A stretch of DNA of 64,000 nt, from the NCBI RefSeq assembly GCF_003129465.1, contig NZ_QFFF01000001.1, forward strand, positions 434,001 through 498,000, written 5' to 3'. This DNA is from Sphingosinicella humi. Lineage in GTDB: Bacteria; Pseudomonadota; Alphaproteobacteria; Sphingomonadales; Sphingomonadaceae. Below the pieces are notes generated by a model. It did no database searches. It saw only the letters and a program-made list of their open reading frames with translations, and was not told the origin of the DNA. Every line of letters begins with the position of its first letter. The first letter of the stretch is position 1. The position numbers and the translations under genes were made by a program. This document shows, one piece after another, positions 1-64,000 of this stretch.

Positions 1-1400
1 TCGACGCCGAACTGGTCGAACGGATTGATGCCGAGCAGCACCGCATTCGCGAAGGTGCGATGCTCGTAGAAGGCGATGAGTGCACCAAGCGTGCGTGCAT
101 CGACGCGGTCGAGGAGGATCGTCGTCGAGGGCCGGTCGCCGGGGTAGCTGCGCGCCGGATCGTCCGCCTCCCGGCCCGCCATGAGCGCCGCGGCCTGCGC
201 GAAGCAGTTGATAAGGAGCTGGCGATGGTGGTCGAAGGCGAGGCCGTGTTCCGGCTCGATCGCGGCGACGAACTCGACCGGCACCAGATGCGTGCCCTGA
301 TGGAGGAGCTGGAAGACGGCATGCTGTGCATCAGTGCCGACGCCGCCCCAGACGATCGGCGAAGTGGCGCGGCTGACGGGCTTTCCATCCGAGGTCACGT
401 TCTTGCCGTTCGATTCCATTTCGAGCTGCTGCAGATAGGCCGGGAGCAGGCGCAGCCGCTCGTCATAGGCGAACACGGCGCGCGTCTCGGCAGCGCGGAG
501 GTTCGCATAATAGCGATCGACGAAGGCGGCGAGGATGGGCGCGTTCTCGGCCAGGGGCGCCAGGCGGAAATGCCGATCCATCGCGGCGGCGCCTTCGAGC
601 AGCTCCTCGAACGCTTCCCAGCCTAGCGCCAGCGCGATGGGGAAGCCGATGGACGACCAGAGCGAGTAGCGGCCGCCCACCGTCTCGGCGAAAGGTAGGA
701 TGCGGGTCTCGTCGACGCCGAACTCCACGGCTTTATCGGGATTGGCGGTCAGCGCGACGATGCGGCCATAAGGGTCATCAACCCCCGACTCCTGCATCCA
801 GAGCAGCGCCGATTGGGCGTTGAGCATCGTCTCGGAGGTGGTGAAGGTCTTCGACGCGATGACCAGAAGGGTGGTCTGCGGATCGAAGCGGCCGAGCGCG
901 GCTTCGAGGGCCGCGCCGTCGACATTCGAGACCACAGCCGTCTCATAGCGCTGTTCGTCGCGGCCGAGCGCGTCGATCAGGAAATCGGGGCCAAGCGCGG
1001 AACCCCCGATGCCGATGTGGAGGATCGATCGGATCGGCCCGAACGCCTCCGCCTCGATCGCGTCGATCAGGGCGCGCATGCGCGCGTGGAAGCCCTGGGC
1101 GCGGGCGACGCTCTCGGGCGCCCCCTGCCCCCGCTCCGCCGTATGCTCCGCCGCCCGGCCTTCGGTGACATTGACGGTCTTGCCGGAGAAAAGCGCCTCT
1201 CGGGCGCCGGCCAGATCGCGCGTTTCGGCCAGGGTTTCGAAGCCGGCGAGCAATGTCTCGCTCAAATGGGTTTTCGAAAAGTCGAAGCGGATGCCCGCCT
1301 CCTCGACGGACAGGCGCGCGAGGCGATCGGGTTCGGACTCGAACAGGGTGCTGAGCGGCTGGACCTCGGCCTCTTCCAGCGGCTTCCATGCGTCCTTCAT
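1..1400 (-). CDS. pgi: Glucose-6-phosphate isomerase, 3' end outside window
   Basis: Interconverts glucose-6-phosphate and fructose-6-phosphate in the cytoplasm. Reading leftward from the ATG at 1400, the frame stays open to base 1, giving 466 codons. The product begins MKDAWKPLEEAEVQPL and carries the sugar-phosphate-binding run SKTFTTSETM, the family signature around GGRYSLWSSIGFP, the catalytic-region motif MESNGK and a conserved histidine in LLHQGTHLVPVEF. A strong AGGAGG ribosome site sits about seven bases before the ATG. The last part of the gene lies off the left edge. It is divergent from the MarR gene and shares a short intergenic region with it. Confidence 0.95.
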   Translation of the reverse strand, partial: MKDAWKPLEEAEVQPLSTLFESEPDRLARLSVEEAGIRFDFSKTHLSETLLAGFETLAETRDLAGAREALFSGKTVNVTEGRAAEHTAERGQGAPESVARAQGFHARMRALIDAIEAEAFGPIRSILHIGIGGSALGPDFLIDALGRDEQRYETAVVSNVDGAALEAALGRFDPQTTLLVIASKTFTTSETMLNAQSALLWMQESGVDDPYGRIVALTANPDKAVEFGVDETRILPFAETVGGRYSLWSSIGFPIALALGWEAFEELLEGAAAMDRHFRLAPLAENAPILAAFVDRYYANLRAAETRAVFAYDERLRLLPAYLQQLEMESNGKNVTSDGKPVSRATSPIVWGGVGTDAQHAVFQLLHQGTHLVPVEFVAAIEPEHGLAFDHHRQLLINCFAQAAALMAGREADDPARSYPGDRPSTTILLDRVDARTLGALIAFYEHRTFANAVLLGINPFDQFGV

Positions 1401-1473
1401 TCGCTTTCCTCCTGTTCTGGCGGTCTATCTAGGGATGCTTCGCGGCAATGCCAATTGACGCTATCGCCGATAG

Positions 1474-1485
1474 GTGTAATTACAC
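1474..1485. promoter_or_regulatory. Perfect 12-bp palindrome, probable MarR operator
   Basis: GTGTAATTACAC is its own reverse complement and is AT-rich in a GC-rich setting. It ends four bases before the proposed marR start and lies in the pgi/marR divergent spacer. MarR-family dimers commonly autoregulate through such sites; binding here is inferred. Confidence 0.6.
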
Positions 1486-1489
1486 GCTT

Positions 1490-1903
1490 ATGCTCAGCAC
1501 GCTCTGCGCCTGCAACAAGCTCCGCCGCTCGGCCCGTATCGTCAGCGCGCTCTACGATGAGGCACTGGCGCCGTCCGGGCTGACGGTCGCGCAATTCTCC
1601 CTGCTGCGGATGCTTCAGCGTGCCGGCCCGTCCTCGCTCAGCGAATTCGCCGAGGCGAGCGGTTACGACCGCACCACACTCAACCGCACCCTGGCGCCGC
1701 TGGAGGCGAAGGGGCTGGTCGAGTCCAAGCCCGGCAAGGACCGGCGCAGCCGTATCGTCGCCATCACCGGCGAGGCGACGCAGGCGATGCGCCGGGCCCA
1801 ACCGCATTGGGAAGAGGCGCAGGCGCGGATCGAGGCCGCGCTCGGGCCCGACCACGGCAAATTGTTCGAGATGCTGGACCGGATCGAGGAGATGCGGGCA
1901 TGA
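1490..1903 (+). CDS. MarR family winged-helix transcriptional regulator
   Basis: A 137-aa cytoplasmic DNA-binding protein. The central winged helix-turn-helix is visible as LTVAQFSLLRMLQRAG, then the recognition-helix region SGYDRTTLNRTLAPLEAKGLV, then the basic wing KPGKDRRSRIVAIT, with a helical C-terminus for dimerisation. I chose the ATG at 1490 (MLSTLCACNKLRR) over the upstream ATG at 1448, because the longer start would place the GTGTAATTACAC palindrome inside the coding region. It overlaps the MFS gene by four bases (ATGA), so it probably controls that transporter. Ligand unknown. CACNKLRRSAR near the N-terminus holds two cysteines, which could make it redox responsive, but this is speculative. 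Confidence 0.85.
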   Translation: MLSTLCACNKLRRSARIVSALYDEALAPSGLTVAQFSLLRMLQRAGPSSLSEFAEASGYDRTTLNRTLAPLEAKGLVESKPGKDRRSRIVAITGEATQAMRRAQPHWEEAQARIEAALGPDHGKLFEMLDRIEEMRA

Positions 1904-3102
1904 CCATGCGCAGGCCCTGGATCGTCATCCTTTCGGCGGCCCTGATCGTCACGCTCGCCATGGGCGTGCGCCAGTCCTTCGGCCTGTTCATGCCCCAGAT
2001 GAGCATGGCGCTCGACATCGGCCGCGAGACGTTCGGGCTGGCGGTGGCCATCCAGAATCTGCTGTTCGGCCTCACCCAGCCCTTCGTCGGCGCCATCGCC
2101 GATCGGCACGGCGCCGGCCGCGTCGTCTTCTGGGGCGCGCTCGTCTATGTCTCCGGCCTCGCCCTTGCCGCCTGGACGGGAAGCGCGCTCGGCCTGCACC
2201 TCTCCTTCGGCCTGCTCATCGGTCTTGCGATGGCGGCGACCACCTTTGTCGTCGTGCTCGGCGCCGTCGGCCGAGTGGTCGCGCCGGAGCGCCGGACCCT
2301 CGCCTTCGGCATCGTCACCGCCGGCGGATCGCTCGGCCAGTTCCTGGTCGTGCCCGGCGCGCAGATGCTGATCGGCGAGCTCGGCTATCGGATAGCGCTG
2401 ATCGTGCTGGCCGGTGTGGTCGCGCTGATCGCCCTTCTCGCGCTCGGCGTCGCCGGGCGGCCGGAGGGCGGGCCCGACGGGGGACCGAGTCAGTCCCTCG
2501 GCGCCGCCTTGCGCGAAGCGGCCGGACATCGCGGCTATTGGCTGCTCAACGCCGGCTTCTTCGTCTGCGGTTTCCAGCTGGTCTTCATCGCCACCCATTT
2601 TCCCGCCTATCTGACGGATAACGGCCTTGGCCTCGCCGTCGGCGCCCAGTCGCTCGCGCTCATCGGCCTGTTTAACATCTTCGGCTCTTACATTTTCGGC
2701 CTGTCCGGCGATTATCTGCGCAAGAAATATGTGTTGAGCGGCATCTATGCGGTGCGCGGGCTCGTCATCCTGCTGTTCCTCGCCCTGCCGTTGACGCCTG
2801 CGAGCGCCCTCGTCTTCGCTTCTGTGATGGGCTTCCTCTGGCTCGGCACGGTGCCGCTCACCAGCGGCCTCGTCGGCCAGATATTCGGGGTCCGCTATCT
2901 CTCTACCCTCTACGGCATCGTCTTCATGAGCCATCAGCTGGGGAGCTTCTTCGGCGCCTGGCTCGGCGGGCTCATCTACGACCGGAGCGGGTCCTACGAC
3001 GCGGCCTGGGCCGCCGCGATCGGGCTGGGCTTCGTCGCCGCCATCCTGCACCTTCCCATCAGCGACCGACCGGTCGCGCGGCTGGAGCCCACCCCGGCAT
3101 GA
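1900..3102 (+). CDS. MFS transporter
   Basis: A 400-aa integral inner-membrane protein of the major facilitator superfamily. About twelve hydrophobic segments are visible, with the loop-2-like motif GAIADRHGAGRVVFWGA after the second or third segment. The early segment LAMGVRQSFGLFMPQMS resembles MFS members related to monocarboxylate or oxalate/formate carriers. The ATG at 1900 overlaps the marR stop (ATGA), so the two are translationally coupled. The coupling and the upstream palindrome suggest induction by a substrate or toxic compound sensed by MarR. The transported substrate cannot be read from sequence. Confidence 0.88.
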   Translation: MTMRRPWIVILSAALIVTLAMGVRQSFGLFMPQMSMALDIGRETFGLAVAIQNLLFGLTQPFVGAIADRHGAGRVVFWGALVYVSGLALAAWTGSALGLHLSFGLLIGLAMAATTFVVVLGAVGRVVAPERRTLAFGIVTAGGSLGQFLVVPGAQMLIGELGYRIALIVLAGVVALIALLALGVAGRPEGGPDGGPSQSLGAALREAAGHRGYWLLNAGFFVCGFQLVFIATHFPAYLTDNGLGLAVGAQSLALIGLFNIFGSYIFGLSGDYLRKKYVLSGIYAVRGLVILLFLALPLTPASALVFASVMGFLWLGTVPLTSGLVGQIFGVRYLSTLYGIVFMSHQLGSFFGAWLGGLIYDRSGSYDAAWAAAIGLGFVAAILHLPISDRPVARLEPTPA

Positions 3103-3218
3103 AGCGCCACCTCCTGCTGCTCGCCGCTGTGGCGCCGCTGCTCGTGGGCGGCGCCTGGCTCTGGCGCGACCAGGGGACGATGATCGCGCTCGGCGAGTTC
3201 GTCGCCTCGTGCTTCTAG
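3099..3218 (+). CDS. Small hypothetical membrane protein (39 aa)
   Basis: Starts with an ATG overlapping the MFS stop codon (ATGA) and encodes MKRHLLLLAAVAPLLVGG followed by AWLWRDQGTMIALGEFVASCF. One N-terminal hydrophobic segment of about 15 residues follows a short basic head, so it is either a small membrane protein or an exported peptide. Its four-base overlap with the transporter implies co-translation and a possible role with it. No family is recognised. Its reality rests on the overlap and reading-frame composition. Confidence 0.55.
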   Translation: MKRHLLLLAAVAPLLVGGAWLWRDQGTMIALGEFVASCF

Positions 3219-3296
3219 CGTCGGTAGCCGGCCCCATCGAGGAACAGATCGCCTGATCGCTTGACCGGCCCCGCCGCCCAAGCGAAAGCAGCGTCG

Positions 3297-4142
3297 ATGG
3301 ACAGCGAAACCCGCCTCGAGACCCGCTCTTCGGCGCCGCCCGCGGAAAGGAAGAAGGAGGGGTTTCGCGAGACGACGCGCTTCCTCCTCCTGCTGTTCGT
3401 CTTCGCGCTGGTCCTGAGGAGCTTCATCGTCGCACCCTTCAGTATCCCGTCGGGATCGATGCTGCCGACGATGATGATCGGCGACTATCTGTTCGTCGCC
3501 AAATGGCCTTACGGCTATTCGCGCTTCAGTCTGCCGTTCGGCCTCGGCAGCTTCGACGGCCGCATCCTCGCCGACGCGCCGGAGCGGGGCGACATCGCCG
3601 TGTTCCGCTATCCCGGCGGCGGCGACGACGATTATGTGAAGCGCGTCATCGGTCTTCCCGGCGACACGGTCCAGATGAAGGACGGGGCGCTGTGGCTGAA
3701 CGGGACGGAAGTGCCGCGCGTCCGCGTCGCCGATTGGCTGATGCCGATCACCCCCAACAGCCCCTGCCGCACCGTCGATCCCGAGGCCGCCCGCGTGGTG
3801 GAAGATGAGGACGGCAACCGCTTCTGCGCCTATGAGCGCTATCGCGAGACGCTCCCGGGCGGCGAATCCTACTACATATTGGACCAGATCGACGGCATCG
3901 CCGACGACACGCCGCTCCACGTCGTCCCGGAAGGCCATTATTTCATGATGGGGGACAATCGCGACGACAGCCTCGACAGCCGCTTCTCGCTCGCTGCCGA
4001 GGGCGTCGGTTATCTTCCCCACGACTATCTGATCGGCGAGGCGATGATCGTGTTCTTCTCGACCGACGGCGCGGCCGAATGGCTGAAACCCTGGACCTGG
4101 ATTTCGGCCGCGCGCTGGGACCGGATCGGGGAGACCTTCTAA
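3297..4142 (+). CDS. lepB: Signal peptidase I
   Basis: A 281-aa inner-membrane serine/lysine protease that cleaves signal peptides from exported proteins. One N-terminal transmembrane segment (about residues 29-47) is followed by box B IPSGSMLPTM with catalytic Ser54, the catalytic lysine Lys115 in DYVKRVIGLPGD, and the late signature MMGDNRDDSLDSR. The ATG at 3297 gives a short basic cytoplasmic head; an in-frame upstream extension has no family support. It is three bases from rnc, in a lepB-rnc-era operon typical of proteobacteria. An insertion around residues 140-190 with cysteines (SPCRTV, NRFCAYERY) matches the disulfide-containing subfamily. Confidence 0.96.
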   Translation: MDSETRLETRSSAPPAERKKEGFRETTRFLLLLFVFALVLRSFIVAPFSIPSGSMLPTMMIGDYLFVAKWPYGYSRFSLPFGLGSFDGRILADAPERGDIAVFRYPGGGDDDYVKRVIGLPGDTVQMKDGALWLNGTEVPRVRVADWLMPITPNSPCRTVDPEAARVVEDEDGNRFCAYERYRETLPGGESYYILDQIDGIADDTPLHVVPEGHYFMMGDNRDDSLDSRFSLAAEGVGYLPHDYLIGEAMIVFFSTDGAAEWLKPWTWISAARWDRIGETF

Positions 4143-4144
4143 GC

Positions 4145-4816
4145 ATGAGTAGCGCCGAAGGGATCGCCGACTGGGTCGAGCAGACGCTCGGCCACCGCCC
4201 GGCCGACGCCGCCTTGTTCAAGCGGGCCCTCACCCATGGCAGCCGGGGCGACGAACATTATCAGCGTCTGGAGTTCCTCGGCGACCGCGTGCTCGGCCTC
4301 GTCATGGCGAGCTGGCTCTACGAGCTGTTCCCGGAGGAGCCGGAGGGCAAGCTCTCGCGCCGATTCAACAGCCTCGTCTCGCGCGAAACCTGCGCGGAGG
4401 TGGCGCGAGCGTTCGGCGTCGGCGGGCATGTCATCCTCGGCAAGCAGGCTCGCGACGATGGCGCCGCCGACAGCGACAATGTGCTGGGCGACGTCGTCGA
4501 GGCATTGATCGGCGCGCTCTACCTTGAAGCGGGGCTCGACAAGGCCACCGCCTTCGTCCGACGGGCTTGGGCAGATCGCCTGAGGCAGGACGACCAGGCC
4601 CCCAAGCACCCCAAATCCGCCCTCCAGGAATGGGCGGCGGCGAACAACCGGCGCCCGCCGGCCTACGAGCTCAAGGGTCGCTCGGGGCCGCACCATGCCC
4701 CGAGATTCATTGTCGAGGTGGCGATCAAGGGTGTCGGCGAGGCGAGCGCCGAGGGCTTGTCCAAACAGGAGGCCGAGACGGCCGCCGCCAAGGCGCTGCT
4801 GGAGAAACTGACATGA
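4145..4816 (+). CDS. rnc: Ribonuclease III
   Basis: A 223-aa double-strand-specific endoribonuclease that processes rRNA precursors and structured mRNAs. The RNase III signature LEFLGDRVLG is at residues 42-51, and the second acidic metal-binding site is in GDVVEALIGALYLE. A C-terminal double-stranded RNA-binding domain (about residues 155-223) ends QEAETAAAKALLEKL. The ATG at 4145 comes just after the lepB stop, and the 3' end overlaps the era start by four bases (ATGA). Length is normal for the family. Confidence 0.96.
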   Translation: MSSAEGIADWVEQTLGHRPADAALFKRALTHGSRGDEHYQRLEFLGDRVLGLVMASWLYELFPEEPEGKLSRRFNSLVSRETCAEVARAFGVGGHVILGKQARDDGAADSDNVLGDVVEALIGALYLEAGLDKATAFVRRAWADRLRQDDQAPKHPKSALQEWAAANNRRPPAYELKGRSGPHHAPRFIVEVAIKGVGEASAEGLSKQEAETAAAKALLEKLT

Positions 4817-5706
4817 CCGAACGTTGCGGCCTGGTCGCCGTGGTGGGCGCGCCCAATGCGGGCAAGTCGACGCTCGTCAATGCGCTGGTGGGCCAGAAGG
4901 TCGCCATCGTCAGCCCCAAGGCGCAGACCACGCGCGTCCGCCTGATGGGCATCGCCATCCAAGGCGAGGCGCAGATATTGCTGCTCGACACGCCCGGCAT
5001 CTTCGCGCCGCGGCGGCGCCTCGACCGGGCGATGGTGGCGGCCGCCTGGGGCGGCGCGCAGGACGCGGACCTGATCGCCCTGGTGATCGACGCCAAGACG
5101 GGTTTCTCGACGCGGATCGAGGAGATGCTCGATACGCTGAAGGGCCGCCGCGAGCCGAAGATCCTCGTCCTCAACAAGGTCGACGTGACAGCCAAGGAGG
5201 AGTTGCTGACACTCACCGCACGGCTTAGCGAGCGGCTCGATTTCGAGGAGATCTTCATGGTTTCCGCGACCACCGGCGACGGCGTCGGCGACCTCAAATC
5301 CGCCCTCGCCGCGCGCATGCCGGAAGGCCCTTGGCACTTCCCGGAGGAGCAGGTCTCCGATGCCACCGACCGCATGCTCGCCGCCGAAGTCACCCGCGAG
5401 CAGCTCTACCACCAGCTCCACGCCGAACTGCCCTATGCCAGCGCGATCGAGACCGAGAAATATGAGGAGCGGAAGGACGGTTCGGTCGCCATCCACCAGC
5501 AGATCCTCGTGGGCCGCCCCACGCAAAGGGCGATCGTGCTGGGCAAGGGCGGCGCCCGCATCCGCGAAATCGGCGCCGCCGCCCGCCAGGAGCTGAGCCA
5601 GCTCCTCGGCCGCAAGGTCCACCTCTTCCTGCATGTGAAGGTTAAGCCGGACTGGGAGGAGGATCGGGGGCTCTACCGGGACATCGGCCTGGATTGGGTG
5701 GAGTAG
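4813..5706 (+). CDS. era: GTPase Era
   Basis: A 297-aa GTPase that binds 16S rRNA and assists assembly of the small ribosomal subunit. The P-loop GAPNAGKST is at residues 12-20, followed by the switch region PKAQTTR, the G3 motif DTPGIF and the G4 motif NKVD. The C-terminal KH RNA-binding domain contains VLGKGGARIREIG. It is translationally coupled to rnc by an ATGA overlap, which fits joint use in rRNA maturation. The stop is eleven bases from the convergent toxin gene, with no obvious terminator between them. Confidence 0.97.
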   Translation: MTERCGLVAVVGAPNAGKSTLVNALVGQKVAIVSPKAQTTRVRLMGIAIQGEAQILLLDTPGIFAPRRRLDRAMVAAAWGGAQDADLIALVIDAKTGFSTRIEEMLDTLKGRREPKILVLNKVDVTAKEELLTLTARLSERLDFEEIFMVSATTGDGVGDLKSALAARMPEGPWHFPEEQVSDATDRMLAAEVTREQLYHQLHAELPYASAIETEKYEERKDGSVAIHQQILVGRPTQRAIVLGKGGARIREIGAAARQELSQLLGRKVHLFLHVKVKPDWEEDRGLYRDIGLDWVE

Positions 5707-5716
5707 AAGTCGTCAG

Positions 5717-6013
5717 TCAGTCCGAACCGACGCGTCCTGCCGCTATCTTATAAACCAAGTTGCGGTCGCGCTTTCCCACGGCAACGACAACCACTGTCAC
5801 CGTCTCATCCTCGACACGATAGACGAGCCGATAACCTGCCGATCGAAGCTTGATCTTATAGCATCCTGGCATCCCCGACAGGCGCGAGGCGGGCGCATGC
5901 GGCTGCACCAATCTTTCAACCAGCTTTTTCTTGAACTGCTCCCGCACATTGGAGCCGAGCTTTTCCCATTCCTTGAGCGCGGTCGGCAGAAAGGCGAGCC
6001 TATAGCTCGTCAA
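5717..6013 (-). CDS. RelE/ParE family toxin
   Basis: A 98-aa basic protein with the RelE-like layout: an N-terminal strand MTSYRLAFLPTALKEWEKL, a helical pair, then the strand series GCYKIKLRSAGYRLVYRVEDE and the C-terminal VVVVAVGKRDRNLVY. Members of this branch are ribosome-dependent mRNA interferases. The conserved arginines in KLRSAGYRLVY and the terminal tyrosine favour RelE over the gyrase-targeting ParE branch, but this is inference. It overlaps its antitoxin gene by 14 bases and is transcribed second. Confidence 0.88.
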   Translation of the reverse strand: MTSYRLAFLPTALKEWEKLGSNVREQFKKKLVERLVQPHAPASRLSGMPGCYKIKLRSAGYRLVYRVEDETVTVVVVAVGKRDRNLVYKIAAGRVGSD

Positions 6014-6263
6014 GCGAAACCTCTATCGGGGTTTCACCGGCTCGCTCACGAACCATCGCCGCCAGCTCGATATCCTCAAGTCGGTCGACAAGTTCTTCCC
6101 ATGCTGCCGCGGGCACGAGGTAGGCGGAAGGCGTATTGCGGTTGAGGATAGCGACCGGAAAACCCTCGGCCGCTTCGATTACGGCTGAAGGATTCTTCTT
6201 GAGGTCGCTGATGCTGACGCTCGCCCCGGCGAGAAGCTGATCAAGCAATGGATGTGCGCCCAT
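6000..6263 (-). CDS. RelB/Phd-like antitoxin
   Basis: An 87-aa acidic protein with a prevent-host-death style N-terminus (SVSISDLKKNPSAVIEAAEGFPVAILNRNTPSAYLVPAAAW) for dimerisation and DNA binding, and a C-terminal tail rich in Glu and Asp that would wrap the toxin. Antitoxin first, toxin second, with a 14-base overlap, is the standard order. The pair probably represses its own promoter, in the AT-rich bases just upstream of 6263. Confidence 0.88.
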   Translation of the reverse strand: MGAHPLLDQLLAGASVSISDLKKNPSAVIEAAEGFPVAILNRNTPSAYLVPAAAWEELVDRLEDIELAAMVRERAGETPIEVSLDEL

Positions 6264-6294
6264 GACCTTTTAATAGGGCTTGCAACTGGTCATG

Positions 6295-7293
6295 TCAAGA
6301 AATGGTGAGGACGATCTTTCCCACATGCTGGCTGCTTTCCATTCGCCGGTGGGCGTCGGCGGCGCGTGAGAGTGGGAAAGTGCTGTCGATGACGGGGCGG
6401 ATATGCCCGGCCTCCAAATGCGGCCAGACCTGGCGGCGCAGGTCGTCCGCCACGCTCGATTTGAACTCGACCGAGCGGGGGCGGAGGAGGGAGCCGGTGA
6501 GGGTGAGGCGCTTGGCCATGATCGGCCAGAGCGGGATTTCGGCCTTGGCTCCACGCTGCGCGGCGATGGAGACGTGGCGGCCCTCCTCGGCCAGGCAGGC
6601 GAGGTTGCGCGGGACATAGTCGCCGCCGATCATATCGAGCACCACGGCGACGCCGCTCGGGGCGAGGCGCTTCACCTCCTCGACGAAATCCTGTGTCTTG
6701 TAGTTGATGGCGTGGGCGGCGCCGATCTCCTTCGCGCGGGCGCATTTCTCCTCGGAACCCGCGGTGACGAGGACGGTGAGCCCGAAGACCTTCCCGAGCA
6801 ATATGGCCGTGGTGCCGATGCCGCTCGTGCCGCCGTGGGCGAGGACCGTGTCCCCTTCCCGCGCCCCGCCGCGCTGGAAGAGATTGCTCCAGACGGTGAA
6901 AAAGGTTTCCGGAAGGGCCGCCGCTTCGAGCATGGTGAGCGGTGCCGGCACGGGAAGACATTGTCCGATGGGCGCGGCACAATATTCGGCATAGCCGCCG
7001 CCACCGACAAGGGCGCAGACCTTCTGTCCCGCCATGGCCGAATCGACGTCGTCGCCGACGGCCACGACCTCTCCGGCGATCTCCAGGCCGGGAATGGTCG
7101 GCGCCCCCGTGGGCGGCGGATAAACGCCCATCCGCTGTGCCACGTCCGGCCGATTGACGCCCGCGGCCGCCACTTTCACCAGCACCTCGCCCCGACCGGC
7201 CTTCGGCACCGGTCGCTCCACCAAGGTGAGGACCTCGGGGCCGCCGGGGCCCTCCGGGTCGATCGCGGCCGTGGTGGCTGGAAGGGTGGTCAT
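6295..7293 (-). CDS. NAD(P)H quinone oxidoreductase, PIG3-like
   Basis: A 332-aa member of the medium-chain dehydrogenase/reductase family, zinc-independent quinone oxidoreductase branch. The N-terminal GroES-like domain includes GVNRPDVAQRMGVYPPP, and the cofactor domain holds the glycine motif GGTSGIGTTAILL. VNRPD with YPPP resembles the PIG3/TP53I3 group, which reduces quinones with NADPH. I take the ATG at 7293 (MTTLPATT), which has GGAGAG upstream, over the preceding GTG codon. It is divergent from the DUF1192 gene. Confidence 0.88.
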   Translation of the reverse strand: MTTLPATTAAIDPEGPGGPEVLTLVERPVPKAGRGEVLVKVAAAGVNRPDVAQRMGVYPPPTGAPTIPGLEIAGEVVAVGDDVDSAMAGQKVCALVGGGGYAEYCAAPIGQCLPVPAPLTMLEAAALPETFFTVWSNLFQRGGAREGDTVLAHGGTSGIGTTAILLGKVFGLTVLVTAGSEEKCARAKEIGAAHAINYKTQDFVEEVKRLAPSGVAVVLDMIGGDYVPRNLACLAEEGRHVSIAAQRGAKAEIPLWPIMAKRLTLTGSLLRPRSVEFKSSVADDLRRQVWPHLEAGHIRPVIDSTFPLSRAADAHRRMESSQHVGKIVLTIS

Positions 7294-7376
7294 CACGTCA
7301 CGCTCTCCAAAAGAAATCTGGGGATATTTCGGGGCCGTGATTGACTCAAGCGCGCCATCGGCGGACTCTTCGCGAC

Positions 7377-7574
7377 ATGGATCTGGACGAACTCTTTCCG
7401 GATAAGCCAGGCGACCCGCTGACGCTGCTCGTCAAGCAGGATCTCGATCCGCTGTCGGTCGAGGAGCTTCATGCGCGCATCGCCATCCTCGAAGGCGAAA
7501 TAGCGCGCGTTAAGGCGAAAATTGAAGCCGCCGTTAACCATCGCGCAAGCGCCGACGCGCTATTCAAGAAATGA
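7377..7574 (+). CDS. DUF1192 family small protein
   Basis: A 65-aa protein with the DUF1192 pattern: an acidic start MDLDELFPDKPGDPL, then LDPLSVEELHARIAILEGEIARVKAKIE, a predicted short coiled coil. The family is common in alphaproteobacteria and has no assigned function. The ATG at 7377 was preferred to the longer start at 7341, because the family begins at this acidic segment. Confidence 0.8.
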   Translation: MDLDELFPDKPGDPLTLLVKQDLDPLSVEELHARIAILEGEIARVKAKIEAAVNHRASADALFKK

Positions 7575-7702
7575 AGCAGGCGGGGCAACCGCCGATGACC
7601 TCCGCCGTTAATAGGAGCGAGTCCTTGATGCCCGGACACCCAGCCCCGACATTAAGGATAAGTTGCCCGTGAAAACCCATTGCGGGCCAAAGGAGTAAGT
7701 TA

Positions 7703-10024
7703 ATGCCGTCATTCGCCCGCGAATTGGAACAGACGCTCCACACGGCGCTCGCCGAAGCGAGCGGCCGCAGGCACGAATATGCGACCTTGGAGCATCTTCT
7801 GCTCGCCCTTATCGAGGACGCCCACGCCTCCAAGGTCATGTCGGCTTGCGGCGTCGACCTCAAGGAACTGCGCGAAGGCGTCCGCCTCTATCTCGACAAT
7901 GAGTTGGAGGCGCTGAAGGTCGATGGGGAAACCGACCCCTCCCCCACCAGCGGCTTCCAACGCGTCGTCCAGCGCGCCATCCTCCACGTCCAGTCCTCGG
8001 GCCGGGACGAGGTGACCGGCGCCAATGTCCTCGTCGCGCTTTTCTCCGAGCGCGAGAGCTATGCCGTCTATTTCCTGCAGCAGCAGGACATGAGCCGCCT
8101 CGACGCGGTGAGCTACATTAGCCACGGCGTCGGCAAGGGCGAAACCGCGGCCGAACCGGTCGAGGTGAAGGGCACCGAGGAAGAGAAGAAGGACGAGAGC
8201 GGCAAGAAGAAGGGCGAGAGCGCCCTCAAGCAGTTCACCGTCAACCTCAACGAAAAAGCCCAGGCCGGCCGGGTGGACCCGCTGATCGGACGCGGGCCCG
8301 AGGTCGACCGCACCGTCCAGATCTTGTGCCGCCGCTCCAAGAACAACCCGCTCTACGTAGGCGATCCGGGCGTCGGCAAGACGGCGATCGCCGAGGGGCT
8401 GGCGCGCAAGATCGTCGAGGGCGACGTGCCCGACGTGCTGAAGGAAGCGACCATCTACGCCCTCGACATGGGCGCGTTGCTGGCAGGCACCCGCTATCGC
8501 GGCGATTTCGAGGAGCGGCTGAAGGCCGTGGTGAACGAGCTCGAGAAGCTGCCGCATGCGATCCTTTTCATCGACGAGATCCACACGGTGATCGGCGCCG
8601 GCGCCACATCGGGCGGCGCGATGGACGCGTCGAACCTGCTGAAGCCGGCGCTGTCGGGCGGCACGATCCGCTGCATCGGATCGACCACCTACAAGGAGTT
8701 TCGCAACCACTTCGAGAAGGACCGGGCGCTGCTCCGGCGCTTCCAGAAGATCGACGTCAACGAGCCGACGGTCGAGGACACCATCAAGATCCTCGCCGGC
8801 CTTCGTTCGGCGTTCGAGGAGCATCACAGCGTCAAATACACGTCCGACGCGATCAAGTCGGCCGTCGAGCTTTCGGCGCGCTACATCAACGACCGCAAGC
8901 TGCCCGACAAGGCGATCGATGTGATCGACGAGGTCGGCGCCATGCAGATGCTGGTGCCGCCGTCGCGCCGCAAGAAGACGATCACCACCAAGGAGATCGA
9001 GGCGGTCATCTCGACCATCGCCCGCATCCCGCCGAAGAGCGTGAGCACGGATGACAAGAAGGCGCTCGAGCATCTCGACCGCGACCTGAAGCGGGTCGTC
9101 TTCGGCCAGGACAAGGCGATCGAGGTGCTGTCCTCGGCGATCAAGCTGTCGCGCGCCGGCCTTCGCGATCCCGACAAGCCGATCGGCAACTATCTCTTCT
9201 CCGGCCCCACCGGCGTCGGCAAGACCGAGGTGGCGCGCCAGCTCGCCTCGATCATGGGCATCCCGCTCCAGCGTTTCGACATGTCCGAATATATGGAGCG
9301 GCATTCGGTCAGCCGCCTGATCGGCGCGCCTCCGGGCTATGTCGGATACGACCAGGGCGGCCTCTTGACCGATGCCGTCGACCAGCACCCGCACAGTGTG
9401 CTGCTGCTCGACGAGATCGAGAAGGCGCATCCGGACCTGTTCAACATCCTCCTGCAGGTGATGGACAACGGCAAATTGACCGACCATCACGGCAAGACGG
9501 TCGATTTCCGCAACGTCATCCTCATCATGACGACCAATGCGGGCGCGTCCGACATGGCGAAGGAGTCGATCGGCTTCGGCCAGATCACCCGCGAGGATGT
9601 GCAGGAGGAGGCGGTGAAGAAGCTCTTCACCCCCGAGTTCCGCAACCGTCTCGATGCGATCGTGCCGTTCGGCTATCTGCCGCCGGAGGTGGTCGCCCGG
9701 GTGGTGGACAAGTTCATCCTCCAGATGGAACTGCAGCTGGCGGACCGCAACGTCCACATCAGCCTCGACGACAACGCCAAGAAGTGGCTCATCGACCGCG
9801 GTTACGATCGCCTCTACGGCGCTCGGCCCATGGGCCGGCTGATGCAGGAGAAGATCAAGCAGCCGCTCGCCGAGGAGTTGCTGTTCGGCAAGCTCCTCAA
9901 CGGCGGCGAGGTCAAGGTCACCATCAAGGACAACGCTCCCGCGTTCGAGATCGTCCCCGCCGCTCCCAAAGCGCGCAAGAAGCGGGGCGGCGGCAAGAAG
10001 AAAGCCGAAGAGCAGAAGGCCTGA
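7703..10024 (+). CDS. clpA: ATP-dependent Clp protease ATP-binding subunit ClpA
   Basis: A 773-aa AAA+ unfoldase that feeds substrates to ClpP. The N-domain covers about residues 1-150, with a charged KKDESGKKKGES linker. The first AAA domain has Walker A GDPGVGKT near residue 220 and Walker B ILFIDEIH; the second has GPTGVGKT near residue 503 and VLLLDEIEKAH. The ClpP-docking loop is visible as KESIGFGQ. AGGAG precedes the ATG. The tail is Lys-rich. The adaptor gene clpS, often directly upstream in proteobacteria, is absent here: DUF1192 ends 128 bases before. Confidence 0.97.
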   Translation: MPSFARELEQTLHTALAEASGRRHEYATLEHLLLALIEDAHASKVMSACGVDLKELREGVRLYLDNELEALKVDGETDPSPTSGFQRVVQRAILHVQSSGRDEVTGANVLVALFSERESYAVYFLQQQDMSRLDAVSYISHGVGKGETAAEPVEVKGTEEEKKDESGKKKGESALKQFTVNLNEKAQAGRVDPLIGRGPEVDRTVQILCRRSKNNPLYVGDPGVGKTAIAEGLARKIVEGDVPDVLKEATIYALDMGALLAGTRYRGDFEERLKAVVNELEKLPHAILFIDEIHTVIGAGATSGGAMDASNLLKPALSGGTIRCIGSTTYKEFRNHFEKDRALLRRFQKIDVNEPTVEDTIKILAGLRSAFEEHHSVKYTSDAIKSAVELSARYINDRKLPDKAIDVIDEVGAMQMLVPPSRRKKTITTKEIEAVISTIARIPPKSVSTDDKKALEHLDRDLKRVVFGQDKAIEVLSSAIKLSRAGLRDPDKPIGNYLFSGPTGVGKTEVARQLASIMGIPLQRFDMSEYMERHSVSRLIGAPPGYVGYDQGGLLTDAVDQHPHSVLLLDEIEKAHPDLFNILLQVMDNGKLTDHHGKTVDFRNVILIMTTNAGASDMAKESIGFGQITREDVQEEAVKKLFTPEFRNRLDAIVPFGYLPPEVVARVVDKFILQMELQLADRNVHISLDDNAKKWLIDRGYDRLYGARPMGRLMQEKIKQPLAEELLFGKLLNGGEVKVTIKDNAPAFEIVPAAPKARKKRGGGKKKAEEQKA

Positions 10025-10025
10025 T

Positions 10026-10096
10026 CGTCAACGGCGCGAAGCAATCCAGCATCAATCAAGCTGGATTGCTTCGTCGCTCCGTTCCTCGCGATGACG
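10026..10096. repeat. Palindromic repeat, family A copy 1
   Basis: A 71-bp unit bounded by CGTCA and TGACG. Its core arms CGAAGCAATCCAGC and GCTGGATTGCTTCG form a long hairpin directly after clpA. A second copy with the same arms lies at 43103-43180. It may serve as a transcript end or stability element. Confidence 0.75.
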
Positions 10097-10197
10097 AGTT
10101 TCCTTGGGCATAGGACCGTTCGCCCCCCTGTGACAAGCGGACTCCCGCTCCGCCGCGACTGAGGCTATTGTGGCGCGCTCATTGAAGGAGCATCGCC

Positions 10198-10839
10198 ATG
10201 CCGAGCCTCACCTTCTACACCAATCCCCGATCGCGCGGGCGGGTCGCTCGCTGGATGCTCGAGGAAGTGGGCGAGCCCTACGAAACCGTCATTCTCGATT
10301 ATGGAACGACGATGAAGGGCGCCGAGTATCTCGCGATCAACCCCATGGGGAAGGTGCCCGCGATCAAGCATGGCGACACGGTCGTCACCGAGGCGGCCGC
10401 CATTTGCGCCTATCTCGCCGACGCCTTTCCGGAGAAGGGCCTCGCGCCGCCACTCGGCGATCCGCGCCGGGGGACTTACTTCCGCTGGTTGTTCTTCGCG
10501 GCCGGCTGCGTCGAGGCGGCGGTGACCAGCAAGGCGCTCGGCCTCCTTGCCCCCGCCGACAAGAAGCAGATGGTGGGCTATGGCAGCTATGAGGAGACGA
10601 TCGACGCGCTGGAACGCGCCGTCTCCGCCGGGCCCTATATCTGCGGCGATCAGTTCACCGCCGCCGACGTCTATGTAGGTTCGCAGATCGGCTGGGGCAT
10701 GATGTTCGGCACGATCGACAAGCGACCGCTGTTCGAAGATTATGTGGCGCGTCTCCAGTTCCGCCCGGCCGCGCAGCGTGCGAACCAGCTCGACGATGAG
10801 GCGACGCCCAAGCCGGAGCCCCAACCCCAACCCGCCTAA
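10198..10839 (+). CDS. Glutathione S-transferase family protein
   Basis: A 213-aa cytosolic GST. The N-terminal thioredoxin-like domain starts MPSLTFYTNPRSRGRVARWML, where the residues after the first strand form the glutathione site. It includes the cis-proline region NPMGKVPAIKHGD and the EAAAICAYLAD motif. The C-terminal helical domain includes GDQFTAADVYVGSQIGWG. Substrate unknown; these enzymes usually conjugate electrophiles. The 3' end is rich in Pro codons (PKPEPQPQPA). It is eleven bases before the dienelactone hydrolase gene, so probably co-transcribed. Confidence 0.9.
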   Translation: MPSLTFYTNPRSRGRVARWMLEEVGEPYETVILDYGTTMKGAEYLAINPMGKVPAIKHGDTVVTEAAAICAYLADAFPEKGLAPPLGDPRRGTYFRWLFFAAGCVEAAVTSKALGLLAPADKKQMVGYGSYEETIDALERAVSAGPYICGDQFTAADVYVGSQIGWGMMFGTIDKRPLFEDYVARLQFRPAAQRANQLDDEATPKPEPQPQPA

Positions 10840-10850
10840 GGAGATGCGAG

Positions 10851-11753
10851 ATGAGCGAGGACGACCGCGGGCCCTTGCCGGGCCATCGCAGAGAAGCGGC
10901 GATCAAGCTTTACGACCGCTTCACGCATGAAGGCATGGATCGCCGAAGCTTCATGGCGGAACTCAGCAGGATCGCGGGGGGCACGGCCGCGGCCAACGCC
11001 CTTCTGCTCGGCATCGCCGCCAGCCCGGTCGCGGCGGCCGTCGTGCCCGAGAATGACGAGCGCCTCATCGTCCGCCGCGGCTCGCTCGGCGTCGAAGGCC
11101 GGACGCTGAACGGCTATGTCGCCACGCCCCGGGCGGCCACCGGAAAGAAGATCCCGGCTGTCATCGTCATCCATGAAAATCGCGGCCTCAACCGGCACAT
11201 CGAGGATGTGACGCGGCGGGTGGCGCTTGCCGGCTATTTCGCGGTCGCGCCCGACTTCCTGTCCGAGATGGGGGGCACCCCCGCCGACGAAGACAAGGCG
11301 CGCGAGATGATCGGCCGGCTGGAGCTACAGGGCAGCGTCGCCGATGCCGTGGCCCTCCTCGATGCCACCCGCAAGCTCGATCACAGCAACGGCAAGGTCG
11401 GCGCGATCGGCTTCTGTTGGGGCGGCGCCTTCGTCAACCGCCTGGCGGTCGCGGCCGGCGACAAGCTCGATGCCGGCGTTGCCTATTACGGCCCGGCGCC
11501 CGACCCTTCCGAAGCCGAGAAGGTCAAGGCGTCGATGCTCCTCCACTATGCCGGCAATGACGAGCGAGTTAACAGGACCGGCGGCCCCTGGACGGAGGCG
11601 CTCAAGAGAGCAGGAGTGGACGTGACCGCCCATCTTTATCCCGGCGTCGAGCACGCCTTCAACAACGACAGTTCGGCGGCCCGGTACGATAAAGCGGCTG
11701 CGGACCTTGCCTGGAAGCGCACCATGGATTTCCTTGGACGCCATCTCGGCTGA
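10851..11753 (+). CDS. Dienelactone hydrolase family protein
   Basis: A 300-aa alpha/beta hydrolase. The nucleophile elbow GFCWGG near residue 188 contains the catalytic cysteine, with the acid in HYAGNDERVN and the histidine in YPGVEHAFNN, matching the Cys-Asp-His triad of carboxymethylenebutenolidases. The N-terminal 60 residues are an extension over the classic enzyme. They contain MDRRSFMAELSRIAGG and a hydrophobic run ending SPVAAA, resembling a twin-arginine signal, so the protein may be exported although the start lies 28 residues before the RR. AAGGAGATG lies upstream. Natural substrate not known. Confidence 0.88.
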   Translation: MSEDDRGPLPGHRREAAIKLYDRFTHEGMDRRSFMAELSRIAGGTAAANALLLGIAASPVAAAVVPENDERLIVRRGSLGVEGRTLNGYVATPRAATGKKIPAVIVIHENRGLNRHIEDVTRRVALAGYFAVAPDFLSEMGGTPADEDKAREMIGRLELQGSVADAVALLDATRKLDHSNGKVGAIGFCWGGAFVNRLAVAAGDKLDAGVAYYGPAPDPSEAEKVKASMLLHYAGNDERVNRTGGPWTEALKRAGVDVTAHLYPGVEHAFNNDSSAARYDKAAADLAWKRTMDFLGRHLG

Positions 11754-11776
11754 CGCGCGCGAAAGGGGGCAAACCG

Positions 11777-11938
11777 ATGGATAATAGCCGCAGGGCTTTG
11801 CTCGTTCTCGCCGTCTTGGCGATCCTGCTGTTGATCGGCACCGCGGTCTACACCGGCAACGCCGCCATCTATCTTCTCGCCGCCCTGGCCACCGGACCGG
11901 CACTCCTGGTCTGGCAGCGTCGCGGAGCCGACCGCTGA
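11777..11938 (+). CDS. Small hypothetical two-helix membrane protein (53 aa)
   Basis: Encodes MDNSRRALLVLAVLAILLLI, then a short polar turn GTAVYTGNAA, a second hydrophobic stretch IYLLAALATGPALLVW and a basic tail QRRGADR. GGGGGC precedes the ATG as a possible ribosome site. It sits 23 bases after the hydrolase and 35 before the YihY gene in the same direction. No family recognised. Confidence 0.55.
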   Translation: MDNSRRALLVLAVLAILLLIGTAVYTGNAAIYLLAALATGPALLVWQRRGADR

Positions 11939-11973
11939 CAGACATCCGCCGCGTCCCAAGTGAAAGACGATCG

Positions 11974-12990
11974 ATGATGATCAAGGCGGTGCGGTGGCTG
12001 ACGCTGGTGCTCAGCAGGGGCTCCGGCGACCGCGGCCGCCACGCCGCCTCGCCGCTCGCCATTCCACTGGTGGGCTGGCGTGACATCGTGATCCGGGTGT
12101 GGCGCAACGCCAAGGCCGACAATCTCAACGTCCTCGCCGCCGGGATCGCCTTCTACTCCTTTCTCGCGCTGCTGCCGCTGATCGCCGCGACAGCAATGAT
12201 ATACGGGCTGGTGAGCACGCCCGCCGAGGTGGTCCGGGATGTGAGCAAGCTGGTGTCGATCATTCCCGATCCGGCGCAGCCCTTGGTTGCCCAGCGCGTC
12301 GTCGAAGCGATCACCGACCATCGCGGCAGCGCCCCCGCCCTGCTGATCGCCTTGCTGCTCACCGTCTATGGAGGTGCGCGCAGCGCACGATCGATCACGG
12401 CCGCCCTCAACGTCATCTACGGGGAGGGAGACGTGCAGCGCTTTGCCCGGCGCTGGGGCATCCCCATCCTCGTGGCGCTGGGAAGTGCGGCGCTCATGCT
12501 GCTGGCGCTGCTGGCGATCGCTCTCTTCGGCTATGTGGGAGAATTGATGCCGGAGGGTATACCGCTCGATTGGGGGGTGGCGAAGCTTGGCTTCTGGCTA
12601 CTGATCACATTGGGCATCAGCGGGGGCAGCGCCCTTCTTTACCGCTACGCGCCTTCGCGGCGCCACGCCCGCTGGAAGTGGATTCTGCCCGGCGCGCTCA
12701 TGACCACCGGCTTGTGGTTGCTGGCGACCTTTGCCTTCGGCCTCTATATCGCCCGGGTGGGGCGTTTCGACATCAGCTACGGCTCGCTGGCCGCCGTCGT
12801 CGTGCTCCAGCTGTGGATATATCTGTCGGCCTTCATCCTGCTGCTCGGCGCGAAGCTCAACGCCGAGATCGAGCTTCAGACCTTGGAGGACACTACTGTC
12901 GGTGCCCCTCGCCCCGCCGGACGTCGGCATGCCGCCTCCGCCGACGAGACCGGAGAGATACCGCAGGTCGACCTGGACCTTCCGCAATAG
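11974..12990 (+). CDS. YihY/virulence factor BrkB family membrane protein
   Basis: A 338-aa inner-membrane protein with six predicted transmembrane segments. The family motifs are visible: the amphipathic start DNLNVLAAGIAFYSFLALLPL, GGARSARSITAALNVIYGE, and the late conserved segment FDISYGSLAAVVVLQLWIYLSAFILLLGAKLNAEIE. The family was once called ribonuclease BN by mistake; its real role is unsettled (possibly transport or envelope function). The tail is polar. It ends at a bidirectional terminator shared with the BI-1 gene. Confidence 0.9.
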   Translation: MMIKAVRWLTLVLSRGSGDRGRHAASPLAIPLVGWRDIVIRVWRNAKADNLNVLAAGIAFYSFLALLPLIAATAMIYGLVSTPAEVVRDVSKLVSIIPDPAQPLVAQRVVEAITDHRGSAPALLIALLLTVYGGARSARSITAALNVIYGEGDVQRFARRWGIPILVALGSAALMLLALLAIALFGYVGELMPEGIPLDWGVAKLGFWLLITLGISGGSALLYRYAPSRRHARWKWILPGALMTTGLWLLATFAFGLYIARVGRFDISYGSLAAVVVLQLWIYLSAFILLLGAKLNAEIELQTLEDTTVGAPRPAGRRHAASADETGEIPQVDLDLPQ

Positions 12991-12993
12991 GAA

Positions 12994-13021
12994 GAAGGCC
13001 CGGCGTTTCCGCCGGGCCTTC
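12994..13021. terminator. Bidirectional intrinsic terminator
   Basis: A perfect 12-bp stem (GAAGGCCCGGCG with its complement) and a 4-base loop TTTC lie between two convergent genes. The stem edges supply short A and T tracts on both strands, so it can end transcription from either side. Confidence 0.85.
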
Positions 13022-13045
13022 TCCCCTTCTCCATCAGGGCCGTGC

Positions 13046-13780
13046 CTATTCGCGGCTGCCCATGAACTGGAGGAGGAAGGTGAACATGTTGACGAAATCG
13101 AGATAGAGCGACAGCGCGCCCATGATCACCGTCTTGCCCATCATATCACTTCCGGCGACGTGGAAGTAGAGGCTCTTGATGCGCTGCGTGTCATAGGCGG
13201 TGAGCCCCGCGAACAGCAGCACGCCGATGAAGCTGATCGCCAGCTGGAACGCCGTCGACTGCACAAACAGGTTGATGATCATCGCGACCAGCAAGCCGAC
13301 CACGCCCATAATGAGGAACGTGCCGAAGGCCGAGAGATCCTTCTTCGTGGTGTAGCCCCAGAGGCTGAGGCCGGCGAAAGCCGCGGCCGTCGCGAAGAAG
13401 GTGGTCGCGATCGACTGGCCGGTGAAGACCAGGAAGATCGAGGCCATCGATAGGCCCATCACCGTCGCGAAAGCCCAGAAGAGCAGCTGCGCCGTGCCGG
13501 TCGAGAGCCGGGTAATGCCGAAGCTCAGCACCATGACGAAGGCGAGCGGCGAGAACATGATCACATATTTGAGGATGCCCGGCCCCATCAGGATCTGAGC
13601 CGCATATCCACTGCCCGCGAACAGCAGCGCGACGATGCCCGTGAGCAGCACACCGGACGCCATGTAATTGTAAACAGAGAGCATGTAGGACCGCAGGCCC
13701 GCGTCGAAGGCCACGCCCTCCCTGCCGACCGTGGTCGGCTGTGGCGATGCGGTCGCCCGCGGGTCAAATCCATTTGCCAT
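13046..13780 (-). CDS. Bax inhibitor-1/YccA family protein
   Basis: A 244-aa inner-membrane protein with seven hydrophobic segments of the BI-1 (TMBIM) family. Late conserved residues include GLTAYDTQRIKSLY and the C-terminal LYLDFVNMFTFLLQFMGSRE. Bacterial members include pH-dependent calcium-leak channels and FtsH-interacting YccA. The ATG at 13780 (MANGFDPRATA) has AAGGAG upstream; a longer non-ATG start exists but lacks support. It is convergent with yihY. Confidence 0.9.
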   Translation of the reverse strand: MANGFDPRATASPQPTTVGREGVAFDAGLRSYMLSVYNYMASGVLLTGIVALLFAGSGYAAQILMGPGILKYVIMFSPLAFVMVLSFGITRLSTGTAQLLFWAFATVMGLSMASIFLVFTGQSIATTFFATAAAFAGLSLWGYTTKKDLSAFGTFLIMGVVGLLVAMIINLFVQSTAFQLAISFIGVLLFAGLTAYDTQRIKSLYFHVAGSDMMGKTVIMGALSLYLDFVNMFTFLLQFMGSRE

Positions 13781-13885
13781 TTCGAACTTCTCCTTTGGCG
13801 GCGGGTGAACGCCCAACCGCTCAGCGCAATATCGGGAGAATCGCGCTGTCTTTCAAGGAAAACCGGACCGGGCTACCGTGCGGCC

Positions 13886-14419
13886 ATGCACCGCCTGTTC
13901 GTCGCCATTCGCCCGCCGCGCCATATCCGGGAACAGCTGCTCGCCACCATGGGAGGCGTTCGCGGCGCACGCTGGCAAACCGACGACCAACTCCACCTGA
14001 CGCTGCGCTTCATCGGCGAGGTGGAGAGCCATGTCGGCGACGATATCCATGCCGCCCTCGGCGCGATCCACCACCCGCGCTTCGAGATCGCGCTAGACGG
14101 CATTAGCGGCTTCGAGCGGCGAGGCCAGGCGGAGACCCTCTGGGCCGGGATCACGCCTCAGGAGCCGCTGAAGACGCTGCACAACAAGATCGACCAAGCC
14201 ATCGCCCGGGCGGGCGTCGCGCCCGATCAGCGCGCTTATCTGCCCCACATCACGCTGGCTCGGCTCAAACGCGGTTCCGGTTCGATCTCGGCTTTGCTCG
14301 AACGCTCGGGCGGGCTGACAAGCGCGCCGTTCGCTGTCGGCAGCTTCTGTCTTTATGAAAGCCATCTGACGCCCGAAGGCGCCGTCTACTCGATCGTGGA
14401 ACGATACGATCTTGACTAG
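13886..14419 (+). CDS. thpR: RNA 2',3'-cyclic phosphodiesterase (2H family)
   Basis: A 177-aa two-histidine phosphoesterase. Both catalytic HxT motifs are present: HLTLRFIG near residue 38 and HITLARL near residue 120. MHRLFVAIRPP at the start is typical, so I chose the ATG at 13886 over an in-frame start 27 codons upstream. The family opens 2',3'-cyclic phosphates on RNA and can ligate tRNA halves in vitro. It overlaps the convergent fructosamine kinase gene by four bases. Confidence 0.92.
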   Translation: MHRLFVAIRPPRHIREQLLATMGGVRGARWQTDDQLHLTLRFIGEVESHVGDDIHAALGAIHHPRFEIALDGISGFERRGQAETLWAGITPQEPLKTLHNKIDQAIARAGVAPDQRAYLPHITLARLKRGSGSISALLERSGGLTSAPFAVGSFCLYESHLTPEGAVYSIVERYDLD

Positions 14420-15225
14420 GCCCGAGCCTGTTCGAGCAGCCGCTCGACCATGCCGGCATAGCTGGCGCCGAACAGTCGCAGATGCACCAGCGCCGGGAAG
14501 AGCTGATAGATGATCCGGCGCTCTTCCCAGCCCGGCTCCAGCGGCCCGTAGGCATCCCAGAATTCCGGAGGCGGCGATCCGAACAGGGTCAGCATGGCGA
14601 GGTCGACCTCGGCATGGCCGTAATAGCAGGCGGGATCGACAAGGGCGGCAAGCCTCCCTTCGGCTACCAGGATGTTCCCGCTCCACAAGTCGCCATGGAG
14701 TAGGGCCCGAGGCGGATCAGCGGGCAACAACTCCCTCAGCCGTTTCGCAAGCCCTCCGATGCGGTCGCGCCAGGGTCGGTCGAGCACCCGCGCCGTCGAG
14801 ACCAGCCGCTGCTCGCCCCAGAATTCCGGCCACTCCCTTCGCTGCCGGTTGTCCAGTGCGACCGAGCCGAGCGCATAATCCACGGGCCAGCCATAGCCCT
14901 GACCTCGCCGAGCATGGAGATTGCGGACGGCCGCCCCGATATCGGCCCAGGCGTGCGGACTGAACAGGCCGTCATGCTCGACATGTTCGAGCAGCAGCAC
15001 GCCCTCATGCTCGCCTTCCACGGCCGGCGCCGCGACGCCGGCGGCGGCGAGCGCCCGCAGCATTGCCGCCTCGGTCGCCACCGCGGGCCCGCCCTTGGCG
15101 ACGATCCGACGTCCATCCGGCCGGCGGATCAGCAACACTTCCGACAGATCCCCGCCGGCAAGCCGCTCCAGCCGCGCCTCAGCAACCCCCGTCAAAGCCG
15201 CGACCTTTGCGGCGAAGGCGCTCAC
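14416..15225 (-). CDS. Fructosamine kinase family protein
   Basis: A 269-aa kinase of the fructosamine-3-kinase/aminoglycoside phosphotransferase fold. The catalytic loop HGDLWSGN is near residue 178 and is followed by the metal-binding DPACYYGHAEVDLAM. The family phosphorylates sugars attached to protein amines, so that the adduct falls off (deglycation). It starts at GTG, overlapping the stop of the LMW phosphatase gene (GTGA). Bacterial fructosamine kinases are known to neighbour LMW phosphatases that can act on ribulosamine phosphates, so a joint protein-repair role is plausible. Confidence 0.9.
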   Translation of the reverse strand: MSAFAAKVAALTGVAEARLERLAGGDLSEVLLIRRPDGRRIVAKGGPAVATEAAMLRALAAAGVAAPAVEGEHEGVLLLEHVEHDGLFSPHAWADIGAAVRNLHARRGQGYGWPVDYALGSVALDNRQRREWPEFWGEQRLVSTARVLDRPWRDRIGGLAKRLRELLPADPPRALLHGDLWSGNILVAEGRLAALVDPACYYGHAEVDLAMLTLFGSPPPEFWDAYGPLEPGWEERRIIYQLFPALVHLRLFGASYAGMVERLLEQARA

Positions 15226-15686
15226 CCTCGGGCGAGCCTCCGCGCCAGCGCCTTCGCACCGGCCGTGACGTCGGCCCAGGTAAGGTCGAAATGCTCGTCC
15301 TCACCGTAATAGGGATCGGCCACCGCCTCACCCTCGCGTCCCTCGACATGATCCAGCAACAGTGACAGCTCCGCCGTGCCGCCCGCCGGTCGCATCCGCT
15401 CCAGATCGTCGAGATTCTGTGCGTCGAGGGCGACGATGTGGTCGAAGCGCCGGAAATCGTCCGGCGTCACCTGCCGCGCCCGCAGATGCGTGATGTCGAC
15501 GCCGTTCCGCTCCGCGACCGAAGTGGCGCGCGGGTCGGGGGGATGGCCGATATGCCAGTCACCCGTCCCGGCGGAGTCGATCTCTACATCCAGCCCGAGC
15601 GCCTCGGCCTCGCGTTTGAAAGCGGCCTCGGCGAGGGGTGAGCGGCAGATGTTGCCGAGGCAGACGAACAGAACCGATTTCGTCAT
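15222..15686 (-). CDS. Low molecular weight protein-tyrosine phosphatase
   Basis: A 154-aa phosphatase with the N-terminal active-site P-loop VCLGNICRSP (C-x5-R-S) starting near residue 9 and the C-terminal general-acid region VADPYYGEDEHFD. The start MTKSVLFVCLGN at 15686 places the P-loop at its normal position; a longer upstream extension is not family-like. It is the upstream partner of the fructosamine kinase, by a four-base overlap. Substrate may be phosphotyrosine proteins or ketosamine phosphates; the context favours the latter. Confidence 0.93.
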   Translation of the reverse strand: MTKSVLFVCLGNICRSPLAEAAFKREAEALGLDVEIDSAGTGDWHIGHPPDPRATSVAERNGVDITHLRARQVTPDDFRRFDHIVALDAQNLDDLERMRPAGGTAELSLLLDHVEGREGEAVADPYYGEDEHFDLTWADVTAGAKALARRLARG

Positions 15687-15711
15687 TGGGGTCGTCGTGC
15701 CCGCGGACAGG

Positions 15712-16269
15712 CTAGGCCGGCCCAAACACGCCGCAGGCGATGCGGGCGCCGCTGTTGCCGGAGGGATCGGTGCGATAGTCGTCGGGACCGGCATGGATGA
15801 CGATGGCTGCACCGTCCGCATCCAGCATGGCCCCGCCGCTGCCCGCCAGTTGGGCGCCCGAAATCGTGTATTCGAGCGTGCCGCTGCCATCGGTACCGAC
15901 CAGGATGTTGGGCATGTCCCCTTTGTGCATTCCGGCGGGATTGTCCTTGCCATGCTGCATGTTGGTGGGATTCCAATGGCCGCCGGCAGTGTCGAAGCCC
16001 GGCGCGGCGCATTGGCCGGTCATGTGAACATGCGCGCCATGAGCTCCCTGCGGCAGGCCGGAAGCCTCGACCCGGACCCGGATGCTGTCGCCCGACTGGC
16101 TCGCCGTGGCCGAGCCGACCACCTGGCCCGTGGCGTCGCGCAGTTCCGCGCTTGCCGTCGAAGCGGCCGGGGACGTGTCCGAATAGGTTTCATTGTTCAC
16201 GCTCGTGCAAGCCGTAGCACCGATCACGGCCGCCGCTCCGATGGTCAGGATAGGCATCTTCATCGTCAT
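15712..16269 (-). CDS. sodC: Cu/Zn superoxide dismutase family lipoprotein
   Basis: A 185-aa protein with a signal sequence ending in a lipobox-like ATAC at Cys21, so it is probably anchored in the envelope. The metal-site pattern is present: GAHVHMTGQC, GGHWNPTNMQHG, GDMPNI and VIHAGPDDYRTDPSGNSGARIACGV, giving copper and zinc histidines, a conserved disulfide pair and the active-site arginine. It removes periplasmic superoxide. Its ATG overlaps the ugd stop by four bases (ATGA). Confidence 0.93.
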   Translation of the reverse strand: MTMKMPILTIGAAAVIGATACTSVNNETYSDTSPAASTASAELRDATGQVVGSATASQSGDSIRVRVEASGLPQGAHGAHVHMTGQCAAPGFDTAGGHWNPTNMQHGKDNPAGMHKGDMPNILVGTDGSGTLEYTISGAQLAGSGGAMLDADGAAIVIHAGPDDYRTDPSGNSGARIACGVFGPA

Positions 16270-17645
16270 ACTCCTCCTGTCTTACCGGATGAACGAACCG
16301 GGGCCGCAACGGTTTCGACGTCGACCCGTTTGCTGTCACGCGCGGGCTTGCCCAGTCCGTGCCACTCGAGGCCTGCATTCTCCACCTCTTCTGGCGGATA
16401 GATGTTGCGCAGATCGACGAACACGGGCCGCGCCATTGAGGCGCTGAGGCGTTTGAGATCGAGCGCGCGCAGCACGTCCCACTCGGTGACGAGGACGATG
16501 GCGTCCGCGCCCTCCGCAGCCTCGTAGGGGCTGGCGCAAAACTCGACGTCGGGCATCAACGGTCTCGCCTGCTCGACCCCTTCGGGATCATAGCCTCGGA
16601 CCTTCGCGCCGGCATCGTGCAGCGCCTGGACGATGGCGATCGACGGCGCGTCCCGCATGTCGTCCGTATTGGGCTTGAAGGTGAGGCCGAGCAGCGCGAT
16701 CGTCTTGCCTCGCGCGCCCCCGTTTAGGGCGCCGATCACCTTGCGTCCCATGGCTCGTTTTCTGAGGTCGTTCACCTTGACGACCGATTCGATGATCCTG
16801 AGCGGCGCCTGATGATCCTCGGCCGTCTTCAGGAGCGCCAGCGTGTCCTTGGGGAAGCAGGAGCCGCCATAGCCGGGACCTGCATGGAGGAACTTGGGTC
16901 CGATCCGATTATCGAGGCCGATGCCGCGGCTCACATCCTGCACGTCGGCACCGACCCTCTCGCACAGGTCGGCGATCTCGTTGATGAAGGTGATCTTCGT
17001 CGCCAGAAAGGCGTTGGCCGCATATTTGATGAGCTCGGCGGTTCGCCGGCTGGTGACGACCAGCGGAGCCTTGTTGAGATAGAGCGGCCTGTAGATCTCG
17101 CGCATGATCTCGGCGGCGTCCTCGTCCTCCGTGCCGACGACGATCCGGTCGGGCCGCTTGAAATCCTCGATCGCCGCGCCCTCGCGGAGAAACTCGGGAT
17201 TGGATACGACCATGGCCTTTGCGTCCGGGGCGGCGGCGGCAATGATCCGTTCCACCTCGTCGCCCGTTCCCACCGGCACCGTGGACTTGGTCACAACCAC
17301 GGTGGGTTGGCGCAAGGCGCGGGCGATCTCTCCCGCTGCCCCGAAGACATAGCTGAGGTCGGCATGCCCGTCGCCGCGGCGGGACGGCGTCCCTACCGCG
17401 ATGAACACGGCCTCCGCATCGGCGACCGCAGGGCCGAGATCGGTCGTGAAGGAAAGGCGTCCGTCAGCGACGTTGCGTTCCACCAGCTTGTCGAGGCCCG
17501 GCTCGAAGATCGGCGTTACGCCCTGGCGCAACGCATCGATCTTGGCCGCGTCCTTGTCCACGCAGACCACATCATGGCCGAAATCGGAGAAGCAGGCTCC
17601 AGAAACCAGCCCGACATAGCCGGTTCCGATCATCGCAATGCGCAT
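16266..17645 (-). CDS. ugd: UDP-glucose 6-dehydrogenase
   Basis: A 459-aa NAD-dependent enzyme that oxidises UDP-glucose to UDP-glucuronate for exopolysaccharide or modified glycolipid synthesis. The Rossmann motif GTGYVG is at residues 7-12, and the catalytic cysteine is in GPGYGGSCFPKDT near residue 262. The C-terminal UDP-binding domain begins around GLTFKPNTDDMRDAPS. The ATG at 17645 (MRIAMIGTGYVG) is the family start; eleven extra in-frame residues upstream are not. It is coupled to sodC by overlap. No polysaccharide cluster is visible nearby. Confidence 0.95.
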   Translation of the reverse strand: MRIAMIGTGYVGLVSGACFSDFGHDVVCVDKDAAKIDALRQGVTPIFEPGLDKLVERNVADGRLSFTTDLGPAVADAEAVFIAVGTPSRRGDGHADLSYVFGAAGEIARALRQPTVVVTKSTVPVGTGDEVERIIAAAAPDAKAMVVSNPEFLREGAAIEDFKRPDRIVVGTEDEDAAEIMREIYRPLYLNKAPLVVTSRRTAELIKYAANAFLATKITFINEIADLCERVGADVQDVSRGIGLDNRIGPKFLHAGPGYGGSCFPKDTLALLKTAEDHQAPLRIIESVVKVNDLRKRAMGRKVIGALNGGARGKTIALLGLTFKPNTDDMRDAPSIAIVQALHDAGAKVRGYDPEGVEQARPLMPDVEFCASPYEAAEGADAIVLVTEWDVLRALDLKRLSASMARPVFVDLRNIYPPEEVENAGLEWHGLGKPARDSKRVDVETVAAPVRSSGKTGGV

Positions 17646-17771
17646 GGGATTTCCCTGAAACGATAAAGGCCGCGCCAACTTAACAAAGCCGGCCCCTTCG
17701 GAACAGACCTCTCATCGAGGCTGCACGAGGCTGATCGAGACTAAATCGTTCCGCAGCTTGACCAAAGAAAA

Positions 17772-17797
17772 GGAGCCGGCCCTTGCGGACCGGCTCC
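17772..17797 (-). terminator. Intrinsic terminator of ompA
   Basis: On the minus strand a GGAGCCGG stem with its complement and a short loop is followed by TTTTCTTT, 44-69 bases past the ompA stop. The layout is that of a strong rho-independent terminator. Confidence 0.8.
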
Positions 17798-17840
17798 CTT
17801 CTCATTTGGTTCCCAGCCGCCGGAGCGGCCGAGGACGACC

Positions 17841-18965
17841 TTACATGCCCGAACCCGGACCGAAGGTGATCTCCACGCGCCGGTTCTGCGGCTCGCGGAC
17901 ACCGTCGGCGGTTTCGACCAGCGGACGGCTCTCGCCGAACGCCTCGGTGGTCATGACGCCTTCCGGCACACCGCGGCCGGCCAGATAGGCACGGACCGCG
18001 TCGGCACGACGCTGCGACAGACCGACGTTGTAGTCCGCCGAACCGGAACGGTCCGCGTGACCCGCCAGCACGACCTGCGCCTGGCCGGTCTGCTGATAGG
18101 CAGCGGCCGCGTTGTCGAGGATGGCAGCCGCCTGCGGCGTGATGTCCGACTTATCCCAGTCGAAGAACACGATGAACGGCCCAGCCGGGACAGCCGGCGG
18201 AGGCGGCGGAGGCGGCGGAGGCGGCGGAGGCGGCGGAGGCGGCGGGGGCGGAGGCGGCGGCGGAGGCGGCGCAGCTCCGAAGTTGAAGATGATGCCGCCG
18301 AGCAGGCTGTGGCTGCGGAAGCGATATTCCGCCGGCGCGCCGTTGAACGCGACATAGTCCAGATCGGCAACGTTGAAGAAACGATACTTCAGCTGGACGT
18401 CGATGTTGTCGGTGATCGGAGCGCGAACGCCGGCGATCGCCTGCCAGGCAAGACGGGAATCGCTGTCGTCGATGAACGGCGCGACATTGTCGAAACGCCG
18501 CCAGTTGTTCGCCTTGATCTTGGCCAGACCGATACCGCCGCCGACGAAGCCCTGAAGGCCGTCGTCGTCGCCGAAGTCGAGCATACCGTTGACCATGAAG
18601 CTAAGCGCGCTGGTCGAGCCCGCGGCGTCGTCCTCACCCTGGCCCACGACGGGATCACCCGGGATCGGAATGCTGAACGTGCCGTCGTTGACGCGGGCCT
18701 TCTTGTAGCCCACTTCAGCCTCGATCCGGGCACCGCCGAGGTCGTAACCGGCGAACAGAGCGCCGTCATAGCCGAAGTCGTGATAAACACGGATCTGGCC
18801 GTTCGAACCCGGTAGCTGGGCCGTTTCGCCGGCGATTCGGACATCGTAGTCCTCGACGATCATCGCGCCGAATTCGCCGCCGACGTACCAGGCGCCATCG
18901 CGCGCAAGTGCCGGAGTCGCGAGCACGGTGGATGACAGCGCCACAACTATGGCGAGCTTCCGCAT
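17841..18965 (-). CDS. OmpA family outer membrane protein with poly-proline linker
   Basis: A 374-aa protein. It has a signal peptide (MRKLAIVVALSSTVLATPALA), an eight-strand OmpA-like barrel of about 210 residues, then an uninterrupted run of about 25 prolines, then the OmpA-like peptidoglycan-binding domain (VFFDWDKSDITPQAAAIL through LAGHADRSGSADYNVGLSQRRADAVRAYL to NRRVEITFG). It tethers the outer membrane to peptidoglycan. It is followed by an intrinsic terminator, consistent with a strongly expressed single gene. The proline tract would need EF-P during translation and may vary in length. Confidence 0.94.
   Translation of the reverse strand: MRKLAIVVALSSTVLATPALARDGAWYVGGEFGAMIVEDYDVRIAGETAQLPGSNGQIRVYHDFGYDGALFAGYDLGGARIEAEVGYKKARVNDGTFSIPIPGDPVVGQGEDDAAGSTSALSFMVNGMLDFGDDDGLQGFVGGGIGLAKIKANNWRRFDNVAPFIDDSDSRLAWQAIAGVRAPITDNIDVQLKYRFFNVADLDYVAFNGAPAEYRFRSHSLLGGIIFNFGAAPPPPPPPPPPPPPPPPPPPPPPPPPAVPAGPFIVFFDWDKSDITPQAAAILDNAAAAYQQTGQAQVVLAGHADRSGSADYNVGLSQRRADAVRAYLAGRGVPEGVMTTEAFGESRPLVETADGVREPQNRRVEITFGPGSGM
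18191..18273. repeat. GGC/GGA trinucleotide repeat in ompA
   Basis: Tandem nine-base units built from GGC and GGA triplets encode the poly-proline linker on the minus strand. The near-identical units make slipped-strand length change likely, always in steps of one codon. Confidence 0.85.
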
Positions 18966-19166
18966 AAATCTTTCCCCTTTCTTATTCGCGTCCCAACGGG
19001 AACGACCTAGAACTCAATACGGTAAGCGGAGTTTCCGTGCAAGCACGCTTATCCCTCCAATTGTTGCCGAAATGCCTCAGTTTATGGATAACAACCAAGA
19101 CCCCTCGCCAGACGCCCCCACAAACGAGGCATAAGGTCATCGGTTTCACCGCAGGAACAAAAAAGA

Positions 19167-19661
19167 TCAATCGATCAGGCCGTGTGACATTAATGTCGCA
19201 ATCAGGGCATCGATAGCCGCGCGCGCTTCCTGATCAATTGTCGTTCCACCTGAAGGACTTGGCACGGCCGGCTGCCGCTCGCCCACCACTTGCTGGCCGC
19301 CGACTGTGATGCGCGCGACGGGCCACTCCCCCAGGCTCCAGCCGCTGCCGGTCCAATGCAGCCACAGCCCTGCGCTTTTGTTCCAAGCGGCCATGCCGGG
19401 CTGGGGAAGGATGAAGCGCCAGCCGCTTTCGGTCCAGCCGGCGACCTGGTCATCCCTGCCGATCCAGTCGCCGACCGCTCCCGAGGCGACGATCCAGCTT
19501 TCCCCGACCTGGGGCGCCGGCGGCGGTGTCGAGAGCGGCCCTTCCTCCACGGCGGCGTGGACCGCCAGGTCGAGATGCGTCAGCGCCTCATTGTGAAAGA
19601 CCTCCTTTTGCGCCTGTCCCGGAAGGATGAAGGGCAGTTGAAATCGGGCCGTGCCGCTCAT
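19167..19661 (-). CDS. DUF2793 domain-containing protein, GTA tail-associated
   Basis: A 164-aa protein starting MSGTARFQLPFILPGQAQKEVFHNEALTHLD, the typical opening of DUF2793, followed by a Trp-rich segment (GESWIVASGAVGDWIGRDDQVAGWTESGWRF) and a helical tail. The family occurs at the end of alphaproteobacterial GTA and prophage tail modules and is thought to be a tail-fibre or surface-binding part. It is the last gene of the GTA block, 83 bases after the baseplate gene. Confidence 0.85.
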   Translation of the reverse strand: MSGTARFQLPFILPGQAQKEVFHNEALTHLDLAVHAAVEEGPLSTPPPAPQVGESWIVASGAVGDWIGRDDQVAGWTESGWRFILPQPGMAAWNKSAGLWLHWTGSGWSLGEWPVARITVGGQQVVGERQPAVPSPSGGTTIDQEARAAIDALIATLMSHGLID

Positions 19662-19744
19662 GGATAAATTCTCCAACAGATTCAGAATATTTCTCGAAAC
19701 GGTGAGCCGCTCCGCGTCGTTCTTCTTCGAGGTCCGCTTCGTAA

Positions 19745-21925
19745 CTAGGCTGGAACGACTATCTGCGCCGGGCGGGACGGCGCGAACGTGCCGAGCTGGC
19801 GCACGCCGATGGTGATATCGCCCACGGCGCCGTCCGCCGCCTGTGTCGCTGCCGAGTAGATGAAGGAAGAGGCCGAGATCGTGACGGTTCTGGTCAATCC
19901 ACTCCCGGACAAGCTGACCTCATAGACCTCGCTTTCCTCGCCGAGCGGCGTGTCCGTTCCGCTCAGCCAGGTCCAGCCGGCCCTGCTCCGCCGCACCCAA
20001 CTGATCGCCAGATCGCCATTGGCGGAGCGCTCCGCCGTGACATGCACCGGCGAGGGCGGCCGCACGGCTTCGCCGCTCACCACGACCGTCCCCTCGGCGG
20101 GTTCGGTATCGCCCAGCCCGCTCGCCAGCAGGCGCGCCTCGCCGCCGATCAGGGCAAGTGGCGGCTCGATCACCGCGAGGCTCGCGGCTTCGATCAGCAC
20201 GAAGGGCTCGCCGGCGAGATGACCGGTGACAGCCCATTCGGTCCCTCTCCGCCCCCGGAGCAATCGCGACAGCCTGAAACGACGATTGCCCAGCGGTTCC
20301 GCGAGACCGAACTGGATCAGCTCGTCGCCGATGAGGGCGAGATTGTCACCGCCGACCAACGCGTCGTCGCTTCGGCTCTCCAGCCACATGGCGTCGTTGA
20401 GCAACTCCACCTCGACGCTCGTCACCCCATCGAACAATGCCGCCCCGCCCGAACCAAGCGTGGTCACGGCGGTTCCCATGACGGCCGGCGCCGCAGTCGG
20501 GCCCGCCTCCTGCCAGGTTGCTCCACCGTCATAGCTCGTCATGAGAGCGGCCCGCCGCCAGCCAGCCTCGACACCGGCGGCAGCCGCGAGCAGATGCGGA
20601 CGCTCGCTCGCTTCCACGCCCGAGAGGGGCAGGTCGAGCAGCCGCAGGGTCGTCGGGCCGTGAAGCAGGTCCGCGTGCCCTATCGGCCGCCCTTCGCTAG
20701 CTTCCGCGGTATCGGGCATCGGCCCCGCTTGCACGCGCACCAATTCCAGGCTCGTCACCATCCGATCCACGGTCCAGCGCTCGATCTTCCACAATCCGGT
20801 TCGACCCTCGATCCTCACGACCATGCCGGGAACGATGTCCGCGCGTCGCCAGGGCAGGTGCAGCTTCGCCGTTGCCCGGCTCGCCCATAAAGCCGCCAGC
20901 CGGCGTTCCGCGATGGCCTTGGCCGCCCCTGCGCCGAGCACCGCCGGCAGCTGCAGGCGCTCGGTTCTCGCCGTCGGACCATGTCGCGTCGCCCGCTGGA
21001 GGCCGACCTGATAATCGCGCGTGACGTCATGGTAGGCGACGCTCACCTCCGCCGGGATGCGGCTGGAGTCCCGTTGAGCGAATTCGCTCCGGCCGCCGCT
21101 CTCGCCGGGCCCGCTCGCGCCCGCTTCCGCCTCGCTGATCGTCGCCGTCGGCTCCGCTTGAGCGCGAAGGACCAGCGACACACCGTCATCGCTGATCGTC
21201 AGCGGGACGACCTGGCCAAGGGCTTCGATGGCCCCGCGAACGCTGTCTCCGCCCGCGGCATAGCCGATCAGCGACGGCGTGGCGCCGCTGGTCACTGCGC
21301 CGCCGCTCAGCACCTCCGCGATCGTCCCAATCGTCACGGGTCCCTCATCCGCTTCGACCTCGAAGCTCAGCGACGGAATGCGATTCCCATAATCGGCGAG
21401 CTGGAAATCCTCGAACATCGCATAGGCGATACCGCGGAAGGCCGGCGCCTGGCTCTCACCCTCCGCGGCCACGATCAGCGGATCCGCGACCTGGTCCTCG
21501 CTCCCGAGATAGAGCCGATAGGCCGTCTCGCTCTTGAATTCTCCACCGGCGCCGCGGAGCAGCTTGCCGTCCGCCCAGATCCGCCCGACGCCACGGATCG
21601 CCCGCGCCGACAGCGCCACCGCGAACGATGCCGAATAGCTGTAGCTCGTCGTCTTCGGCCGCCCTTTTCCGCCGCTGGTCGACCGCGTCTCCTGAAGATC
21701 GGTCGACCAGATGACGGTCCCTGCCACGCGCATCTTCCCGAAGAGCTTGGGGATGGGCGTGCCATAGGATGAGGTCTGCACGCTGAGCTCGCCGAGGCGA
21801 GGCCCGTGCCGCCCCTTGGGCGCGAAGAGGCGGCTGTCGACCTGCTGCCCGATCATCGCGCCGATCGCGGCGCCGACCGGACCTCCGACGGCCGTCCCGG
21901 CGACGGTGAGGACCAGCGTTGCCAT
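19745..21925 (-). CDS. GTA baseplate/host-interaction protein (gp15-like)
   Basis: A 726-aa protein beginning MATLVLTVAGTAVGGPVGAA with a glycine-rich hydrophobic segment, followed by FGKMRVAGTVIWSTDLQE and SYSASFAVALSARAIRGVGRIWADGKL, typical of phage tail proteins related to the C-terminal part of Rhodobacter GTA gp15. The late part DFQLADYGNRIPSLSFEVE, then the fibre-binding style C-terminus, supports this. It lacks an obvious TIM-barrel of the kind in Rhodobacter gp15; a large barrel-like domain is instead in the gene at 23185. Its ATG overlaps the gp14 stop by one base (TGATG). Confidence 0.85.
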   Translation of the reverse strand: MATLVLTVAGTAVGGPVGAAIGAMIGQQVDSRLFAPKGRHGPRLGELSVQTSSYGTPIPKLFGKMRVAGTVIWSTDLQETRSTSGGKGRPKTTSYSYSASFAVALSARAIRGVGRIWADGKLLRGAGGEFKSETAYRLYLGSEDQVADPLIVAAEGESQAPAFRGIAYAMFEDFQLADYGNRIPSLSFEVEADEGPVTIGTIAEVLSGGAVTSGATPSLIGYAAGGDSVRGAIEALGQVVPLTISDDGVSLVLRAQAEPTATISEAEAGASGPGESGGRSEFAQRDSSRIPAEVSVAYHDVTRDYQVGLQRATRHGPTARTERLQLPAVLGAGAAKAIAERRLAALWASRATAKLHLPWRRADIVPGMVVRIEGRTGLWKIERWTVDRMVTSLELVRVQAGPMPDTAEASEGRPIGHADLLHGPTTLRLLDLPLSGVEASERPHLLAAAAGVEAGWRRAALMTSYDGGATWQEAGPTAAPAVMGTAVTTLGSGGAALFDGVTSVEVELLNDAMWLESRSDDALVGGDNLALIGDELIQFGLAEPLGNRRFRLSRLLRGRRGTEWAVTGHLAGEPFVLIEAASLAVIEPPLALIGGEARLLASGLGDTEPAEGTVVVSGEAVRPPSPVHVTAERSANGDLAISWVRRSRAGWTWLSGTDTPLGEESEVYEVSLSGSGLTRTVTISASSFIYSAATQAADGAVGDITIGVRQLGTFAPSRPAQIVVPA

Positions 21926-22353
21926 CAGCCTCGCGCCTCCGTCCCGGCGTGACGCTCGGCATTCCGCTCCGGACGCCCCCAGGCTGAAAGGATCGGCCAC
22001 GGGACCGCGCCCGGCACCTCCACCACGCGCCGCAGCCCCATGTCCGCGTGAAGATAACCCTCCCGCGTCAGCAGGACGGCGTGCAGCCGCCCTGGTCCGG
22101 GTCGCACCAGCAACACATTTCCTTCAGTGGCCTCGGTCGGCGTCACCCGGATGAAGCCATGCCGTTTGAACTCCCGATGCACCTCGCTCGCATCGGAAGA
22201 CCTCAGGCAATAGTCGCTTCGCACGCCGTCCAGCCCGTTCGCCACCGCCACTACTCCTATGCAATCCAGCCCCTGCTCCGCCGACCGCCCCTGCGGCCGG
22301 AAGCGCGCGCCCACGAGCGCCCTTGCGCGGGCGACGATCTCGTCCGTTCTCAT
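21925..22353 (-). CDS. GTA NlpC/P60 cell wall peptidase (gp14-like)
   Basis: A 142-aa cysteine peptidase. The catalytic cysteine is in QGLDCIGVVAVA near residue 30, and the histidine is in GRLHAVLL. In Rhodobacter GTA the equivalent peptidase sits in the baseplate and helps open the recipient wall. Overlap with the gp15-like gene and proximity to gp13 show that it is part of the same transcript. Confidence 0.88.
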   Translation of the reverse strand: MRTDEIVARARALVGARFRPQGRSAEQGLDCIGVVAVANGLDGVRSDYCLRSSDASEVHREFKRHGFIRVTPTEATEGNVLLVRPGPGRLHAVLLTREGYLHADMGLRRVVEVPGAVPWPILSAWGRPERNAERHAGTEARG

Positions 22354-22363
22354 GATGGCCTCG

Positions 22364-23188
22364 CTAGGCCCCGGGATACCGAGTCAACAGGTCGATGCCC
22401 GGAAGATGCGGTTCGCCTCGGAAATTCGGCACATTCGCAAAACGGCCGGAGCAGGTGACCAACCTTTTGTCGCATCCTTCGCTGATCTCGACGAGGTCGC
22501 CTGCGGCGGGCGGGAAATGCGACGGCTCCCGCAGCGTCAACACCGCCCCAGCGGAGGAAAGCACCGCACTTTCCAATCCGCTGTTGGCACCTGAAATCCA
22601 GCGCAGCCGCCCATAGCCATAGGCATTCGCAGCGGTGGCCGCGCTCTCCACCTGGATAACATCCTCGTCGATCACCGCCGCCACGCGAGTCACTCGGGTC
22701 CGCGCCGCCATATCCACCCGGCACCTCTTGTCGCCGAGTTGGGCGCGGCATTCGGGCGATGTCTGCTCAACCACCGGCACGTCGAGCAGCACTGTCGGTC
22801 CCTTGAGCTCGGCCAAGAAGCCGTTCCCCTCCGCGCTCACATCGCCCAGCCACCCTCGCGCCAGAAGGAGTTGCTTCCCTTCAGGCGCGGCCCAGTCGAT
22901 CATGAACATTGTCACCGCGGCGCCGTCCCAGCGTCCGGCCGCCAGGTCGCTCTCGCTGATCGCGTCGCTGGTGAGCGCGCCGGATACGTCGAGCGCGTCG
23001 ACATCGAACCCGTCCGAACGCGAGATCGCCGAAGGCAGCATCCCAGGTGCCGCACGGTAGATGAGATGCGCGATCTCCAGGTCTCGATCATGGGTCGTGA
23101 AGCCCATGGCCACGCCGTCCCGCCGCTCCACCCGCCAGCAAAAGGCGATGCTGGTGAGGTCGGGCTGAAGGAAGTCCGTCACGATCAT
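22364..23188 (-). CDS. DUF2163 GTA tail hub protein (gp13-like)
   Basis: A 274-aa protein. The N-terminal DUF2163 domain is recognisable (LTSIAFCWRVERRDGVAMGFTTHDRDLEI), and the C-terminal BR0599-like segment holds Cys pairs (SPECRAQLGDKRCRVDM). Rhodobacter gp13 forms the hub of the tail. The ATG at 23188 overlaps the preceding stop by four bases (ATGA); the much longer frame upstream is a shadow of the neighbouring gene. Confidence 0.9.
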   Translation of the reverse strand: MIVTDFLQPDLTSIAFCWRVERRDGVAMGFTTHDRDLEIAHLIYRAAPGMLPSAISRSDGFDVDALDVSGALTSDAISESDLAAGRWDGAAVTMFMIDWAAPEGKQLLLARGWLGDVSAEGNGFLAELKGPTVLLDVPVVEQTSPECRAQLGDKRCRVDMAARTRVTRVAAVIDEDVIQVESAATAANAYGYGRLRWISGANSGLESAVLSSAGAVLTLREPSHFPPAAGDLVEISEGCDKRLVTCSGRFANVPNFRGEPHLPGIDLLTRYPGA

Positions 23189-25479
23189 CCCTCCCGTATC
23201 TCCACCAGCGGCACGCTGGCCGCCTCTCCCGCCGCGAAGGTCGCCCGGCTCACGCTCAGCCGGTCCTCGGCGAAGCGGACCGGAACGTCGAAGCGGAACC
23301 CCGCCCTCACCTCCGCACCGGCGGCCGGCGCGACCTCGAAGCGCACCATCCCTTTCGCCGCGAGCGTCCATCCGATCATCTGCTCGGCACCGTCGACCGA
23401 CACTCGAACGCTCCCGGCGACGGGTCGAGTGATCCGCCGCACCTGGCCTTCATAATGTTTCACAAGCTCGAATTCGGTTCGTAGCCCGTCCCCGACCCCG
23501 ATCGGCTGGTCAGTCGGGTGCGGCTCCCCGGTCATGCCGCTTGAGCTATTGTCGTAAGGATCCTCGAACCGGAACCCCACCGCCGCACCCCGTCGCGCGC
23601 GAAAGAAGGCGATCAGCGCCTGAAGCTCCGCCTCACCGCGCACGCCCGGCCCCGCGTCGAACCGCATCCGCGCGTCCGCCCAGTCGCTGTTGCGCTGCTC
23701 AGCACCACTCGCCGTGGTGACGACCGCCGTAGAAAAGGCCGGCTCGACCACCGCCTCGCGTCCCAACGCCACTGGAAAGCGCACATCCTCGAAAGCCTCC
23801 ACGGCCGCCTCTCCTTCTCCAAACCAGGTGAAGCCGTCGCGCAGCACCTGCGGCAACGCCCAGACGAACACCTCCGCGGTCCCTCGCGCGAAGCCAGCCT
23901 CAGCCGCGGCCGCGATCGGTTTCCACTGATGTTTGTCTTCCAGGTTCAGCACGAACCCTGCGAAATAATGCTGCTCCTCGACCGGATAGCCGAGCCGCAC
24001 GGACGTCTCCGCTACGCCCCGGGCCGTGGCCCCGCCATTGCCGGTGGTCGCCCAGTCATAATCCTCGAGCTGCAGCACATCGAAGGCGGGCGCCGACCAG
24101 GCGACAGGCACATTGGCCCGCTTCACCTCGGTTCCCTCGAGCACCGTCGGCAGATAGACGAGCAACAGCGCTTCCGCCCCCGGTGCTTCCGCCCTCACCG
24201 CCGCCACCAGATCCGCCGTGGATTGCGCCAGCACCGCCCCAGCCGCATCGAGCGTCGCCTTCTGCTCTTCGTCGAGCGGCACCCGCACATCGGCGATGGA
24301 GACCGGCGCGAACGCCGACACCGCCGCCGCATCGTAGAGGCAGATGCGACCATCAGCCCTCACCCACCACCAGGGCTCGCCGACCTGGAACCGCACCGCC
24401 GCGCCCGCATCGCGCGCGATCGCCGCGAAGGCACGGCCCACCGCCTGCAGATAGAACATCGCCCCCGAATGGGCCGGCGACAGCAGCGTCGAAGGCGGCT
24501 CCCACCCGGTCAACGCCGGCGAACCGTCCTCCGCCCGCTGCTTCCAATCGTTCCAGCAATGCTGGTCCAGCAGCTCGTAGGAGAGCGACAGAATGAGGTC
24601 GAAGCCGAGTTCCTTCGCCCGCGTCACCAAGTCCCGGTGCCATGCCGAGCAGGCCACATTGAGCGCGCTCCCGGCGAGGCTTACATAGAAGTCGCTCCCG
24701 AGCGCCTCGAGCCGGAAATAATGGCTCATCCCGACATAGTGGTTGATGATGCGGCGATAGCCGAGATGAACCACGTTCCTCAGCAGCCGCGCCGGGGTCA
24801 CATGGTAAAGGTCGTCATAGCCCGTCGCCATTCGGAGCCGGTGCTCCGGCACCAATGTATCGCCGATCGACAGCACCGATCCCGATCCGTCGCAGACGAT
24901 ATCGCTGATCTCGACCCAGCCCTCCGCTGGCGTCGCCAGCGGCACATCCTCCTTGGTGTATCCCGGCGGCACGAGGCTAATGAACATCCGATCGACGTCG
25001 CCGGCCCAGACCGCTTCCCCTTCATGCGGGAACAGGAAGCCGCCTTCCACGTCCGCAAAGTCGAGGCTCACGACCGCGTCCTCGGGCGTGCCGACCGCAT
25101 AGTTCCAGAGCCGCACGTACCAGCTCCGCGCAGCGCCGGACGAATCCCGCCCCTCGATCGTCAGGGTCGGGCCGTCTATCGCATCCAGGCCTCTCAAGCC
25201 CTGGCTTCGCCACCGGAAGCTCAGCCGGCAGGTGCGAAAGTCGCGCGCCGTCTCATAGGCGGTGAGCGGATGATCGAACCGGTCCTCCGTCTCCCAGATA
25301 AGCCCGGCCAGGTCGTTCGCCTTGTAGAAGACCGCGTCGACCCGAAGGGCGTTCGGCCCGGTCGTCACCACCGAGGCCATCATCGGCCGGGGAAAATTCA
25401 CCGACCAGAAGCGCGCATCGAACCGCTTGATGAAGCCGAGCTGTTTCGCCGCACCGGCCGGCGCGAGCCAGTGTCCCAT
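23185..25479 (-). CDS. DUF2460 distal tail protein with large N-terminal TIM-barrel-like domain
   Basis: A 764-aa protein. The last 210 residues match the DUF2460/TIGR02217 distal-tail family (gp12 of Rhodobacter GTA): FEDVRFPVALGREAV, ELQALIAFFRARRG, GFRFEDPYD, and a C-terminus ending VEIREG. The first 550 residues are an extra domain with repeated strand-helix units (ELGFDLILSLSYELLD, AFDVLQLEDYDW) and an aromatic-rich pocket, resembling the TIM-barrel domain of non-contractile tail sheath proteins. It is directly after the tape-measure gene (one base). Function of the extra domain is inferred: tail sheath or glycan contact. Confidence 0.83.
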   Translation of the reverse strand: MGHWLAPAGAAKQLGFIKRFDARFWSVNFPRPMMASVVTTGPNALRVDAVFYKANDLAGLIWETEDRFDHPLTAYETARDFRTCRLSFRWRSQGLRGLDAIDGPTLTIEGRDSSGAARSWYVRLWNYAVGTPEDAVVSLDFADVEGGFLFPHEGEAVWAGDVDRMFISLVPPGYTKEDVPLATPAEGWVEISDIVCDGSGSVLSIGDTLVPEHRLRMATGYDDLYHVTPARLLRNVVHLGYRRIINHYVGMSHYFRLEALGSDFYVSLAGSALNVACSAWHRDLVTRAKELGFDLILSLSYELLDQHCWNDWKQRAEDGSPALTGWEPPSTLLSPAHSGAMFYLQAVGRAFAAIARDAGAAVRFQVGEPWWWVRADGRICLYDAAAVSAFAPVSIADVRVPLDEEQKATLDAAGAVLAQSTADLVAAVRAEAPGAEALLLVYLPTVLEGTEVKRANVPVAWSAPAFDVLQLEDYDWATTGNGGATARGVAETSVRLGYPVEEQHYFAGFVLNLEDKHQWKPIAAAAEAGFARGTAEVFVWALPQVLRDGFTWFGEGEAAVEAFEDVRFPVALGREAVVEPAFSTAVVTTASGAEQRNSDWADARMRFDAGPGVRGEAELQALIAFFRARRGAAVGFRFEDPYDNSSSGMTGEPHPTDQPIGVGDGLRTEFELVKHYEGQVRRITRPVAGSVRVSVDGAEQMIGWTLAAKGMVRFEVAPAAGAEVRAGFRFDVPVRFAEDRLSVSRATFAAGEAASVPLVEIREG

Positions 25480-25480
25480 T

Positions 25481-26056
25481 CTAATCCTCCACCCGCATCA
25501 GCGCCTGCTTCACCGCCCGCGCCACCTGCCGGCTCGACGCGGCCAGCGCCTGCGGCTCAGCCCCCGTCGGCGCGTTGATCGTGATGCTCATCCGGATGTC
25601 GCGCTCCCCGGCGCGCGGCGCTTCCACGCGCCCGCTCGCTGTCGGCACGAACAGCTCCGGCCCGCGCTCGCCGACAAGATAGGCACGCCCCGGCGCCACC
25701 GGCCCGCCGGTCGCCCGCCCCGGCGCACCGAGCGCGGCGCCCAGTACCTGCGCCGCGACCGCCATCAAGCCGCTCGCCTGCAAACCTTGGGCTCCCGACA
25801 GCGACGCGACCCCGCCTCGCACCGCCGCCGCGGCGATCTCGGCCATGGCCGACAGCGCCACCCGCTTCAGGTCCTCGAACCCGACCCTTCCCGTGCGCAC
25901 GGCTCGCAGCAGCGCATGCTCCAAGGCGTGACCGGCGCGGTCCGCGCCCGCCGCCAGCGGGCCTTCCAGCTGCGCCCGCATCTCCGCCACGTCCCGCGCG
26001 AAGGCGGAGGTGTCGGCCCGCACACCGACGACCAGCCGCTCGATTTCCTCATCCAT
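25481..26056 (-). CDS. GTA tail tape measure protein (gp11-like)
   Basis: A 191-aa protein with an N-terminal helical region (VRADTSAFARDVAEMRAQLEG), an Ala/Gly-rich hydrophobic centre and a C-terminus with GGPVAPGRAYLVGERGPELFVPTASG, the motif common at the end of short tape-measure proteins. Its short length predicts a short tail, as in GTAs. It overlaps the preceding small gene by eight bases. Confidence 0.88.
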   Translation of the reverse strand: MDEEIERLVVGVRADTSAFARDVAEMRAQLEGPLAAGADRAGHALEHALLRAVRTGRVGFEDLKRVALSAMAEIAAAAVRGGVASLSGAQGLQASGLMAVAAQVLGAALGAPGRATGGPVAPGRAYLVGERGPELFVPTASGRVEAPRAGERDIRMSITINAPTGAEPQALAASSRQVARAVKQALMRVED

Positions 26057-26246
26057 CGGGAAACATCTCCATCAATCGCCTGAGGTCGTCGCCGGTAGCG
26101 GAGACGGCCGCCTCGCCCGCCAGCAGGCCCAGCACCGCGGCCAGCTCGGCCGGCGTCGCCCGCCAGAATTCGTTCGGCCGCCACCCCAGCAGCAGGCCGG
26201 CGGCGCCGGCCAGATGCCGCGCGGCGCGCGCGAAGGTCGCGCTCAT
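26049..26246 (-). CDS. Phage tail assembly chaperone, Rcc01693/DUF2376-like
   Basis: A 65-aa protein with GWRPNEFWRATPAELAAVLG, the signature of the small GTA-encoded chaperone between gp10 and gp11. Start ATG at 26246 overlaps the gp10 stop by four bases. In phages this position holds the second tail-assembly chaperone, sometimes made by frameshift; here it is a separate coupled gene. Confidence 0.85.
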   Translation of the reverse strand: MSATFARAARHLAGAAGLLLGWRPNEFWRATPAELAAVLGLLAGEAAVSATGDDLRRLMEMFPDG

Positions 26247-26557
26247 CGTCCCTGCAATATCTGCGTCAGCAACGTCTTCAGCACCGGCGTCATCCCGGCG
26301 AGCCCCGCCTCCACGACGGCCGCACCGATCCTCTCCCGCGTGCAATGCTCGGGACGGTCCTTGATGCAATGCCAGAACAGCCCCGCCACCTCGACCAGCC
26401 TCAGTCCGCCTTCGGCCGCCCGCTCGACCAGCGCGAACAGCGGCCCCAGTTCTTCCTCCGTCGCGACCAGCGCCTCGAAGGACGGCCGCAGCACCAGCGT
26501 CTCGCCCGCCACCACGATCGCCGCCTCGCCGCGAGCCGCATTGGCGCCGCCGCTCAT
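26243..26557 (-). CDS. GTA gp10-like tail assembly chaperone
   Basis: A 104-aa GTA gp10 family protein (GEAAIVVAGETLVLRPSFEALVATEEELG). It lies between the tail-tube gene and the tape-measure gene, with four-base overlaps on both sides, which is the position of tail assembly chaperones. It is not expected in the finished particle. Confidence 0.87.
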   Translation of the reverse strand: MSGGANAARGEAAIVVAGETLVLRPSFEALVATEEELGPLFALVERAAEGGLRLVEVAGLFWHCIKDRPEHCTRERIGAAVVEAGLAGMTPVLKTLLTQILQGR

Positions 26558-26961
26558 AACGTCACCACCGGACCGCTGCTCTCCAGGCTCAGCGTATAGT
26601 TCCGCTCGCCATTATAGTCGCCGCTATAGTCGAGCCGCGTCACCAGGAACTTGCCGCGCATCCGTTCCGCGCCCTCGAAACTCAGCTCATAATCATCGAG
26701 CAGACCGGAGAGAGCATTGGACTTAACTCGGCCTTCCGAGCCAGAACCGGTGAAGATACCGCTTGCAGATACCGAGATAGATCTTAGCCCAGCACCCGAA
26801 AGAAGTTCGCGCCAACCGCCTGAATCCTTGGACGTCACGTTGACGGCTTCACCATTCACCTGCATCTGCGTTGTCCGCATGCCAGCGACCGTGGAAAAGA
26901 CGGGCGGATCGCCACCATCACCGATCTTCAGCAGAAAAGCGCTACCCTTTTCGGCACTCAT
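26554..26961 (-). CDS. GTA major tail tube protein (gp9-like)
   Basis: A 135-aa tail-tube protein: GSAFLLKIGDGGDPPVFSTVAGMRTTQMQVNGEAVNVTSKDSGGWRELL, then a beta-rich body. This N-terminal pattern is typical of the GTA/TP901-1 major tail family. It overlaps gp10 by four bases. Its 5' end faces a gene on the other strand (27006), so the GTA operon is interrupted between gp8 and gp9, and gp9 onward may need its own promoter. Confidence 0.88.
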   Translation of the reverse strand: MSAEKGSAFLLKIGDGGDPPVFSTVAGMRTTQMQVNGEAVNVTSKDSGGWRELLSGAGLRSISVSASGIFTGSGSEGRVKSNALSGLLDDYELSFEGAERMRGKFLVTRLDYSGDYNGERNYTLSLESSGPVVTL

Positions 26962-27005
26962 CGTTTATTCTCCCATTGTTCAAACTGTTGCACGGGGGAC
27001 TCACC

Positions 27006-27335
27006 ATGATCTCTCATGTGCTTGCTTCTATGCTTTTCCTGCTCCAGTCCGGATCGACCGCCCAGGCCCGGGAAGCCTATGCCGCCTGCCTCGACGATGC
27101 CTTGCGTTCCAATCTCGAGAGCAGGGCGTCGGCGGCCGCCTTCGACCGGGCGGCGACGACGGGGTGCGCCGCGCGGGCAGCCGCTTTCCGCAACGCGATC
27201 CTGGCCGCGGAGACCGCCGCCGGCTCAAGTCGCGCGGAGGCCGAAGAGCTCGCCCATATGGAGGTCGAGGATCTCGCCGGAAGCATGCGGGATCTCTACC
27301 GCTTCTATCTGGAAGACGGCTCCCGTCCTAAATAG
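27006..27335 (+). CDS. Hypothetical secreted protein inserted in the GTA cluster
   Basis: A 109-aa product with a signal peptide (MISHVLASMLFLLQSGSTAQA) and a helical, Ala-rich mature part containing two cysteines (AYAACLDDALRS and TTGCAARAAAFRNAI). It runs against the flanking GTA genes. GGGGGAC precedes the ATG at 27006. It has no known phage family. It could be a cargo gene acquired within the cluster, or a host gene inserted there. Its 44-base upstream spacer is shared with gp9. Confidence 0.6.
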   Translation: MISHVLASMLFLLQSGSTAQAREAYAACLDDALRSNLESRASAAAFDRAATTGCAARAAAFRNAILAAETAAGSSRAEAEELAHMEVEDLAGSMRDLYRFYLEDGSRPK

Positions 27336-27348
27336 GCCGACAGGGCTT

Positions 27349-27747
27349 TCAGACGGTGTCGAGCGCCAACATCCGCGCTCGAAACTCGATCACACCCATC
27401 CAGCCGCGGGGTTCGGCACCCCGGCCTTCGCGGACCAGCCGACTGCGCACATGACGCAGGGTAACGAGGTGCCACCCGGCCATTTCGGCCACGGCCGCGA
27501 GGGCCGCCTCGGCCTCGCCCATCAGCCGTCGTAGCCGCGTCGGCCGCTCGCCCCCGTCGCGTAGCGTGACGGCGATCCGCAGCTCCCGGCCGACGCCGTT
27601 CTTGTGGCTCCAGTCCGTCTCCGCCCCCGCGTCGACTACCGCATAGGGGAAGGAAGCCCGCAGGGGCGCGCCGTCATAGACGCCGACGCCTTCAAGGGCC
27701 TGCAGCGCCGCCGTCGCGGCCGTCATGATCGCTTCCGCCGCCGTCAT
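27349..27747 (-). CDS. DUF3168 tail terminator (gp8-like)
   Basis: A 132-aa DUF3168 family protein (ALQALEGVGVYDGAP through FPYAVVDAGAETDWSHKNGVGRELRIAVTL). The family forms the tail-completion/terminator ring joining the tail to the head connector. Its start overlaps the preceding small gene by four bases (ATGA). Confidence 0.87.
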   Translation of the reverse strand: MTAAEAIMTAATAALQALEGVGVYDGAPLRASFPYAVVDAGAETDWSHKNGVGRELRIAVTLRDGGERPTRLRRLMGEAEAALAAVAEMAGWHLVTLRHVRSRLVREGRGAEPRGWMGVIEFRARMLALDTV

Positions 27748-27980
27748 TGTCCTTTCCTCCCCTCATCCCGGGCACACTCCAGGACGAGCCATCGTAACCC
27801 CGCCTCGGTCATGAGCCGACGCAGGAGACCGCGGCCGGACAGGCCGACTCCCGCCTCCACCGCTTCGGCGCCTATTCCACCGGGCAGCGTCTCGCGCAGC
27901 CGTTCCGCCAAACTGGCGGCGCGCGCGTCCGCCCGGCGCTGCGCCGCGTCCTCGACGCGCCTGAGGAACCGCTTGAACAT
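27744..27980 (-). CDS. Small GTA gene in the gp7 (stopper) position
   Basis: A 78-aa basic protein (MFKRFLRRVEDAAQRRADAR...). It follows gp6 and precedes gp8, where Rhodobacter GTA has the head-completion stopper gp7, but I cannot recognise that family in it. GGAGG lies six bases before the ATG at 27980. It overlaps the DUF3168 gene by four bases. Confidence 0.6.
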   Translation of the reverse strand: MFKRFLRRVEDAAQRRADARAASLAERLRETLPGGIGAEAVEAGVGLSGRGLLRRLMTEAGLRWLVLECARDEGRKGQ

Positions 27981-27991
27981 CCACGCCCTCC

Positions 27992-28531
27992 TCAACCTAT
28001 CCGCATCCGCCGCCACGGTCGCCAAAGCGCCGTCACCGCCGCCGGCGGTCCCGCATCGCCCGGGCCGTCACGATGGGTGAAGAGGTGCGCCGTCAGCCGG
28101 ACCATCCCCTGGCGCAGCGCTTCCGGCAGCGAAGCCCAGTCGGCCGCCAGCCCCGCCTGATACGCCACCTTGATCCGCACCGCGTCGCCCGCCTGGCTCA
28201 CTCGGACCCAGCCCTCGCCATGCGCATCGATGTCGATCGCATAAGCCTCGGCGGAAATGGCAAAGGCCGAGCCGTCGCTCCGCACGCCCTCGACACCCGA
28301 AATGGCCTGCACCGGCGCCACCCCCAGCCGTGTCCAGGCGCCGCTCAGCTCAAGCGTCTCGCTGAACCCGCGCCTCAGCAGCGCCTGCCGCACGAACCGC
28401 TCGCACAGTTCCGCCGCACTCCCGATCAGTCGCTCGAGCATCGCATCCTCGTCGCTGCCTTCCACGCGCAAATAGGCCTTGGCCTCGCCTAGCGCCTCCG
28501 CGCCCGGCACCAATGGATCGCCGCTAATCAT
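27992..28531 (-). CDS. Head-tail connector protein (gp6-like)
   Basis: A 179-aa adaptor protein with LGEAKAYLRVEGSDEDAMLERLIGSAAELCERFVRQ, the helical opening of the phage gp6/phiE125 gp8 connector family. It binds the portal and recruits tail parts. It is separated from the capsid remnant by 150 bases that hold a strong hairpin. Confidence 0.88.
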   Translation of the reverse strand: MISGDPLVPGAEALGEAKAYLRVEGSDEDAMLERLIGSAAELCERFVRQALLRRGFSETLELSGAWTRLGVAPVQAISGVEGVRSDGSAFAISAEAYAIDIDAHGEGWVRVSQAGDAVRIKVAYQAGLAADWASLPEALRQGMVRLTAHLFTHRDGPGDAGPPAAVTALWRPWRRMRIG

Positions 28532-28607
28532 CGCGCCGCCCCGGCCCGGACGCGCATCATCCTCTCAAGACTCATCATCCCGCTCCCGTTTGTCTGGCGA
28601 ATGGGTT

Positions 28608-28641
28608 GCGCCGCGCCGGCAAGGGGGAACCGGCGCGGCGC
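28608..28641. promoter_or_regulatory. 12-bp perfect GC-rich hairpin between capsid remnant and gp6
   Basis: GCGCCGCGCCGG and its exact complement enclose a 10-base loop. No T-run follows on the minus strand, so it is more likely an RNA stability or processing element than a terminator. Confidence 0.5.
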
Positions 28642-28681
28642 ATAGGGTCCCAAGCCCAAGGCTCGGGACGGCGAGCGGGCC

Positions 28682-29125
28682 TTAGATCGCGAACTTCATC
28701 AGCTTGATCGCTTCCGAATTCACCACCTGGCCGCCGACCCGCTTGGTCGCGTAGAAATGCACGAAGGGCTTGTTGGTGAACGGATCGCGCAGGATCTGCG
28801 TCTCGCTGCGCTCCGCGATCAGATAGCCGGCCTTGAAGTTCCCGAACGCGATCGACAGGCTGTCGGCGCCGATGTCCGGCATGTCCTCCGCCTCGATCAG
28901 CGGGTAACCGAGCAGGGTGTCGGGCTGCCCCGACACCAGCCCCGGCTGCCACAGGAAGGCCCCGTCGGCGGTCTTGAACTTGCGGATGGCCGAGGCGGTC
29001 GCCGAGTTCATCACGAACACCGCGCCCTGGCGGTACGGCGGCCTCAGCGCCTGCACCAGGTCGATCAGCCTGTCCTCCGGATCGCTGGCCGGGAAAGCCC
29101 CCGCCGCGCCGGAATTTCCGCGGCC
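28682..29125 (-). pseudogene. Truncated GTA major capsid protein (gp5-like), C-terminal third only
   Basis: The 147 codons read directly after the protease stop encode only the C-terminal part of an HK97-type GTA capsid: DLVQALRPPYRQGAVFVMNSATASAIRKFKTADG, PDTLLGYPLIEAEDMPDIG, DSLSIAFGNFKAGYLI, RDPFTNKPFVHFYATKRVGG. Family members are about 390-400 aa, so about 250 N-terminal residues (delta domain, N-arm, E-loop and part of the P-domain) are missing. The frame is continuous with the protease frame across its TAG stop. The nearest internal start is a GTG at 29056. Either a deletion or an assembly collapse; a functional head is not expected from this gene. Confidence 0.82.
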
Positions 29126-29524
29126 CTACTCGCCCGCCACCGCATGCACCCGCGCCCTGGGCTGCATCGGCAAGGTCACCAGGCTGACCTCGACCAGCTC
29201 CAGTTCGGTCAACTCCCTCGGCGCCTCGCCGCGCGCCTCCCGCACCCGATAGCCGAAGCTCAGCCCCGACACCGCTCCGTCCTTGAGCAGCGCCGCCGCC
29301 TCCCGCCCCGCCGCGCCGGAGGACAGTTGGCCGATCACCCTCAGGCCGCGCCGGTCCTCCTTCAGATATTCGATCCGCCCGATCGGCCGCCCCGCCTCAT
29401 GCTGCCACAGCAAGGGCACGGCCCCCGCCCCACGATTCAGCGACCGCGCAAACGCCCCCGCCCGCACCACGTCGCCGCCCCGATCGGGCCGATCGAAGAT
29501 CGCCGCATATCCCGCAAATCTCAT
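29126..29524 (-). CDS. HK97 family prohead protease (gp4-like)
   Basis: A 132-aa head maturation serine protease: MRFAGYAAIFDRPDRGGDVVRAGAFARSL, PLLWQHEAGRPIGRIEYLKED with the catalytic histidine, and GLSFGYRVREA with the catalytic serine. The ATG at 29524 has GGAG upstream; the longer frame upstream runs through a palindromic repeat. It ends HAVAGE-stop, in the same frame as the capsid remnant that follows. Confidence 0.87.
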   Translation of the reverse strand: MRFAGYAAIFDRPDRGGDVVRAGAFARSLNRGAGAVPLLWQHEAGRPIGRIEYLKEDRRGLRVIGQLSSGAAGREAAALLKDGAVSGLSFGYRVREARGEAPRELTELELVEVSLVTLPMQPRARVHAVAGE

Positions 29525-29552
29525 GTTCAAGCTCCACGAAGGCGTTCGTTCG

Positions 29553-29616
29553 TCCCGAGCGAAGTCGAGGGGCGTATGTGATGAGTCCATGCCGCCGTGC
29601 CTCGACTTCGCTCGGC
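29553..29616. repeat. Palindromic repeat, family C
   Basis: CCCGAGCGAAGTCGAGG at 29554-29570 and its complement CCTCGACTTCGCTCGG at 29600-29615 form a hairpin between the DUF6127-like gene and the protease gene. It is a REP-like element inside the GTA block. Confidence 0.7.
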
Positions 29617-29624
29617 ACGAGCGG

Positions 29625-29942
29625 TCATGAGCTGATCAAATCCGTCAGCCCCAGCTTCACGGCCATCCCGACCAACAAGGCGGCAAGGCCGAAGCGCACC
29701 GCCCATCCTACCACCGCCTTCCAGGCCGAAGCCTTGGCGTCGCGCCATGCCTGCAAGAGTTCCCTCAATTCGTCGACGTCCCGCCGAGCGCCCTGCCCTT
29801 CCAGCCCGAGCGTTCCCAACGCCCGTTCCGCCCCGGCCTCGCTCGCCTCCTCGATCAGCGCCCGAAGGGTAACGAGATCCGCCCCCTGACCCTCGGCAAG
29901 CGCCATCAGCCGCGCCAGCATGGCGCGATGTTCGTCCGTCAT
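29625..29942 (-). CDS. DUF6127-like small GTA-associated protein
   Basis: A 105-aa protein. An acidic, helical N-terminal half (MTDEHRAMLARLMALAEGQG through RRDVDELRELLQAWRDAKASA) leads to one C-terminal membrane segment (WAVRFGLAALLVGMAVKLGL). It sits between portal and protease, where sphingomonad GTA clusters carry a small membrane protein assigned to DUF6127; the name is from memory of that arrangement. GGAAGG precedes the ATG at 29942. Confidence 0.68.
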   Translation of the reverse strand: MTDEHRAMLARLMALAEGQGADLVTLRALIEEASEAGAERALGTLGLEGQGARRDVDELRELLQAWRDAKASAWKAVVGWAVRFGLAALLVGMAVKLGLTDLISS

Positions 29943-29957
29943 GTCGTGATCCTTCCA

Positions 29958-30018
29958 AAGCCCCTCTCTCATTTTCGGGAGAGGGAGGGGTCCAAAGCGT
30001 CAGCTTTGGGAGGGTGAG
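29958..30018. repeat. Palindromic repeat, family D, overlapping portal 3' end
   Basis: CCCCTCTCTC and GAGGGAGGGG flank a short loop, followed by a second small palindrome around AAAGCGTCAGCTTT. The repeat runs into the last codons of the portal gene and encodes its Pro/Ser-rich tail. Confidence 0.65.
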
Positions 30019-31190
30019 GGCCTGGGCTGATGCGACAGCGCCTGCGATGGAGAAAAGCCCAGCATCTCCCGCTTCTCCCCGTCGCTCAGGAAATCCGCCG
30101 CCGTCACCTGCGCCCACAGCCGCTCCCGGTCCTCGGAAAGCGCCGTCACCTGGTCGACATCGATCGCCAGCTTCGTTCCCGGCCACCAGGCCGACAGCGC
30201 TGCCCCGATCCCGCTCAATATCTTCTCCGCCAGCGGCAGCACCGTCAGGCGCCAAAGCGCCCGGTTCGCCTCGCGATAATTGGCGTAGGTGGCATCGCCC
30301 GGCAGGCCGAGCAGCATCGGCGGCACGCCGAAGGCCAGCGCGATCTCCCGCGCTGCCGCCGCCTTCAGGCCAACGAAATCCATGTCCGCCGGCGACAGGC
30401 TCATCGCCTGCCATTTGAGCCCGCCCTCCAGCAGCATCGGACGCCCCGCATTCACCGCGCCCTGGAAGCCCGTCTCCAACTCGGCCTTCAGCCGCTCATA
30501 TTGCTCGCTCGACAACGCCGCCCCATCCGCCGGCTCGAACGTCAGCGCCCCGGAAGGCCGCGCCGCATTGTCGAGCAACGCCTTGTTCCATTTGGTCGCC
30601 GCATTGTGGATCGCCACCGCGCCCGCGGCCGCGCCGAGGCACCCAAGGCCATAATGGTCGTCGAGCGGATGCATGGCCTTGAGATGCACGACACTAGTCC
30701 GCCCCAGCCCGTCCCGCGCCGCGATCCGGCTCTTCGCCTCGCCGGCCTTGTAGACATAGGCGACCGGCCATCCCGCCGGATCCGCCTCGACCGACACCCG
30801 CTCCGGCCGCAGCGGATAGAGCTCTGCCGGCTTCCCATCCGCGTTCAGCAGCAACTGCACGAACGCATTGCCATGCAGTAGCAACTGCCCGGCGATTGTC
30901 TCCAGGAGCTGCGGGGAAATCAGTGAAGCCGTTCGGTCTGGGTCTGTCGAAGCCCTCCCATTCCCTTCCTTCCGGATGAAAGCGCCACTTTGATCCGCAT
31001 AGACGGGCGCCCAGGCGACGCTCTCCGCCACCAGCCGCACCGCCCGCTGCGCCACGGGATTGCCGAGATAGGCCTCCCGCACCTGCGCCTCGTACGAGCG
31101 CGGCCACTCCCCCGCCGCCGTCGGCCCTTGCCACAGCCGCAACAAAAAAGGCCGGGGCTGAACCCCGGCCTTCCGCCCGAACCACTTCAT
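30000..31190 (-). CDS. HK97 family phage portal protein (GTA gp3-like)
   Basis: A 396-aa portal, the dodecameric DNA channel of the head. Family features include GEWPRSYEAQVREAYLGNPVAQRAVRLVAE, LISPQLLETIAGQLLLHGNAFVQL, NAARPSGALTFEP, AAAREIALAFGVPPMLLGLPGDATYANYREANRALWR. I chose the ATG at 31190 with GGAG upstream over the GTG at 31202. Codons 7-16 form a perfect terminator-like hairpin. The last residues (HQPRPSPSQS) are encoded by a palindromic repeat, so the original C-terminus was probably replaced. No terminase gene lies upstream. Confidence 0.9.
   Translation of the reverse strand: MKWFGRKAGVQPRPFLLRLWQGPTAAGEWPRSYEAQVREAYLGNPVAQRAVRLVAESVAWAPVYADQSGAFIRKEGNGRASTDPDRTASLISPQLLETIAGQLLLHGNAFVQLLLNADGKPAELYPLRPERVSVEADPAGWPVAYVYKAGEAKSRIAARDGLGRTSVVHLKAMHPLDDHYGLGCLGAAAGAVAIHNAATKWNKALLDNAARPSGALTFEPADGAALSSEQYERLKAELETGFQGAVNAGRPMLLEGGLKWQAMSLSPADMDFVGLKAAAAREIALAFGVPPMLLGLPGDATYANYREANRALWRLTVLPLAEKILSGIGAALSAWWPGTKLAIDVDQVTALSEDRERLWAQVTAADFLSDGEKREMLGFSPSQALSHQPRPSPSQS
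31144..31172 (-). terminator. Terminator-like hairpin inside the first codons of the portal gene
   Basis: On the minus strand a perfect 10-bp stem (AAGGCCGGGG with CCCCGGCCTT), a 5-base loop TTCAG and six T residues span codons 7-16 of the portal. This has every feature of an intrinsic terminator, yet it lies in coding sequence at the head of the GTA operon, so it may act as an attenuator. Confidence 0.65.
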
Positions 31191-31276
31191 GCTGATCTCC
31201 ACTTGGATGGTCTAAGATCGACATCCGCTGGCGCCGTCGGGTGCAGCACAGCTTTCTGCTGCCTTTGCTCGACGCA

Positions 31277-31312
31277 AAAGAAAAGGGCCGCTCCCTCGGC
31301 GAGGACCGGCCC
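31277..31312 (-). terminator. Intrinsic terminator after the SciP-like gene
   Basis: The minus strand forms a GGGCCG stem with one mismatch, then TTTTCTTTT. It lies 60-95 bases past the SciP-like stop and about 90 before the portal, which separates the regulator from the GTA transcript. Confidence 0.75.
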
Positions 31313-31373
31313 GAATCGCAATTTTCCAGCTTGTCTATTTAGTGCCACATCAGCGTCACGCTGTCAAGTCTTT

Positions 31374-31643
31374 TTACCGATCTGGTTCGTCACTAACCGT
31401 CGCATCCGGCTTTCGCCGCCGCTTAAGGCCAAAGCTCTGCACCGCCCGTTGCCAGGTCGCCAGCTCTTCGGCGTCGATGCCATAGCGTTCGCAGGCGGCT
31501 TCCGGCGTCAGCAGCCCCTCGGCGACGTCGGCGACGGCCCGTGCCTTGCGCCAGCTGGCGCGGCCCAACAATGATCTCGGTTTGGAGGGGCTTTTCCCGG
31601 CCTTCTTCGCCCCCCGGTCTCGGTCTTCGAACAGGATGATCAT
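31374..31643 (-). CDS. SciP-like DUF1153 regulator
   Basis: An 89-aa helix-turn-helix protein. GLLTPEAACERYGIDAEELATWQRAVQSFGL matches the core of the DUF1153/SciP family, where Caulobacter SciP binds CtrA and blocks its activation of target genes. The N-terminus is basic (KKAGKSPSKPRSLLGRASWRKARAV). The ATG at 31643 (MIILFEDRD) was chosen; a longer start upstream would cover the CtrA-like box. It is closed by a terminator. Because CtrA controls GTA genes in Rhodobacter, its place beside this cluster is suggestive. Confidence 0.8.
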   Translation of the reverse strand: MIILFEDRDRGAKKAGKSPSKPRSLLGRASWRKARAVADVAEGLLTPEAACERYGIDAEELATWQRAVQSFGLKRRRKPDATVSDEPDR

Positions 31644-31698
31644 AACCCGCCTCGCGCGCTTCGTGATCCCCCTGCGAACCCTTTCGCGCCCGATACGG

Positions 31699-31713
31699 TT
31701 AACAAATGGTAAA
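31699..31713. promoter_or_regulatory. CtrA-box-like site upstream of the SciP-like gene
   Basis: TTAA-N7-TAAA (on the minus strand TTTA-CCATTTG-TTAA) differs by one base from the CtrA consensus TTAA-N7-TTAA. It lies about 56-70 bases before the proposed start, where a promoter element would be expected. Confidence 0.5.
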
Positions 31714-31787
31714 GACCGCGCCGTCGTGCGACGGGCACGGCTCAACATGCGACGAACATGGCAGTGCGGGGGCCCGCCCGCGGCGGC

Positions 31788-32486
31788 TTAGGTGCAGAGC
31801 GCCAGATAGGCGATCTGCATCACCGTCCCTTCCTCCACCGGCAGCGGATTGTCGGGATATTCGACCTTCTCGACGACGTCCCCCTCCGCGGCCAGCTTGC
31901 GCCGCTCCGTGGCGTTGATCGTCTTGCCTTCGCAGTCGACCTTCAGGAGGAAGATGTCGTCGCTCGGCGCCTTGCCCGGATCGGTCATCCGGAACCAGGC
32001 TTGCCGCAGCGTCTCCTCGCGTTCGAGCGTCGAAGCGTCGATCGCGATCGACTGGCCGGAGAGCGCCGCGCCGAGATTGAGCCAGGCCGCCGGCCGCGGC
32101 TCCGGCTCGACCGGCGCGGGCGGGGCCGCGATGACGACCTTGGGGATGGCGTCGCAGGCGACGGTCGCCCGCACCAGCTCGCGCTCCACCACCGGGTCCT
32201 GCAGCGTGCTGGCGACATAGGTGAGATCGCGCAACGTCAGCCGATCGGACTCGTAATAGCCCTGCGTCACCGACCGCGCCTGCCGTTCCAGCCGCCGCAT
32301 CTGCAGCGGCGTCAACTGGTCCGCCAGCGCCGAGCTCACGCATTGCGTCTGGCGCAGGTCGAGCCCGTAGCGGCTCAGCTGCGCCCTGACGATATCGGCC
32401 TTCGGCCCGACATGATCGGCGAGATTCCCCTTGACGCAGGCCGAAAGCAGGCTGGCGGCAACAAGGACGAAAGGCAATGCGCGCAT
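31788..32486 (-). CDS. Hypothetical lipoprotein
   Basis: A 232-aa protein with a lipoprotein signal (MRALPFVLVAASLLSAC, lipid-modified Cys17). The N-terminal half is helical with a conserved-looking cysteine (LRQTQCVSSALADQL), followed by a Pro-rich hinge and a beta-rich C-terminal domain with a Cys pair (LLKVDCEGKTINATERRKL and AYLALCT). The C-terminal part resembles small surface-adhesin-E-like domains, but I cannot assign a function. It diverges from the acyl-CoA dehydrogenase gene. Confidence 0.7.
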   Translation of the reverse strand: MRALPFVLVAASLLSACVKGNLADHVGPKADIVRAQLSRYGLDLRQTQCVSSALADQLTPLQMRRLERQARSVTQGYYESDRLTLRDLTYVASTLQDPVVERELVRATVACDAIPKVVIAAPPAPVEPEPRPAAWLNLGAALSGQSIAIDASTLEREETLRQAWFRMTDPGKAPSDDIFLLKVDCEGKTINATERRKLAAEGDVVEKVEYPDNPLPVEEGTVMQIAYLALCT

Positions 32487-32604
32487 CAAATACTGTCTCC
32501 CGCCGGTTTGCTAGCAACGCCTCTCGTCCAAGGGAAGGAGACTGGCGAAAATCGGGCGTATCTGACAGGGAAGGACAGCAACCGATGGTAAGGAAGGCGA
32601 CGGC

Positions 32605-33849
32605 GTGGACTTTGACCTTACGGAACGCGAGGCCCTCTACCGCGACCGGGTGCGCGCCTTCATCGAATCCGAGATTCGCCCGCGAATGGACGACTATAAG
32701 AGCCAGCTCGCAAGCGGCGAGCGCTGGCAGCCCTTGCCCCTCATCGAGGAGTTGAAGCCGAAGGCGAAGGCGGCTGGCCTGTGGAACCTCTTCATGCCGC
32801 CCGGTCACGCCCTCGCCCATGTCGATGAGAGCTTCGAGTTCGAAGGCACTCAGCTCACCAATCTCGAATATGCCCTGTGCGCGGAGGAGATGGGCCGCAT
32901 CCTCTGGTCGGCCGAGGTGTTCAACTGCTCCGCCCCCGACACCGGCAATATGGAGGTCCTCCACCGCTACGGCACGGCCGAGCAGAAGGAGCGGTGGCTC
33001 CGCCCGCTGATGAACGGCGAGATCCGCTCCGCCTTCCTGATGACCGAGCCCGCCGTCGCCTCCTCCGACGCGACCAACATCCAGTGCGAGATCCGGCGGG
33101 ACGGTGACGATTATGTCATCAACGGCCGCAAATGGTGGTCGTCCGGCGCCGGCGACCCTCGCTGCAAGGTCGCGATCGTCATGGGCAAGACCGACCCGGA
33201 GGCGCGCAGGCACCAGCAGCAGTCGATGGTCCTGATGCCCCTCGATGCGCCGGGCGTCACCGTCGAGCGGGCGCTGACCGTCTACGGCTATGACGATGCG
33301 CCTCACGGCCACATGGAGATAGCGCTCGACAATGTCCGTGTCCCGGCCGCCAACATGCTCCTGGGCGAAGGCCGCGGCTTCGAGATCGCGCAAGGGCGCC
33401 TGGGCCCCGGCCGCATCCATCACTGCATGCGCACCATCGGCGCGGCCGAGGAAGCGCTCGAGGCCATGGTGAAGCGCCTCCAGTCCCGCACCGCCTTCGG
33501 CAAGCGCCTTTCCGAGCACAGCGTCTGGGAGCAGCGCGTCGCTCAGGCCCGCATCGACATCGAAATGTCCCGCCTCCTCTGTCTCAAGGCCGCGGACATG
33601 ATGGACAAGGCCGGCAACAAGGCGGCTCGCCAAGAAATCGCGATGATCAAGGTCCAGGCCCCGAACATGGCGCTTCGCATCATCGACGACGCCGTCCAGG
33701 CCCATGGCGGCGCCGGCGTCTCCCAGGACTTCAACCTCGCCGCCAGCTGGGCCGGCATCCGCACGCTCCGTCTCGCCGACGGCCCCGACGAAGTCCACAA
33801 CCGCTCGATCGCCCTCATGGAGTTCGCCAGACATGCGCCGGAGGGATGA
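32605..33849 (+). CDS. Acyl-CoA dehydrogenase family protein
   Basis: A 414-aa FAD flavoenzyme that oxidises an acyl-CoA to the enoyl-CoA. Family motifs include [16 protein letters not shown], the flavin-binding [17 protein letters not shown], and the C-terminal [32 protein letters not shown], where DGPDEVH is typical of the branch related to human ACAD10/11. It starts at GTG, 8 bases after AAGGAAGG. Two SDRs and a bifunctional beta-oxidation enzyme follow, forming a lipid-oxidation neighbourhood broken up by repeats. Confidence 0.93.
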
Positions 33850-33857
33850 GCCCCGCC

Positions 33858-33948
33858 GTCATTCCGGCGAAAGCCGGAACCCAAGAACACCGAAACTGGC
33901 CATATTCCCGCAGGCGGTGTGCTTGATCCCAGCTTTCGCCCGGATGAC
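33858..33948. repeat. Palindromic repeat, family B copy 1
   Basis: The arms GTCATTCCGGCGAAAGCCGG at the left and CTTTCGCCCGGATGAC at the right bound a 91-bp unit with CCAAGAACAC inside. Copies at 34748, 54177, 54316 and 55400 share the same arms. Confidence 0.78.
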
Positions 33949-33963
33949 GAAGGAGTAGATTGC

Positions 33964-34740
33964 ATGAGCCTCTTCGACCTCACCGGCAAAACCGCCGTCA
34001 TCACCGGCTCCTCCCGGGGCATCGGCCGCGCCATCGCCGAGGCCATGGCCGATCAGGGCGCGAAGGTCGTGATCTCCAGCCGCAAGGCCGACGTCTGCGC
34101 CGAGACCGCCGCCGCCATCAACGCCGCGCACGGCGATGACACCGCCCTCGCCGTCCCCGCCAACATCTCCTCGAAGGAGGACCTCCAGAACCTCGTCGAC
34201 GAGACCCGCCGCCGCTTCGGCCGCATCGACATCCTCGTCTGCAACGCCGCCTCCAACCCCTATTACGGCCCGATGGCCGGCATCGGCGACGATCAGTTCC
34301 GCAAGATCCTCGACAACAACATCATCGCCAATCACTGGCTGATATCGATGGTCGCCCCGGAGATGCTGGAGCGCAAGGACGGCTCGATCATCATCATCTC
34401 CTCGATCGGCGGCCTTACCAGCTCGACCACGATCGGCGCCTACAACATCTCCAAGGCCGCCGACTTCCAGCTCGCCCGCAACCTCGCCGCCGAGTTCGGC
34501 CCCGCAGGCGTGCGCGTCAACTGCATCGCCCCCGGCCTCGTCCGCACCGATTTCGCCCGCGCCCTCTGGGAAAATCCCGACACCTTGAAGGCCGTAACGC
34601 GCCTCACCCCCATGCGCCGCATCGGCGAACCCCACGAGATCGCCGGCGCCGCCGTCTTCCTAGCCTCCCCCGCCTCCACCTTCATGACCGGCCAGACGAT
34701 CGTGGTCGACGGCGGCAGCACCATCGGAGTCGGCCTATGA
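33964..34740 (+). CDS. SDR family oxidoreductase
   Basis: A 258-aa short-chain dehydrogenase. The cofactor motif TGSSRGIGRAIAEAMA is near residues 13-28, NAASNPYYGP corresponds to the NNAG region, the active-site Ser is in IIIISSIGG, and YNISKAADFQ holds Tyr-x3-Lys. The C-terminal TGQTIVVDGG is typical. The start at 33964 (MSLFDLTGK) follows the repeat. It is related to the DHRS4-like group; substrate unknown. The neighbourhood suggests acyl or alcohol intermediates of lipid oxidation. Confidence 0.9.
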   Translation: MSLFDLTGKTAVITGSSRGIGRAIAEAMADQGAKVVISSRKADVCAETAAAINAAHGDDTALAVPANISSKEDLQNLVDETRRRFGRIDILVCNAASNPYYGPMAGIGDDQFRKILDNNIIANHWLISMVAPEMLERKDGSIIIISSIGGLTSSTTIGAYNISKAADFQLARNLAAEFGPAGVRVNCIAPGLVRTDFARALWENPDTLKAVTRLTPMRRIGEPHEIAGAAVFLASPASTFMTGQTIVVDGGSTIGVGL

Positions 34741-34747
34741 CCTCCTC

Positions 34748-34838
34748 GTCATCCCGGCGAAAGCCGGGACCCAAGAACACGACCGTTCCCGTCCTAGCCG
34801 AGCCGGTGTTCTTAGGTTCCGGCCCCCGCCGGAATGAC
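34748..34838. repeat. Palindromic repeat, family B copy 2
   Basis: GTCATCCCGGCGAAAGCCGG on the left and its near-complement ending GGAATGAC on the right form a 91-bp hairpin unit between the two SDR genes. Confidence 0.78.
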
Positions 34839-34852
34839 GAGAGGAGGCGCGC

Positions 34853-35641
34853 ATGAGGCTCGCGAACAAAATCGCCATCATCACAGGTGCCGGCTCCGGC
34901 ATCGGCCGCGCCACCGCCGAGCTGTTCGCCAGGCAAGGCGCCTATCTCATCCTCTCCGACATTGCCGAAGCGGTAGAAGAAACCGCCGCCCGCATCGGCC
35001 CCGCTGCCGTCCCCATGCGCTGCGACGCCGGCAAGGAGGAGGACGTCGCCCACCTCGTCCGCAGCGCCGCCGCCCGCTTCGGCGGCCTCGACATATTCCA
35101 CGCCAATGCCGGCATCTCCGGCGGCCTCGCCTCGATCTTCGAACAGACGCCCGAGGACTGGCAGGAGATCCTGCGCGTCAACCTCATCGGTCCTTTCCTC
35201 GCCATCAAGCACGCCGCGCCGCTGATGAAGGATCGCGGCGGCGGTTCGATCATCTGCACGGCCTCCGTCGCGGGCCTCCGCGCCGGCGCCGGCGGCCCGG
35301 CTTACTCCGCCTCCAAGGCCGGTCTCATCAACCTCGTCCAGCTCGCCGCCACCCAGCTCGCCGGCTCGAACGTCCGCGTGAATGCGATCTGCCCCGGCCT
35401 CACCGAGACCGGCATGACCCGGCCCTTCTACGACCATGCCCGCGCCAAGGGCCATGAAGACCGCCTCGGCCACCTAAACCCCCTGAAACGCGGCGGCGAA
35501 CCCGAGGAAATCGCCCAAGCCGCCCTCTTCCTCGCCTCGAGCGAAAGCAGCTACGTCAACGGCCATGCGCTGGTAGTGGATGGGGGGCTGAGCGTGTCGC
35601 ATCCGTACAACAAACAGGATTGGGGCGTGACGTCGGCATAG
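34853..35641 (+). CDS. SDR family oxidoreductase
   Basis: A 262-aa short-chain dehydrogenase: [16 protein letters not shown] cofactor motif, HANAGISGG, the Ser of the active site in [12 protein letters not shown], and [10 protein letters not shown] with Tyr-x3-Lys. The C-terminus is [21 protein letters not shown] precedes the ATG. It is a paralogue of the previous SDR but only distantly similar, so not a recent duplication. Substrate unknown. Confidence 0.9.
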
Positions 35642-35644
35642 GAC

Positions 35645-35679
35645 CTCCCCTCCCTGGAAGGGAGGGGTCGGGGGTGGGT
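35645..35679. repeat. Left 35-bp inverted repeat of the DUF559 unit
   Basis: A GC-rich 35-bp sequence (starting CTCCCCTCCCTGGAAGGGAG) is repeated exactly, in reverse orientation, at 36061-36095. Each copy also contains a short internal palindrome. Confidence 0.85.
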
Positions 35680-35712
35680 AGGCGCGAAGCGCCGCTCTGA
35701 TACACTGCCGAA

Positions 35713-36120
35713 ATGAAGCGTCGCATCCCGAAGCGTCTGACTGACCGTGCCCGCGATCTTCGCAACAACGCGACGCCGCAAGAGCGCATCCTCTGGCGCC
35801 TGCTCTCGCGTTATCGCCCAAAATTCACTCGCCAGCTTTCGATACCACCCTTTGTTGCCGACCTCGCCTGTCGCGAGGCCCGGTTGGTCGTCGAGATCGA
35901 TGGCAGCCAGCATATGGATTCCAAGGCCGACGAAGGCCGCACCGTCCGCCTGCAAAGCGAGGGTTGGACCGTCATTCGCTTCTGGAACAGCGATGTGAAT
36001 GAAAACCCTGAAGGCGTCGCCGAAGCGATCCTGTCCAAAGCCGCCGAGTGCCTCGGCGGCACCCACCCCCGACCCCTCCCTTCCAGGGAGGGGAGAAAGA
36101 GGCGCAGGCGCTTTGAATGA
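35713..36120 (+). CDS. DUF559 (endonuclease-like) protein
   Basis: A 135-aa protein of the DUF559 family, a Vsr-like nuclease fold. ATPQERILWRLLSRYRPKFTRQ, FVADLACREARLVVEIDGSQH (the acidic D...EIDG motif) and WTVIRFWNSDVNENPEGVAEAI are the typical blocks. The C-terminal GGTHPRPLPSREGRKRRRRF is encoded by the right inverted repeat, so the unit and the gene share an end. It may nick repeat hairpins. Function unproven. Confidence 0.85.
   Translation: MKRRIPKRLTDRARDLRNNATPQERILWRLLSRYRPKFTRQLSIPPFVADLACREARLVVEIDGSQHMDSKADEGRTVRLQSEGWTVIRFWNSDVNENPEGVAEAILSKAAECLGGTHPRPLPSREGRKRRRRFE
36061..36095. repeat. Right 35-bp inverted repeat of the DUF559 unit
   Basis: An exact inverse of 35645-35679, located inside the 3' end of the DUF559 reading frame. 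The two copies delimit a 451-bp unit. Confidence 0.85.
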
Positions 36121-36202
36121 GTGTGCCGAGGAATGTCCCGCCAGTTGACGTTCACGTAAACTAACGCCTATCCCGGCCCGAACCGCCAACCCGGAGACCC
36201 AG

Positions 36203-38266
36203 ATGAGCCCGATCACCACCCAGCGCCATGGCGACATCCTGATCGTCACGTCGAACAACCCGCCGGTGAACGCCCTCGGCCATGCCGTGCGCGAGGGGCT
36301 GGTGAAGGCGATCGATGAGGCGGACGCCGACGAGACGGTGAAGGCGGTGGTGATCGTCTGCGAAGGCAACACCTTCTTCGCCGGCGCGGATGTCTCCGAA
36401 TTCGGCACGCCGAAAGCGTTCGAGCCGCCGATGCTGCCGCAGGTTGTCGACCGGATCGAGGCCTGCGCCAAGCCGGTCGTCGCCGCCATCCACGGCACCG
36501 CGCTCGGCGGCGGGCTGGAGGTGGCCCTCGCCTGCCACTACCGCGTCGCCGTGCCCTCGGCGAAGCTCGGCACGCCCGAGGTCAAGCTCGGCATCATCCC
36601 CGGCGCCGGCGGCACGCAGCGGCTGCCGCGCCTCGTCGGTGTGCCGAAGGCGCTGGAGATGGTCGCGACGGGCAATCCGATCGGCGCCAAAGAGGCCCAC
36701 GGTCTCGGCCTGGTCGATCGCCTGATCGAGGGCGACCTGGAGCAGCACGCCGTCGCCTTCGCCGAGGAAGTGCGCGACGTCCGTCCCATTCCCAAGAGCA
36801 GCGAGCGCGACGACAAGCTCGCCGAGGCGCGCGCGAACCCCGCCCTGTTCGACGAATTCCGCAAAGCCAACGCGAAGAAGTTCCGCGGCTTCGACGCCCC
36901 CGAGGCCACGATCAAGGCCGTCCAGGCTGCCGTCGCCAAACCCTATGCCGAGGGCGTGCTCGAGGAGCGCCGCCTGTTCATGGAGCTGATGACCGGCACC
37001 CAGGCCCGCGCGCAGCAATATTTCTTCTTCGCCGAGCGCAAGGCCTCCAAGATCGAGGGCCTGCCCGAGGACACGAAACCCCGCGACATCAGGCGCGTCG
37101 GCGTGATCGGCGCCGGCACGATGGGCGGCGGCATTTCGATGAACTTCCTTTCGGCCGGCATCCCCGTCACCATCGTGGAGATGGAGCAGGCCGCGCTCGA
37201 TCGCGGCACCGGCATCATGCGCAGGAACTACGAGGCGACCGCTTCCAAGGGGAAGATGACCGCCGATCAGGTCGAAGGCGCGATGGGCCTCCTGAACCCG
37301 ACGCTCGATTTCGACGCGCTCGCCGATTGCGACCTCATCATCGAGGCCGTGTTCGAGAATATGGACGTCAAGAAAGACGTCTTCACCCGCCTCGACAAGA
37401 TCGCCAAGCCCGGCGCGATCCTGGCCTCCAACACCTCCTACCTCAACATCGACGAGATCGCCGCCGTCACTTCGCGGCCTGAGGATGTGCTCGGCCTCCA
37501 CTTCTTCTCGCCGGCCAACATCATGAAGCTGCTGGAGATCGTGCGCGGCGCCAGGACGGCGCCGGACGTGCTCGTCACCGCGATGCAGCTCGCCAAGAAG
37601 ATCCGCAAGGTCGCGGTCGTCGCGGGCGTCTGCTACGGCTTCATCGGCAATCGGATGCTGATCCCGCGCCAGATGCAGGCGATGCAGCTCCTCCTCGAAG
37701 GTGCGACGCCGGAGCAGGTCGACAAGGTTCATGTGGAGTTCGGCATGCCGATGGGGCCGTTCCAGATGGCCGACCTCGCCGGCGTCGACATCGGCTGGCA
37801 CCGCGACCCGACCCGCATCGAGAATATCCGCGACAAGCTCTGCGCGATGGAGCGCTGGGGCCAGAAGAAGGGCGCCGGCTTCTACGACTATGACGACAAG
37901 CGCCGCCCTTCGCCGTCACCGGTGGTGGCCGAAGTGATCGAGGAGTTCCGCCAGAAGGTTGGCGTCGAGAAGCGCGACATCACCGACCAGGAGATCATGG
38001 AGCGCACCATCTACACGATGGTCAACGAGGGCGCGAAGATCCTCGAGGAAGGCATGGCTCAGCGCGCCTCGGACATCGATGTCGTCTGGGTCTACGGCTA
38101 CGGCTGGCCCGTCTATCGCGGCGGGCCGATGTTCTGGGCGGACACGGTGGGCCTGAAGGAGATCGTCGCAGGTCTTGAGCGCCAGCAAGACCGGCTCGGA
38201 AAGGACTTCACCCTCTCCAGGCTGCTCACCGACAAGGCCGCGGCGGGCGAAAAGCTCACCCGCTAG
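36203..38266 (+). CDS. Bifunctional enoyl-CoA hydratase / 3-hydroxyacyl-CoA dehydrogenase
   Basis: A 687-aa FadB/FadJ-like enzyme for the second and third steps of beta-oxidation. The N-terminal crotonase domain (about 1-190) has the oxyanion-hole motif [13 protein letters not shown] and [17 protein letters not shown]. The NAD-binding domain has [17 protein letters not shown] near residue 303, and two C-terminal dehydrogenase domains follow ([35 protein letters not shown]). No thiolase partner gene is adjacent. The order resembles the single-chain peroxisomal-type enzyme. Confidence 0.94.
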
Positions 38267-38272
38267 CCAGCC

Positions 38273-38692
38273 TCAGTCGCAGTAGCGCACCCTAACCCGG
38301 CGGCCCCAATAGGGATCCCACACACGCCGCGTATAGCAGCGCGGGCGATAGTAGCCGTGGCGATAGCCCCGATAGTAGCGCCGGTCCCGATAACGGGGGC
38401 GGTCGTAATAATAGGGGTCGTCATAATATCCGCCGCCGTAACCGCCGCCATAGTATCCGCCGCCATAGCCGCCGCCATAATAGCCATCATAGTAGCGGTC
38501 GTAATGGCGGCCGCGCGACGAGGAGGCGATCGCGGCACCGATGCCGAGGCCCAGGATTCCCGCGCCGATGGCCCAGCCTATGTCGTCATCGTCCCGGTGC
38601 CGCCAGCGCCGCGCCTCTGCAGGCGCCGCCGTCGCCGCGACCGTCACCACCGCCATCGCGCCGAGCAGGCCTTTGCTGATCCAAGTCGTCAT
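38273..38692 (-). CDS. Exported Gly/Tyr/Arg-rich small protein
   Basis: A 139-aa protein. It has a signal peptide (MTTWISKGLLGAMAVVTVAATAAPAEA), a glycine-zipper-like hydrophobic stretch (IGWAIGAGILGLGIGAAIA), and then a low-complexity YGGGYGGGYYGGG/YYDRPRYRDRRYY region. The C-terminus has two cysteines (RPRCYTRRVWDPYWG and RVRYCD). Such proteins are common in sphingomonad envelopes; function unknown. It is convergent with the bifunctional oxidation gene, six bases away. Confidence 0.7.
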   Translation of the reverse strand: MTTWISKGLLGAMAVVTVAATAAPAEARRWRHRDDDDIGWAIGAGILGLGIGAAIASSSRGRHYDRYYDGYYGGGYGGGYYGGGYGGGYYDDPYYYDRPRYRDRRYYRGYRHGYYRPRCYTRRVWDPYWGRRVRVRYCD

Positions 38693-38809
38693 GGGGTCGC
38701 ACTCCTTTCCTGCCGACCCGCTCTTCGGACCATCCGATTCCTAAGGCAGGAGTCTCTACTCGGCCAATGAACCGCCTGAAAACGCGCTATTAATCTGCCG
38801 TTCAGCCGT

Positions 38810-39568
38810 TTAGTCCGGATTGCGCGTCAGCGGCACGAACCGCACCGGGGTGATCGTCCGCGACGTCACCCGTCCCTTGCCGTCCTTGACGATCAGTCTC
38901 AGCTCCTGCGTGCCGAGCGACCGGCCCACCGGGATCACCATCCGCCCGCCGGGCTTGAGCTGCTCGACCAGCGGCGGCGGCACATGCTTGGCGCCGGCGG
39001 TGACGATAATCCCGTCGAAAGGCCCATGCTGCGGCCAGCCCGCATAGCCGTCGCCATGCCGTACCGTGACATTGTCATACCCGAGCGCGGCCAGCCGTTT
39101 CGCCGAAGTTCGCGCCAGCGCCTCAACGATCTCGATCGAATAGACATGATCCACCAGTCGCGACAGCACCGCCGCCTGGTATCCCGACCCGGTGCCCACC
39201 TCGAGCATCACGTCGCCCGGGTCCGGCTTCAGGAGATGCGTCATCATGGCGACGATCGTCGGCTGGGAGATGGTCTGTCCTTCGCCGATCGGCAGCGGAC
39301 GGTCGCGATAGGCGTCGCTCCGCTGAGCGTCGGGCACGAACCGGTGCCGGGGCACCGTCCGCATCGCCGCCAGCACCTGCGGGTCTGCCTTTTCGCCCAT
39401 CGATCGGGCATAGCCTCGAATGGATTCGACCAGCCGGGCGCGCGCCTCCGAATAGGCCTTTTCCGACTCCGCCTGGGCCGACGACTCGGCGACGAGAGAC
39501 AGCGCCGTCAGCAGGGCAAGTCGCCCGGAACGGTGCCAGAGCCAGGAGAGCGCAGCGGGTTCGGTCAC
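38810..39568 (-). CDS. pcm: Protein-L-isoaspartate O-methyltransferase with export signal
   Basis: A 252-aa S-adenosylmethionine enzyme that repairs isoaspartyl residues in aged proteins. PIGEGQTISQPTIVAMMTHLL, the SAM motif VMLEVGTGSGYQAAVLSRLV and GPFDGIIVTAGAKHVPPPLVEQLKPGG are classical PCMT blocks. The N-terminal 35 residues (MTEPAALSWLWHRSGRLALLTALSLVAESSAQA) look like a signal peptide, pointing to the periplasm, unlike the cytosolic Escherichia coli enzyme. It starts at GTG. Confidence 0.9.
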   Translation of the reverse strand: MTEPAALSWLWHRSGRLALLTALSLVAESSAQAESEKAYSEARARLVESIRGYARSMGEKADPQVLAAMRTVPRHRFVPDAQRSDAYRDRPLPIGEGQTISQPTIVAMMTHLLKPDPGDVMLEVGTGSGYQAAVLSRLVDHVYSIEIVEALARTSAKRLAALGYDNVTVRHGDGYAGWPQHGPFDGIIVTAGAKHVPPPLVEQLKPGGRMVIPVGRSLGTQELRLIVKDGKGRVTSRTITPVRFVPLTRNPD

Positions 39569-39687
39569 GAACGTAAAAACGCACCAGCGTCGCGAACGGC
39601 TCCGCTGGCTCGGAGTCGAGCCTTGGTAAGACTTGGAAGGAGGAAGGAAGTGATTCGCGGCGGGGCGCTGCGGTTCCTAGGCGGCGG

Positions 39688-39846
39688 TTAGGCCGTGACG
39701 GTCATTCGTTCCGACTCACGCGCGCGACGGCTGAACTCTTCGGCGAGATGTCGGTGCCACGCCTGGGCGGTGGGTGTTATCGCCCGCACTGCCGCCATAG
39801 CTTCCTGCGCGGCACGGCGTGAGTAATAGCTTTGATCGGACTCCAT
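39688..39846 (-). CDS. Small hypothetical protein (52 aa)
   Basis: Encodes MESDQSYYSRRAAQEAMAAV and RAITPTAQAWHRHLAEEFSRRARESERMTVTA, a helical charged peptide without a signal. A stop follows immediately after MTVTA. A CtrA-box-like site lies 50-64 bases upstream. Similar short proteins exist in related genomes by my recollection; function unknown. Confidence 0.6.
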   Translation of the reverse strand: MESDQSYYSRRAAQEAMAAVRAITPTAQAWHRHLAEEFSRRARESERMTVTA

Positions 39847-39894
39847 GACTCAACCCCCAAGGAACCACTGCACATACACGCTGCAACGGCAAAG

Positions 39895-39909
39895 TTATGG
39901 TTTGGTTAA
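39895..39909. promoter_or_regulatory. CtrA-box-like site upstream of the 52-aa gene
   Basis: TTAT-N7-TTAA on the plus strand (TTAA-CCAAACC-ATAA on the minus strand) differs from TTAA-N7-TTAA by one base, at a promoter-like distance from the small gene. Confidence 0.4.
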
Positions 39910-39981
39910 CGCCGCACGCCAAAACTACGGCGTTGCGCCAGTCACTGTATCGCCCCACGGATCGGGCCGTTCCTCCCAGCG

Positions 39982-40290
39982 TCATTCGCTCGTGGCGAAA
40001 CGCCCGTCCCAAAAGCCTTCGTAAAAGCGGATCCACTGATCCGCAAGCCTGAGCGGTTCGGGCTCCAGCCGGCATATATAGGATCGCCCTTCCTTGCGGC
40101 GGCTGATCAGCCCCGCCCGCTCCAGCACCCGCACATGCTTGGAAGCGGCGGCGAAGGACATGCTGAAGGGCGCGGCCAGTTCGCCGATATTGCGCTCGCC
40201 CAGCGCGAGGCTGCGCAGCATCACCCGGCGCGTCGGATCGGCGAGAGCGTGAAAGAGGGCGTCGAGCGAGGCGGAGCTTTGCCGGACCAT
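39982..40290 (-). CDS. ArsR family transcriptional regulator
   Basis: A 102-aa winged helix repressor: LFHALADPTRRVMLRSLALGERNIGELAAPFSMSFAAASKHVRVLERAGLISRRKEGRSY. No cysteine metal site is visible, so it belongs to the non-metal ArsR branch often tied to SRPBCC or stress genes. It diverges from alkB, and an inverted repeat lies in the spacer. Confidence 0.9.
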   Translation of the reverse strand: MVRQSSASLDALFHALADPTRRVMLRSLALGERNIGELAAPFSMSFAAASKHVRVLERAGLISRRKEGRSYICRLEPEPLRLADQWIRFYEGFWDGRFATSE

Positions 40291-40321
40291 GGCCGAACGC
40301 TAGCGGCACAGGCGTCAACTG

Positions 40322-40337
40322 TAAACCACCGGGTTTA
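40322..40337. promoter_or_regulatory. Inverted repeat between arsR and alkB, possible operator
   Basis: TAAACC-ACCG-GGTTTA, perfect arms of six bases with a 4-base centre, lies between the divergent starts. It is a plausible ArsR operator that could control both genes. Confidence 0.5.
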
Positions 40338-40376
40338 ATGTGGAGCCGGCGGTTCAACCGGTTCGTTGAGCGCCTC

Positions 40377-40976
40377 ATGACGGCGCATCAGTTCGGATTG
40401 TTCGAAACAGAACCAGCCCGGCCGGAGGGGCTTGCCTATCGGGACGATTTCGTCTCGGTTGAAGAGGAAAGACTCTTGGCCGCCCATATCTCGGAACTGC
40501 CGTTCAAACCGTTCGAATTTCACGGCTTCCAGGGCAATCGCCGCACCGTCTCGTTCGGCTGGCATTACGCCTTCGATGGCAGCGGCCTTCAGGAAACGGA
40601 GCCGATCCCGCCCTTCCTGCTTCCGCTGCGCGACCGTGCCGCCCGCTTCGCCGGGCTCGCGCCGCCAGCGCTTCCACATGTTCTGGTCATCGAATATGCG
40701 CCCGGCGCCGGCATCGGCTGGCATCGCGACCGCCCCGTGTTCGACGATGTGATCGGCGTGTCGCTGCTCGCCGAGGCCAGGCTGCGCTTCAGGCGGAAGC
40801 GCGCAGCCGGTTGGGAACGCGCGACGCTCGTCGCCCGGCCCCGCTCCGCCTATCTGCTGAGGGGCCCTGCCCGCTCCGAATGGGAGCACAGCATCCCGGC
40901 CATGGACCGCCTGCGCTACTCGATCACCTTCAGGAGCTTTCGCGAGGACTCCGACCCGCGCCGGTCGTCCGTCTAG
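40377..40976 (+). CDS. alkB: Alpha-ketoglutarate-dependent DNA repair dioxygenase AlkB
   Basis: A 199-aa non-haem iron dioxygenase that removes methyl groups from 1-methyladenine and 3-methylcytosine. The iron motif HRD in GIGWHRDRPVFDDV, the distal histidine in EWEHSIPAMDRLRYSITFR and the terminal arginines for 2-oxoglutarate are visible. I chose the ATG at 40377 (MTAHQFGLFE); an upstream ATG at 40338 is possible and would leave almost no space from the inverted repeat. It overlaps the convergent cell wall hydrolase gene by four bases. Confidence 0.92.
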   Translation: MTAHQFGLFETEPARPEGLAYRDDFVSVEEERLLAAHISELPFKPFEFHGFQGNRRTVSFGWHYAFDGSGLQETEPIPPFLLPLRDRAARFAGLAPPALPHVLVIEYAPGAGIGWHRDRPVFDDVIGVSLLAEARLRFRRKRAAGWERATLVARPRSAYLLRGPARSEWEHSIPAMDRLRYSITFRSFREDSDPRRSSV

Positions 40977-41638
40977 CTGTAGAAGATGTGGGTGCCGATC
41001 TTGTCGGCGCGCTCCAGGCGCTTGCCCCAGGACGGCGCGACATAGTCGGCGTGATACCAAAGGACGTCGTCGTCGAGCTTCCCGGCCACCTTCTCCGTCG
41101 CGATCCTGGCGATCGCCACCGCCTTGCTCCATGCCTCGGAGCTGCGGTCCGCGGCGGGGATGCTGCCGGTGGCGTTGACGAACGAGAATTGCCAGGGCTG
41201 GGTGATGACCTCGCACAAGGTCGTCGGATATTTGCCGGAAGCGGCGCGGTTCAGCACGACCTCGGCGACCGCCAGCTGGCCGAGCAGGGATTCGCCCCGC
41301 GCCTCGAAATAGACGGCGCCGGCGAGGCATTCTTCCTCCTCATCGGCGGGCTCGGCGCCGGCATAGGCCACGACCAGCTCTTCCAGCCCGCGCGGCCGCG
41401 GCAGGGCGGCCTTGGCGACCTGCACCATCTCGGCCGCCGCAGCGACGGCTTCGGCGCTGTTGGCGCTGGCCTCGGCCAGACGGCCGGCGTCGATGGTCGC
41501 GTTGGCATGGTCAGCAACCGGATTGACGGCCGGCGCGGCATCGACATCGGTCGCCATTGAAGGTCCGGCGAAGGTGGCGGTCGCGACGAAGGCGAACGCG
41601 GCCGCGGCAGCGCCGCCGGCACGAAGCATGTTGATCAT
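40973..41638 (-). CDS. SleB-like cell wall hydrolase
   Basis: A 221-aa exported protein of the Hydrolase_2/SleB family. A signal peptide (LRAGGAAAAAFAFVATATFAGPSMA) is followed by a helical linker and the catalytic domain CLAGAVYFEARGESLLGQLAVAEVVLNR, whose ARGE contains the catalytic glutamate. Later AWSKAVAIARIATEK and WYHADYVAPSWG follow. Probably a lytic transglycosylase-type enzyme acting on peptidoglycan. Confidence 0.9.
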   Translation of the reverse strand: MINMLRAGGAAAAAFAFVATATFAGPSMATDVDAAPAVNPVADHANATIDAGRLAEASANSAEAVAAAAEMVQVAKAALPRPRGLEELVVAYAGAEPADEEEECLAGAVYFEARGESLLGQLAVAEVVLNRAASGKYPTTLCEVITQPWQFSFVNATGSIPAADRSSEAWSKAVAIARIATEKVAGKLDDDVLWYHADYVAPSWGKRLERADKIGTHIFYS

Positions 41639-41904
41639 CAATTCTCAAATATGTGCGGTTCGGCCGACCCCCTGGATGCAGGACGCATCCGGATCCGCCC
41701 CCCGACTTGCATGGCCGCGTGCCCGTAGGTCTTACCGGCGGTCCCCGCTCTTTCAGTCAAGTGCTGAGGGCAATTTGGCCGGACTGATCGGAGAGATCAA
41801 TTAGTAGAAATACTCTAATCGTCGAATCGAGCCGAATCCTGCGACAACCCGATGGAACCATTTGACTTGTCGTTGATTTGGCTCGCCTCGCCGAACGCGT
41901 AACG

Positions 41905-42360
41905 TTAATTGGCGACCAGCTTGACGAAGGCGCTCGATACCCAGCCGGATCCGCACGGCCCTTCATAGGGCTGGCGCACCGTCACCGGCCCGGCGACGCC
42001 GCAGGAGGGATCGAGCGTCCCGCCCTCGTGGAAGACGACGCCCATCCAGTCCTGATCGTGCGAGCGCGTGCAGACGAAGAAGCGAGTCCCCGCCGCGATC
42101 GCCCCCGTCTCCTCGGCCGCGTCGAACGGCGCCGCCCGCACCGGCAGGCGGCCGCCCTCGGCGAGATTGCGGGTGGTGCCCGCGGCGTTGCAGGCGTTGA
42201 AGCTGGCGCCCAGCTCGCCGATCCGCACCGGCACCGAACCCACCGTCACCGGCGCCGGCTCCGACCGCTCCAGCTCGATGCTCTCGGCGAAATGATTGTC
42301 CTGGACGGGTTCGCCGCAACCGGCGAGGCCCGCGAGGGCGAGAAGGATGAGGCGGCGCAT
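41905..42360 (-). CDS. Hypothetical lipoprotein
   Basis: A 151-aa protein with a lipobox (MRRLILLALAGLAGC, Cys15). The mature part contains four further cysteines (ASFNACNAAG, FFVCTRSHDQD, DPSCGVAGP, GPCGSGWVSSAFV) and a beta-rich stretch around GTRFFVCTRSHDQDWMGVVF that may be SH3-like. No firm family. It is divergent from cytochrome b561. The ATG at 42360 was chosen because it starts the signal peptide; longer frames are unlikely. Confidence 0.65.
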   Translation of the reverse strand: MRRLILLALAGLAGCGEPVQDNHFAESIELERSEPAPVTVGSVPVRIGELGASFNACNAAGTTRNLAEGGRLPVRAAPFDAAEETGAIAAGTRFFVCTRSHDQDWMGVVFHEGGTLDPSCGVAGPVTVRQPYEGPCGSGWVSSAFVKLVAN

Positions 42361-42484
42361 GGGACCTATCTGGCGGCTGCGGCCTGGGAAATCCAGAGCG
42401 GGGCTTGTGGTCACATTGGCCCTTGCGGAACGTCGGCGTCCGGTGAATGTTCTGATCTCGTAACGAGGCCCCAAGGAGTCGCTC

Positions 42485-43093
42485 ATGACCACGACCGTGC
42501 CCGAAGCCGTGCCGCAGCCCGAAACGATCCTGCGCTACAACAATGTCGCCGCCGCCATCCACTGGCTGACCGTGGTGCTGCTGCTGACCCAGGTCTATGT
42601 CGGCTTCACCTTCCACAATATGGAACGCGGGCCGGAGCGCGCCGAATGGTTCACCTGGCACAAGACCATCGGCGCCACGATCCTCGTCCTCTCCCTCATC
42701 CGCCTCGCCTGGCGCCTCGCGCACAAGCCGCCGCCCTTCCCTGTCGAGCTGCCGCGCTGGGAGCGCATCGCCGCCGTCTGGAACCACCGCGCCTTCTATG
42801 TCCTGCTGATCGTCCTGCCGCTGACAGGGCTCCTCACCGTCTCCGGCGGCGCCAACGAAGCAACCACGCGACTGGTCGGCGGCATCCCGCTGCCGCTCAT
42901 CCCCGGCATCTCGGAGGCGCTCGGCGACACCTTCGGCGGCATCCACGAGTTGCTGGTGAGGGTCACCATCGCGCTCATCGTCATCCACGTGCTCGCCGCC
43001 TTGAAGCACCAGTTCGTCGACCACAGCCGCGCCGAAGGCCGCATGCCCCCCTTCCGCGAACGCGACCGCACGCCTACGGCGCCGGTGAATTAG
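42485..43093 (+). CDS. Cytochrome b561
   Basis: A 202-aa four-helix inner-membrane dihaem cytochrome b561 of the bacterial CybB family. Histidines that ligand haem are in IHWLTVVLL, WFTWHKTIGATIL, and GGIHELLVRVTIALIVIHVLAALKH. It moves electrons, and in some bacteria it removes superoxide at the membrane. GGAG precedes the ATG. It is followed by a palindromic repeat rather than another operon gene. Confidence 0.92.
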   Translation: MTTTVPEAVPQPETILRYNNVAAAIHWLTVVLLLTQVYVGFTFHNMERGPERAEWFTWHKTIGATILVLSLIRLAWRLAHKPPPFPVELPRWERIAAVWNHRAFYVLLIVLPLTGLLTVSGGANEATTRLVGGIPLPLIPGISEALGDTFGGIHELLVRVTIALIVIHVLAALKHQFVDHSRAEGRMPPFRERDRTPTAPVN

Positions 43094-43102
43094 CGCACCG
43101 CC

Positions 43103-43180
43103 CGTCATTGCGAGCGGAGCGAAGCAATCCAGGCCGCGCAAGTTCTGGATTGCTTCGTCGCGTCGCTCCTCGCAATGACG
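43103..43180. repeat. Palindromic repeat, family A copy 2
   Basis: A 78-bp unit bounded by CGTCA and TGACG, with GCGAAGCAATCCAG and CTGGATTGCTTCG arms as in the copy after clpA (10026-10096). Confidence 0.78.
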
Positions 43181-43204
43181 GGCAGACACAACTAAGGAAG
43201 ACCC

Positions 43205-43603
43205 ATGGCCTATTGGCTGATGAAGTCCGAGCCCGACACCTATAGCTGGGACGATCTCGTCCGCGATCGAAGCACCGACTGGGACGGCGTCCGCAACAAC
43301 GCCGCCCGCCTGCACCTCCGCGCGATGAAGCCCGGCGACGAGGCCTTCTTCTACCATAGCGGCGCCGAGCGGGCGGTGGTCGGCATGATGCGCATCACCG
43401 GCGAGGGCAAGCCCGACGGCGAGGACGGCAGCTGGGTCAAGGTCCCCGTCGAGCCGGTGCGGGCGCTGGAACGGCCGGTGACGCTGCAGGCGATCAAGGC
43501 CGAACCCAGCCTGGCGCAGATGGAACTGGTCCGGCAGTCGCGTCTCTCGGTCTCTCCCGTCCGTGGCGATGAGTGGGCGCTGGTGCTGAAGATGGCGGGC
43601 TGA
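43205..43603 (+). CDS. EVE domain-containing protein
   Basis: A 132-aa protein that is a single EVE domain (PUA/YTH-like): MAYWLMKSEPDTYSWDDLVRD, WDGVRNNAARLHLRAMKPGDEAFFYHSG, GMMRITGEG. EVE domains bind modified nucleic-acid bases, and fused versions occur in methyl-dependent restriction. This is the short stand-alone form widespread in bacteria, thus not by itself a defence gene, although it neighbours the methyltransferase island. Confidence 0.9.
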   Translation: MAYWLMKSEPDTYSWDDLVRDRSTDWDGVRNNAARLHLRAMKPGDEAFFYHSGAERAVVGMMRITGEGKPDGEDGSWVKVPVEPVRALERPVTLQAIKAEPSLAQMELVRQSRLSVSPVRGDEWALVLKMAG

Positions 43604-44051
43604 GCCGCCCGGGCGACCCCACCGCCCCCCCCCGCGAATGGTCCCGATGTTCGCAGTGGCCATGGGGGCGGAGGGAGCGACTTCCCAACCGGCCTGCCCT
43701 GAGCCACGATGCGGATGCGAAGCCTCCCGAGAAGCGGGCGGGAGGGCACCTTTCTTCTGCATGAGCTGTCTCCCGGCTTTTGGAACAAAAGGCGAATCGA
43801 CCAGGATATGCCTCAAGAGAGGGCCTGTAGGAAATAGTTTGTTCTTGGTTGGTTCTGCCTGCCGTGCTAATCGGCGTCGGCAGGTCACGTCGTGACGATG
43901 GGCGCATGGGTCATGCATCCCAAACTGCCGGCCTTGGTGAGCGGAGCTGCTAAGTGGCTCGTCTGATTCAGTATTTTCTGTGAACTCATTGATTCGAAAT
44001 AACTATTGCACCAGCTTATAAAAACTGCCACATTCCGACGAGGGAGCGATA
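43604..44051. other. Gene-free 448-bp spacer at island boundary
   Basis: No convincing gene, tRNA or repeat. The first half is GC-rich with a run of C (CCGCCCCCCCCCGCG near 43622). The last 100 bases are AT-rich (ATTCAGTATTTTCTG, AACTATTGCACC, CTTATAAAAACTGCC) and probably hold the promoter of the methyltransferase gene. An 85-codon frame at 43638 has no visible family or ribosome site. Confidence 0.5.
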
Positions 44052-47000
44052 ATGACGGCAGCGCTGGTAACCGGTTGGCTGGAAGCCCTCGGTTACGAGG
44101 GAATTGGAGACGCGCTAGTCAGCGACGTCAACGAGATTGGGCGCCGACCTTATGCCTCTGAACTTTATGACTTACTCGACCCTGCGGGTGACTATCGCTT
44201 AGATGCGGTATTCTTGGTCGAAAACACGCCGACTATTTGTTTCATTGAGGGGGCACAGGTTCATGATCAAGCCCTGATCGACGCTTTGCGCCAGCGTCTG
44301 TGGAACCAGAATTTGGCTTCTGCGCTACTTGTTCTGCACTCGGGCGAGTTGTGCGCCTATTCCGTCCCGAAATGGAAAAACGCTCTTGCGACCGACAGAA
44401 TTGGGCGCGCCGAAGCTCGGCTCGACGGTCACTGGTCAGCAGGGGAAATACAGTCATCCGAAGTGCAGAGACGGCTTTCGGATTGGTTCGATCCAAACCG
44501 CCGTGTTGATCGTGATCTCCTACGCCAGCTCAGCATCGCCGTTACCCAACTGACGGGTGGGGCCACTCCACCCATCGAGCGCCAGCTCGAAGCGCAGATG
44601 CTCCTCGCACAGGTTCTGTTTGTTTCATACCTTGAACATCGTACGATCGTGGGTGACGATTACCGGGGAGAACACGATCTACGTCCGTTCCACGAACTCG
44701 TGAAAGCTCGTGACGGGGCGGCGCTCGACGCGCTCATCAAACAACTAAAGCACGACTTTAACGGCGACTTTCTGGAGCCGAGCGAGATAAGTTGGGCGCG
44801 TTTGGATGGAAGAGCTTTTGGCGTCGTCGACAGTCTTCTCTCGCGCATCAATCTGGAAACTGGGCAGCGCGACTTCTGGAATTACGATTTTAGTCAGATC
44901 CCGGTGGAACTCCTATCCGGTATTTACGAGACATTCCTTCAAGAAGAACGGAAGGTGGATGGAGCGTACTACACGCCGCGAATGCTCGCGGAATTGGCTG
45001 CTGAAGAGGCCTTTCGGGACATCGCCGACCCGTCCAATTTACGCATCTACGACGGGGCATGCGGCTCGGGAATCCTGCTTACTACCGCGTTTCGAAAGGT
45101 CGTCGCCTATCGCGAAGCTGCTCTGGATCGCGCGCTAGATATCAATGAGCGGATTGAGCTGCTGCAAGACACGATTTTCGGGGGGGATATCAATCACATC
45201 GCGTGCCGAGTGACGGCGTTCAGTCTTTATCTGTGCCTCCTAGAGCGATTGTCGCCACGAGACCTCGCTCGCCTCCAACGCGAGCATGATTGCAGACTAC
45301 CGAAGTTGATCGGATCCAACATCGCCGAGGGCACATCAGAGGGTGATTTCTTCTCACCGAAGAACACTTTCTCCTCTTCATCCTCCTTCGATGTAGTGAT
45401 CTCCAATCCACCTTGGCGCGAGTTGCGCGCAGACGAAGGTCAAACGGCAGTCGCTTGGGCCGCAAAGAATCGCATCCGCATGCCACACCGACAGTTCGCA
45501 GCAGCCTTTGCAGCGAAGGCGACCGAGGCAGCGCGCCCCGCCGGTCGGATTGTTCTGATCCTCCCGAGCTCGCTCATTACGGCCCCTACGAACGCTGACT
45601 TCCTCCGCCAATTCACCGTGCGCTTCTCGATCGAACGCATGATAAATCTCGCTGATTTCCGCCGCCTCCTTTTTGCTCAGGCGGAGCATGCTTGCACGAT
45701 AGTGCGAGCATCCAACCTCCCAGGTCTACGCGGCGAGCGGATTACTGGCTCATTTGAGTATTGGATGCCGAAGGTGGACATTAGCTTCGCCTTCAACCGC
45801 CTAACACTGCACGAATACGATACGCTCAGCCTTCCACGTAGCTGCCTTGTCGAAGACAACGCTGTGCTCCGGCGACGGTTCTGGGGCGGGCGGCGCGACG
45901 CCGGCCTTGTGCAACGCCTCGCGCAGTTGCCGCGCCTTGGCGATGCGATGCGAGACGGAGGCTGGATTGCCGCCAAGGGCTATCACATGCGGGACGGCAA
46001 TAAGACTGCCTCGCCCGAACCGCTGCTTCATCTCCGTTATCTCCCCACCAACGCACTCAACAGCCAGAGCCCGGTTGTCGATACGGCATTGCTGACCCAC
46101 TTGCCCGTGGAACGCGGTGTGGCAAGTCACGGGAATTTGGCCATGTACGAAGGGCCGCGCGTGCTGTGGCCCGACGGGACATCTCCCGAAATCGAAGTAC
46201 GAGCTGGTTTCTCTGACACGCCGTTCTGCTTCTCATCTGCGGTGGGCGGATTGCGCCTTCCAGAGGCCGAGCGCAGAACGGCGCGTCTACTAACTTGCTA
46301 TCTCCGATCGAGCTTGGCGAAGTACTGGCTAATTCTCACTGGCTATTCCGCTTCCGCGGAGCGAGCACGTGTGACGGTAAGTGAAATTCGCTCGCTTCCC
46401 TTCATCAGGCCGGAACAGCATCCTCGCGCAGAAGTGGCCGAGCAAGCTCTCACAGAGGCTAATACGCAGCTTGCGCGGTTCGAAAGACCGGGCGGGATGG
46501 TCTTCGCGCAAGGCGCATACGAATTTGCGCGCGACGGAATCGACGAGCTGATTTTCCGATATTTTGGCCTGAGCGAGCATGAGCAAATTCTGATCCGAGA
46601 TATGGTCGACCTGGTGGCCAAGAGTCTTCAGCCAACGAGCTATCCTGAGCTGCACACGCCATTGCAGGACCCCGTTCAGCGCGATGATGTTGCAGCGTAT
46701 TTAGCCCAACTTCAGGAGACTCTATGCCGTTGGTCGGAAAGTAGCGGTGGCGAGGGCGCAATAAGCGTCGCTCGAGTTGATCGTGCTGGTGACCGAACTC
46801 CCATCGACGTAGTGCATATCGCCTTAGGCAAGACAATAAGCGAAGTAATGCGTTCGCCCCCACAGGCTGCTACTGTCCGAGAGCTGCTGACTGCCATTGC
46901 TTCGCGGATTGAGAAGGGCTCGAGCATCGACTTCTTTTCGATGCCGAACTCAATCTTTGTCTGGGGTAATGACGTTTATCTGGTGAAACCCTCCCGCAAG

Positions 47001-47090
47001 CGCTTCTGGACGAAGAGCGCCGCCCTTCGTGATGCCGACGAGGTTGTGGAGCTTTTGGTTAGCGAACCCGCGGAGGCGGCGGTCGCTTGA
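44052..47090 (+). CDS. Large N6-adenine DNA methyltransferase, putative restriction/defence protein
   Basis: A 1012-aa protein of the COG1002-type N6-adenine methylases. GAYYTP at 304-309, the SAM motif DGACGSG at 334-340 and the catalytic NPPW at 452-455 place the methylase in the centre; the C-terminal third probably recognises DNA. The N-terminal 120 residues resemble a PD-(D/E)XK restriction domain (Asp51 in YRLDAVFLVEN, Glu66 in TPTICFIEGA) but the lysine after the glutamate is missing, so that domain is probably inactive. It overlaps the next gene at TTGA. GAGGGAG precedes the ATG. GC content is visibly lower than in neighbours. Confidence 0.88.
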   Translation: MTAALVTGWLEALGYEGIGDALVSDVNEIGRRPYASELYDLLDPAGDYRLDAVFLVENTPTICFIEGAQVHDQALIDALRQRLWNQNLASALLVLHSGELCAYSVPKWKNALATDRIGRAEARLDGHWSAGEIQSSEVQRRLSDWFDPNRRVDRDLLRQLSIAVTQLTGGATPPIERQLEAQMLLAQVLFVSYLEHRTIVGDDYRGEHDLRPFHELVKARDGAALDALIKQLKHDFNGDFLEPSEISWARLDGRAFGVVDSLLSRINLETGQRDFWNYDFSQIPVELLSGIYETFLQEERKVDGAYYTPRMLAELAAEEAFRDIADPSNLRIYDGACGSGILLTTAFRKVVAYREAALDRALDINERIELLQDTIFGGDINHIACRVTAFSLYLCLLERLSPRDLARLQREHDCRLPKLIGSNIAEGTSEGDFFSPKNTFSSSSSFDVVISNPPWRELRADEGQTAVAWAAKNRIRMPHRQFAAAFAAKATEAARPAGRIVLILPSSLITAPTNADFLRQFTVRFSIERMINLADFRRLLFAQAEHACTIVRASNLPGLRGERITGSFEYWMPKVDISFAFNRLTLHEYDTLSLPRSCLVEDNAVLRRRFWGGRRDAGLVQRLAQLPRLGDAMRDGGWIAAKGYHMRDGNKTASPEPLLHLRYLPTNALNSQSPVVDTALLTHLPVERGVASHGNLAMYEGPRVLWPDGTSPEIEVRAGFSDTPFCFSSAVGGLRLPEAERRTARLLTCYLRSSLAKYWLILTGYSASAERARVTVSEIRSLPFIRPEQHPRAEVAEQALTEANTQLARFERPGGMVFAQGAYEFARDGIDELIFRYFGLSEHEQILIRDMVDLVAKSLQPTSYPELHTPLQDPVQRDDVAAYLAQLQETLCRWSESSGGEGAISVARVDRAGDRTPIDVVHIALGKTISEVMRSPPQAATVRELLTAIASRIEKGSSIDFFSMPNSIFVWGNDVYLVKPSRKRFWTKSAALRDADEVVELLVSEPAEAAVA

Positions 47091-47758
47091 AGCGCATTAT
47101 CAACGCATCCGGCGCAGCGCCTACTCTCTTCCCCTCCGTCGATTTCGACGCATTCTTAGCTTATCTCCGCGCGGTGTGGGCCGAGATAAAGGCGCTTAGC
47201 CCAAAGTGGTGGACCGCCAAGAAAGAAACCGATCTCGTTGGTGGTTTCTATGTCATGCTAAACGACGATGAATCACAGCTTCGACATGGCGTTGGATTCG
47301 GACATTTTTTCTATGAACCGACAGAGGTTGAGATCAATCCGAAGACAAATATGCCAAAGCCGATTGGACGTACGGACATCCAGTTTGCGTATGCCGCTCA
47401 TATGGGGCCGCGATTGACGATTGAGTTCAAACGACTGAACAACAAGTCTCCTCTCCGGCAAAAATACTTCTCTCAGGGCGTTTCGCGCTTCGTCTCAGGT
47501 AAGTATGCCCCGTCGCATGACACCGCTCTCATGGTCGGGCTGGTGGAGGGATCGGCGACTAACGAAAAGGCAGGCTTGCTGAAGTATCTCAGGCTAGCGA
47601 GCACGAAAGCTTCCCTCGCCCTACAGCCGATCACTCATCCGGAGTACGGGGACCCATCCAAACATGGGCCTGCGGTCGATTTCGATACGTTGCACAAGAG
47701 GCCGACTAATTGCTCCTGTGAGGAAATCACGATCGGCCATATTCTTCTCGAGCGCTGA
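47087..47758 (+). CDS. PD-(D/E)XK-like putative nuclease coupled to the methyltransferase
   Basis: A 223-aa protein with no family I can name. A nuclease-like core is visible: Glu47 in KKETDLVGGFYVML, Asp97 in GRTDIQFAY, then Glu113 and Lys115 in RLTIEFKRL (D-x15-E-x-K), then a helix QKYFSQGVSRFVSGKY with Gln130 and a strand TALMVGLVEG. It starts at TTG inside the methylase stop (TTGA overlap), so both should be made together. I infer that it is the cutting subunit, or a modification-sensing effector, of a two-gene system. No other island gene follows. Confidence 0.7.
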   Translation: MKRIINASGAAPTLFPSVDFDAFLAYLRAVWAEIKALSPKWWTAKKETDLVGGFYVMLNDDESQLRHGVGFGHFFYEPTEVEINPKTNMPKPIGRTDIQFAYAAHMGPRLTIEFKRLNNKSPLRQKYFSQGVSRFVSGKYAPSHDTALMVGLVEGSATNEKAGLLKYLRLASTKASLALQPITHPEYGDPSKHGPAVDFDTLHKRPTNCSCEEITIGHILLER

Positions 47759-47782
47759 TTAGGAGTATCAGCCCTAATCCAA

Positions 47783-47805
47783 GAGGCGGCCAACTAGGCC
47801 GCCTC
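47783..47805. terminator. Hairpin overlapping the typA stop
   Basis: GAGGCGGCC and its exact complement flank a 5-base loop AACTA, which contains the reverse of the typA TAG. It lies between convergent genes. No T-run follows, so termination is plausible but weakly supported. Confidence 0.5.
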
Positions 47806-49611
47806 CGCCTTGCGGCTTTGCCGCTTGCGCTCGTGGGGATCCAAATACCGCTTCCGTATCCGGATCACCTTCGGCGTCACCTCCACCAGCTCGTCGTCCT
47901 GGATATACGCAATCGCCTGTTCCAAGGTCATCCGCCGCGGCGGGGTCAGGCGGATGCCCTCATCCTTGCCTGAGGCGCGGAAGTTGGTGAGCTGCTTGCT
48001 CTTGAGCGGGTTTACTTCCAGGTCCTGGGGCTTGGCGTTCTCGCCGATCACCATGCCTTCGTAGAGCTTCTCGCCCGGCGCGATGAAGAGGATGCCGCGC
48101 TCCTCCAGCGCGTTCAGCGCATAGGCGACGGCCTCGCCCTGCTCCATCGAGATGAGCACGCCGTTCTGGCGGCCCTGGATCGGGCCCTTGTAGGGGCCGT
48201 ATTTCTCGAACAGCCGGTTCATGATGCCGGTGCCGCGCGTGTCGCTGAGGAACTCGCCATGATAGCCGATGAGGCCGCGGCTGGGGGCGGAGAAGGTGAG
48301 GCGCGTCTTGCCGCCGCCCGAGGGACGCATGTCGGTCATCTCGGCCTTGCGCAGCGCCATCTTCTCGACGACCGTGCCGCTATGCTCGTCGTCGACGTCG
48401 ACGACGACGGTCTCATAGGGCTCCTCGCGGCCGTTCGGGCCGTCGCGGAAGAGGACGCGGGGGCGGCTGATCGAGAGCTCGAAGCCTTCGCGGCGCATCG
48501 TCTCGATGAGGACGCCCAATTGAAGCTCGCCGCGGCCGGCGACTTCGAACGCGTCCTTGTCCTGGCTCTCGGTGATGCGGATGGCGACATTGCCCTCGGC
48601 CTCGCGCTCCAGCCGGTCGCGGATGACGCGGCTCTGCACCTTGTCGCCGTCGCGGCCGGCATAGGGGCTGTCGTTGACCGCGAAGCTCATGGCGAGCGTC
48701 GGCGGATCGATCGGGCGGGCGGGAAGCGGCTCGGTGACCGTGGGCGCGGCCATGGTGTTGGAGACGGTCGCCTTGGTGAGGCCGGCGATGGCGACGATGT
48801 CGCCCGCCTGCGCGCTCTCGACCGGCACGCGCTCGAGGCCGCGGAAGGCGAAGACCTTGGTGGCGCGGCCTTCCTCGACGACCTTGCCGGAGACGTCGAG
48901 CGCCTTGATTGGCATGTTGACGTCGAGCCGGCCGCTTTCGATGCGGCCGGTGAGGATGCGGCCGAGGAAGGGATCGCGGTCGAGCAGGGTGGCGAGCATC
49001 TTGAACTCGCCCGCGGGATCGAGGCCCGGCGCCGGGACATGGTCGACGATCTTCTGGAAGAGCGGCGTCAGGTCGCCCGAGCGGACGTCATCGGTTTCGC
49101 CGGCATAGCCGTTGCGGCCCGAGGCGTAGAGGACCGGGAAATCGAGCTGCTCGTCATTGGCATCGAGGCTCAGGAACAGCTCGAACACCTCGTCCAGCAC
49201 CTCGGCCGGGCGGGCGTCGGGACGGTCGATCTTGTTGACGACAACGATGGGGCGAAGGCCGAGGCCGAGCGCCTTGCCGGTCACGAACTTGGTCTGCGGC
49301 ATCGGCCCCTCGGCCGAATCGACGAGCAGAATGACGCCGTCGACCATCGAGAGGATGCGCTCCACCTCGGCGCCGAAATCGGCGTGGCCGGGCGTGTCGA
49401 CGACATTGATGCGGGTGCCGTTCCACTCGACCGAGGTGCACTTGGCGAGGATGGTGATCCCTCGCTCCTTCTCCAGATCGTTCGAGTCCATGGCCCGCTC
49501 GTCCACGCGCTGGTTGTCGCGGAAGGTGCCGGACTGGCGGAACAACTGGTCGACAAGAGTCGTCTTGCCGTGATCGACGTGGGCGATGATCGCCACGTTG
49601 CGAAGGCTCAT
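47794..49611 (-). CDS. typA: Translational GTPase TypA/BipA
   Basis: A 605-aa ribosome-associated GTPase needed for stress and cold responses and large-subunit assembly. G1 [11 protein letters not shown]2 region RGITILAK, G3 DTPGHADFG and G4 NKIDRPDA are present, followed by beta-barrel and EF-G-like domains ([20 protein letters not shown]) and the C-terminal TypA-specific domain. It diverges from mgtE; the 180-base spacer holds both promoters. Confidence 0.97.
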
Positions 49612-49792
49612 GCAAAATTCCCGATGGAGCGAAATGAGGCGCGCATATAGCGGCGATGGTGCGCCGCAACAAGTGCGGCGTTCGTCTCGTATTTGAAAAG
49701 TTTATCGTTCAAATCGGCGTCCTCGACTACAAGAAGTGGCGGTCCTCGCGCCCGTCATTCACCTTCCAACGCGCAACTTGCGGGAGGTATTC

Positions 49793-50830
49793 GTGGCGAC
49801 CAGCTTAGAGACGGCGATGCCGGTCCAGCCCGCGGCGGATTCGGTCAAGATCGCGGCCAGGAACGAGACCGCCGGCGATTTGATGTCCCCGCCGGTGGGC
49901 GTGTTCGGACCGCAGATGACGGTGGCGGAGACGGTGGAGCAACTGCGCGAGCTGACCCGGGCCGCCTTCATCACCTATTGCTACGTAACCGACCCGGCGG
50001 GGAAGCTGCTGGGCCTGGTGGTGATGCGCGACATGCTCCTCGCCAGGCCCGAGGCGCGGCTCGAGGAGATCATGCTGAGGGACGTCTTCGCGCTTCCGGA
50101 GACGATGCCGCTCGCCGATGCGCTGAAGGAAGCGCTCGTCCGGCATTTTCCGGTCTATCCCGTGGTCGACGGGCACGGCGTCCTCAAGGGGCTGATCCGC
50201 GGCGAGCGGCTGTTCGCCGAGCGGGCGATCGAGATCAGCGCCCAGGCCGGCGCCATGGTCGGCGTCGAGAAGGAGGAGCGGCTCTCGACCCCGCTGAAGC
50301 GGAGCCTGCTGCTCCGCCACCCCTGGCTGCAGGTCAATCTCGTCACCGCCTTCGTCGCCGCGGCGGTCGTCGGCGTGTTCGAGGATACGCTCGCCCAGCT
50401 CGTCATCCTCGCCGTGTTCCTGCCCGTCATGGCCGGCCAGTCGGGCAATACCGGCTGCCAGGCGCTGGCGGTGGCGCTGCGCGGCATGACCCTTGGCGAC
50501 CTGAAGCCCGGCACCGAACGCGCCCTCGTCATGAAGGAGGGCATGCTCGGCTTCTTCAACGGCCTCTTCGTCGGCATCAGCGCCGGCCTCGGCATGTTCG
50601 TCTATGCGACCATGCAGGGCGAAGCGAATGCGTGGCTGATGGGCCTGGTTGCGCTGACCGCGATGGTGGCGAGCTGCGTGATCAGCGGCCTCGCCGGCGC
50701 GCTCATCCCGCTCACCCTCAAGCGGCTGGGCGCCGACCCGGCGACGGCGTCGAGCATCTTCCTCACCACCGCCAGCGACGTCGCCAGCATGGGCATCTTC
50801 CTCTCGCTCGCGACGGTGCTGCTGCTCTAG
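49793..50830 (+). CDS. mgtE: MgtE family magnesium transporter
   Basis: A 345-aa protein with a tandem CBS pair (DLMSPPVGVFGPQMTVAETVEQL; IMLRDVFALPETMPLADALKEAL) and five C-terminal transmembrane helices with VFLPVMAGQSGNTGCQALAVALRGM, the MgtE pore signature. The larger N-terminal domain of the classic MgtE is shortened, as in smaller family members. The GTG at 49793 has GGGAGG upstream and is preferred over the GTG at 49736. It overlaps the convergent DUF423 gene by four bases. No M-box-like leader was recognised. Confidence 0.9.
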   Translation: MATSLETAMPVQPAADSVKIAARNETAGDLMSPPVGVFGPQMTVAETVEQLRELTRAAFITYCYVTDPAGKLLGLVVMRDMLLARPEARLEEIMLRDVFALPETMPLADALKEALVRHFPVYPVVDGHGVLKGLIRGERLFAERAIEISAQAGAMVGVEKEERLSTPLKRSLLLRHPWLQVNLVTAFVAAAVVGVFEDTLAQLVILAVFLPVMAGQSGNTGCQALAVALRGMTLGDLKPGTERALVMKEGMLGFFNGLFVGISAGLGMFVYATMQGEANAWLMGLVALTAMVASCVISGLAGALIPLTLKRLGADPATASSIFLTTASDVASMGIFLSLATVLLL

Positions 50831-51228
50831 GCGCCGCGATGGCGCCAGGCGTGCCAACCGAGCCAAAGCCAGCCGGCGATCATGAGCGCGCCGCCCACGG
50901 GCGTGATCGCGCCGAGCCAGGTGAGGCCGGTCAGCGCCATCAGATAGAGCGTGCCGGAGAAGATGATGGCGCCGACGGCGAGGAACAGGGCGGGGACGGC
51001 CGAGCGCACGCCGCGCAGAGCCGCCAAGGCTATCAGCGCGACGGCGTGCCACATCTGATACTGGACGGCCGTCTGCCACCAGCCCGCCTCGCGCGGCCCC
51101 AGCACGTCCCGGAGCGCATGGGCGCCGAAGGCGCCCAGCGCGACGCCCACGGCGGCCAGCAAAGCGCCGGCGACCAGGATCGGGCGGGAGAAGGCAGCGG
51201 AGGTCGAAGCGGGGCTCAATGGATCCAT
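50827..51228 (-). CDS. DUF423 membrane protein
   Basis: A 133-aa protein with four hydrophobic segments: ILVAGALLAAVGVALGAFGAHAL, YQMWHAVALIALAAL, LFLAVGAIIFSGTLYLMAL and GAITPVGGALMIAGWLWL. GAFGAHAL and FSGTLYLMALTG are typical of DUF423 (YgdD). Function unknown. Its start lies inside the end of the DUF2474 gene, coupling it to the cyd genes. Confidence 0.88.
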   Translation of the reverse strand: MDPLSPASTSAAFSRPILVAGALLAAVGVALGAFGAHALRDVLGPREAGWWQTAVQYQMWHAVALIALAALRGVRSAVPALFLAVGAIIFSGTLYLMALTGLTWLGAITPVGGALMIAGWLWLGWHAWRHRGA

Positions 51229-51335
51229 AGCCTCAGCCCATAGGCGACCGCGCCGACCACGGCCACTCCCGCCGCCCAGAGCCCCACGAACCAGGCGAGG
51301 CGCTTCCACCAGGGAGCCGGCGCGGTCTCGCTCAA
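51216..51335 (-). CDS. DUF2474 small cyd-operon membrane protein
   Basis: A 39-aa single-helix protein (SETAPAPWWKRLAWFVGLWA then AGVAVVGAVAYGLRLWIH). It begins at TTG overlapping the cydB stop (TTGA). DUF2474 small proteins follow cydB in cyanide-insensitive oxidase operons, in the position of CydX, and probably act as the small accessory subunit. Its last 13 bases overlap the DUF423 start. Confidence 0.75.
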   Translation of the reverse strand: MSETAPAPWWKRLAWFVGLWAAGVAVVGAVAYGLRLWIH

Positions 51336-52333
51336 TGATAGCCTTCCTCGCCGACCTTGCCGCGGAACACCCAGTAGGACCAGGCGGTGTAGGCGAGGAT
51401 CAGCGGGATCAGCACGGCCGAGCCCACCAGCATGAAGATCTGGCTGCTCTCCGGCGCGGCCGCCTCCCAGATCGAGACGCGGCCGGGGATGACGTCCGGC
51501 CAGATCGAAATGGCAAGGCCGAGCATGGTGAGGGCGAAGATGACGAGGGTGAAGACGAACGGCATCCAGTCCCGCCCGCGGCCGATGCTCCACCAGAGCG
51601 CCAGCGCCGCGGCTCCGAAAAAGAGCGGCATCGGCACCGCGACGAGCAGCCCCGGAAACTCGAACCAGCGCTCATAATATTTGGGCTCGACGAAGGGCGT
51701 GGCGAGGCTGACCGCGCCGATGGCGACGAGCAGCGCCGGCATCAGCCATTTGGCGAAGCGGCGCGCGTCGTCGTGCAGGCGTCCTTCGCTCTTCCAGATG
51801 AGCCAGGTCGCGCCGAGCAGGGCGTAGCCGATGACGAGGCTGAGGCCGGTGAGAAGGCTGAAAGGCGTCAGCCAATCCCACCAGCCGCCCGCATAGGCTC
51901 GCCCCTCCACCATGATGCCCTGAAGAAGCGCACCGAGCGTGATGCCCTGGGCGAAGGTGGCGATGAGCGAACCGAGCATGAAGCCGAGGTCCCAGCCGCG
52001 CCGATGCCGGGGATCGCGCCAGCGGAACTCGAAGGCGACGCCCCGGAAGATGAGCCCCAGCAGCATGGCGATGATCGGCGCATAAAGGGCGGGAAGGACG
52101 ATGGCATAGGCCAGCGGGAAGGCGGCCATCAGCCCGCCGCCGCCCATAACCAGCCAGGTCTCGTTGCCGTCCCAGACGGGCGCCACGGCGTTCATCGCCT
52201 GGTCCCGTTCCTTGCCGACGGTGAAGAATTTGAAGAGGATGCCGATGCCGAGATCGAACCCGTCCATCACCACATAGGCCGCGACCGCGAACGCGATGAT
52301 GAAGGCCCAGAGGACTGTGAGATCGGGGTTCAT
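51332..52333 (-). CDS. cydB: Cytochrome bd-type oxidase subunit II
   Basis: A 333-aa integral membrane subunit. LWAFIIAFAVAAYVVMDGFDLGIGILF is the conserved opening, followed by GNETWLVMGGGGLMAAFPLAYAIVLPALYAPII and IFRGVAFEFRWRD. The ATG at 52333 (MNPDLTVLW) is chosen; the longer frame runs into a palindromic repeat. Works with CydA as a quinol oxidase. Confidence 0.95.
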   Translation of the reverse strand: MNPDLTVLWAFIIAFAVAAYVVMDGFDLGIGILFKFFTVGKERDQAMNAVAPVWDGNETWLVMGGGGLMAAFPLAYAIVLPALYAPIIAMLLGLIFRGVAFEFRWRDPRHRRGWDLGFMLGSLIATFAQGITLGALLQGIMVEGRAYAGGWWDWLTPFSLLTGLSLVIGYALLGATWLIWKSEGRLHDDARRFAKWLMPALLVAIGAVSLATPFVEPKYYERWFEFPGLLVAVPMPLFFGAAALALWWSIGRGRDWMPFVFTLVIFALTMLGLAISIWPDVIPGRVSIWEAAAPESSQIFMLVGSAVLIPLILAYTAWSYWVFRGKVGEEGYH

Positions 52334-52350
52334 GGATGCGGCCTCCTCAA

Positions 52351-52483
52351 TCCTCCCCGGAACGGGGAGGAGGACCGCGACGCGAAGCGGCGTGGTGGAG
52401 GGGTCGCGAGCACCAGCGAGCATGGAGAGGCCTCGACCCCTCCACCATGCTTCGCATGGTCCCCCTCCCCGTTCCGGGGAGGA
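52351..52483. repeat. Long palindromic repeat between cydA and cydB, family E
   Basis: TCCTCCCCGGAACGGGGAGG on the left and its complement on the right bound a 133-bp unit with inner inverted segments (GGTGGAGGGGTCG against CGACCCCTCCACC). It sits between the two oxidase subunit genes, which would normally be adjacent. Confidence 0.78.
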
Positions 52484-52496
52484 TCTGGATGTCGTC

Positions 52497-53936
52497 TCAT
52501 CGCTCCGCCTCCTCGCTTCTGTCCGGCCTCGGGTTTGCGCCGCCATGCTCGACCGAGGCGGCGGGGGTGATGCCGGCGGTGCGGATCGGGGCTTCGGCCG
52601 GCTCCGGCTCGGCCGGGTGGGGCGGATGGGCCATCAGCTTCAATATGTAGACGGTCCCGGCCGCGAAAACCGTGAAATAGACGATGACGAAGGCGATCAG
52701 GGAGGCGCTGACGGCGGGCGAGGCGAGCGGCGAGACGGCATCTTCGGTGCGCAGGAGATTGTAGATGACGTAGGGCTGGCGGCCGACCTCGGTGGTAACC
52801 CATCCGGCGATGACGGCGACAAAGCCCGCCGGCCCCATGATCAGCGCGAAACGGTGCAGCCTTCGCCAGTCGTAGAGGCGCCGGCGTGCACGGGCGAGAA
52901 GGCTCCAGAGGCCAAGCCCCAGCATCAGGAAACCGAGCGCGACCATCACCCGGAACGACCAGAAGACGATACCGACCGGCGGCCGCTCATCGCGGGGCAC
53001 CGTCTTCAGGCCCTCGACCGGCTCGTACAGGCCGTGATGAAGGATGAGCGACGAAAGGTACGGGACCTCGACGGACGCATGCACCGTCTCCGCTTGCGAA
53101 TCCGGGATGCCGAACAGGATCAGCGGCGCGCCGTTCGGATAGCTTTCGAAATGGCCCTCCATCGCCATCACCTTCTGGGGCTGATGCTCCAGCGTGTTGA
53201 GGCCGTGGAAGTCGCCGACGACAATCTGGATGGGCGCCACCACTGCCGCCATCCACATGGCCATGCTGAACATCTTGCGCACGCCTGGCAGGTCGCGGCC
53301 CTTCAGCAAGTGCCAGGCCCCTACCCCGCCGACCACCAGGGCGGTCGTCAGAAAGGCGGCGATGACGGTGTGGACGAGGCGATAGGGGAAGCTCGGGTTG
53401 AAGATGATGTCGATCCAGCTTCCGGCCGGCACGAACTGGCCCACATCGTTCATCGCCCAGCCGGTCGGCGTCTGCATCCAGCTGTTCGCCGACAGAATCC
53501 AGAAGGCCGAAAGCAACGTGCCGACCGCAACCATCAGGGTCGCGAAATAGTGAAGACCCTTCCCCACCCGGCTCATGCCGAACAGCATGACGCCGAGGAA
53601 GCCGGCCTCCAGGAAGAAGGCGGTCAGCACCTCATAGGCCATGAGCGGCCCGATCACCGGCCCTGCCTTGTCGGAGAAGACCGACCAGTTGGTGCCGAAC
53701 TGGTAGGACATGACGATGCCGGAGACGACGCCCATCGCGAAAGCGATGGCGAAGATCTTCATCCAGTAGCGGAAGAGGTTGAGATAGACGCTGTCTCCCG
53801 TCCTCAGCCACAGCCCTTCCAGCACCGCCAGATAGGAAGCGAGGCCGATCGAGAAGGCCGGGAAGATGAAGTGGAACGAGATGGTGAACGCGAACTGGAT
53901 CCGCGCCAGCAGGAGGGCTGTCTCAGCGTCCGTCAC
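52497..53936 (-). CDS. cydA: Cytochrome bd-type oxidase subunit I (short Q-loop, CioA-like)
   Basis: A 479-aa subunit binding haems b558, b595 and d. The early histidine is in ISFHFIFPAFSIG (residue 22), a second cluster is in LMAYEVLTAFFLEAGFLGVMLFG, and GRQPYVIYNLLRTEDAVSP marks the later haem region. The quinol loop is short, as in cyanide-insensitive oxidases (CIO). It reduces oxygen without pumping protons, for low-oxygen or stress respiration. It starts at GTG; the C-terminal tail is Pro/Glu-rich. Confidence 0.94.
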   Translation of the reverse strand: MTDAETALLLARIQFAFTISFHFIFPAFSIGLASYLAVLEGLWLRTGDSVYLNLFRYWMKIFAIAFAMGVVSGIVMSYQFGTNWSVFSDKAGPVIGPLMAYEVLTAFFLEAGFLGVMLFGMSRVGKGLHYFATLMVAVGTLLSAFWILSANSWMQTPTGWAMNDVGQFVPAGSWIDIIFNPSFPYRLVHTVIAAFLTTALVVGGVGAWHLLKGRDLPGVRKMFSMAMWMAAVVAPIQIVVGDFHGLNTLEHQPQKVMAMEGHFESYPNGAPLILFGIPDSQAETVHASVEVPYLSSLILHHGLYEPVEGLKTVPRDERPPVGIVFWSFRVMVALGFLMLGLGLWSLLARARRRLYDWRRLHRFALIMGPAGFVAVIAGWVTTEVGRQPYVIYNLLRTEDAVSPLASPAVSASLIAFVIVYFTVFAAGTVYILKLMAHPPHPAEPEPAEAPIRTAGITPAASVEHGGANPRPDRSEEAER

Positions 53937-54087
53937 CCTGTTCTCGACTCCGGTGGTTCGGCGGGACCCCTCTAACGGATCGGGTTGGAATATTCACCCC
54001 CGGACGTCTGCGAAACGCGGTCAGCCGCTTGCGGGTGCTGCAACCAGGACCCCTGCTTCTTCGTTCCGCCCTCAAAAGGAGTGTGTC

Positions 54088-54168
54088 ATGGATTTCATCA
54101 GAAGCATGCAGCAGCGGGACTGGATCATCGCCGCCGTCGCCTTCCTGGCGGGAGCGATTATTTTCTGA
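54088..54168 (+). CDS. Very small membrane peptide (26 aa)
   Basis: Encodes MDFIRSMQQRDWIIAAVAFL followed by AGAIIF: a short basic head and one hydrophobic helix. AAAGGAG lies seven bases before the ATG, which is a good ribosome site. It lies divergent from cydA. No family recognised. It may be a small membrane regulator, but it could also be non-functional. Confidence 0.5.
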   Translation: MDFIRSMQQRDWIIAAVAFLAGAIIF

Positions 54169-54176
54169 GCCGCGCC

Positions 54177-54291
54177 GTCATCCCGGCGGAAGGCGAGAAC
54201 CGAGAACAGCTTCATTGGAGGTGGAGCGGCAAGCGCCCGCGCGCATCACCCAAATCCCCTGTTCTTGGGCCCCGGCTTTCGCCGGGGTGAC
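54177..54291. repeat. Palindromic repeat, family B copy 3
   Basis: GTCATCCCGGCGGAAGGCGAG at the left end and CTTTCGCCGGGGTGAC at the right, with GTTCTTGGGC inside: same arms as the copies at 33858 and 34748. Confidence 0.78.
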
Positions 54292-54315
54292 GTGTCCACT
54301 ATCCCGAGCCGCGCC

Positions 54316-54428
54316 GTCATCCCGGCGCACGCCGGGAGCCAAGAACACCGGCGGTTTGGGATGAAACGGGGAGCCCTCCCAAGCTGCCAAATCCCCTGTT
54401 CTTGGCCCCCGCCTTTCGCCGGGGTGAC
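54316..54428. repeat. Palindromic repeat, family B copy 4
   Basis: Tandem with copy 3, 24 bases away. Arms GTCATCCCGGCGCACGCCGG and CTTTCGCCGGGGTGAC. Its right end is six bases from the glutaminase stop. Confidence 0.78.
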
Positions 54429-54434
54429 GTCCAG

Positions 54435-55358
54435 TCACACGAACGCGGACCAGCCCGTTCGTTCGACCAGCTTTTCGAGTGCCATCGCGCCAACCTGGCT
54501 CGTGCCGGCGGCGTTGAGGCCGGGGGACCATACGGCGATCGAGCCCTTGCCCGGCGCGATGGCGAGGATACCGCCGCCGACGCCGCTCTTGCCGGGAAGG
54601 CCGATGCGGAAGGCGAACTCGCCCGAATTGTCGTAATGGCCACAGAGCATCATCATCGCATTGACGCGGCGGCAGCGGCGCGAGGCGACCACGCGGCGGC
54701 CGGTCACCGGATCGCGGCCGTCGAAGGCCAGGAAAAGGGCGGCCCGGGCGAGCTGGCGGCACGACATGGCCAGGGCGCAGTGGCGGAAATAGGCGGAGAG
54801 CACCGTCTCCACGTCATTGTCGAGGCGGCCGAACGCCTTCATGAACCAGGCGAGGCTGCGATTGCGGGCGCCGGTTTCCGATTCCGATTGCGCGACACGA
54901 TCATCGATGAAGACGCTGTCGTCCTCCGCCTCTTCGCGCAGCAGGGCGAGAAGCTCCTCGACGAAGGCATCGGCGCCGCGATCGCCGATAAGCTGGTCGG
55001 TGACGACCATTGCGCCGGGATTGATCAGGGGATTGCGCGGGATGCCGTTCTCGCGCTCGAGCTGGACGATCGAGTTGAACGGGCTGCCGGAAGGCTCGCG
55101 CCCCACCCGCTTCCACAGGACGGGGCCGACCCGCTCCAGCGCCAGGGCGAAGGTGAAGACCTTGGAAATGCTCTGGATCGAGAAAGATTCGTCGCAGTCG
55201 CCGGCGCAGTGATACCGCCCCTGCCCGTCCACGATGGCGATGCCGAACTTGCGGGGATCGACCTCGGCGAGGGCCGGGATGTAGCTCGCCACCTTCCCGG
55301 CGCCGCGGTGCGGCTCCACGGCGGCGGCGACCTCGGCAAGGATGGCCTCCATTTCCAT
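54435..55358 (-). CDS. glsA: Glutaminase A
   Basis: A 307-aa glutaminase that converts glutamine to glutamate and ammonia. The serine-lysine site is in DESFSIQSISKVF, with NPLINPGAMVV, SEFEF-like region SESETGARNRSLA, and the late loop GLPGKSGVGGGILAIAPGKGSIAVWSPGLN. The start MEMEAILAEV at 55358 was chosen over a longer frame. Supply of glutamate here could support the adjacent NAGGN osmolyte operon. Confidence 0.93.
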   Translation of the reverse strand: MEMEAILAEVAAAVEPHRGAGKVASYIPALAEVDPRKFGIAIVDGQGRYHCAGDCDESFSIQSISKVFTFALALERVGPVLWKRVGREPSGSPFNSIVQLERENGIPRNPLINPGAMVVTDQLIGDRGADAFVEELLALLREEAEDDSVFIDDRVAQSESETGARNRSLAWFMKAFGRLDNDVETVLSAYFRHCALAMSCRQLARAALFLAFDGRDPVTGRRVVASRRCRRVNAMMMLCGHYDNSGEFAFRIGLPGKSGVGGGILAIAPGKGSIAVWSPGLNAAGTSQVGAMALEKLVERTGWSAFV

Positions 55359-55399
55359 ACCGAAGATTGTCCCAGAGCCGAGCCGAATTTGCAAAGAAT

Positions 55400-55514
55400 G
55401 TCATCCCGGCGTTCGCCGGAACCCAAGAACATAGTGGTTGCCAGAAATGCTATGAGGTCGCCGCTTCACCGAAAATCAACGGTGTTCTTGGGTCCCGGCG
55501 TTCGCCGGAATGAC
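55400..55514. repeat. Palindromic repeat, family B copy 5
   Basis: GTCATCCCGGCGTTCGCCGG with CCAAGAACAT on the left, and GTTCTTGGGTCCCGGCGTTC to GAATGAC on the right. It lies in the divergent glsA/NAGGN spacer, where the promoters would be expected. Confidence 0.8.
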
Positions 55515-55611
55515 GATTTACGTGCTCGAAAGACCGAGCCCAACTTGTAATGACCGTCTACATCCTTACCCTTAAAGGCATGCCACACATCAACGACCAG
55601 GCCCGCTGCCC

Positions 55612-57390
55612 ATGTGCGGCATAGCGGGCGAGATTCATTTCAACGGCGGCATCGCCGATGCCGCCGCGGTGGCGCGGATGATGGCGAGCCAGGAGCGCCG
55701 CGGGCCGGATGCCTGCGGCCAGCTGATGCGCGGACGGGTGGGCCTGGGCCATCAGCGGCTGAAAATCATCGACCTCTCCGACCGCTCCGCCCAGCCTATG
55801 AGCGATCCCGAGTTGTTGCTCGACATCGTCTTCAACGGCTGCATCTACAATTACCGGGCGCTGCGCGAGGAGCTGGAGGGGCAGGGCTACCGCTTCTTCT
55901 CCGGCGGCGACACCGAAGTGATCCTCAAGGCCTATCACGCCTGGGGCACGGACTGCGTCGAGCGCTTCCACGGCATGTTCGCCTTCGCCATTCACGAGCG
56001 GGAGAGCGGACGCGTGGTGCTGGCGCGCGACCGGTTCGGCATCAAACCGCTCTATTATTCGGAAACGCCGGGGCGGCTGCGCTTCGCCTCGACCCTGCCG
56101 GGCATCGTCGCGGCCGGGGACGTCGACACGTCGATCGATCCCGAGGCGCTGCAATTCTACATGAGCTGGCACGCGGTCGTGCCGCCGCCCTGGACCATCC
56201 TGAAGGGCGTCCGGAAGATGGCGCCGGCGACGGTGCGGGTGATCGAGGCGGACGGGTCATCCCAGGAGCATGTTTATTGGGACCCGCCCTTCGGCCTGGC
56301 TTCCGGAGATGCCGAGCGCAGCAAGGGTGATTGGGAGGAGATGCTACTCTCCGCCCTCCGCACCGCCGTCGAGCGGCGGATGGTGGCGGACGTGCCGGTG
56401 GGTGTGCTGCTTTCCGGCGGGGTCGATTCCAGCCTGATCGTCGGCCTTCTCGCCGAGATGGGCCAGCACGGCCTCTCCACCTTCTCGATCGGCTTCGAGG
56501 AGGCGCATGGCGAGAAGGGCGACGAGTTCAGATATTCCGACCTCATCGCCAGCCATTACGACACTAATCATCACCAGCTCTTCATCCCCTCGTCCGACCT
56601 CTTGAAGGAGTTGCCCGGCGCCATCGCCGCGATGGCCGAGCCGATGGTGAGCTACGACAATGTCGGCTTCTATCTGCTCTCCCGCGAGGTCGCGAAGCAC
56701 ATCAAGGTCGTGCAGTCCGGCCAGGGCGCCGACGAGATATTCGGCGGCTATCACTGGTATCCGCCCATGGCCGGGGCGAACGATCCGGTCGCGACTTATG
56801 CCAAGGCCTTTTTCGACCGCGACGCCGGGACACTGAACCGCCAGCTCGGGCCGGATTGGCGCAATGGCGCGACCTTGCCGCTGGATTATGTCCGCGATCA
56901 TTTCGCGCGCGCCGGCGCCGCGGATCCGGTCGCCAAGGCGCTGCGCATCGACAGCACCGTGATGCTGGTCGACGATCCGGTGAAGCGGGTCGACAATATG
57001 ACCATGGCCTGGGGTCTGGAGGCGCGTGTCCCCTTCCTCGACCATGAGTTGGCCGAACTCGCCGCGCGCATCCCGTCCGACCTCAAGCTCGCCGGCGGGG
57101 GCAAGGGCATCCTGAAGGACGTGGCGAGGAAGGTCATACCGTCGGAGGTGATCGACCGTCCCAAAGGCTATTTCCCGGTGCCGGCGCTCAAATATATCCA
57201 GGGCCCGTATCTCGATCTCGTGCGGGATGCGCTCACGTCGGAGTCGGCGAAGGAGCGGGGCCTGTTCGAGCGCGACTATCTCCAGACGCTGTTCGACGAT
57301 CCCACGGGGCATATCACTCCGCTTCGGGGCTCGGAGCTGTGGCAGGTCGGGCTGCTCGAGCTCTGGCTGCAGCAGCAGGGTGTCGGCTGA
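55612..57390 (+). CDS. NAGGN-type asparagine-synthase-family amidotransferase
   Basis: A 592-aa enzyme of the asparagine synthetase B fold. The glutaminase domain starts MCGIAGEIHFNGG with Cys2 as nucleophile after Met removal; the synthetase domain has the pyrophosphate loop LLSGGVDSSLIVGLL near residue 268. Paired with the synthetase and M42 genes that follow, it fits the trio amidotransferase that puts the final amide on N-acetylglutaminylglutamine. The stop overlaps the next ATG by one base. Confidence 0.92.
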   Translation: MCGIAGEIHFNGGIADAAAVARMMASQERRGPDACGQLMRGRVGLGHQRLKIIDLSDRSAQPMSDPELLLDIVFNGCIYNYRALREELEGQGYRFFSGGDTEVILKAYHAWGTDCVERFHGMFAFAIHERESGRVVLARDRFGIKPLYYSETPGRLRFASTLPGIVAAGDVDTSIDPEALQFYMSWHAVVPPPWTILKGVRKMAPATVRVIEADGSSQEHVYWDPPFGLASGDAERSKGDWEEMLLSALRTAVERRMVADVPVGVLLSGGVDSSLIVGLLAEMGQHGLSTFSIGFEEAHGEKGDEFRYSDLIASHYDTNHHQLFIPSSDLLKELPGAIAAMAEPMVSYDNVGFYLLSREVAKHIKVVQSGQGADEIFGGYHWYPPMAGANDPVATYAKAFFDRDAGTLNRQLGPDWRNGATLPLDYVRDHFARAGAADPVAKALRIDSTVMLVDDPVKRVDNMTMAWGLEARVPFLDHELAELAARIPSDLKLAGGGKGILKDVARKVIPSEVIDRPKGYFPVPALKYIQGPYLDLVRDALTSESAKERGLFERDYLQTLFDDPTGHITPLRGSELWQVGLLELWLQQQGVG

Positions 57391-59159
57391 TGCGGCGTAG
57401 ACAGCGGAAAACCGAAGCGCGGCTGGAGCGCGTCCATCGCCAGCATAATTATGTCGAGGGCGAGAAGCCGGAGCCGAACGCGATCGTCGATTGCGGCTGG
57501 GGGCGGCTGCTATTCGCCAACACGTTCGACGATGTGGCGACGCTCGTCTCGGAGATCCGGGCCGAAGGGCCGGAGCAGCGTGACATCGCCGTCTATGTGA
57601 GCGACCCCCATGTCCTCATCGGCACTGCGCCGGCCGAGCTGTTCCTCGACCCCTCGCACACCTATCGATTGAACCTCACCAACTATCGCGGTTGGGATCG
57701 CAAGCCCTCCGGCTTCTTCATTCGGCGGATGATCGCGGAGCAGGACGCCGATGCCGTCAACCGCATCTACGCGCTCAACAACATGGTCCAGGTCCGTCCC
57801 GACTTCTTCGAGAGCCGGGGCGAGCGGCGCGAGCTCATCTATTTCGTGGCCGAGGATGAGGAGACCGGGGCCGTGATCGGCACGGTCACCGGCGTCGATC
57901 ACGCCCGTGCGTTCGACGATCCGCAGAAGGGCTCCTCGCTCTGGTGCCTCGCGGTCGACCCGCAGACGGGACATGCCGGCGTCGGCGAGGCGCTGGTGCG
58001 CTGGCTCGCCGAGCATTTCATCGCGCGGGGCGCGGGCTGCATGGACCTGTCGGTGCTGCACGACAATGAAGGCGCCATCGCGCTTTACGAGAAGCTCGGC
58101 TTCGCCCGCCTGCCGCTTTTCTCGGTGAAGCGCCGCAACGTCATCAACGAGCGGCTGTTCGTCGGGCACGATCCCGCCAAGGACATGAACCCCTACGCCC
58201 GCATCATCATCAACGAGGCGCGGCGGCGCGGCATCGGCGTCGACGTGCTCGACGCGGCGGGCGGCTTGTTCCAGCTTTCGTCCGGCGGGCGGGTCATCCG
58301 GTGCCGGGAGTCGTTGAGCGAGCTCACCAGCGCGGTCGCGCTCTCCATTTGCGACGACAAGGCCCTTACCCGCCGCATCGTCGAGGCGGCCGGTGTGAGC
58401 GTTCCCGATCAGGTCGAGGCGGGCGATCGCGAGGCCGTGGCGGCGCTGCTGGAGCGCCACGGTTCGCTGGTCGTGAAGCCGGCGCGCGGGGAGCAGGGGC
58501 GCGGCGTCGCCGTCGATCTCGACACGATGGAGAGCGTCGATCGCGCCGTCGAGAACGCGTCGGCCCATCCGGGACGCGTCATCGTCGAAAGCTATCATCC
58601 GGGCGAGGATCTTCGCCTGATCGTCATCGGCTTCAAGCTGGTCGCCGCCGCGATCCGCCGGCCGGCCGAAGTGATGGGCAATGGCCGCGACAGCGTGCGC
58701 GCCCTGATCGAGCGGCAGAGCCGCAGGCGGGCGGCGGCCACGGGCGGGGAATCCACCATCCCCCTCGACGCTGAGACGGAGCGCTGCGTCGACAAGGCTG
58801 GTTTCACACTCGACGACGTTCCGAAGGAAGGCATCGCCTTTCCCGTGCGCAAGGCCGCCAATCTCCACACCGGCGGCACCATCCATGACGTGACGACGCT
58901 GGTGCATCCGCGGCTCGTCGAGGCGGCGGTGACGGTCGCCCGCGCCATCGACATACCGGTGGTGGGGGTCGACTTCATCGTGAGGAACCCCGCCGAGCCC
59001 GGCTACGTCTTCATCGAGGCCAATGAACGCCCCGGCCTTGCCAATCACGAGCCGCAGCCGACGGCGGAGCGTTTCATCGACCTGCTCTTCCCGATGAGCA
59101 TGCCGGCGGCGGCGCGGGACCATCATATGAGGAAGACCGATGCCGGCACCGGCCATTGA
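57390..59159 (+). CDS. ngg: N-acetylglutaminylglutamine synthetase
   Basis: A 589-aa two-domain enzyme. A GNAT acetyltransferase region (around 100-260: SLWCLAVDPQTGHAGVGEALVRWLAEHF and LSVLHDNEGAIALYEKLGF) is followed by an ATP-grasp ligase (GSLVVKPARGEQGRGVAVDL, DLRLIVIGFKLVAAAIRRPAEVMGNG, VGVDFIVRNP, FIEANERPGLANHEPQ). It acetylates and joins glutamine residues to make the dipeptide. The ATG at 57390 is coupled to the amidotransferase. It overlaps the M42 gene by 20 bases. Confidence 0.92.
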   Translation: MRRRQRKTEARLERVHRQHNYVEGEKPEPNAIVDCGWGRLLFANTFDDVATLVSEIRAEGPEQRDIAVYVSDPHVLIGTAPAELFLDPSHTYRLNLTNYRGWDRKPSGFFIRRMIAEQDADAVNRIYALNNMVQVRPDFFESRGERRELIYFVAEDEETGAVIGTVTGVDHARAFDDPQKGSSLWCLAVDPQTGHAGVGEALVRWLAEHFIARGAGCMDLSVLHDNEGAIALYEKLGFARLPLFSVKRRNVINERLFVGHDPAKDMNPYARIIINEARRRGIGVDVLDAAGGLFQLSSGGRVIRCRESLSELTSAVALSICDDKALTRRIVEAAGVSVPDQVEAGDREAVAALLERHGSLVVKPARGEQGRGVAVDLDTMESVDRAVENASAHPGRVIVESYHPGEDLRLIVIGFKLVAAAIRRPAEVMGNGRDSVRALIERQSRRRAAATGGESTIPLDAETERCVDKAGFTLDDVPKEGIAFPVRKAANLHTGGTIHDVTTLVHPRLVEAAVTVARAIDIPVVGVDFIVRNPAEPGYVFIEANERPGLANHEPQPTAERFIDLLFPMSMPAAARDHHMRKTDAGTGH

Positions 59160-60294
59160 TACCGATTATCTGAAGGCGCAGCTCGAGGCGCTGCTCTCGA
59201 TCCCCAGCCCCACCGGCTATACGGACACGATCGTCCATTATGTGAGCGAGGAACTGGGGCGGCTCGGCATCGATCACAGCGTCACCCGCCGCGGCGCCAT
59301 CCTCGCTTGCTATCGCGGACACAGGCAAGACGGCGCGCGCGCCGTCGTCGCCCATCTCGATACGCTCGGCGCGACCGTGAAGCGGATCAAGGACAATGGC
59401 CGGCTCGAGTTGGTCCCGATCGGCCACTGGTCGTCCCGCTTCGCCGAGGGTGCGCGAGTCACCTTGTTCACCGACGAAGGCAGTTTCCGCGGCTCGATTC
59501 TGCCGCTCAAAGCCTCCGGCCACACGTTCAACGAGGAGGTGGATACGCAGCCCGTCGCCTGGAGCCAGGTCGAGGTGCGCATCGACGCCGACAGCTACGA
59601 CCGCAAGAGCACCGAGGCGCTCGGGGTCCATGTGGGAGACTTCGTCGCCATCGATCCGCAGCCCGAATTCCTGGACAATGGCTACATCGTCTCCCGTCAT
59701 CTCGACGACAAAGCGGGCTGCGCCGTCTCGCTCGCGGCCTTGAAGGCCATGGTGGACGCCAAGATCGAGACGCCGGTCGACGTCCATTTCATCTTCACCA
59801 TCACCGAAGAGGTCGGCTCCGGCGCCTCGGCGGTGCTGCTCGATCATGTCGTCTCGATGGTCTCGATCGACAACGGCACGACCGCGCCCGGGCAGAACAG
59901 CTCCGAATTCGGGGCGACCATCGCCATGGCCGACCAGGTCGGGCCGTTCGACTATCACCTGACCCGCAAGCTCATCCGCCTGGCCCGCGAAAACGGCATC
60001 CCTCACCAGCGCGACGTCTTCCGCTACTATCGCTCCGACAGCGCCTCGGCGCTCGAGGGCGGCGCGGACGTGCGCACGGCGCTCATCACCTTCGGCATCG
60101 ACGCCAGCCACGGCTACGAGCGCATCCACATGCACGCGCTCGAGTCACTGGCGAAGCTGACCGTGCTCTACGCCGCCAGCGACGTGGAAATCAGCCGCGA
60201 CACCGAGGAACTCGCCGGGATCGAAGGCTTCACCGAGCAGCCGCACGAACCCGCCCCGCAGCACGAGGACGTGCCGTCGCCACCCGCGACCTAG
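59140..60294 (+). CDS. Osmoprotectant-system M42 family peptidase
   Basis: A 384-aa dizinc peptidase. AVVAHLDTLGATVKRIK, SRHLDDKAGCAVSLAALKAM and FTITEEVGSGASAVLL carry the histidine, aspartates and glutamates of the metal site. It is the third gene of NAGGN operons and may trim or recycle the dipeptide. It starts inside the ngg 3' end. The C-terminus is Glu/Pro-rich. Confidence 0.92.
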   Translation: MPAPAIDTDYLKAQLEALLSIPSPTGYTDTIVHYVSEELGRLGIDHSVTRRGAILACYRGHRQDGARAVVAHLDTLGATVKRIKDNGRLELVPIGHWSSRFAEGARVTLFTDEGSFRGSILPLKASGHTFNEEVDTQPVAWSQVEVRIDADSYDRKSTEALGVHVGDFVAIDPQPEFLDNGYIVSRHLDDKAGCAVSLAALKAMVDAKIETPVDVHFIFTITEEVGSGASAVLLDHVVSMVSIDNGTTAPGQNSSEFGATIAMADQVGPFDYHLTRKLIRLARENGIPHQRDVFRYYRSDSASALEGGADVRTALITFGIDASHGYERIHMHALESLAKLTVLYAASDVEISRDTEELAGIEGFTEQPHEPAPQHEDVPSPPAT

Positions 60295-60306
60295 GCCGAT
60301 GGGCCG

Positions 60307-62019
<1,713 letters not shown>

Positions 62020-62102
62020 CGCTCTCTCCTCAAAGCTTGTCTGCCGTGGCTTAGCGGCGACGCGTGAAAATTGGAACGGCAACGGCGCGGAGTTTCTCAC
62101 GC

Positions 62103-62819
62103 TCAGTGCGGCGGATCGATCACCACGACGGTGGCATTGTCGACGCCGCCAGCGTCCAACGCCGCCTCGACCAGCGCATCGGCAGCCCCTTCCGAACGGC
62201 TGGCGAGGAGGCGGGCGATGGCGGTGTCCGGCACCATGTTGGTGAGCCCGTCGGAACAGAGAAGGAAGCGGCCCTGCGGCTCCCAGCGGCATCGCCCGAC
62301 GAAGGGGTCGAGCGGCATAGGCCGGGCGGTGCCGCCGAGGCACTGGGTCAACACGCCGCCGCCCAGCGCATGATCGATGCTGATCTGAGCGAGACCGGCC
62401 GGTGTCCACCGATAGATGCGGCTGTCGCCGATGTTGAAGGCCAGCGCCTCCTCCCCGCGCAGCACCAGGCCGGCGATGGTCGTGCCCATTCCGGCCAGCA
62501 CGGGGTCGGCGGCCGTTGCAGCGTGGAGGCGCGCATTGGCTTCATCGAGCGCGGCGGTGACATCGCGCCGATCCTCGAGACCGCTCATCAGCGGCGCCAG
62601 CGCCTCGACGATCAGCGCGCTCGCCACCTCGCCCGCCGCATGGCCGCCCATGCCGTCCGCGACCAACGCCCAGCCGCCGTCGGCGGAAAGCCCGCCGCTC
62701 CAGCGCTCCCGCCCGGGCCCGGATGTCCATCCGGGAACGGCGCACATATCCTCGTTGCTCGACCGGACGAGGCCGACATGCGTCAGGGCCGATACGGCGC
62801 AATGGTGATCGCCTGGCAA
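62103..62819 (-). CDS. PP2C family protein phosphatase
   Basis: A 238-aa metal-dependent Ser/Thr phosphatase: VRSSNEDMCAVPG, ALVADGMGGHAAGEVAS, TIAGLVLRGEEALAFNIGDSRIYR, LLCSDGLTNMV and VDNATVVVID, which supply the metal-binding aspartates. No serine/threonine kinase or forkhead-associated protein is seen nearby, so its partner is elsewhere. Confidence 0.93.
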   Translation of the reverse strand: MPGDHHCAVSALTHVGLVRSSNEDMCAVPGWTSGPGRERWSGGLSADGGWALVADGMGGHAAGEVASALIVEALAPLMSGLEDRRDVTAALDEANARLHAATAADPVLAGMGTTIAGLVLRGEEALAFNIGDSRIYRWTPAGLAQISIDHALGGGVLTQCLGGTARPMPLDPFVGRCRWEPQGRFLLCSDGLTNMVPDTAIARLLASRSEGAADALVEAALDAGGVDNATVVVIDPPH

Positions 62820-62914
62820 GGTGCGAAGCTCCCGCCGATGCCATGCGACAATAAGCGATCACGCGCCCCGCAACCAGTGCGATCCGCCGGTGAGCTTGCA
62901 AGCGAGGGAGTATA

Positions 62915-62988
62915 TGGATGCCCCGCGTGGATTCGAACCACGATTGACGGAGTCAGAGTCCGTAGTCTTACCATTAGACGACGGGGCA
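62915..62988 (-). tRNA. tRNA-Gln (anticodon CTG)
   Basis: The minus strand reads TGCCCCGTCGTCTAATGGTA from 62988. The anticodon arm ACGGA-CTCTGAC-TCCGT gives anticodon CTG, the T-arm has GGTTCGAATCC and the 3' end reads GGGGCATCCA with CCA encoded. A cloverleaf of 74 bases is formed. Confidence 0.95.
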
Positions 62989-63136
62989 GAGAGGGGCGCG
63001 AAATAGGCGGCGGCGCGGAGGCTGTCAACGGCCCTGGGCGCCGCCGCTTGCCCCAAAGCGGTATCCCATGTAATTTGACGGCAAGTCAAAGGCGGCAAAA
63101 CGTCGCCTGAACGAGAACATAAGAGTGGTTTCGAGC

Positions 63137-64000
63137 ATGGCGCACATAGCCGCCACGGCTCCGCAAACGCCGGGACCCGTGCCGGCTCATGCGGCCCAAA
63201 TCCGCCCTCAACCGCGGCGGTATTCCCCTCGCCACACCTACGGCGCGCTCGATCTCGGCACGAACAATTGCCGGCTCCTGGTCGCGCGCCCGGCCGATAA
63301 CGGCTTCACCGTCATCGACGCCTTTTCCAGGGTGGTGAGGCTCGGCGAAGGCCTCGCCGCCAGCGGCCGGATCAGCGAGGCGGCGCAGGACCGGGCGCTC
63401 GCCGCCCTTTCCGTCTGCGCCGAGAAGCTGCGCCGGCGCCGGGTCTCGCTCGCGCGCTCGGTGGCGACCGAGGCCTGCCGCCGCGCCGCCAACGGCCGCC
63501 ACTTCGTCGAGCGGGTCTATAATGAGACCGGGATCGCGCTCGACATCATCTCCCCCGAGGAAGAGGCACGCCTGGCGATGCTCGGTTGCCATCGGCTGCT
63601 GGAGCCCGGCGAGGGCCCTGCCCTCATCTTCGACATCGGCGGCGGCTCGACCGAGCTGGTGCTGATCGACACGGATGGCGTGGTGCCGCGGATCAAATGC
63701 TGGTGGAGCGCGCCCTGGGGCGTGGTCTCCCTGACCGAAAGCGAAGGCCGCGACTTCGCCGACGCCGACGAGCGGCTCGCCGCCTACGGCCGGATGCGCG
63801 AGCGGGTGCGCAACGCCTTCCGCCGCTTCGTCGAGCTGCTGCCGGCGGAGAAGGAGAATATCCGGCTGATGGGAACGAGCGGCACCGTCACCACCCTGGC
63901 CAGCGTCCATCTCGCCTTGCCAAGCTACGACCGCCGGGCGATCGACGGGCTGATGGTGCCGGTCGATTCGATGCGGGAGGTCAGCACCAAGCTGTCGCGG
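63137..64000 (+). CDS. Ppx/GppA phosphatase family protein, 3' end outside window
   Basis: The frame from the ATG at 63137 is open to the last base (288 codons). GALDLGTNNCRLLVARP is the phosphate-1 motif of the ASKHA fold, ALIFDIGGGSTELVLID the phosphate-2 motif, and GTSGTVTTLASVHL the adenosine-like motif. Such enzymes degrade polyphosphate or pppGpp. The N-terminal 35 residues are a Pro/Ala-rich extension. It cannot be told from this part whether it is an exopolyphosphatase or a pppGpp hydrolase. Confidence 0.92.
   Translation, partial: MAHIAATAPQTPGPVPAHAAQIRPQPRRYSPRHTYGALDLGTNNCRLLVARPADNGFTVIDAFSRVVRLGEGLAASGRISEAAQDRALAALSVCAEKLRRRRVSLARSVATEACRRAANGRHFVERVYNETGIALDIISPEEEARLAMLGCHRLLEPGEGPALIFDIGGGSTELVLIDTDGVVPRIKCWWSAPWGVVSLTESEGRDFADADERLAAYGRMRERVRNAFRRFVELLPAEKENIRLMGTSGTVTTLASVHLALPSYDRRAIDGLMVPVDSMREVSTKLSR

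Follow-up and report, generated by a model that had tools for sequence, protein, structure and literature searches.

The 64,000-nucleotide stretch of Sphingosinicella humi DNA analysed here (the window) carries two genes that point in the same direction and have open frames throughout, one encoding a long methylase (M) and the other a small protein (S) whose start overlaps the stop of M (Table 1). The initial annotation had given the span of the pair, its TTGA coupling and the EVE gene upstream, all of which the open reading frames and Pfam confirmed, Pfam also naming typA/bipA on the other side. The island of lower G+C that it described was borne out as well: G+C is 0.55-0.59 over the pair versus 0.62-0.72 in all other 1-kb intervals of the 64 kb. 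S is found in one of the 26 genomes of the genus and is thus accessory, and the EVE gene is present in 24. EVE and typA are neighbours on one contig in 20 of the 26, at spacings that range between about ten bases and 13.3 kb. Because S is so rare in the genus and this spacing is variable, the M-S pair is an accessory insertion at a variable EVE-typA site. The EVE gene itself was rejected as a component of the system; it adjoins typA in relatives that lack the pair, and therefore belongs to the chromosomal site. A defence island in the EVE-typA gap was likewise unsupported, as 18 scanned proteins (of 82 candidate reading frames) included one type ISP restriction protein and one HNH protein, the remainder being metabolic or transport proteins, DNA ligase, or unmatched.

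Table 1. Positions in the window of the two genes, their predicted functional sites and their neighbours.
Feature	Position	Strand	Remarks
EVE-domain gene, left flank, outside the system	43205-43603	+	Pfam EVE, E 6.5e-45
gagggag, possible ribosome-binding site 5' of the M ATG (44052)	44040..44046	+	putative, read directly from the sequence
M, predicted N6-adenine DNA methylase, type IIG-like over its full length	44052-47090	+	ORF, 1012 aa, ATG start
M residues 1-155, alpha/beta N-terminal domain with D51-x14-E66 hairpin	44052..44516	+	AlphaFold; no conserved catalytic triad
M residues 334-340, SAM motif DGACGSG	45051..45071	+	D334, A336, C337, G338, S339, G340 invariant, 83/83
M residues 452-455, catalytic motif NPPW	45405..45416	+	N452-W455 invariant, 83/83 aligned M proteins
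M residues 601-800, presumed target-recognition region	45852..46451	+	placed by analogy with gamma-class methylases
TTGA, shared by the M stop and the S start	47087..47090	+	4 nt
S, predicted PD-(D/E)XK nuclease	47087-47758	+	ORF, 223 aa, TTG start
S E47, predicted active site	47225..47227	+	identical in 90/90 aligned S proteins
S D97, predicted active site	47375..47377	+	identical in 90/90 aligned S proteins
S E113-x-K115, predicted active site	47423..47431	+	identical in 90/90 aligned S proteins
typA/bipA, right flank, outside the system	47794-49611	-	Pfam BipA_C, E 2.4e-48

By its sequence, M is a gamma-class N6-adenine methylase. It matches the Pfam families N6_Mtase (3.9e-14) and Eco57I (1.5e-12), and the DGACGSG and NPPW motifs claimed for it are both present and invariant in the aligned set, from which seven of 89 loci were left out for short M reading frames; one locus, L020, is cut by its contig. 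Over residues 6-1001 M matches the PADLOC "type IIG" model PDLC03623 (699 bits, 2.5e-210), and it matches PDLC03603 in part (104 bits); among phage records it had no match. The methylase side of the pair is thus already catalogued, as type IIG in PADLOC, and the novelty lies in the partner gene S and its tight and wide linkage to M.

The first 291 residues of M are modelled confidently by AlphaFold (pLDDT 92.5), with a hairpin at residues 52-66 followed by a helix and strands. A dead nuclease domain, marked by D51 and E66, had been proposed here. Both residues exist in the M of the window, but D51 occurs in 10 and E66 in 20 of the 83 aligned M proteins, and neither an acidic residue 66 with K68 nor the full D51/acidic 66/K68 triad is found in any (0/83 each). 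A looser pattern, D-x10..18-[DE]xK within the first 135 amino acids, is present in 14 of the 83, at varying positions, and one M as annotated (L155, 739 aa) starts after the domain altogether. The structure check yielded a confident model without a significant fold match: a search of the PDB with the N-terminal model placed RecU at rank 19 (E 3.5), and the only hhalign match to an MmeI-type N-terminus, which lay in the helical part, was not significant. With neither conservation of D51/E66 nor a significant fold or profile match, we dropped the dead nuclease as a feature of the family. In spacing, D51-x14-E66 does equal the PD-x14-ExK of type IIG N-termini described in the available portion of PMC4389544, and it may be conjectured that the domain is a decayed nuclease.

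In S, the initial annotation had pointed to E47, D97 and E113-x-K115 in PD-(D/E)XK order. The aligned S proteins are mostly 20-30% identical to that of the window, and the predicted catalytic role of S rests mainly on the retention of these four residues in all 90 despite such divergence. The AlphaFold model (pLDDT 90.2, pTM 0.87) agrees with the proposed topology: E47 lies in a helix; in the run of strands that follows, D97 stands close to the beginning of one strand and E113 and K115 on the next; a helix and a strand complete the arrangement, so that the modelled order of elements fits a PD-(D/E)XK-like fold. The fold libraries, however, returned no significant match. Foldseek against the PDB gave nothing at E 0.001 or better (top BstEII, E 0.088, TM 0.32), with RecE, a Cas4-like protein, EcoO109I, EcoRV and unrelated folds among the lower, non-significant rows; against BFVD it again gave nothing at E 0.001 or better (best E 0.0069), the non-significant list holding several rows named PD-(D/E)XK and unrelated folds too. 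Searches of Pfam, NCBIfam, PADLOC and PHROGs gave no accepted match for S, and when 82 S proteins were compared singly with Pfam, one matched PDDEXK_9 weakly (E 0.054) and six others matched unrelated families weakly. PGAP names some S proteins as a Fis family regulator, a reading we rejected in view of the absence of any such Pfam match at E 0.1 among the 82. Nor is S a copy of the M N-terminus, with which it has no profile similarity; its profile comparison with an MmeI-type N-terminus was not significant. A match of the S profile to protein A chains among PDB sequences (E 4.7e-6) we took as chance because no passing stretch was reported.

The pairing of M and S was examined from both sides. 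The M-pattern search gave a set of 83 loci, three from the viral collection and 80, the best of 543 relatives, from genomes; in 81 of them S lies directly 3' of M, and the remaining two stop at contig ends. No M without S was found among these 81 loci with readable downstream sequence, no locus was seen in which M is followed by a broken S, and the order M then S is constant across the loci examined. Searching from S, 8 of 385 genomes of the class and 7 of 398 of the phylum were positive, and the 12 distinct loci fetched beside the window's own all have an M relative upstream, split into two reading frames in two of them. A search of the 398 genomes with PDLC03603 gave seven positives, the same seven genomes that hold S. 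Among plasmid records, 61 have an M relative, and S lies downstream in all 15 that were opened. The pairing extends to seven distant plasmid M proteins (about 23-28% identity), each with a downstream S match (E 1.9e-14 to 8.3e-66); E47, E113 and K115 align in all seven sets and D97 in four, the other three having an aspartate a few residues off, where the alignment is uncertain. Under our own rule for choosing starts, 56 of 89 pairs overlap by exactly 4 nt. Among the best 80 of the 543, those nearest to the window's pair (57-64% identity) come from Acidocella, Caulobacter, Rhizobium and a Verrucomicrobiaceae bin, and the phyla named in the records include Acidobacteria, Planctomycetes, Verrucomicrobia and cyanobacteria, with many metagenome bins. 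Because the context agrees in both search directions, the M-S pair is one conserved unit, as had been proposed from the window. We found no profile of this exact pair in the four libraries searched, and the open-access literature yielded no paper on it.

The trees of the two proteins also agree. Across 83 pairs, distances in the M and S trees correlate with r 0.933, the maximum of 1000 permutations being 0.14. Of the strongly supported splits, 37 of 46 in the M tree reappear in the S tree, and 20 of 25 in the S tree reappear in the M tree. Upstream of M, one of four recurrent proteins is present in 46 of 73 loci: a MerR-like protein (18), a divergent WYL protein (13), a protein of 158 aa that a profile joins to the MerR-like group (11) and a small HTH-like protein (4). 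Pfam support for these families comes from representatives and lies above curated cut-offs for WYL and mostly below them for MerR and HTH. According to the available part of PMC9122601, WYL regulators of the BrxR family occur together with a known phage defence system in 48% of cases. All four upstream families are absent from the window's locus and from its relatives L017-L019. There is no recurrent third core gene in the 73 loci, the downstream families each occurring in a few loci at most. Nine neighbour proteins compared with PADLOC matched WYL, Dsr1, DrmMI/type IIG and PDC-S06, matches that are anecdotal for want of a baseline.

In type IIG enzymes a single shared recognition domain tends to diversify, something that systems with two separate readers cannot easily achieve. 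In M, the ratio of identity in residues 601-800 to identity in the methylase core has a median of 0.92 (444 pairs with core identity 0.6-0.97, the pairs not being independent), compared with 0.67 in a control of 58 likewise non-independent pairs of 19 MmeI-like proteins (20 fetched, one left out for a short reading frame). The N-terminal ExK expected of the controls was clear, by regular expression, in 6 of the 19, so several of them may be without a nuclease. That residues 601-800 are not hypervariable fits an S that reads its site separately and speaks against its dependence on M. Our first reading, a clear absence of hypervariability in the recognition region of M, was nevertheless weakened by residues 801-1012, whose ratio of 0.74, without two clear groups of values, makes them nearly as variable as the control region. 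The recognition part of M may lie there, and the proximity of 0.74 to 0.67 makes non-variability a weak argument for an autonomous S.

Loci with a damaged M bear on the same question. In 12 Pseudosulfitobacter plasmid records, 100% identical in this region and representing one clonal event, the start of the MerR-like regulator is fused in frame to M from about residue 525 onward. The fusion removes the SAM and NPPW motifs of M, and S remains open with its four residues intact. The persistence of S where M has lost its catalytic half favours dependence of S on M, since a self-sufficient restriction nuclease should be lethal there if it is expressed and no other methylase gives protection; an unexpressed S or a protecting methylase may, however, apply in the 12 records. 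Further split M genes accompany an intact S at L001, L005, L047, L055 and L091 and at L134 and L135, splits that may be sequencing errors. The constant order and adjacency of the genes and the absence of M without S also count for dependence.

Among known systems, type IIG enzymes are alike in the full-length and partial model matches of M and in its gamma-class SAM and NPPW motifs; they differ in that M has no conserved nuclease triad and is followed by a second gene with invariant nuclease residues. MmeI-type (type IIL) enzymes share the order of N-terminal domain, helical stretch, gamma-class methylase and C-terminal part, but here S is separate, residues 601-800 are not hypervariable and the N-terminal profile match is non-significant. 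A split type IIG with a 219-aa PD-(D/E)XK protein in trans has been proposed for Haloferax HVO_A0006 and HVO_A0237; as far as the available text goes, that protein is the detached N-terminus of a type IIG enzyme, lies away from the methylase and has one relative in Halobacteria (PMC4389544). To judge from that text, the idea of a nuclease in trans and the D-x14-E spacing, as between D51 and E66 of M, are common to both, whereas S forms a family of its own, shows no detectable similarity to the M N-terminus and adjoins M in every locus seen. The NruI pair, in the accessible part of its description (PMC2890505), likewise has separate genes for a methylase and an endonuclease of about 220 aa; M.NruI, however, has 267 aa, a DPPY motif and the opposite gene orientation, as against an M of about 1000 aa with NPPW, fixed order and overlap. 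The pair shares with two-gene type II restriction-modification systems its adjacent methylase and nuclease-like genes (81/83, the M-found loci being drawn from the best 80 of 543; 12/12; 7/7). BREX is alike in the methylase core (BrxX chain, E 8.4e-6) and in the WYL regulator of 13 of 73 loci, and different in that our pair includes a predicted nuclease; brxA/B/C/Z/L were not recurrent neighbours within about 6 kb in the 73 loci (families from representatives). The initial claim of an undescribed system unlike the usual type IIG layout needs qualifying: S is in none of the four libraries, but PADLOC already catalogues M as type IIG. For that reason we regard the pair as a mis-filed two-gene restriction-modification variant, not an unknown kind.

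The pairing, the invariant residues, the 4-nt overlap, the agreement of the trees, the regulators and the accessory, low-G+C and plasmid occurrence all support the view that M and S probably form one two-gene restriction-modification system, which tools file as a single-gene type IIG; the lack of a significant fold match for S counts against it. In such a system M would methylate adenine at a target site, as its conserved motifs suggest, and S would be the endonuclease, consistent with its invariant E-D-ExK residues and confident model. Unmodified incoming DNA would be cut and host DNA protected. S would most likely work jointly with M, as the trans nuclease subunit of a type IIG-like enzyme that has no conserved N-terminal nuclease site. 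Within the two-gene reading, dependence of S on M is the likelier form, although it stops just short of being probable, and an S that reads its site by itself is unlikely. With slightly less assurance still, we suggest that these loci represent a widespread, uncatalogued restriction-modification class, in which a nuclease-less type IIG-like methylase is followed by a cutter that acts only through it.

An orthodox type II arrangement would make S autonomous on its own site and M an independent methylase, its type IIG likeness being a matter of history only. In size S resembles the small type II enzymes, its best PDB fold match, though not significant, is to BstEII, EcoO109I and EcoRV appear among the lower rows, and residues 601-800 of M are not diversifying as they are in the MmeI control. 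Against this stand the invariant gene order, the 81 readable loci with no methylase lacking S (drawn from the three viral-collection loci and the best 80 of the 543) and the intact S beside a truncated M, and we consider the arrangement improbable. It is less probable again that the pair is a non-restricting, BREX-like defence or epigenetic module in which M marks self and S targets RNA, branched DNA or a damaged site. The methylase core of M does resemble BrxX/PglX and the WYL regulators recall those of BREX, but the PglX matches are partial (about residues 300-415), no third core gene recurs and the upstream neighbours belong to different regulator families. That M restricts alone, with S as an accessory or regulator, would accord with its full-length PADLOC match and with the Fis name that PGAP gives some S proteins; it is very unlikely in view of the nuclease triad missing from the N-terminus of all 83 M proteins, the four invariant residues of catalytic type in S and the separate regulator that is often present.

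PADLOC labels such methylases as complete type IIG systems, and S is without a family in the four libraries. If M and S do form a two-gene restriction-modification system, S would represent an unnamed nuclease family in about 2% of the sampled genomes (8/385 of the class, 7/398 of the phylum) and, going by record titles, in several phyla. Annotation rules for these systems would then need a second gene, since single-gene type IIG calls would overlook the nuclease. The pair would also offer a clean system for studying how a trans nuclease subunit is controlled, with the 12 identical plasmid records as natural cases of a predicted nuclease that persists without the methylase core.

On plasmids, the pair formed by the N6-adenine methylase gene M and the adjoining gene for a predicted PD-(D/E)XK nuclease, S, also occurs in a rearranged form, in which the start of a MerR-like regulator is joined in frame to the C-terminal half of M while S remains intact. 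This fusion is present in 12 plasmid records (L007 and 11 further ones) that are 100% identical. Resistance genes (sul2; class 1 integron) lie near two plasmid copies of the pair, L003 and L005, and the Ti plasmid pTi_CFBP2407 bears a distant M-S pair whose neighbouring genes encode one Dsr1-like and one SIR2-family protein.

Ten of the 73 M-S loci compared (L023, L026, L029, L039, L042, L043, L049, L057, L059 and L066) share a cysteine-rich protein, roughly 570 amino acids long and encoded upstream of M; in nine of these ten a WYL regulator is positioned between it and M. The L039 protein weakly matches a transposase (phrog_1191, E 6.7e-5).

Coordinates of the genes and pairs discussed in this part
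Feature	Location	Strand	Setting
MerR-like/M fusion	L007:5932-7560		plasmid
Distant M-S pair	L150:7654-10826		pTi_CFBP2407
MmeI-like methylase and presumed hsdM-type gene that matches N6_Mtase strongly	C1:49820-50596 and C1:2451481-2452413		own genome of S. humi
ORF, 135 aa	35713-36120		window
Type ISP restriction protein	L108:355-3567	minus	EVE-typA gap
HNH_2 protein	L114:1113-1883	minus	EVE-typA gap

The 135-aa ORF presumably resembles, judging from its sequence, a DUF559-type very-short-patch-like endonuclease. Within the genus, the interval between the EVE gene and typA, which houses the pair in the window (43604-47793), is variable, with the two genes tabulated for it among its contents, and ranges across the window and loci L105-L123 from about 10 bases to 13.3 kb.
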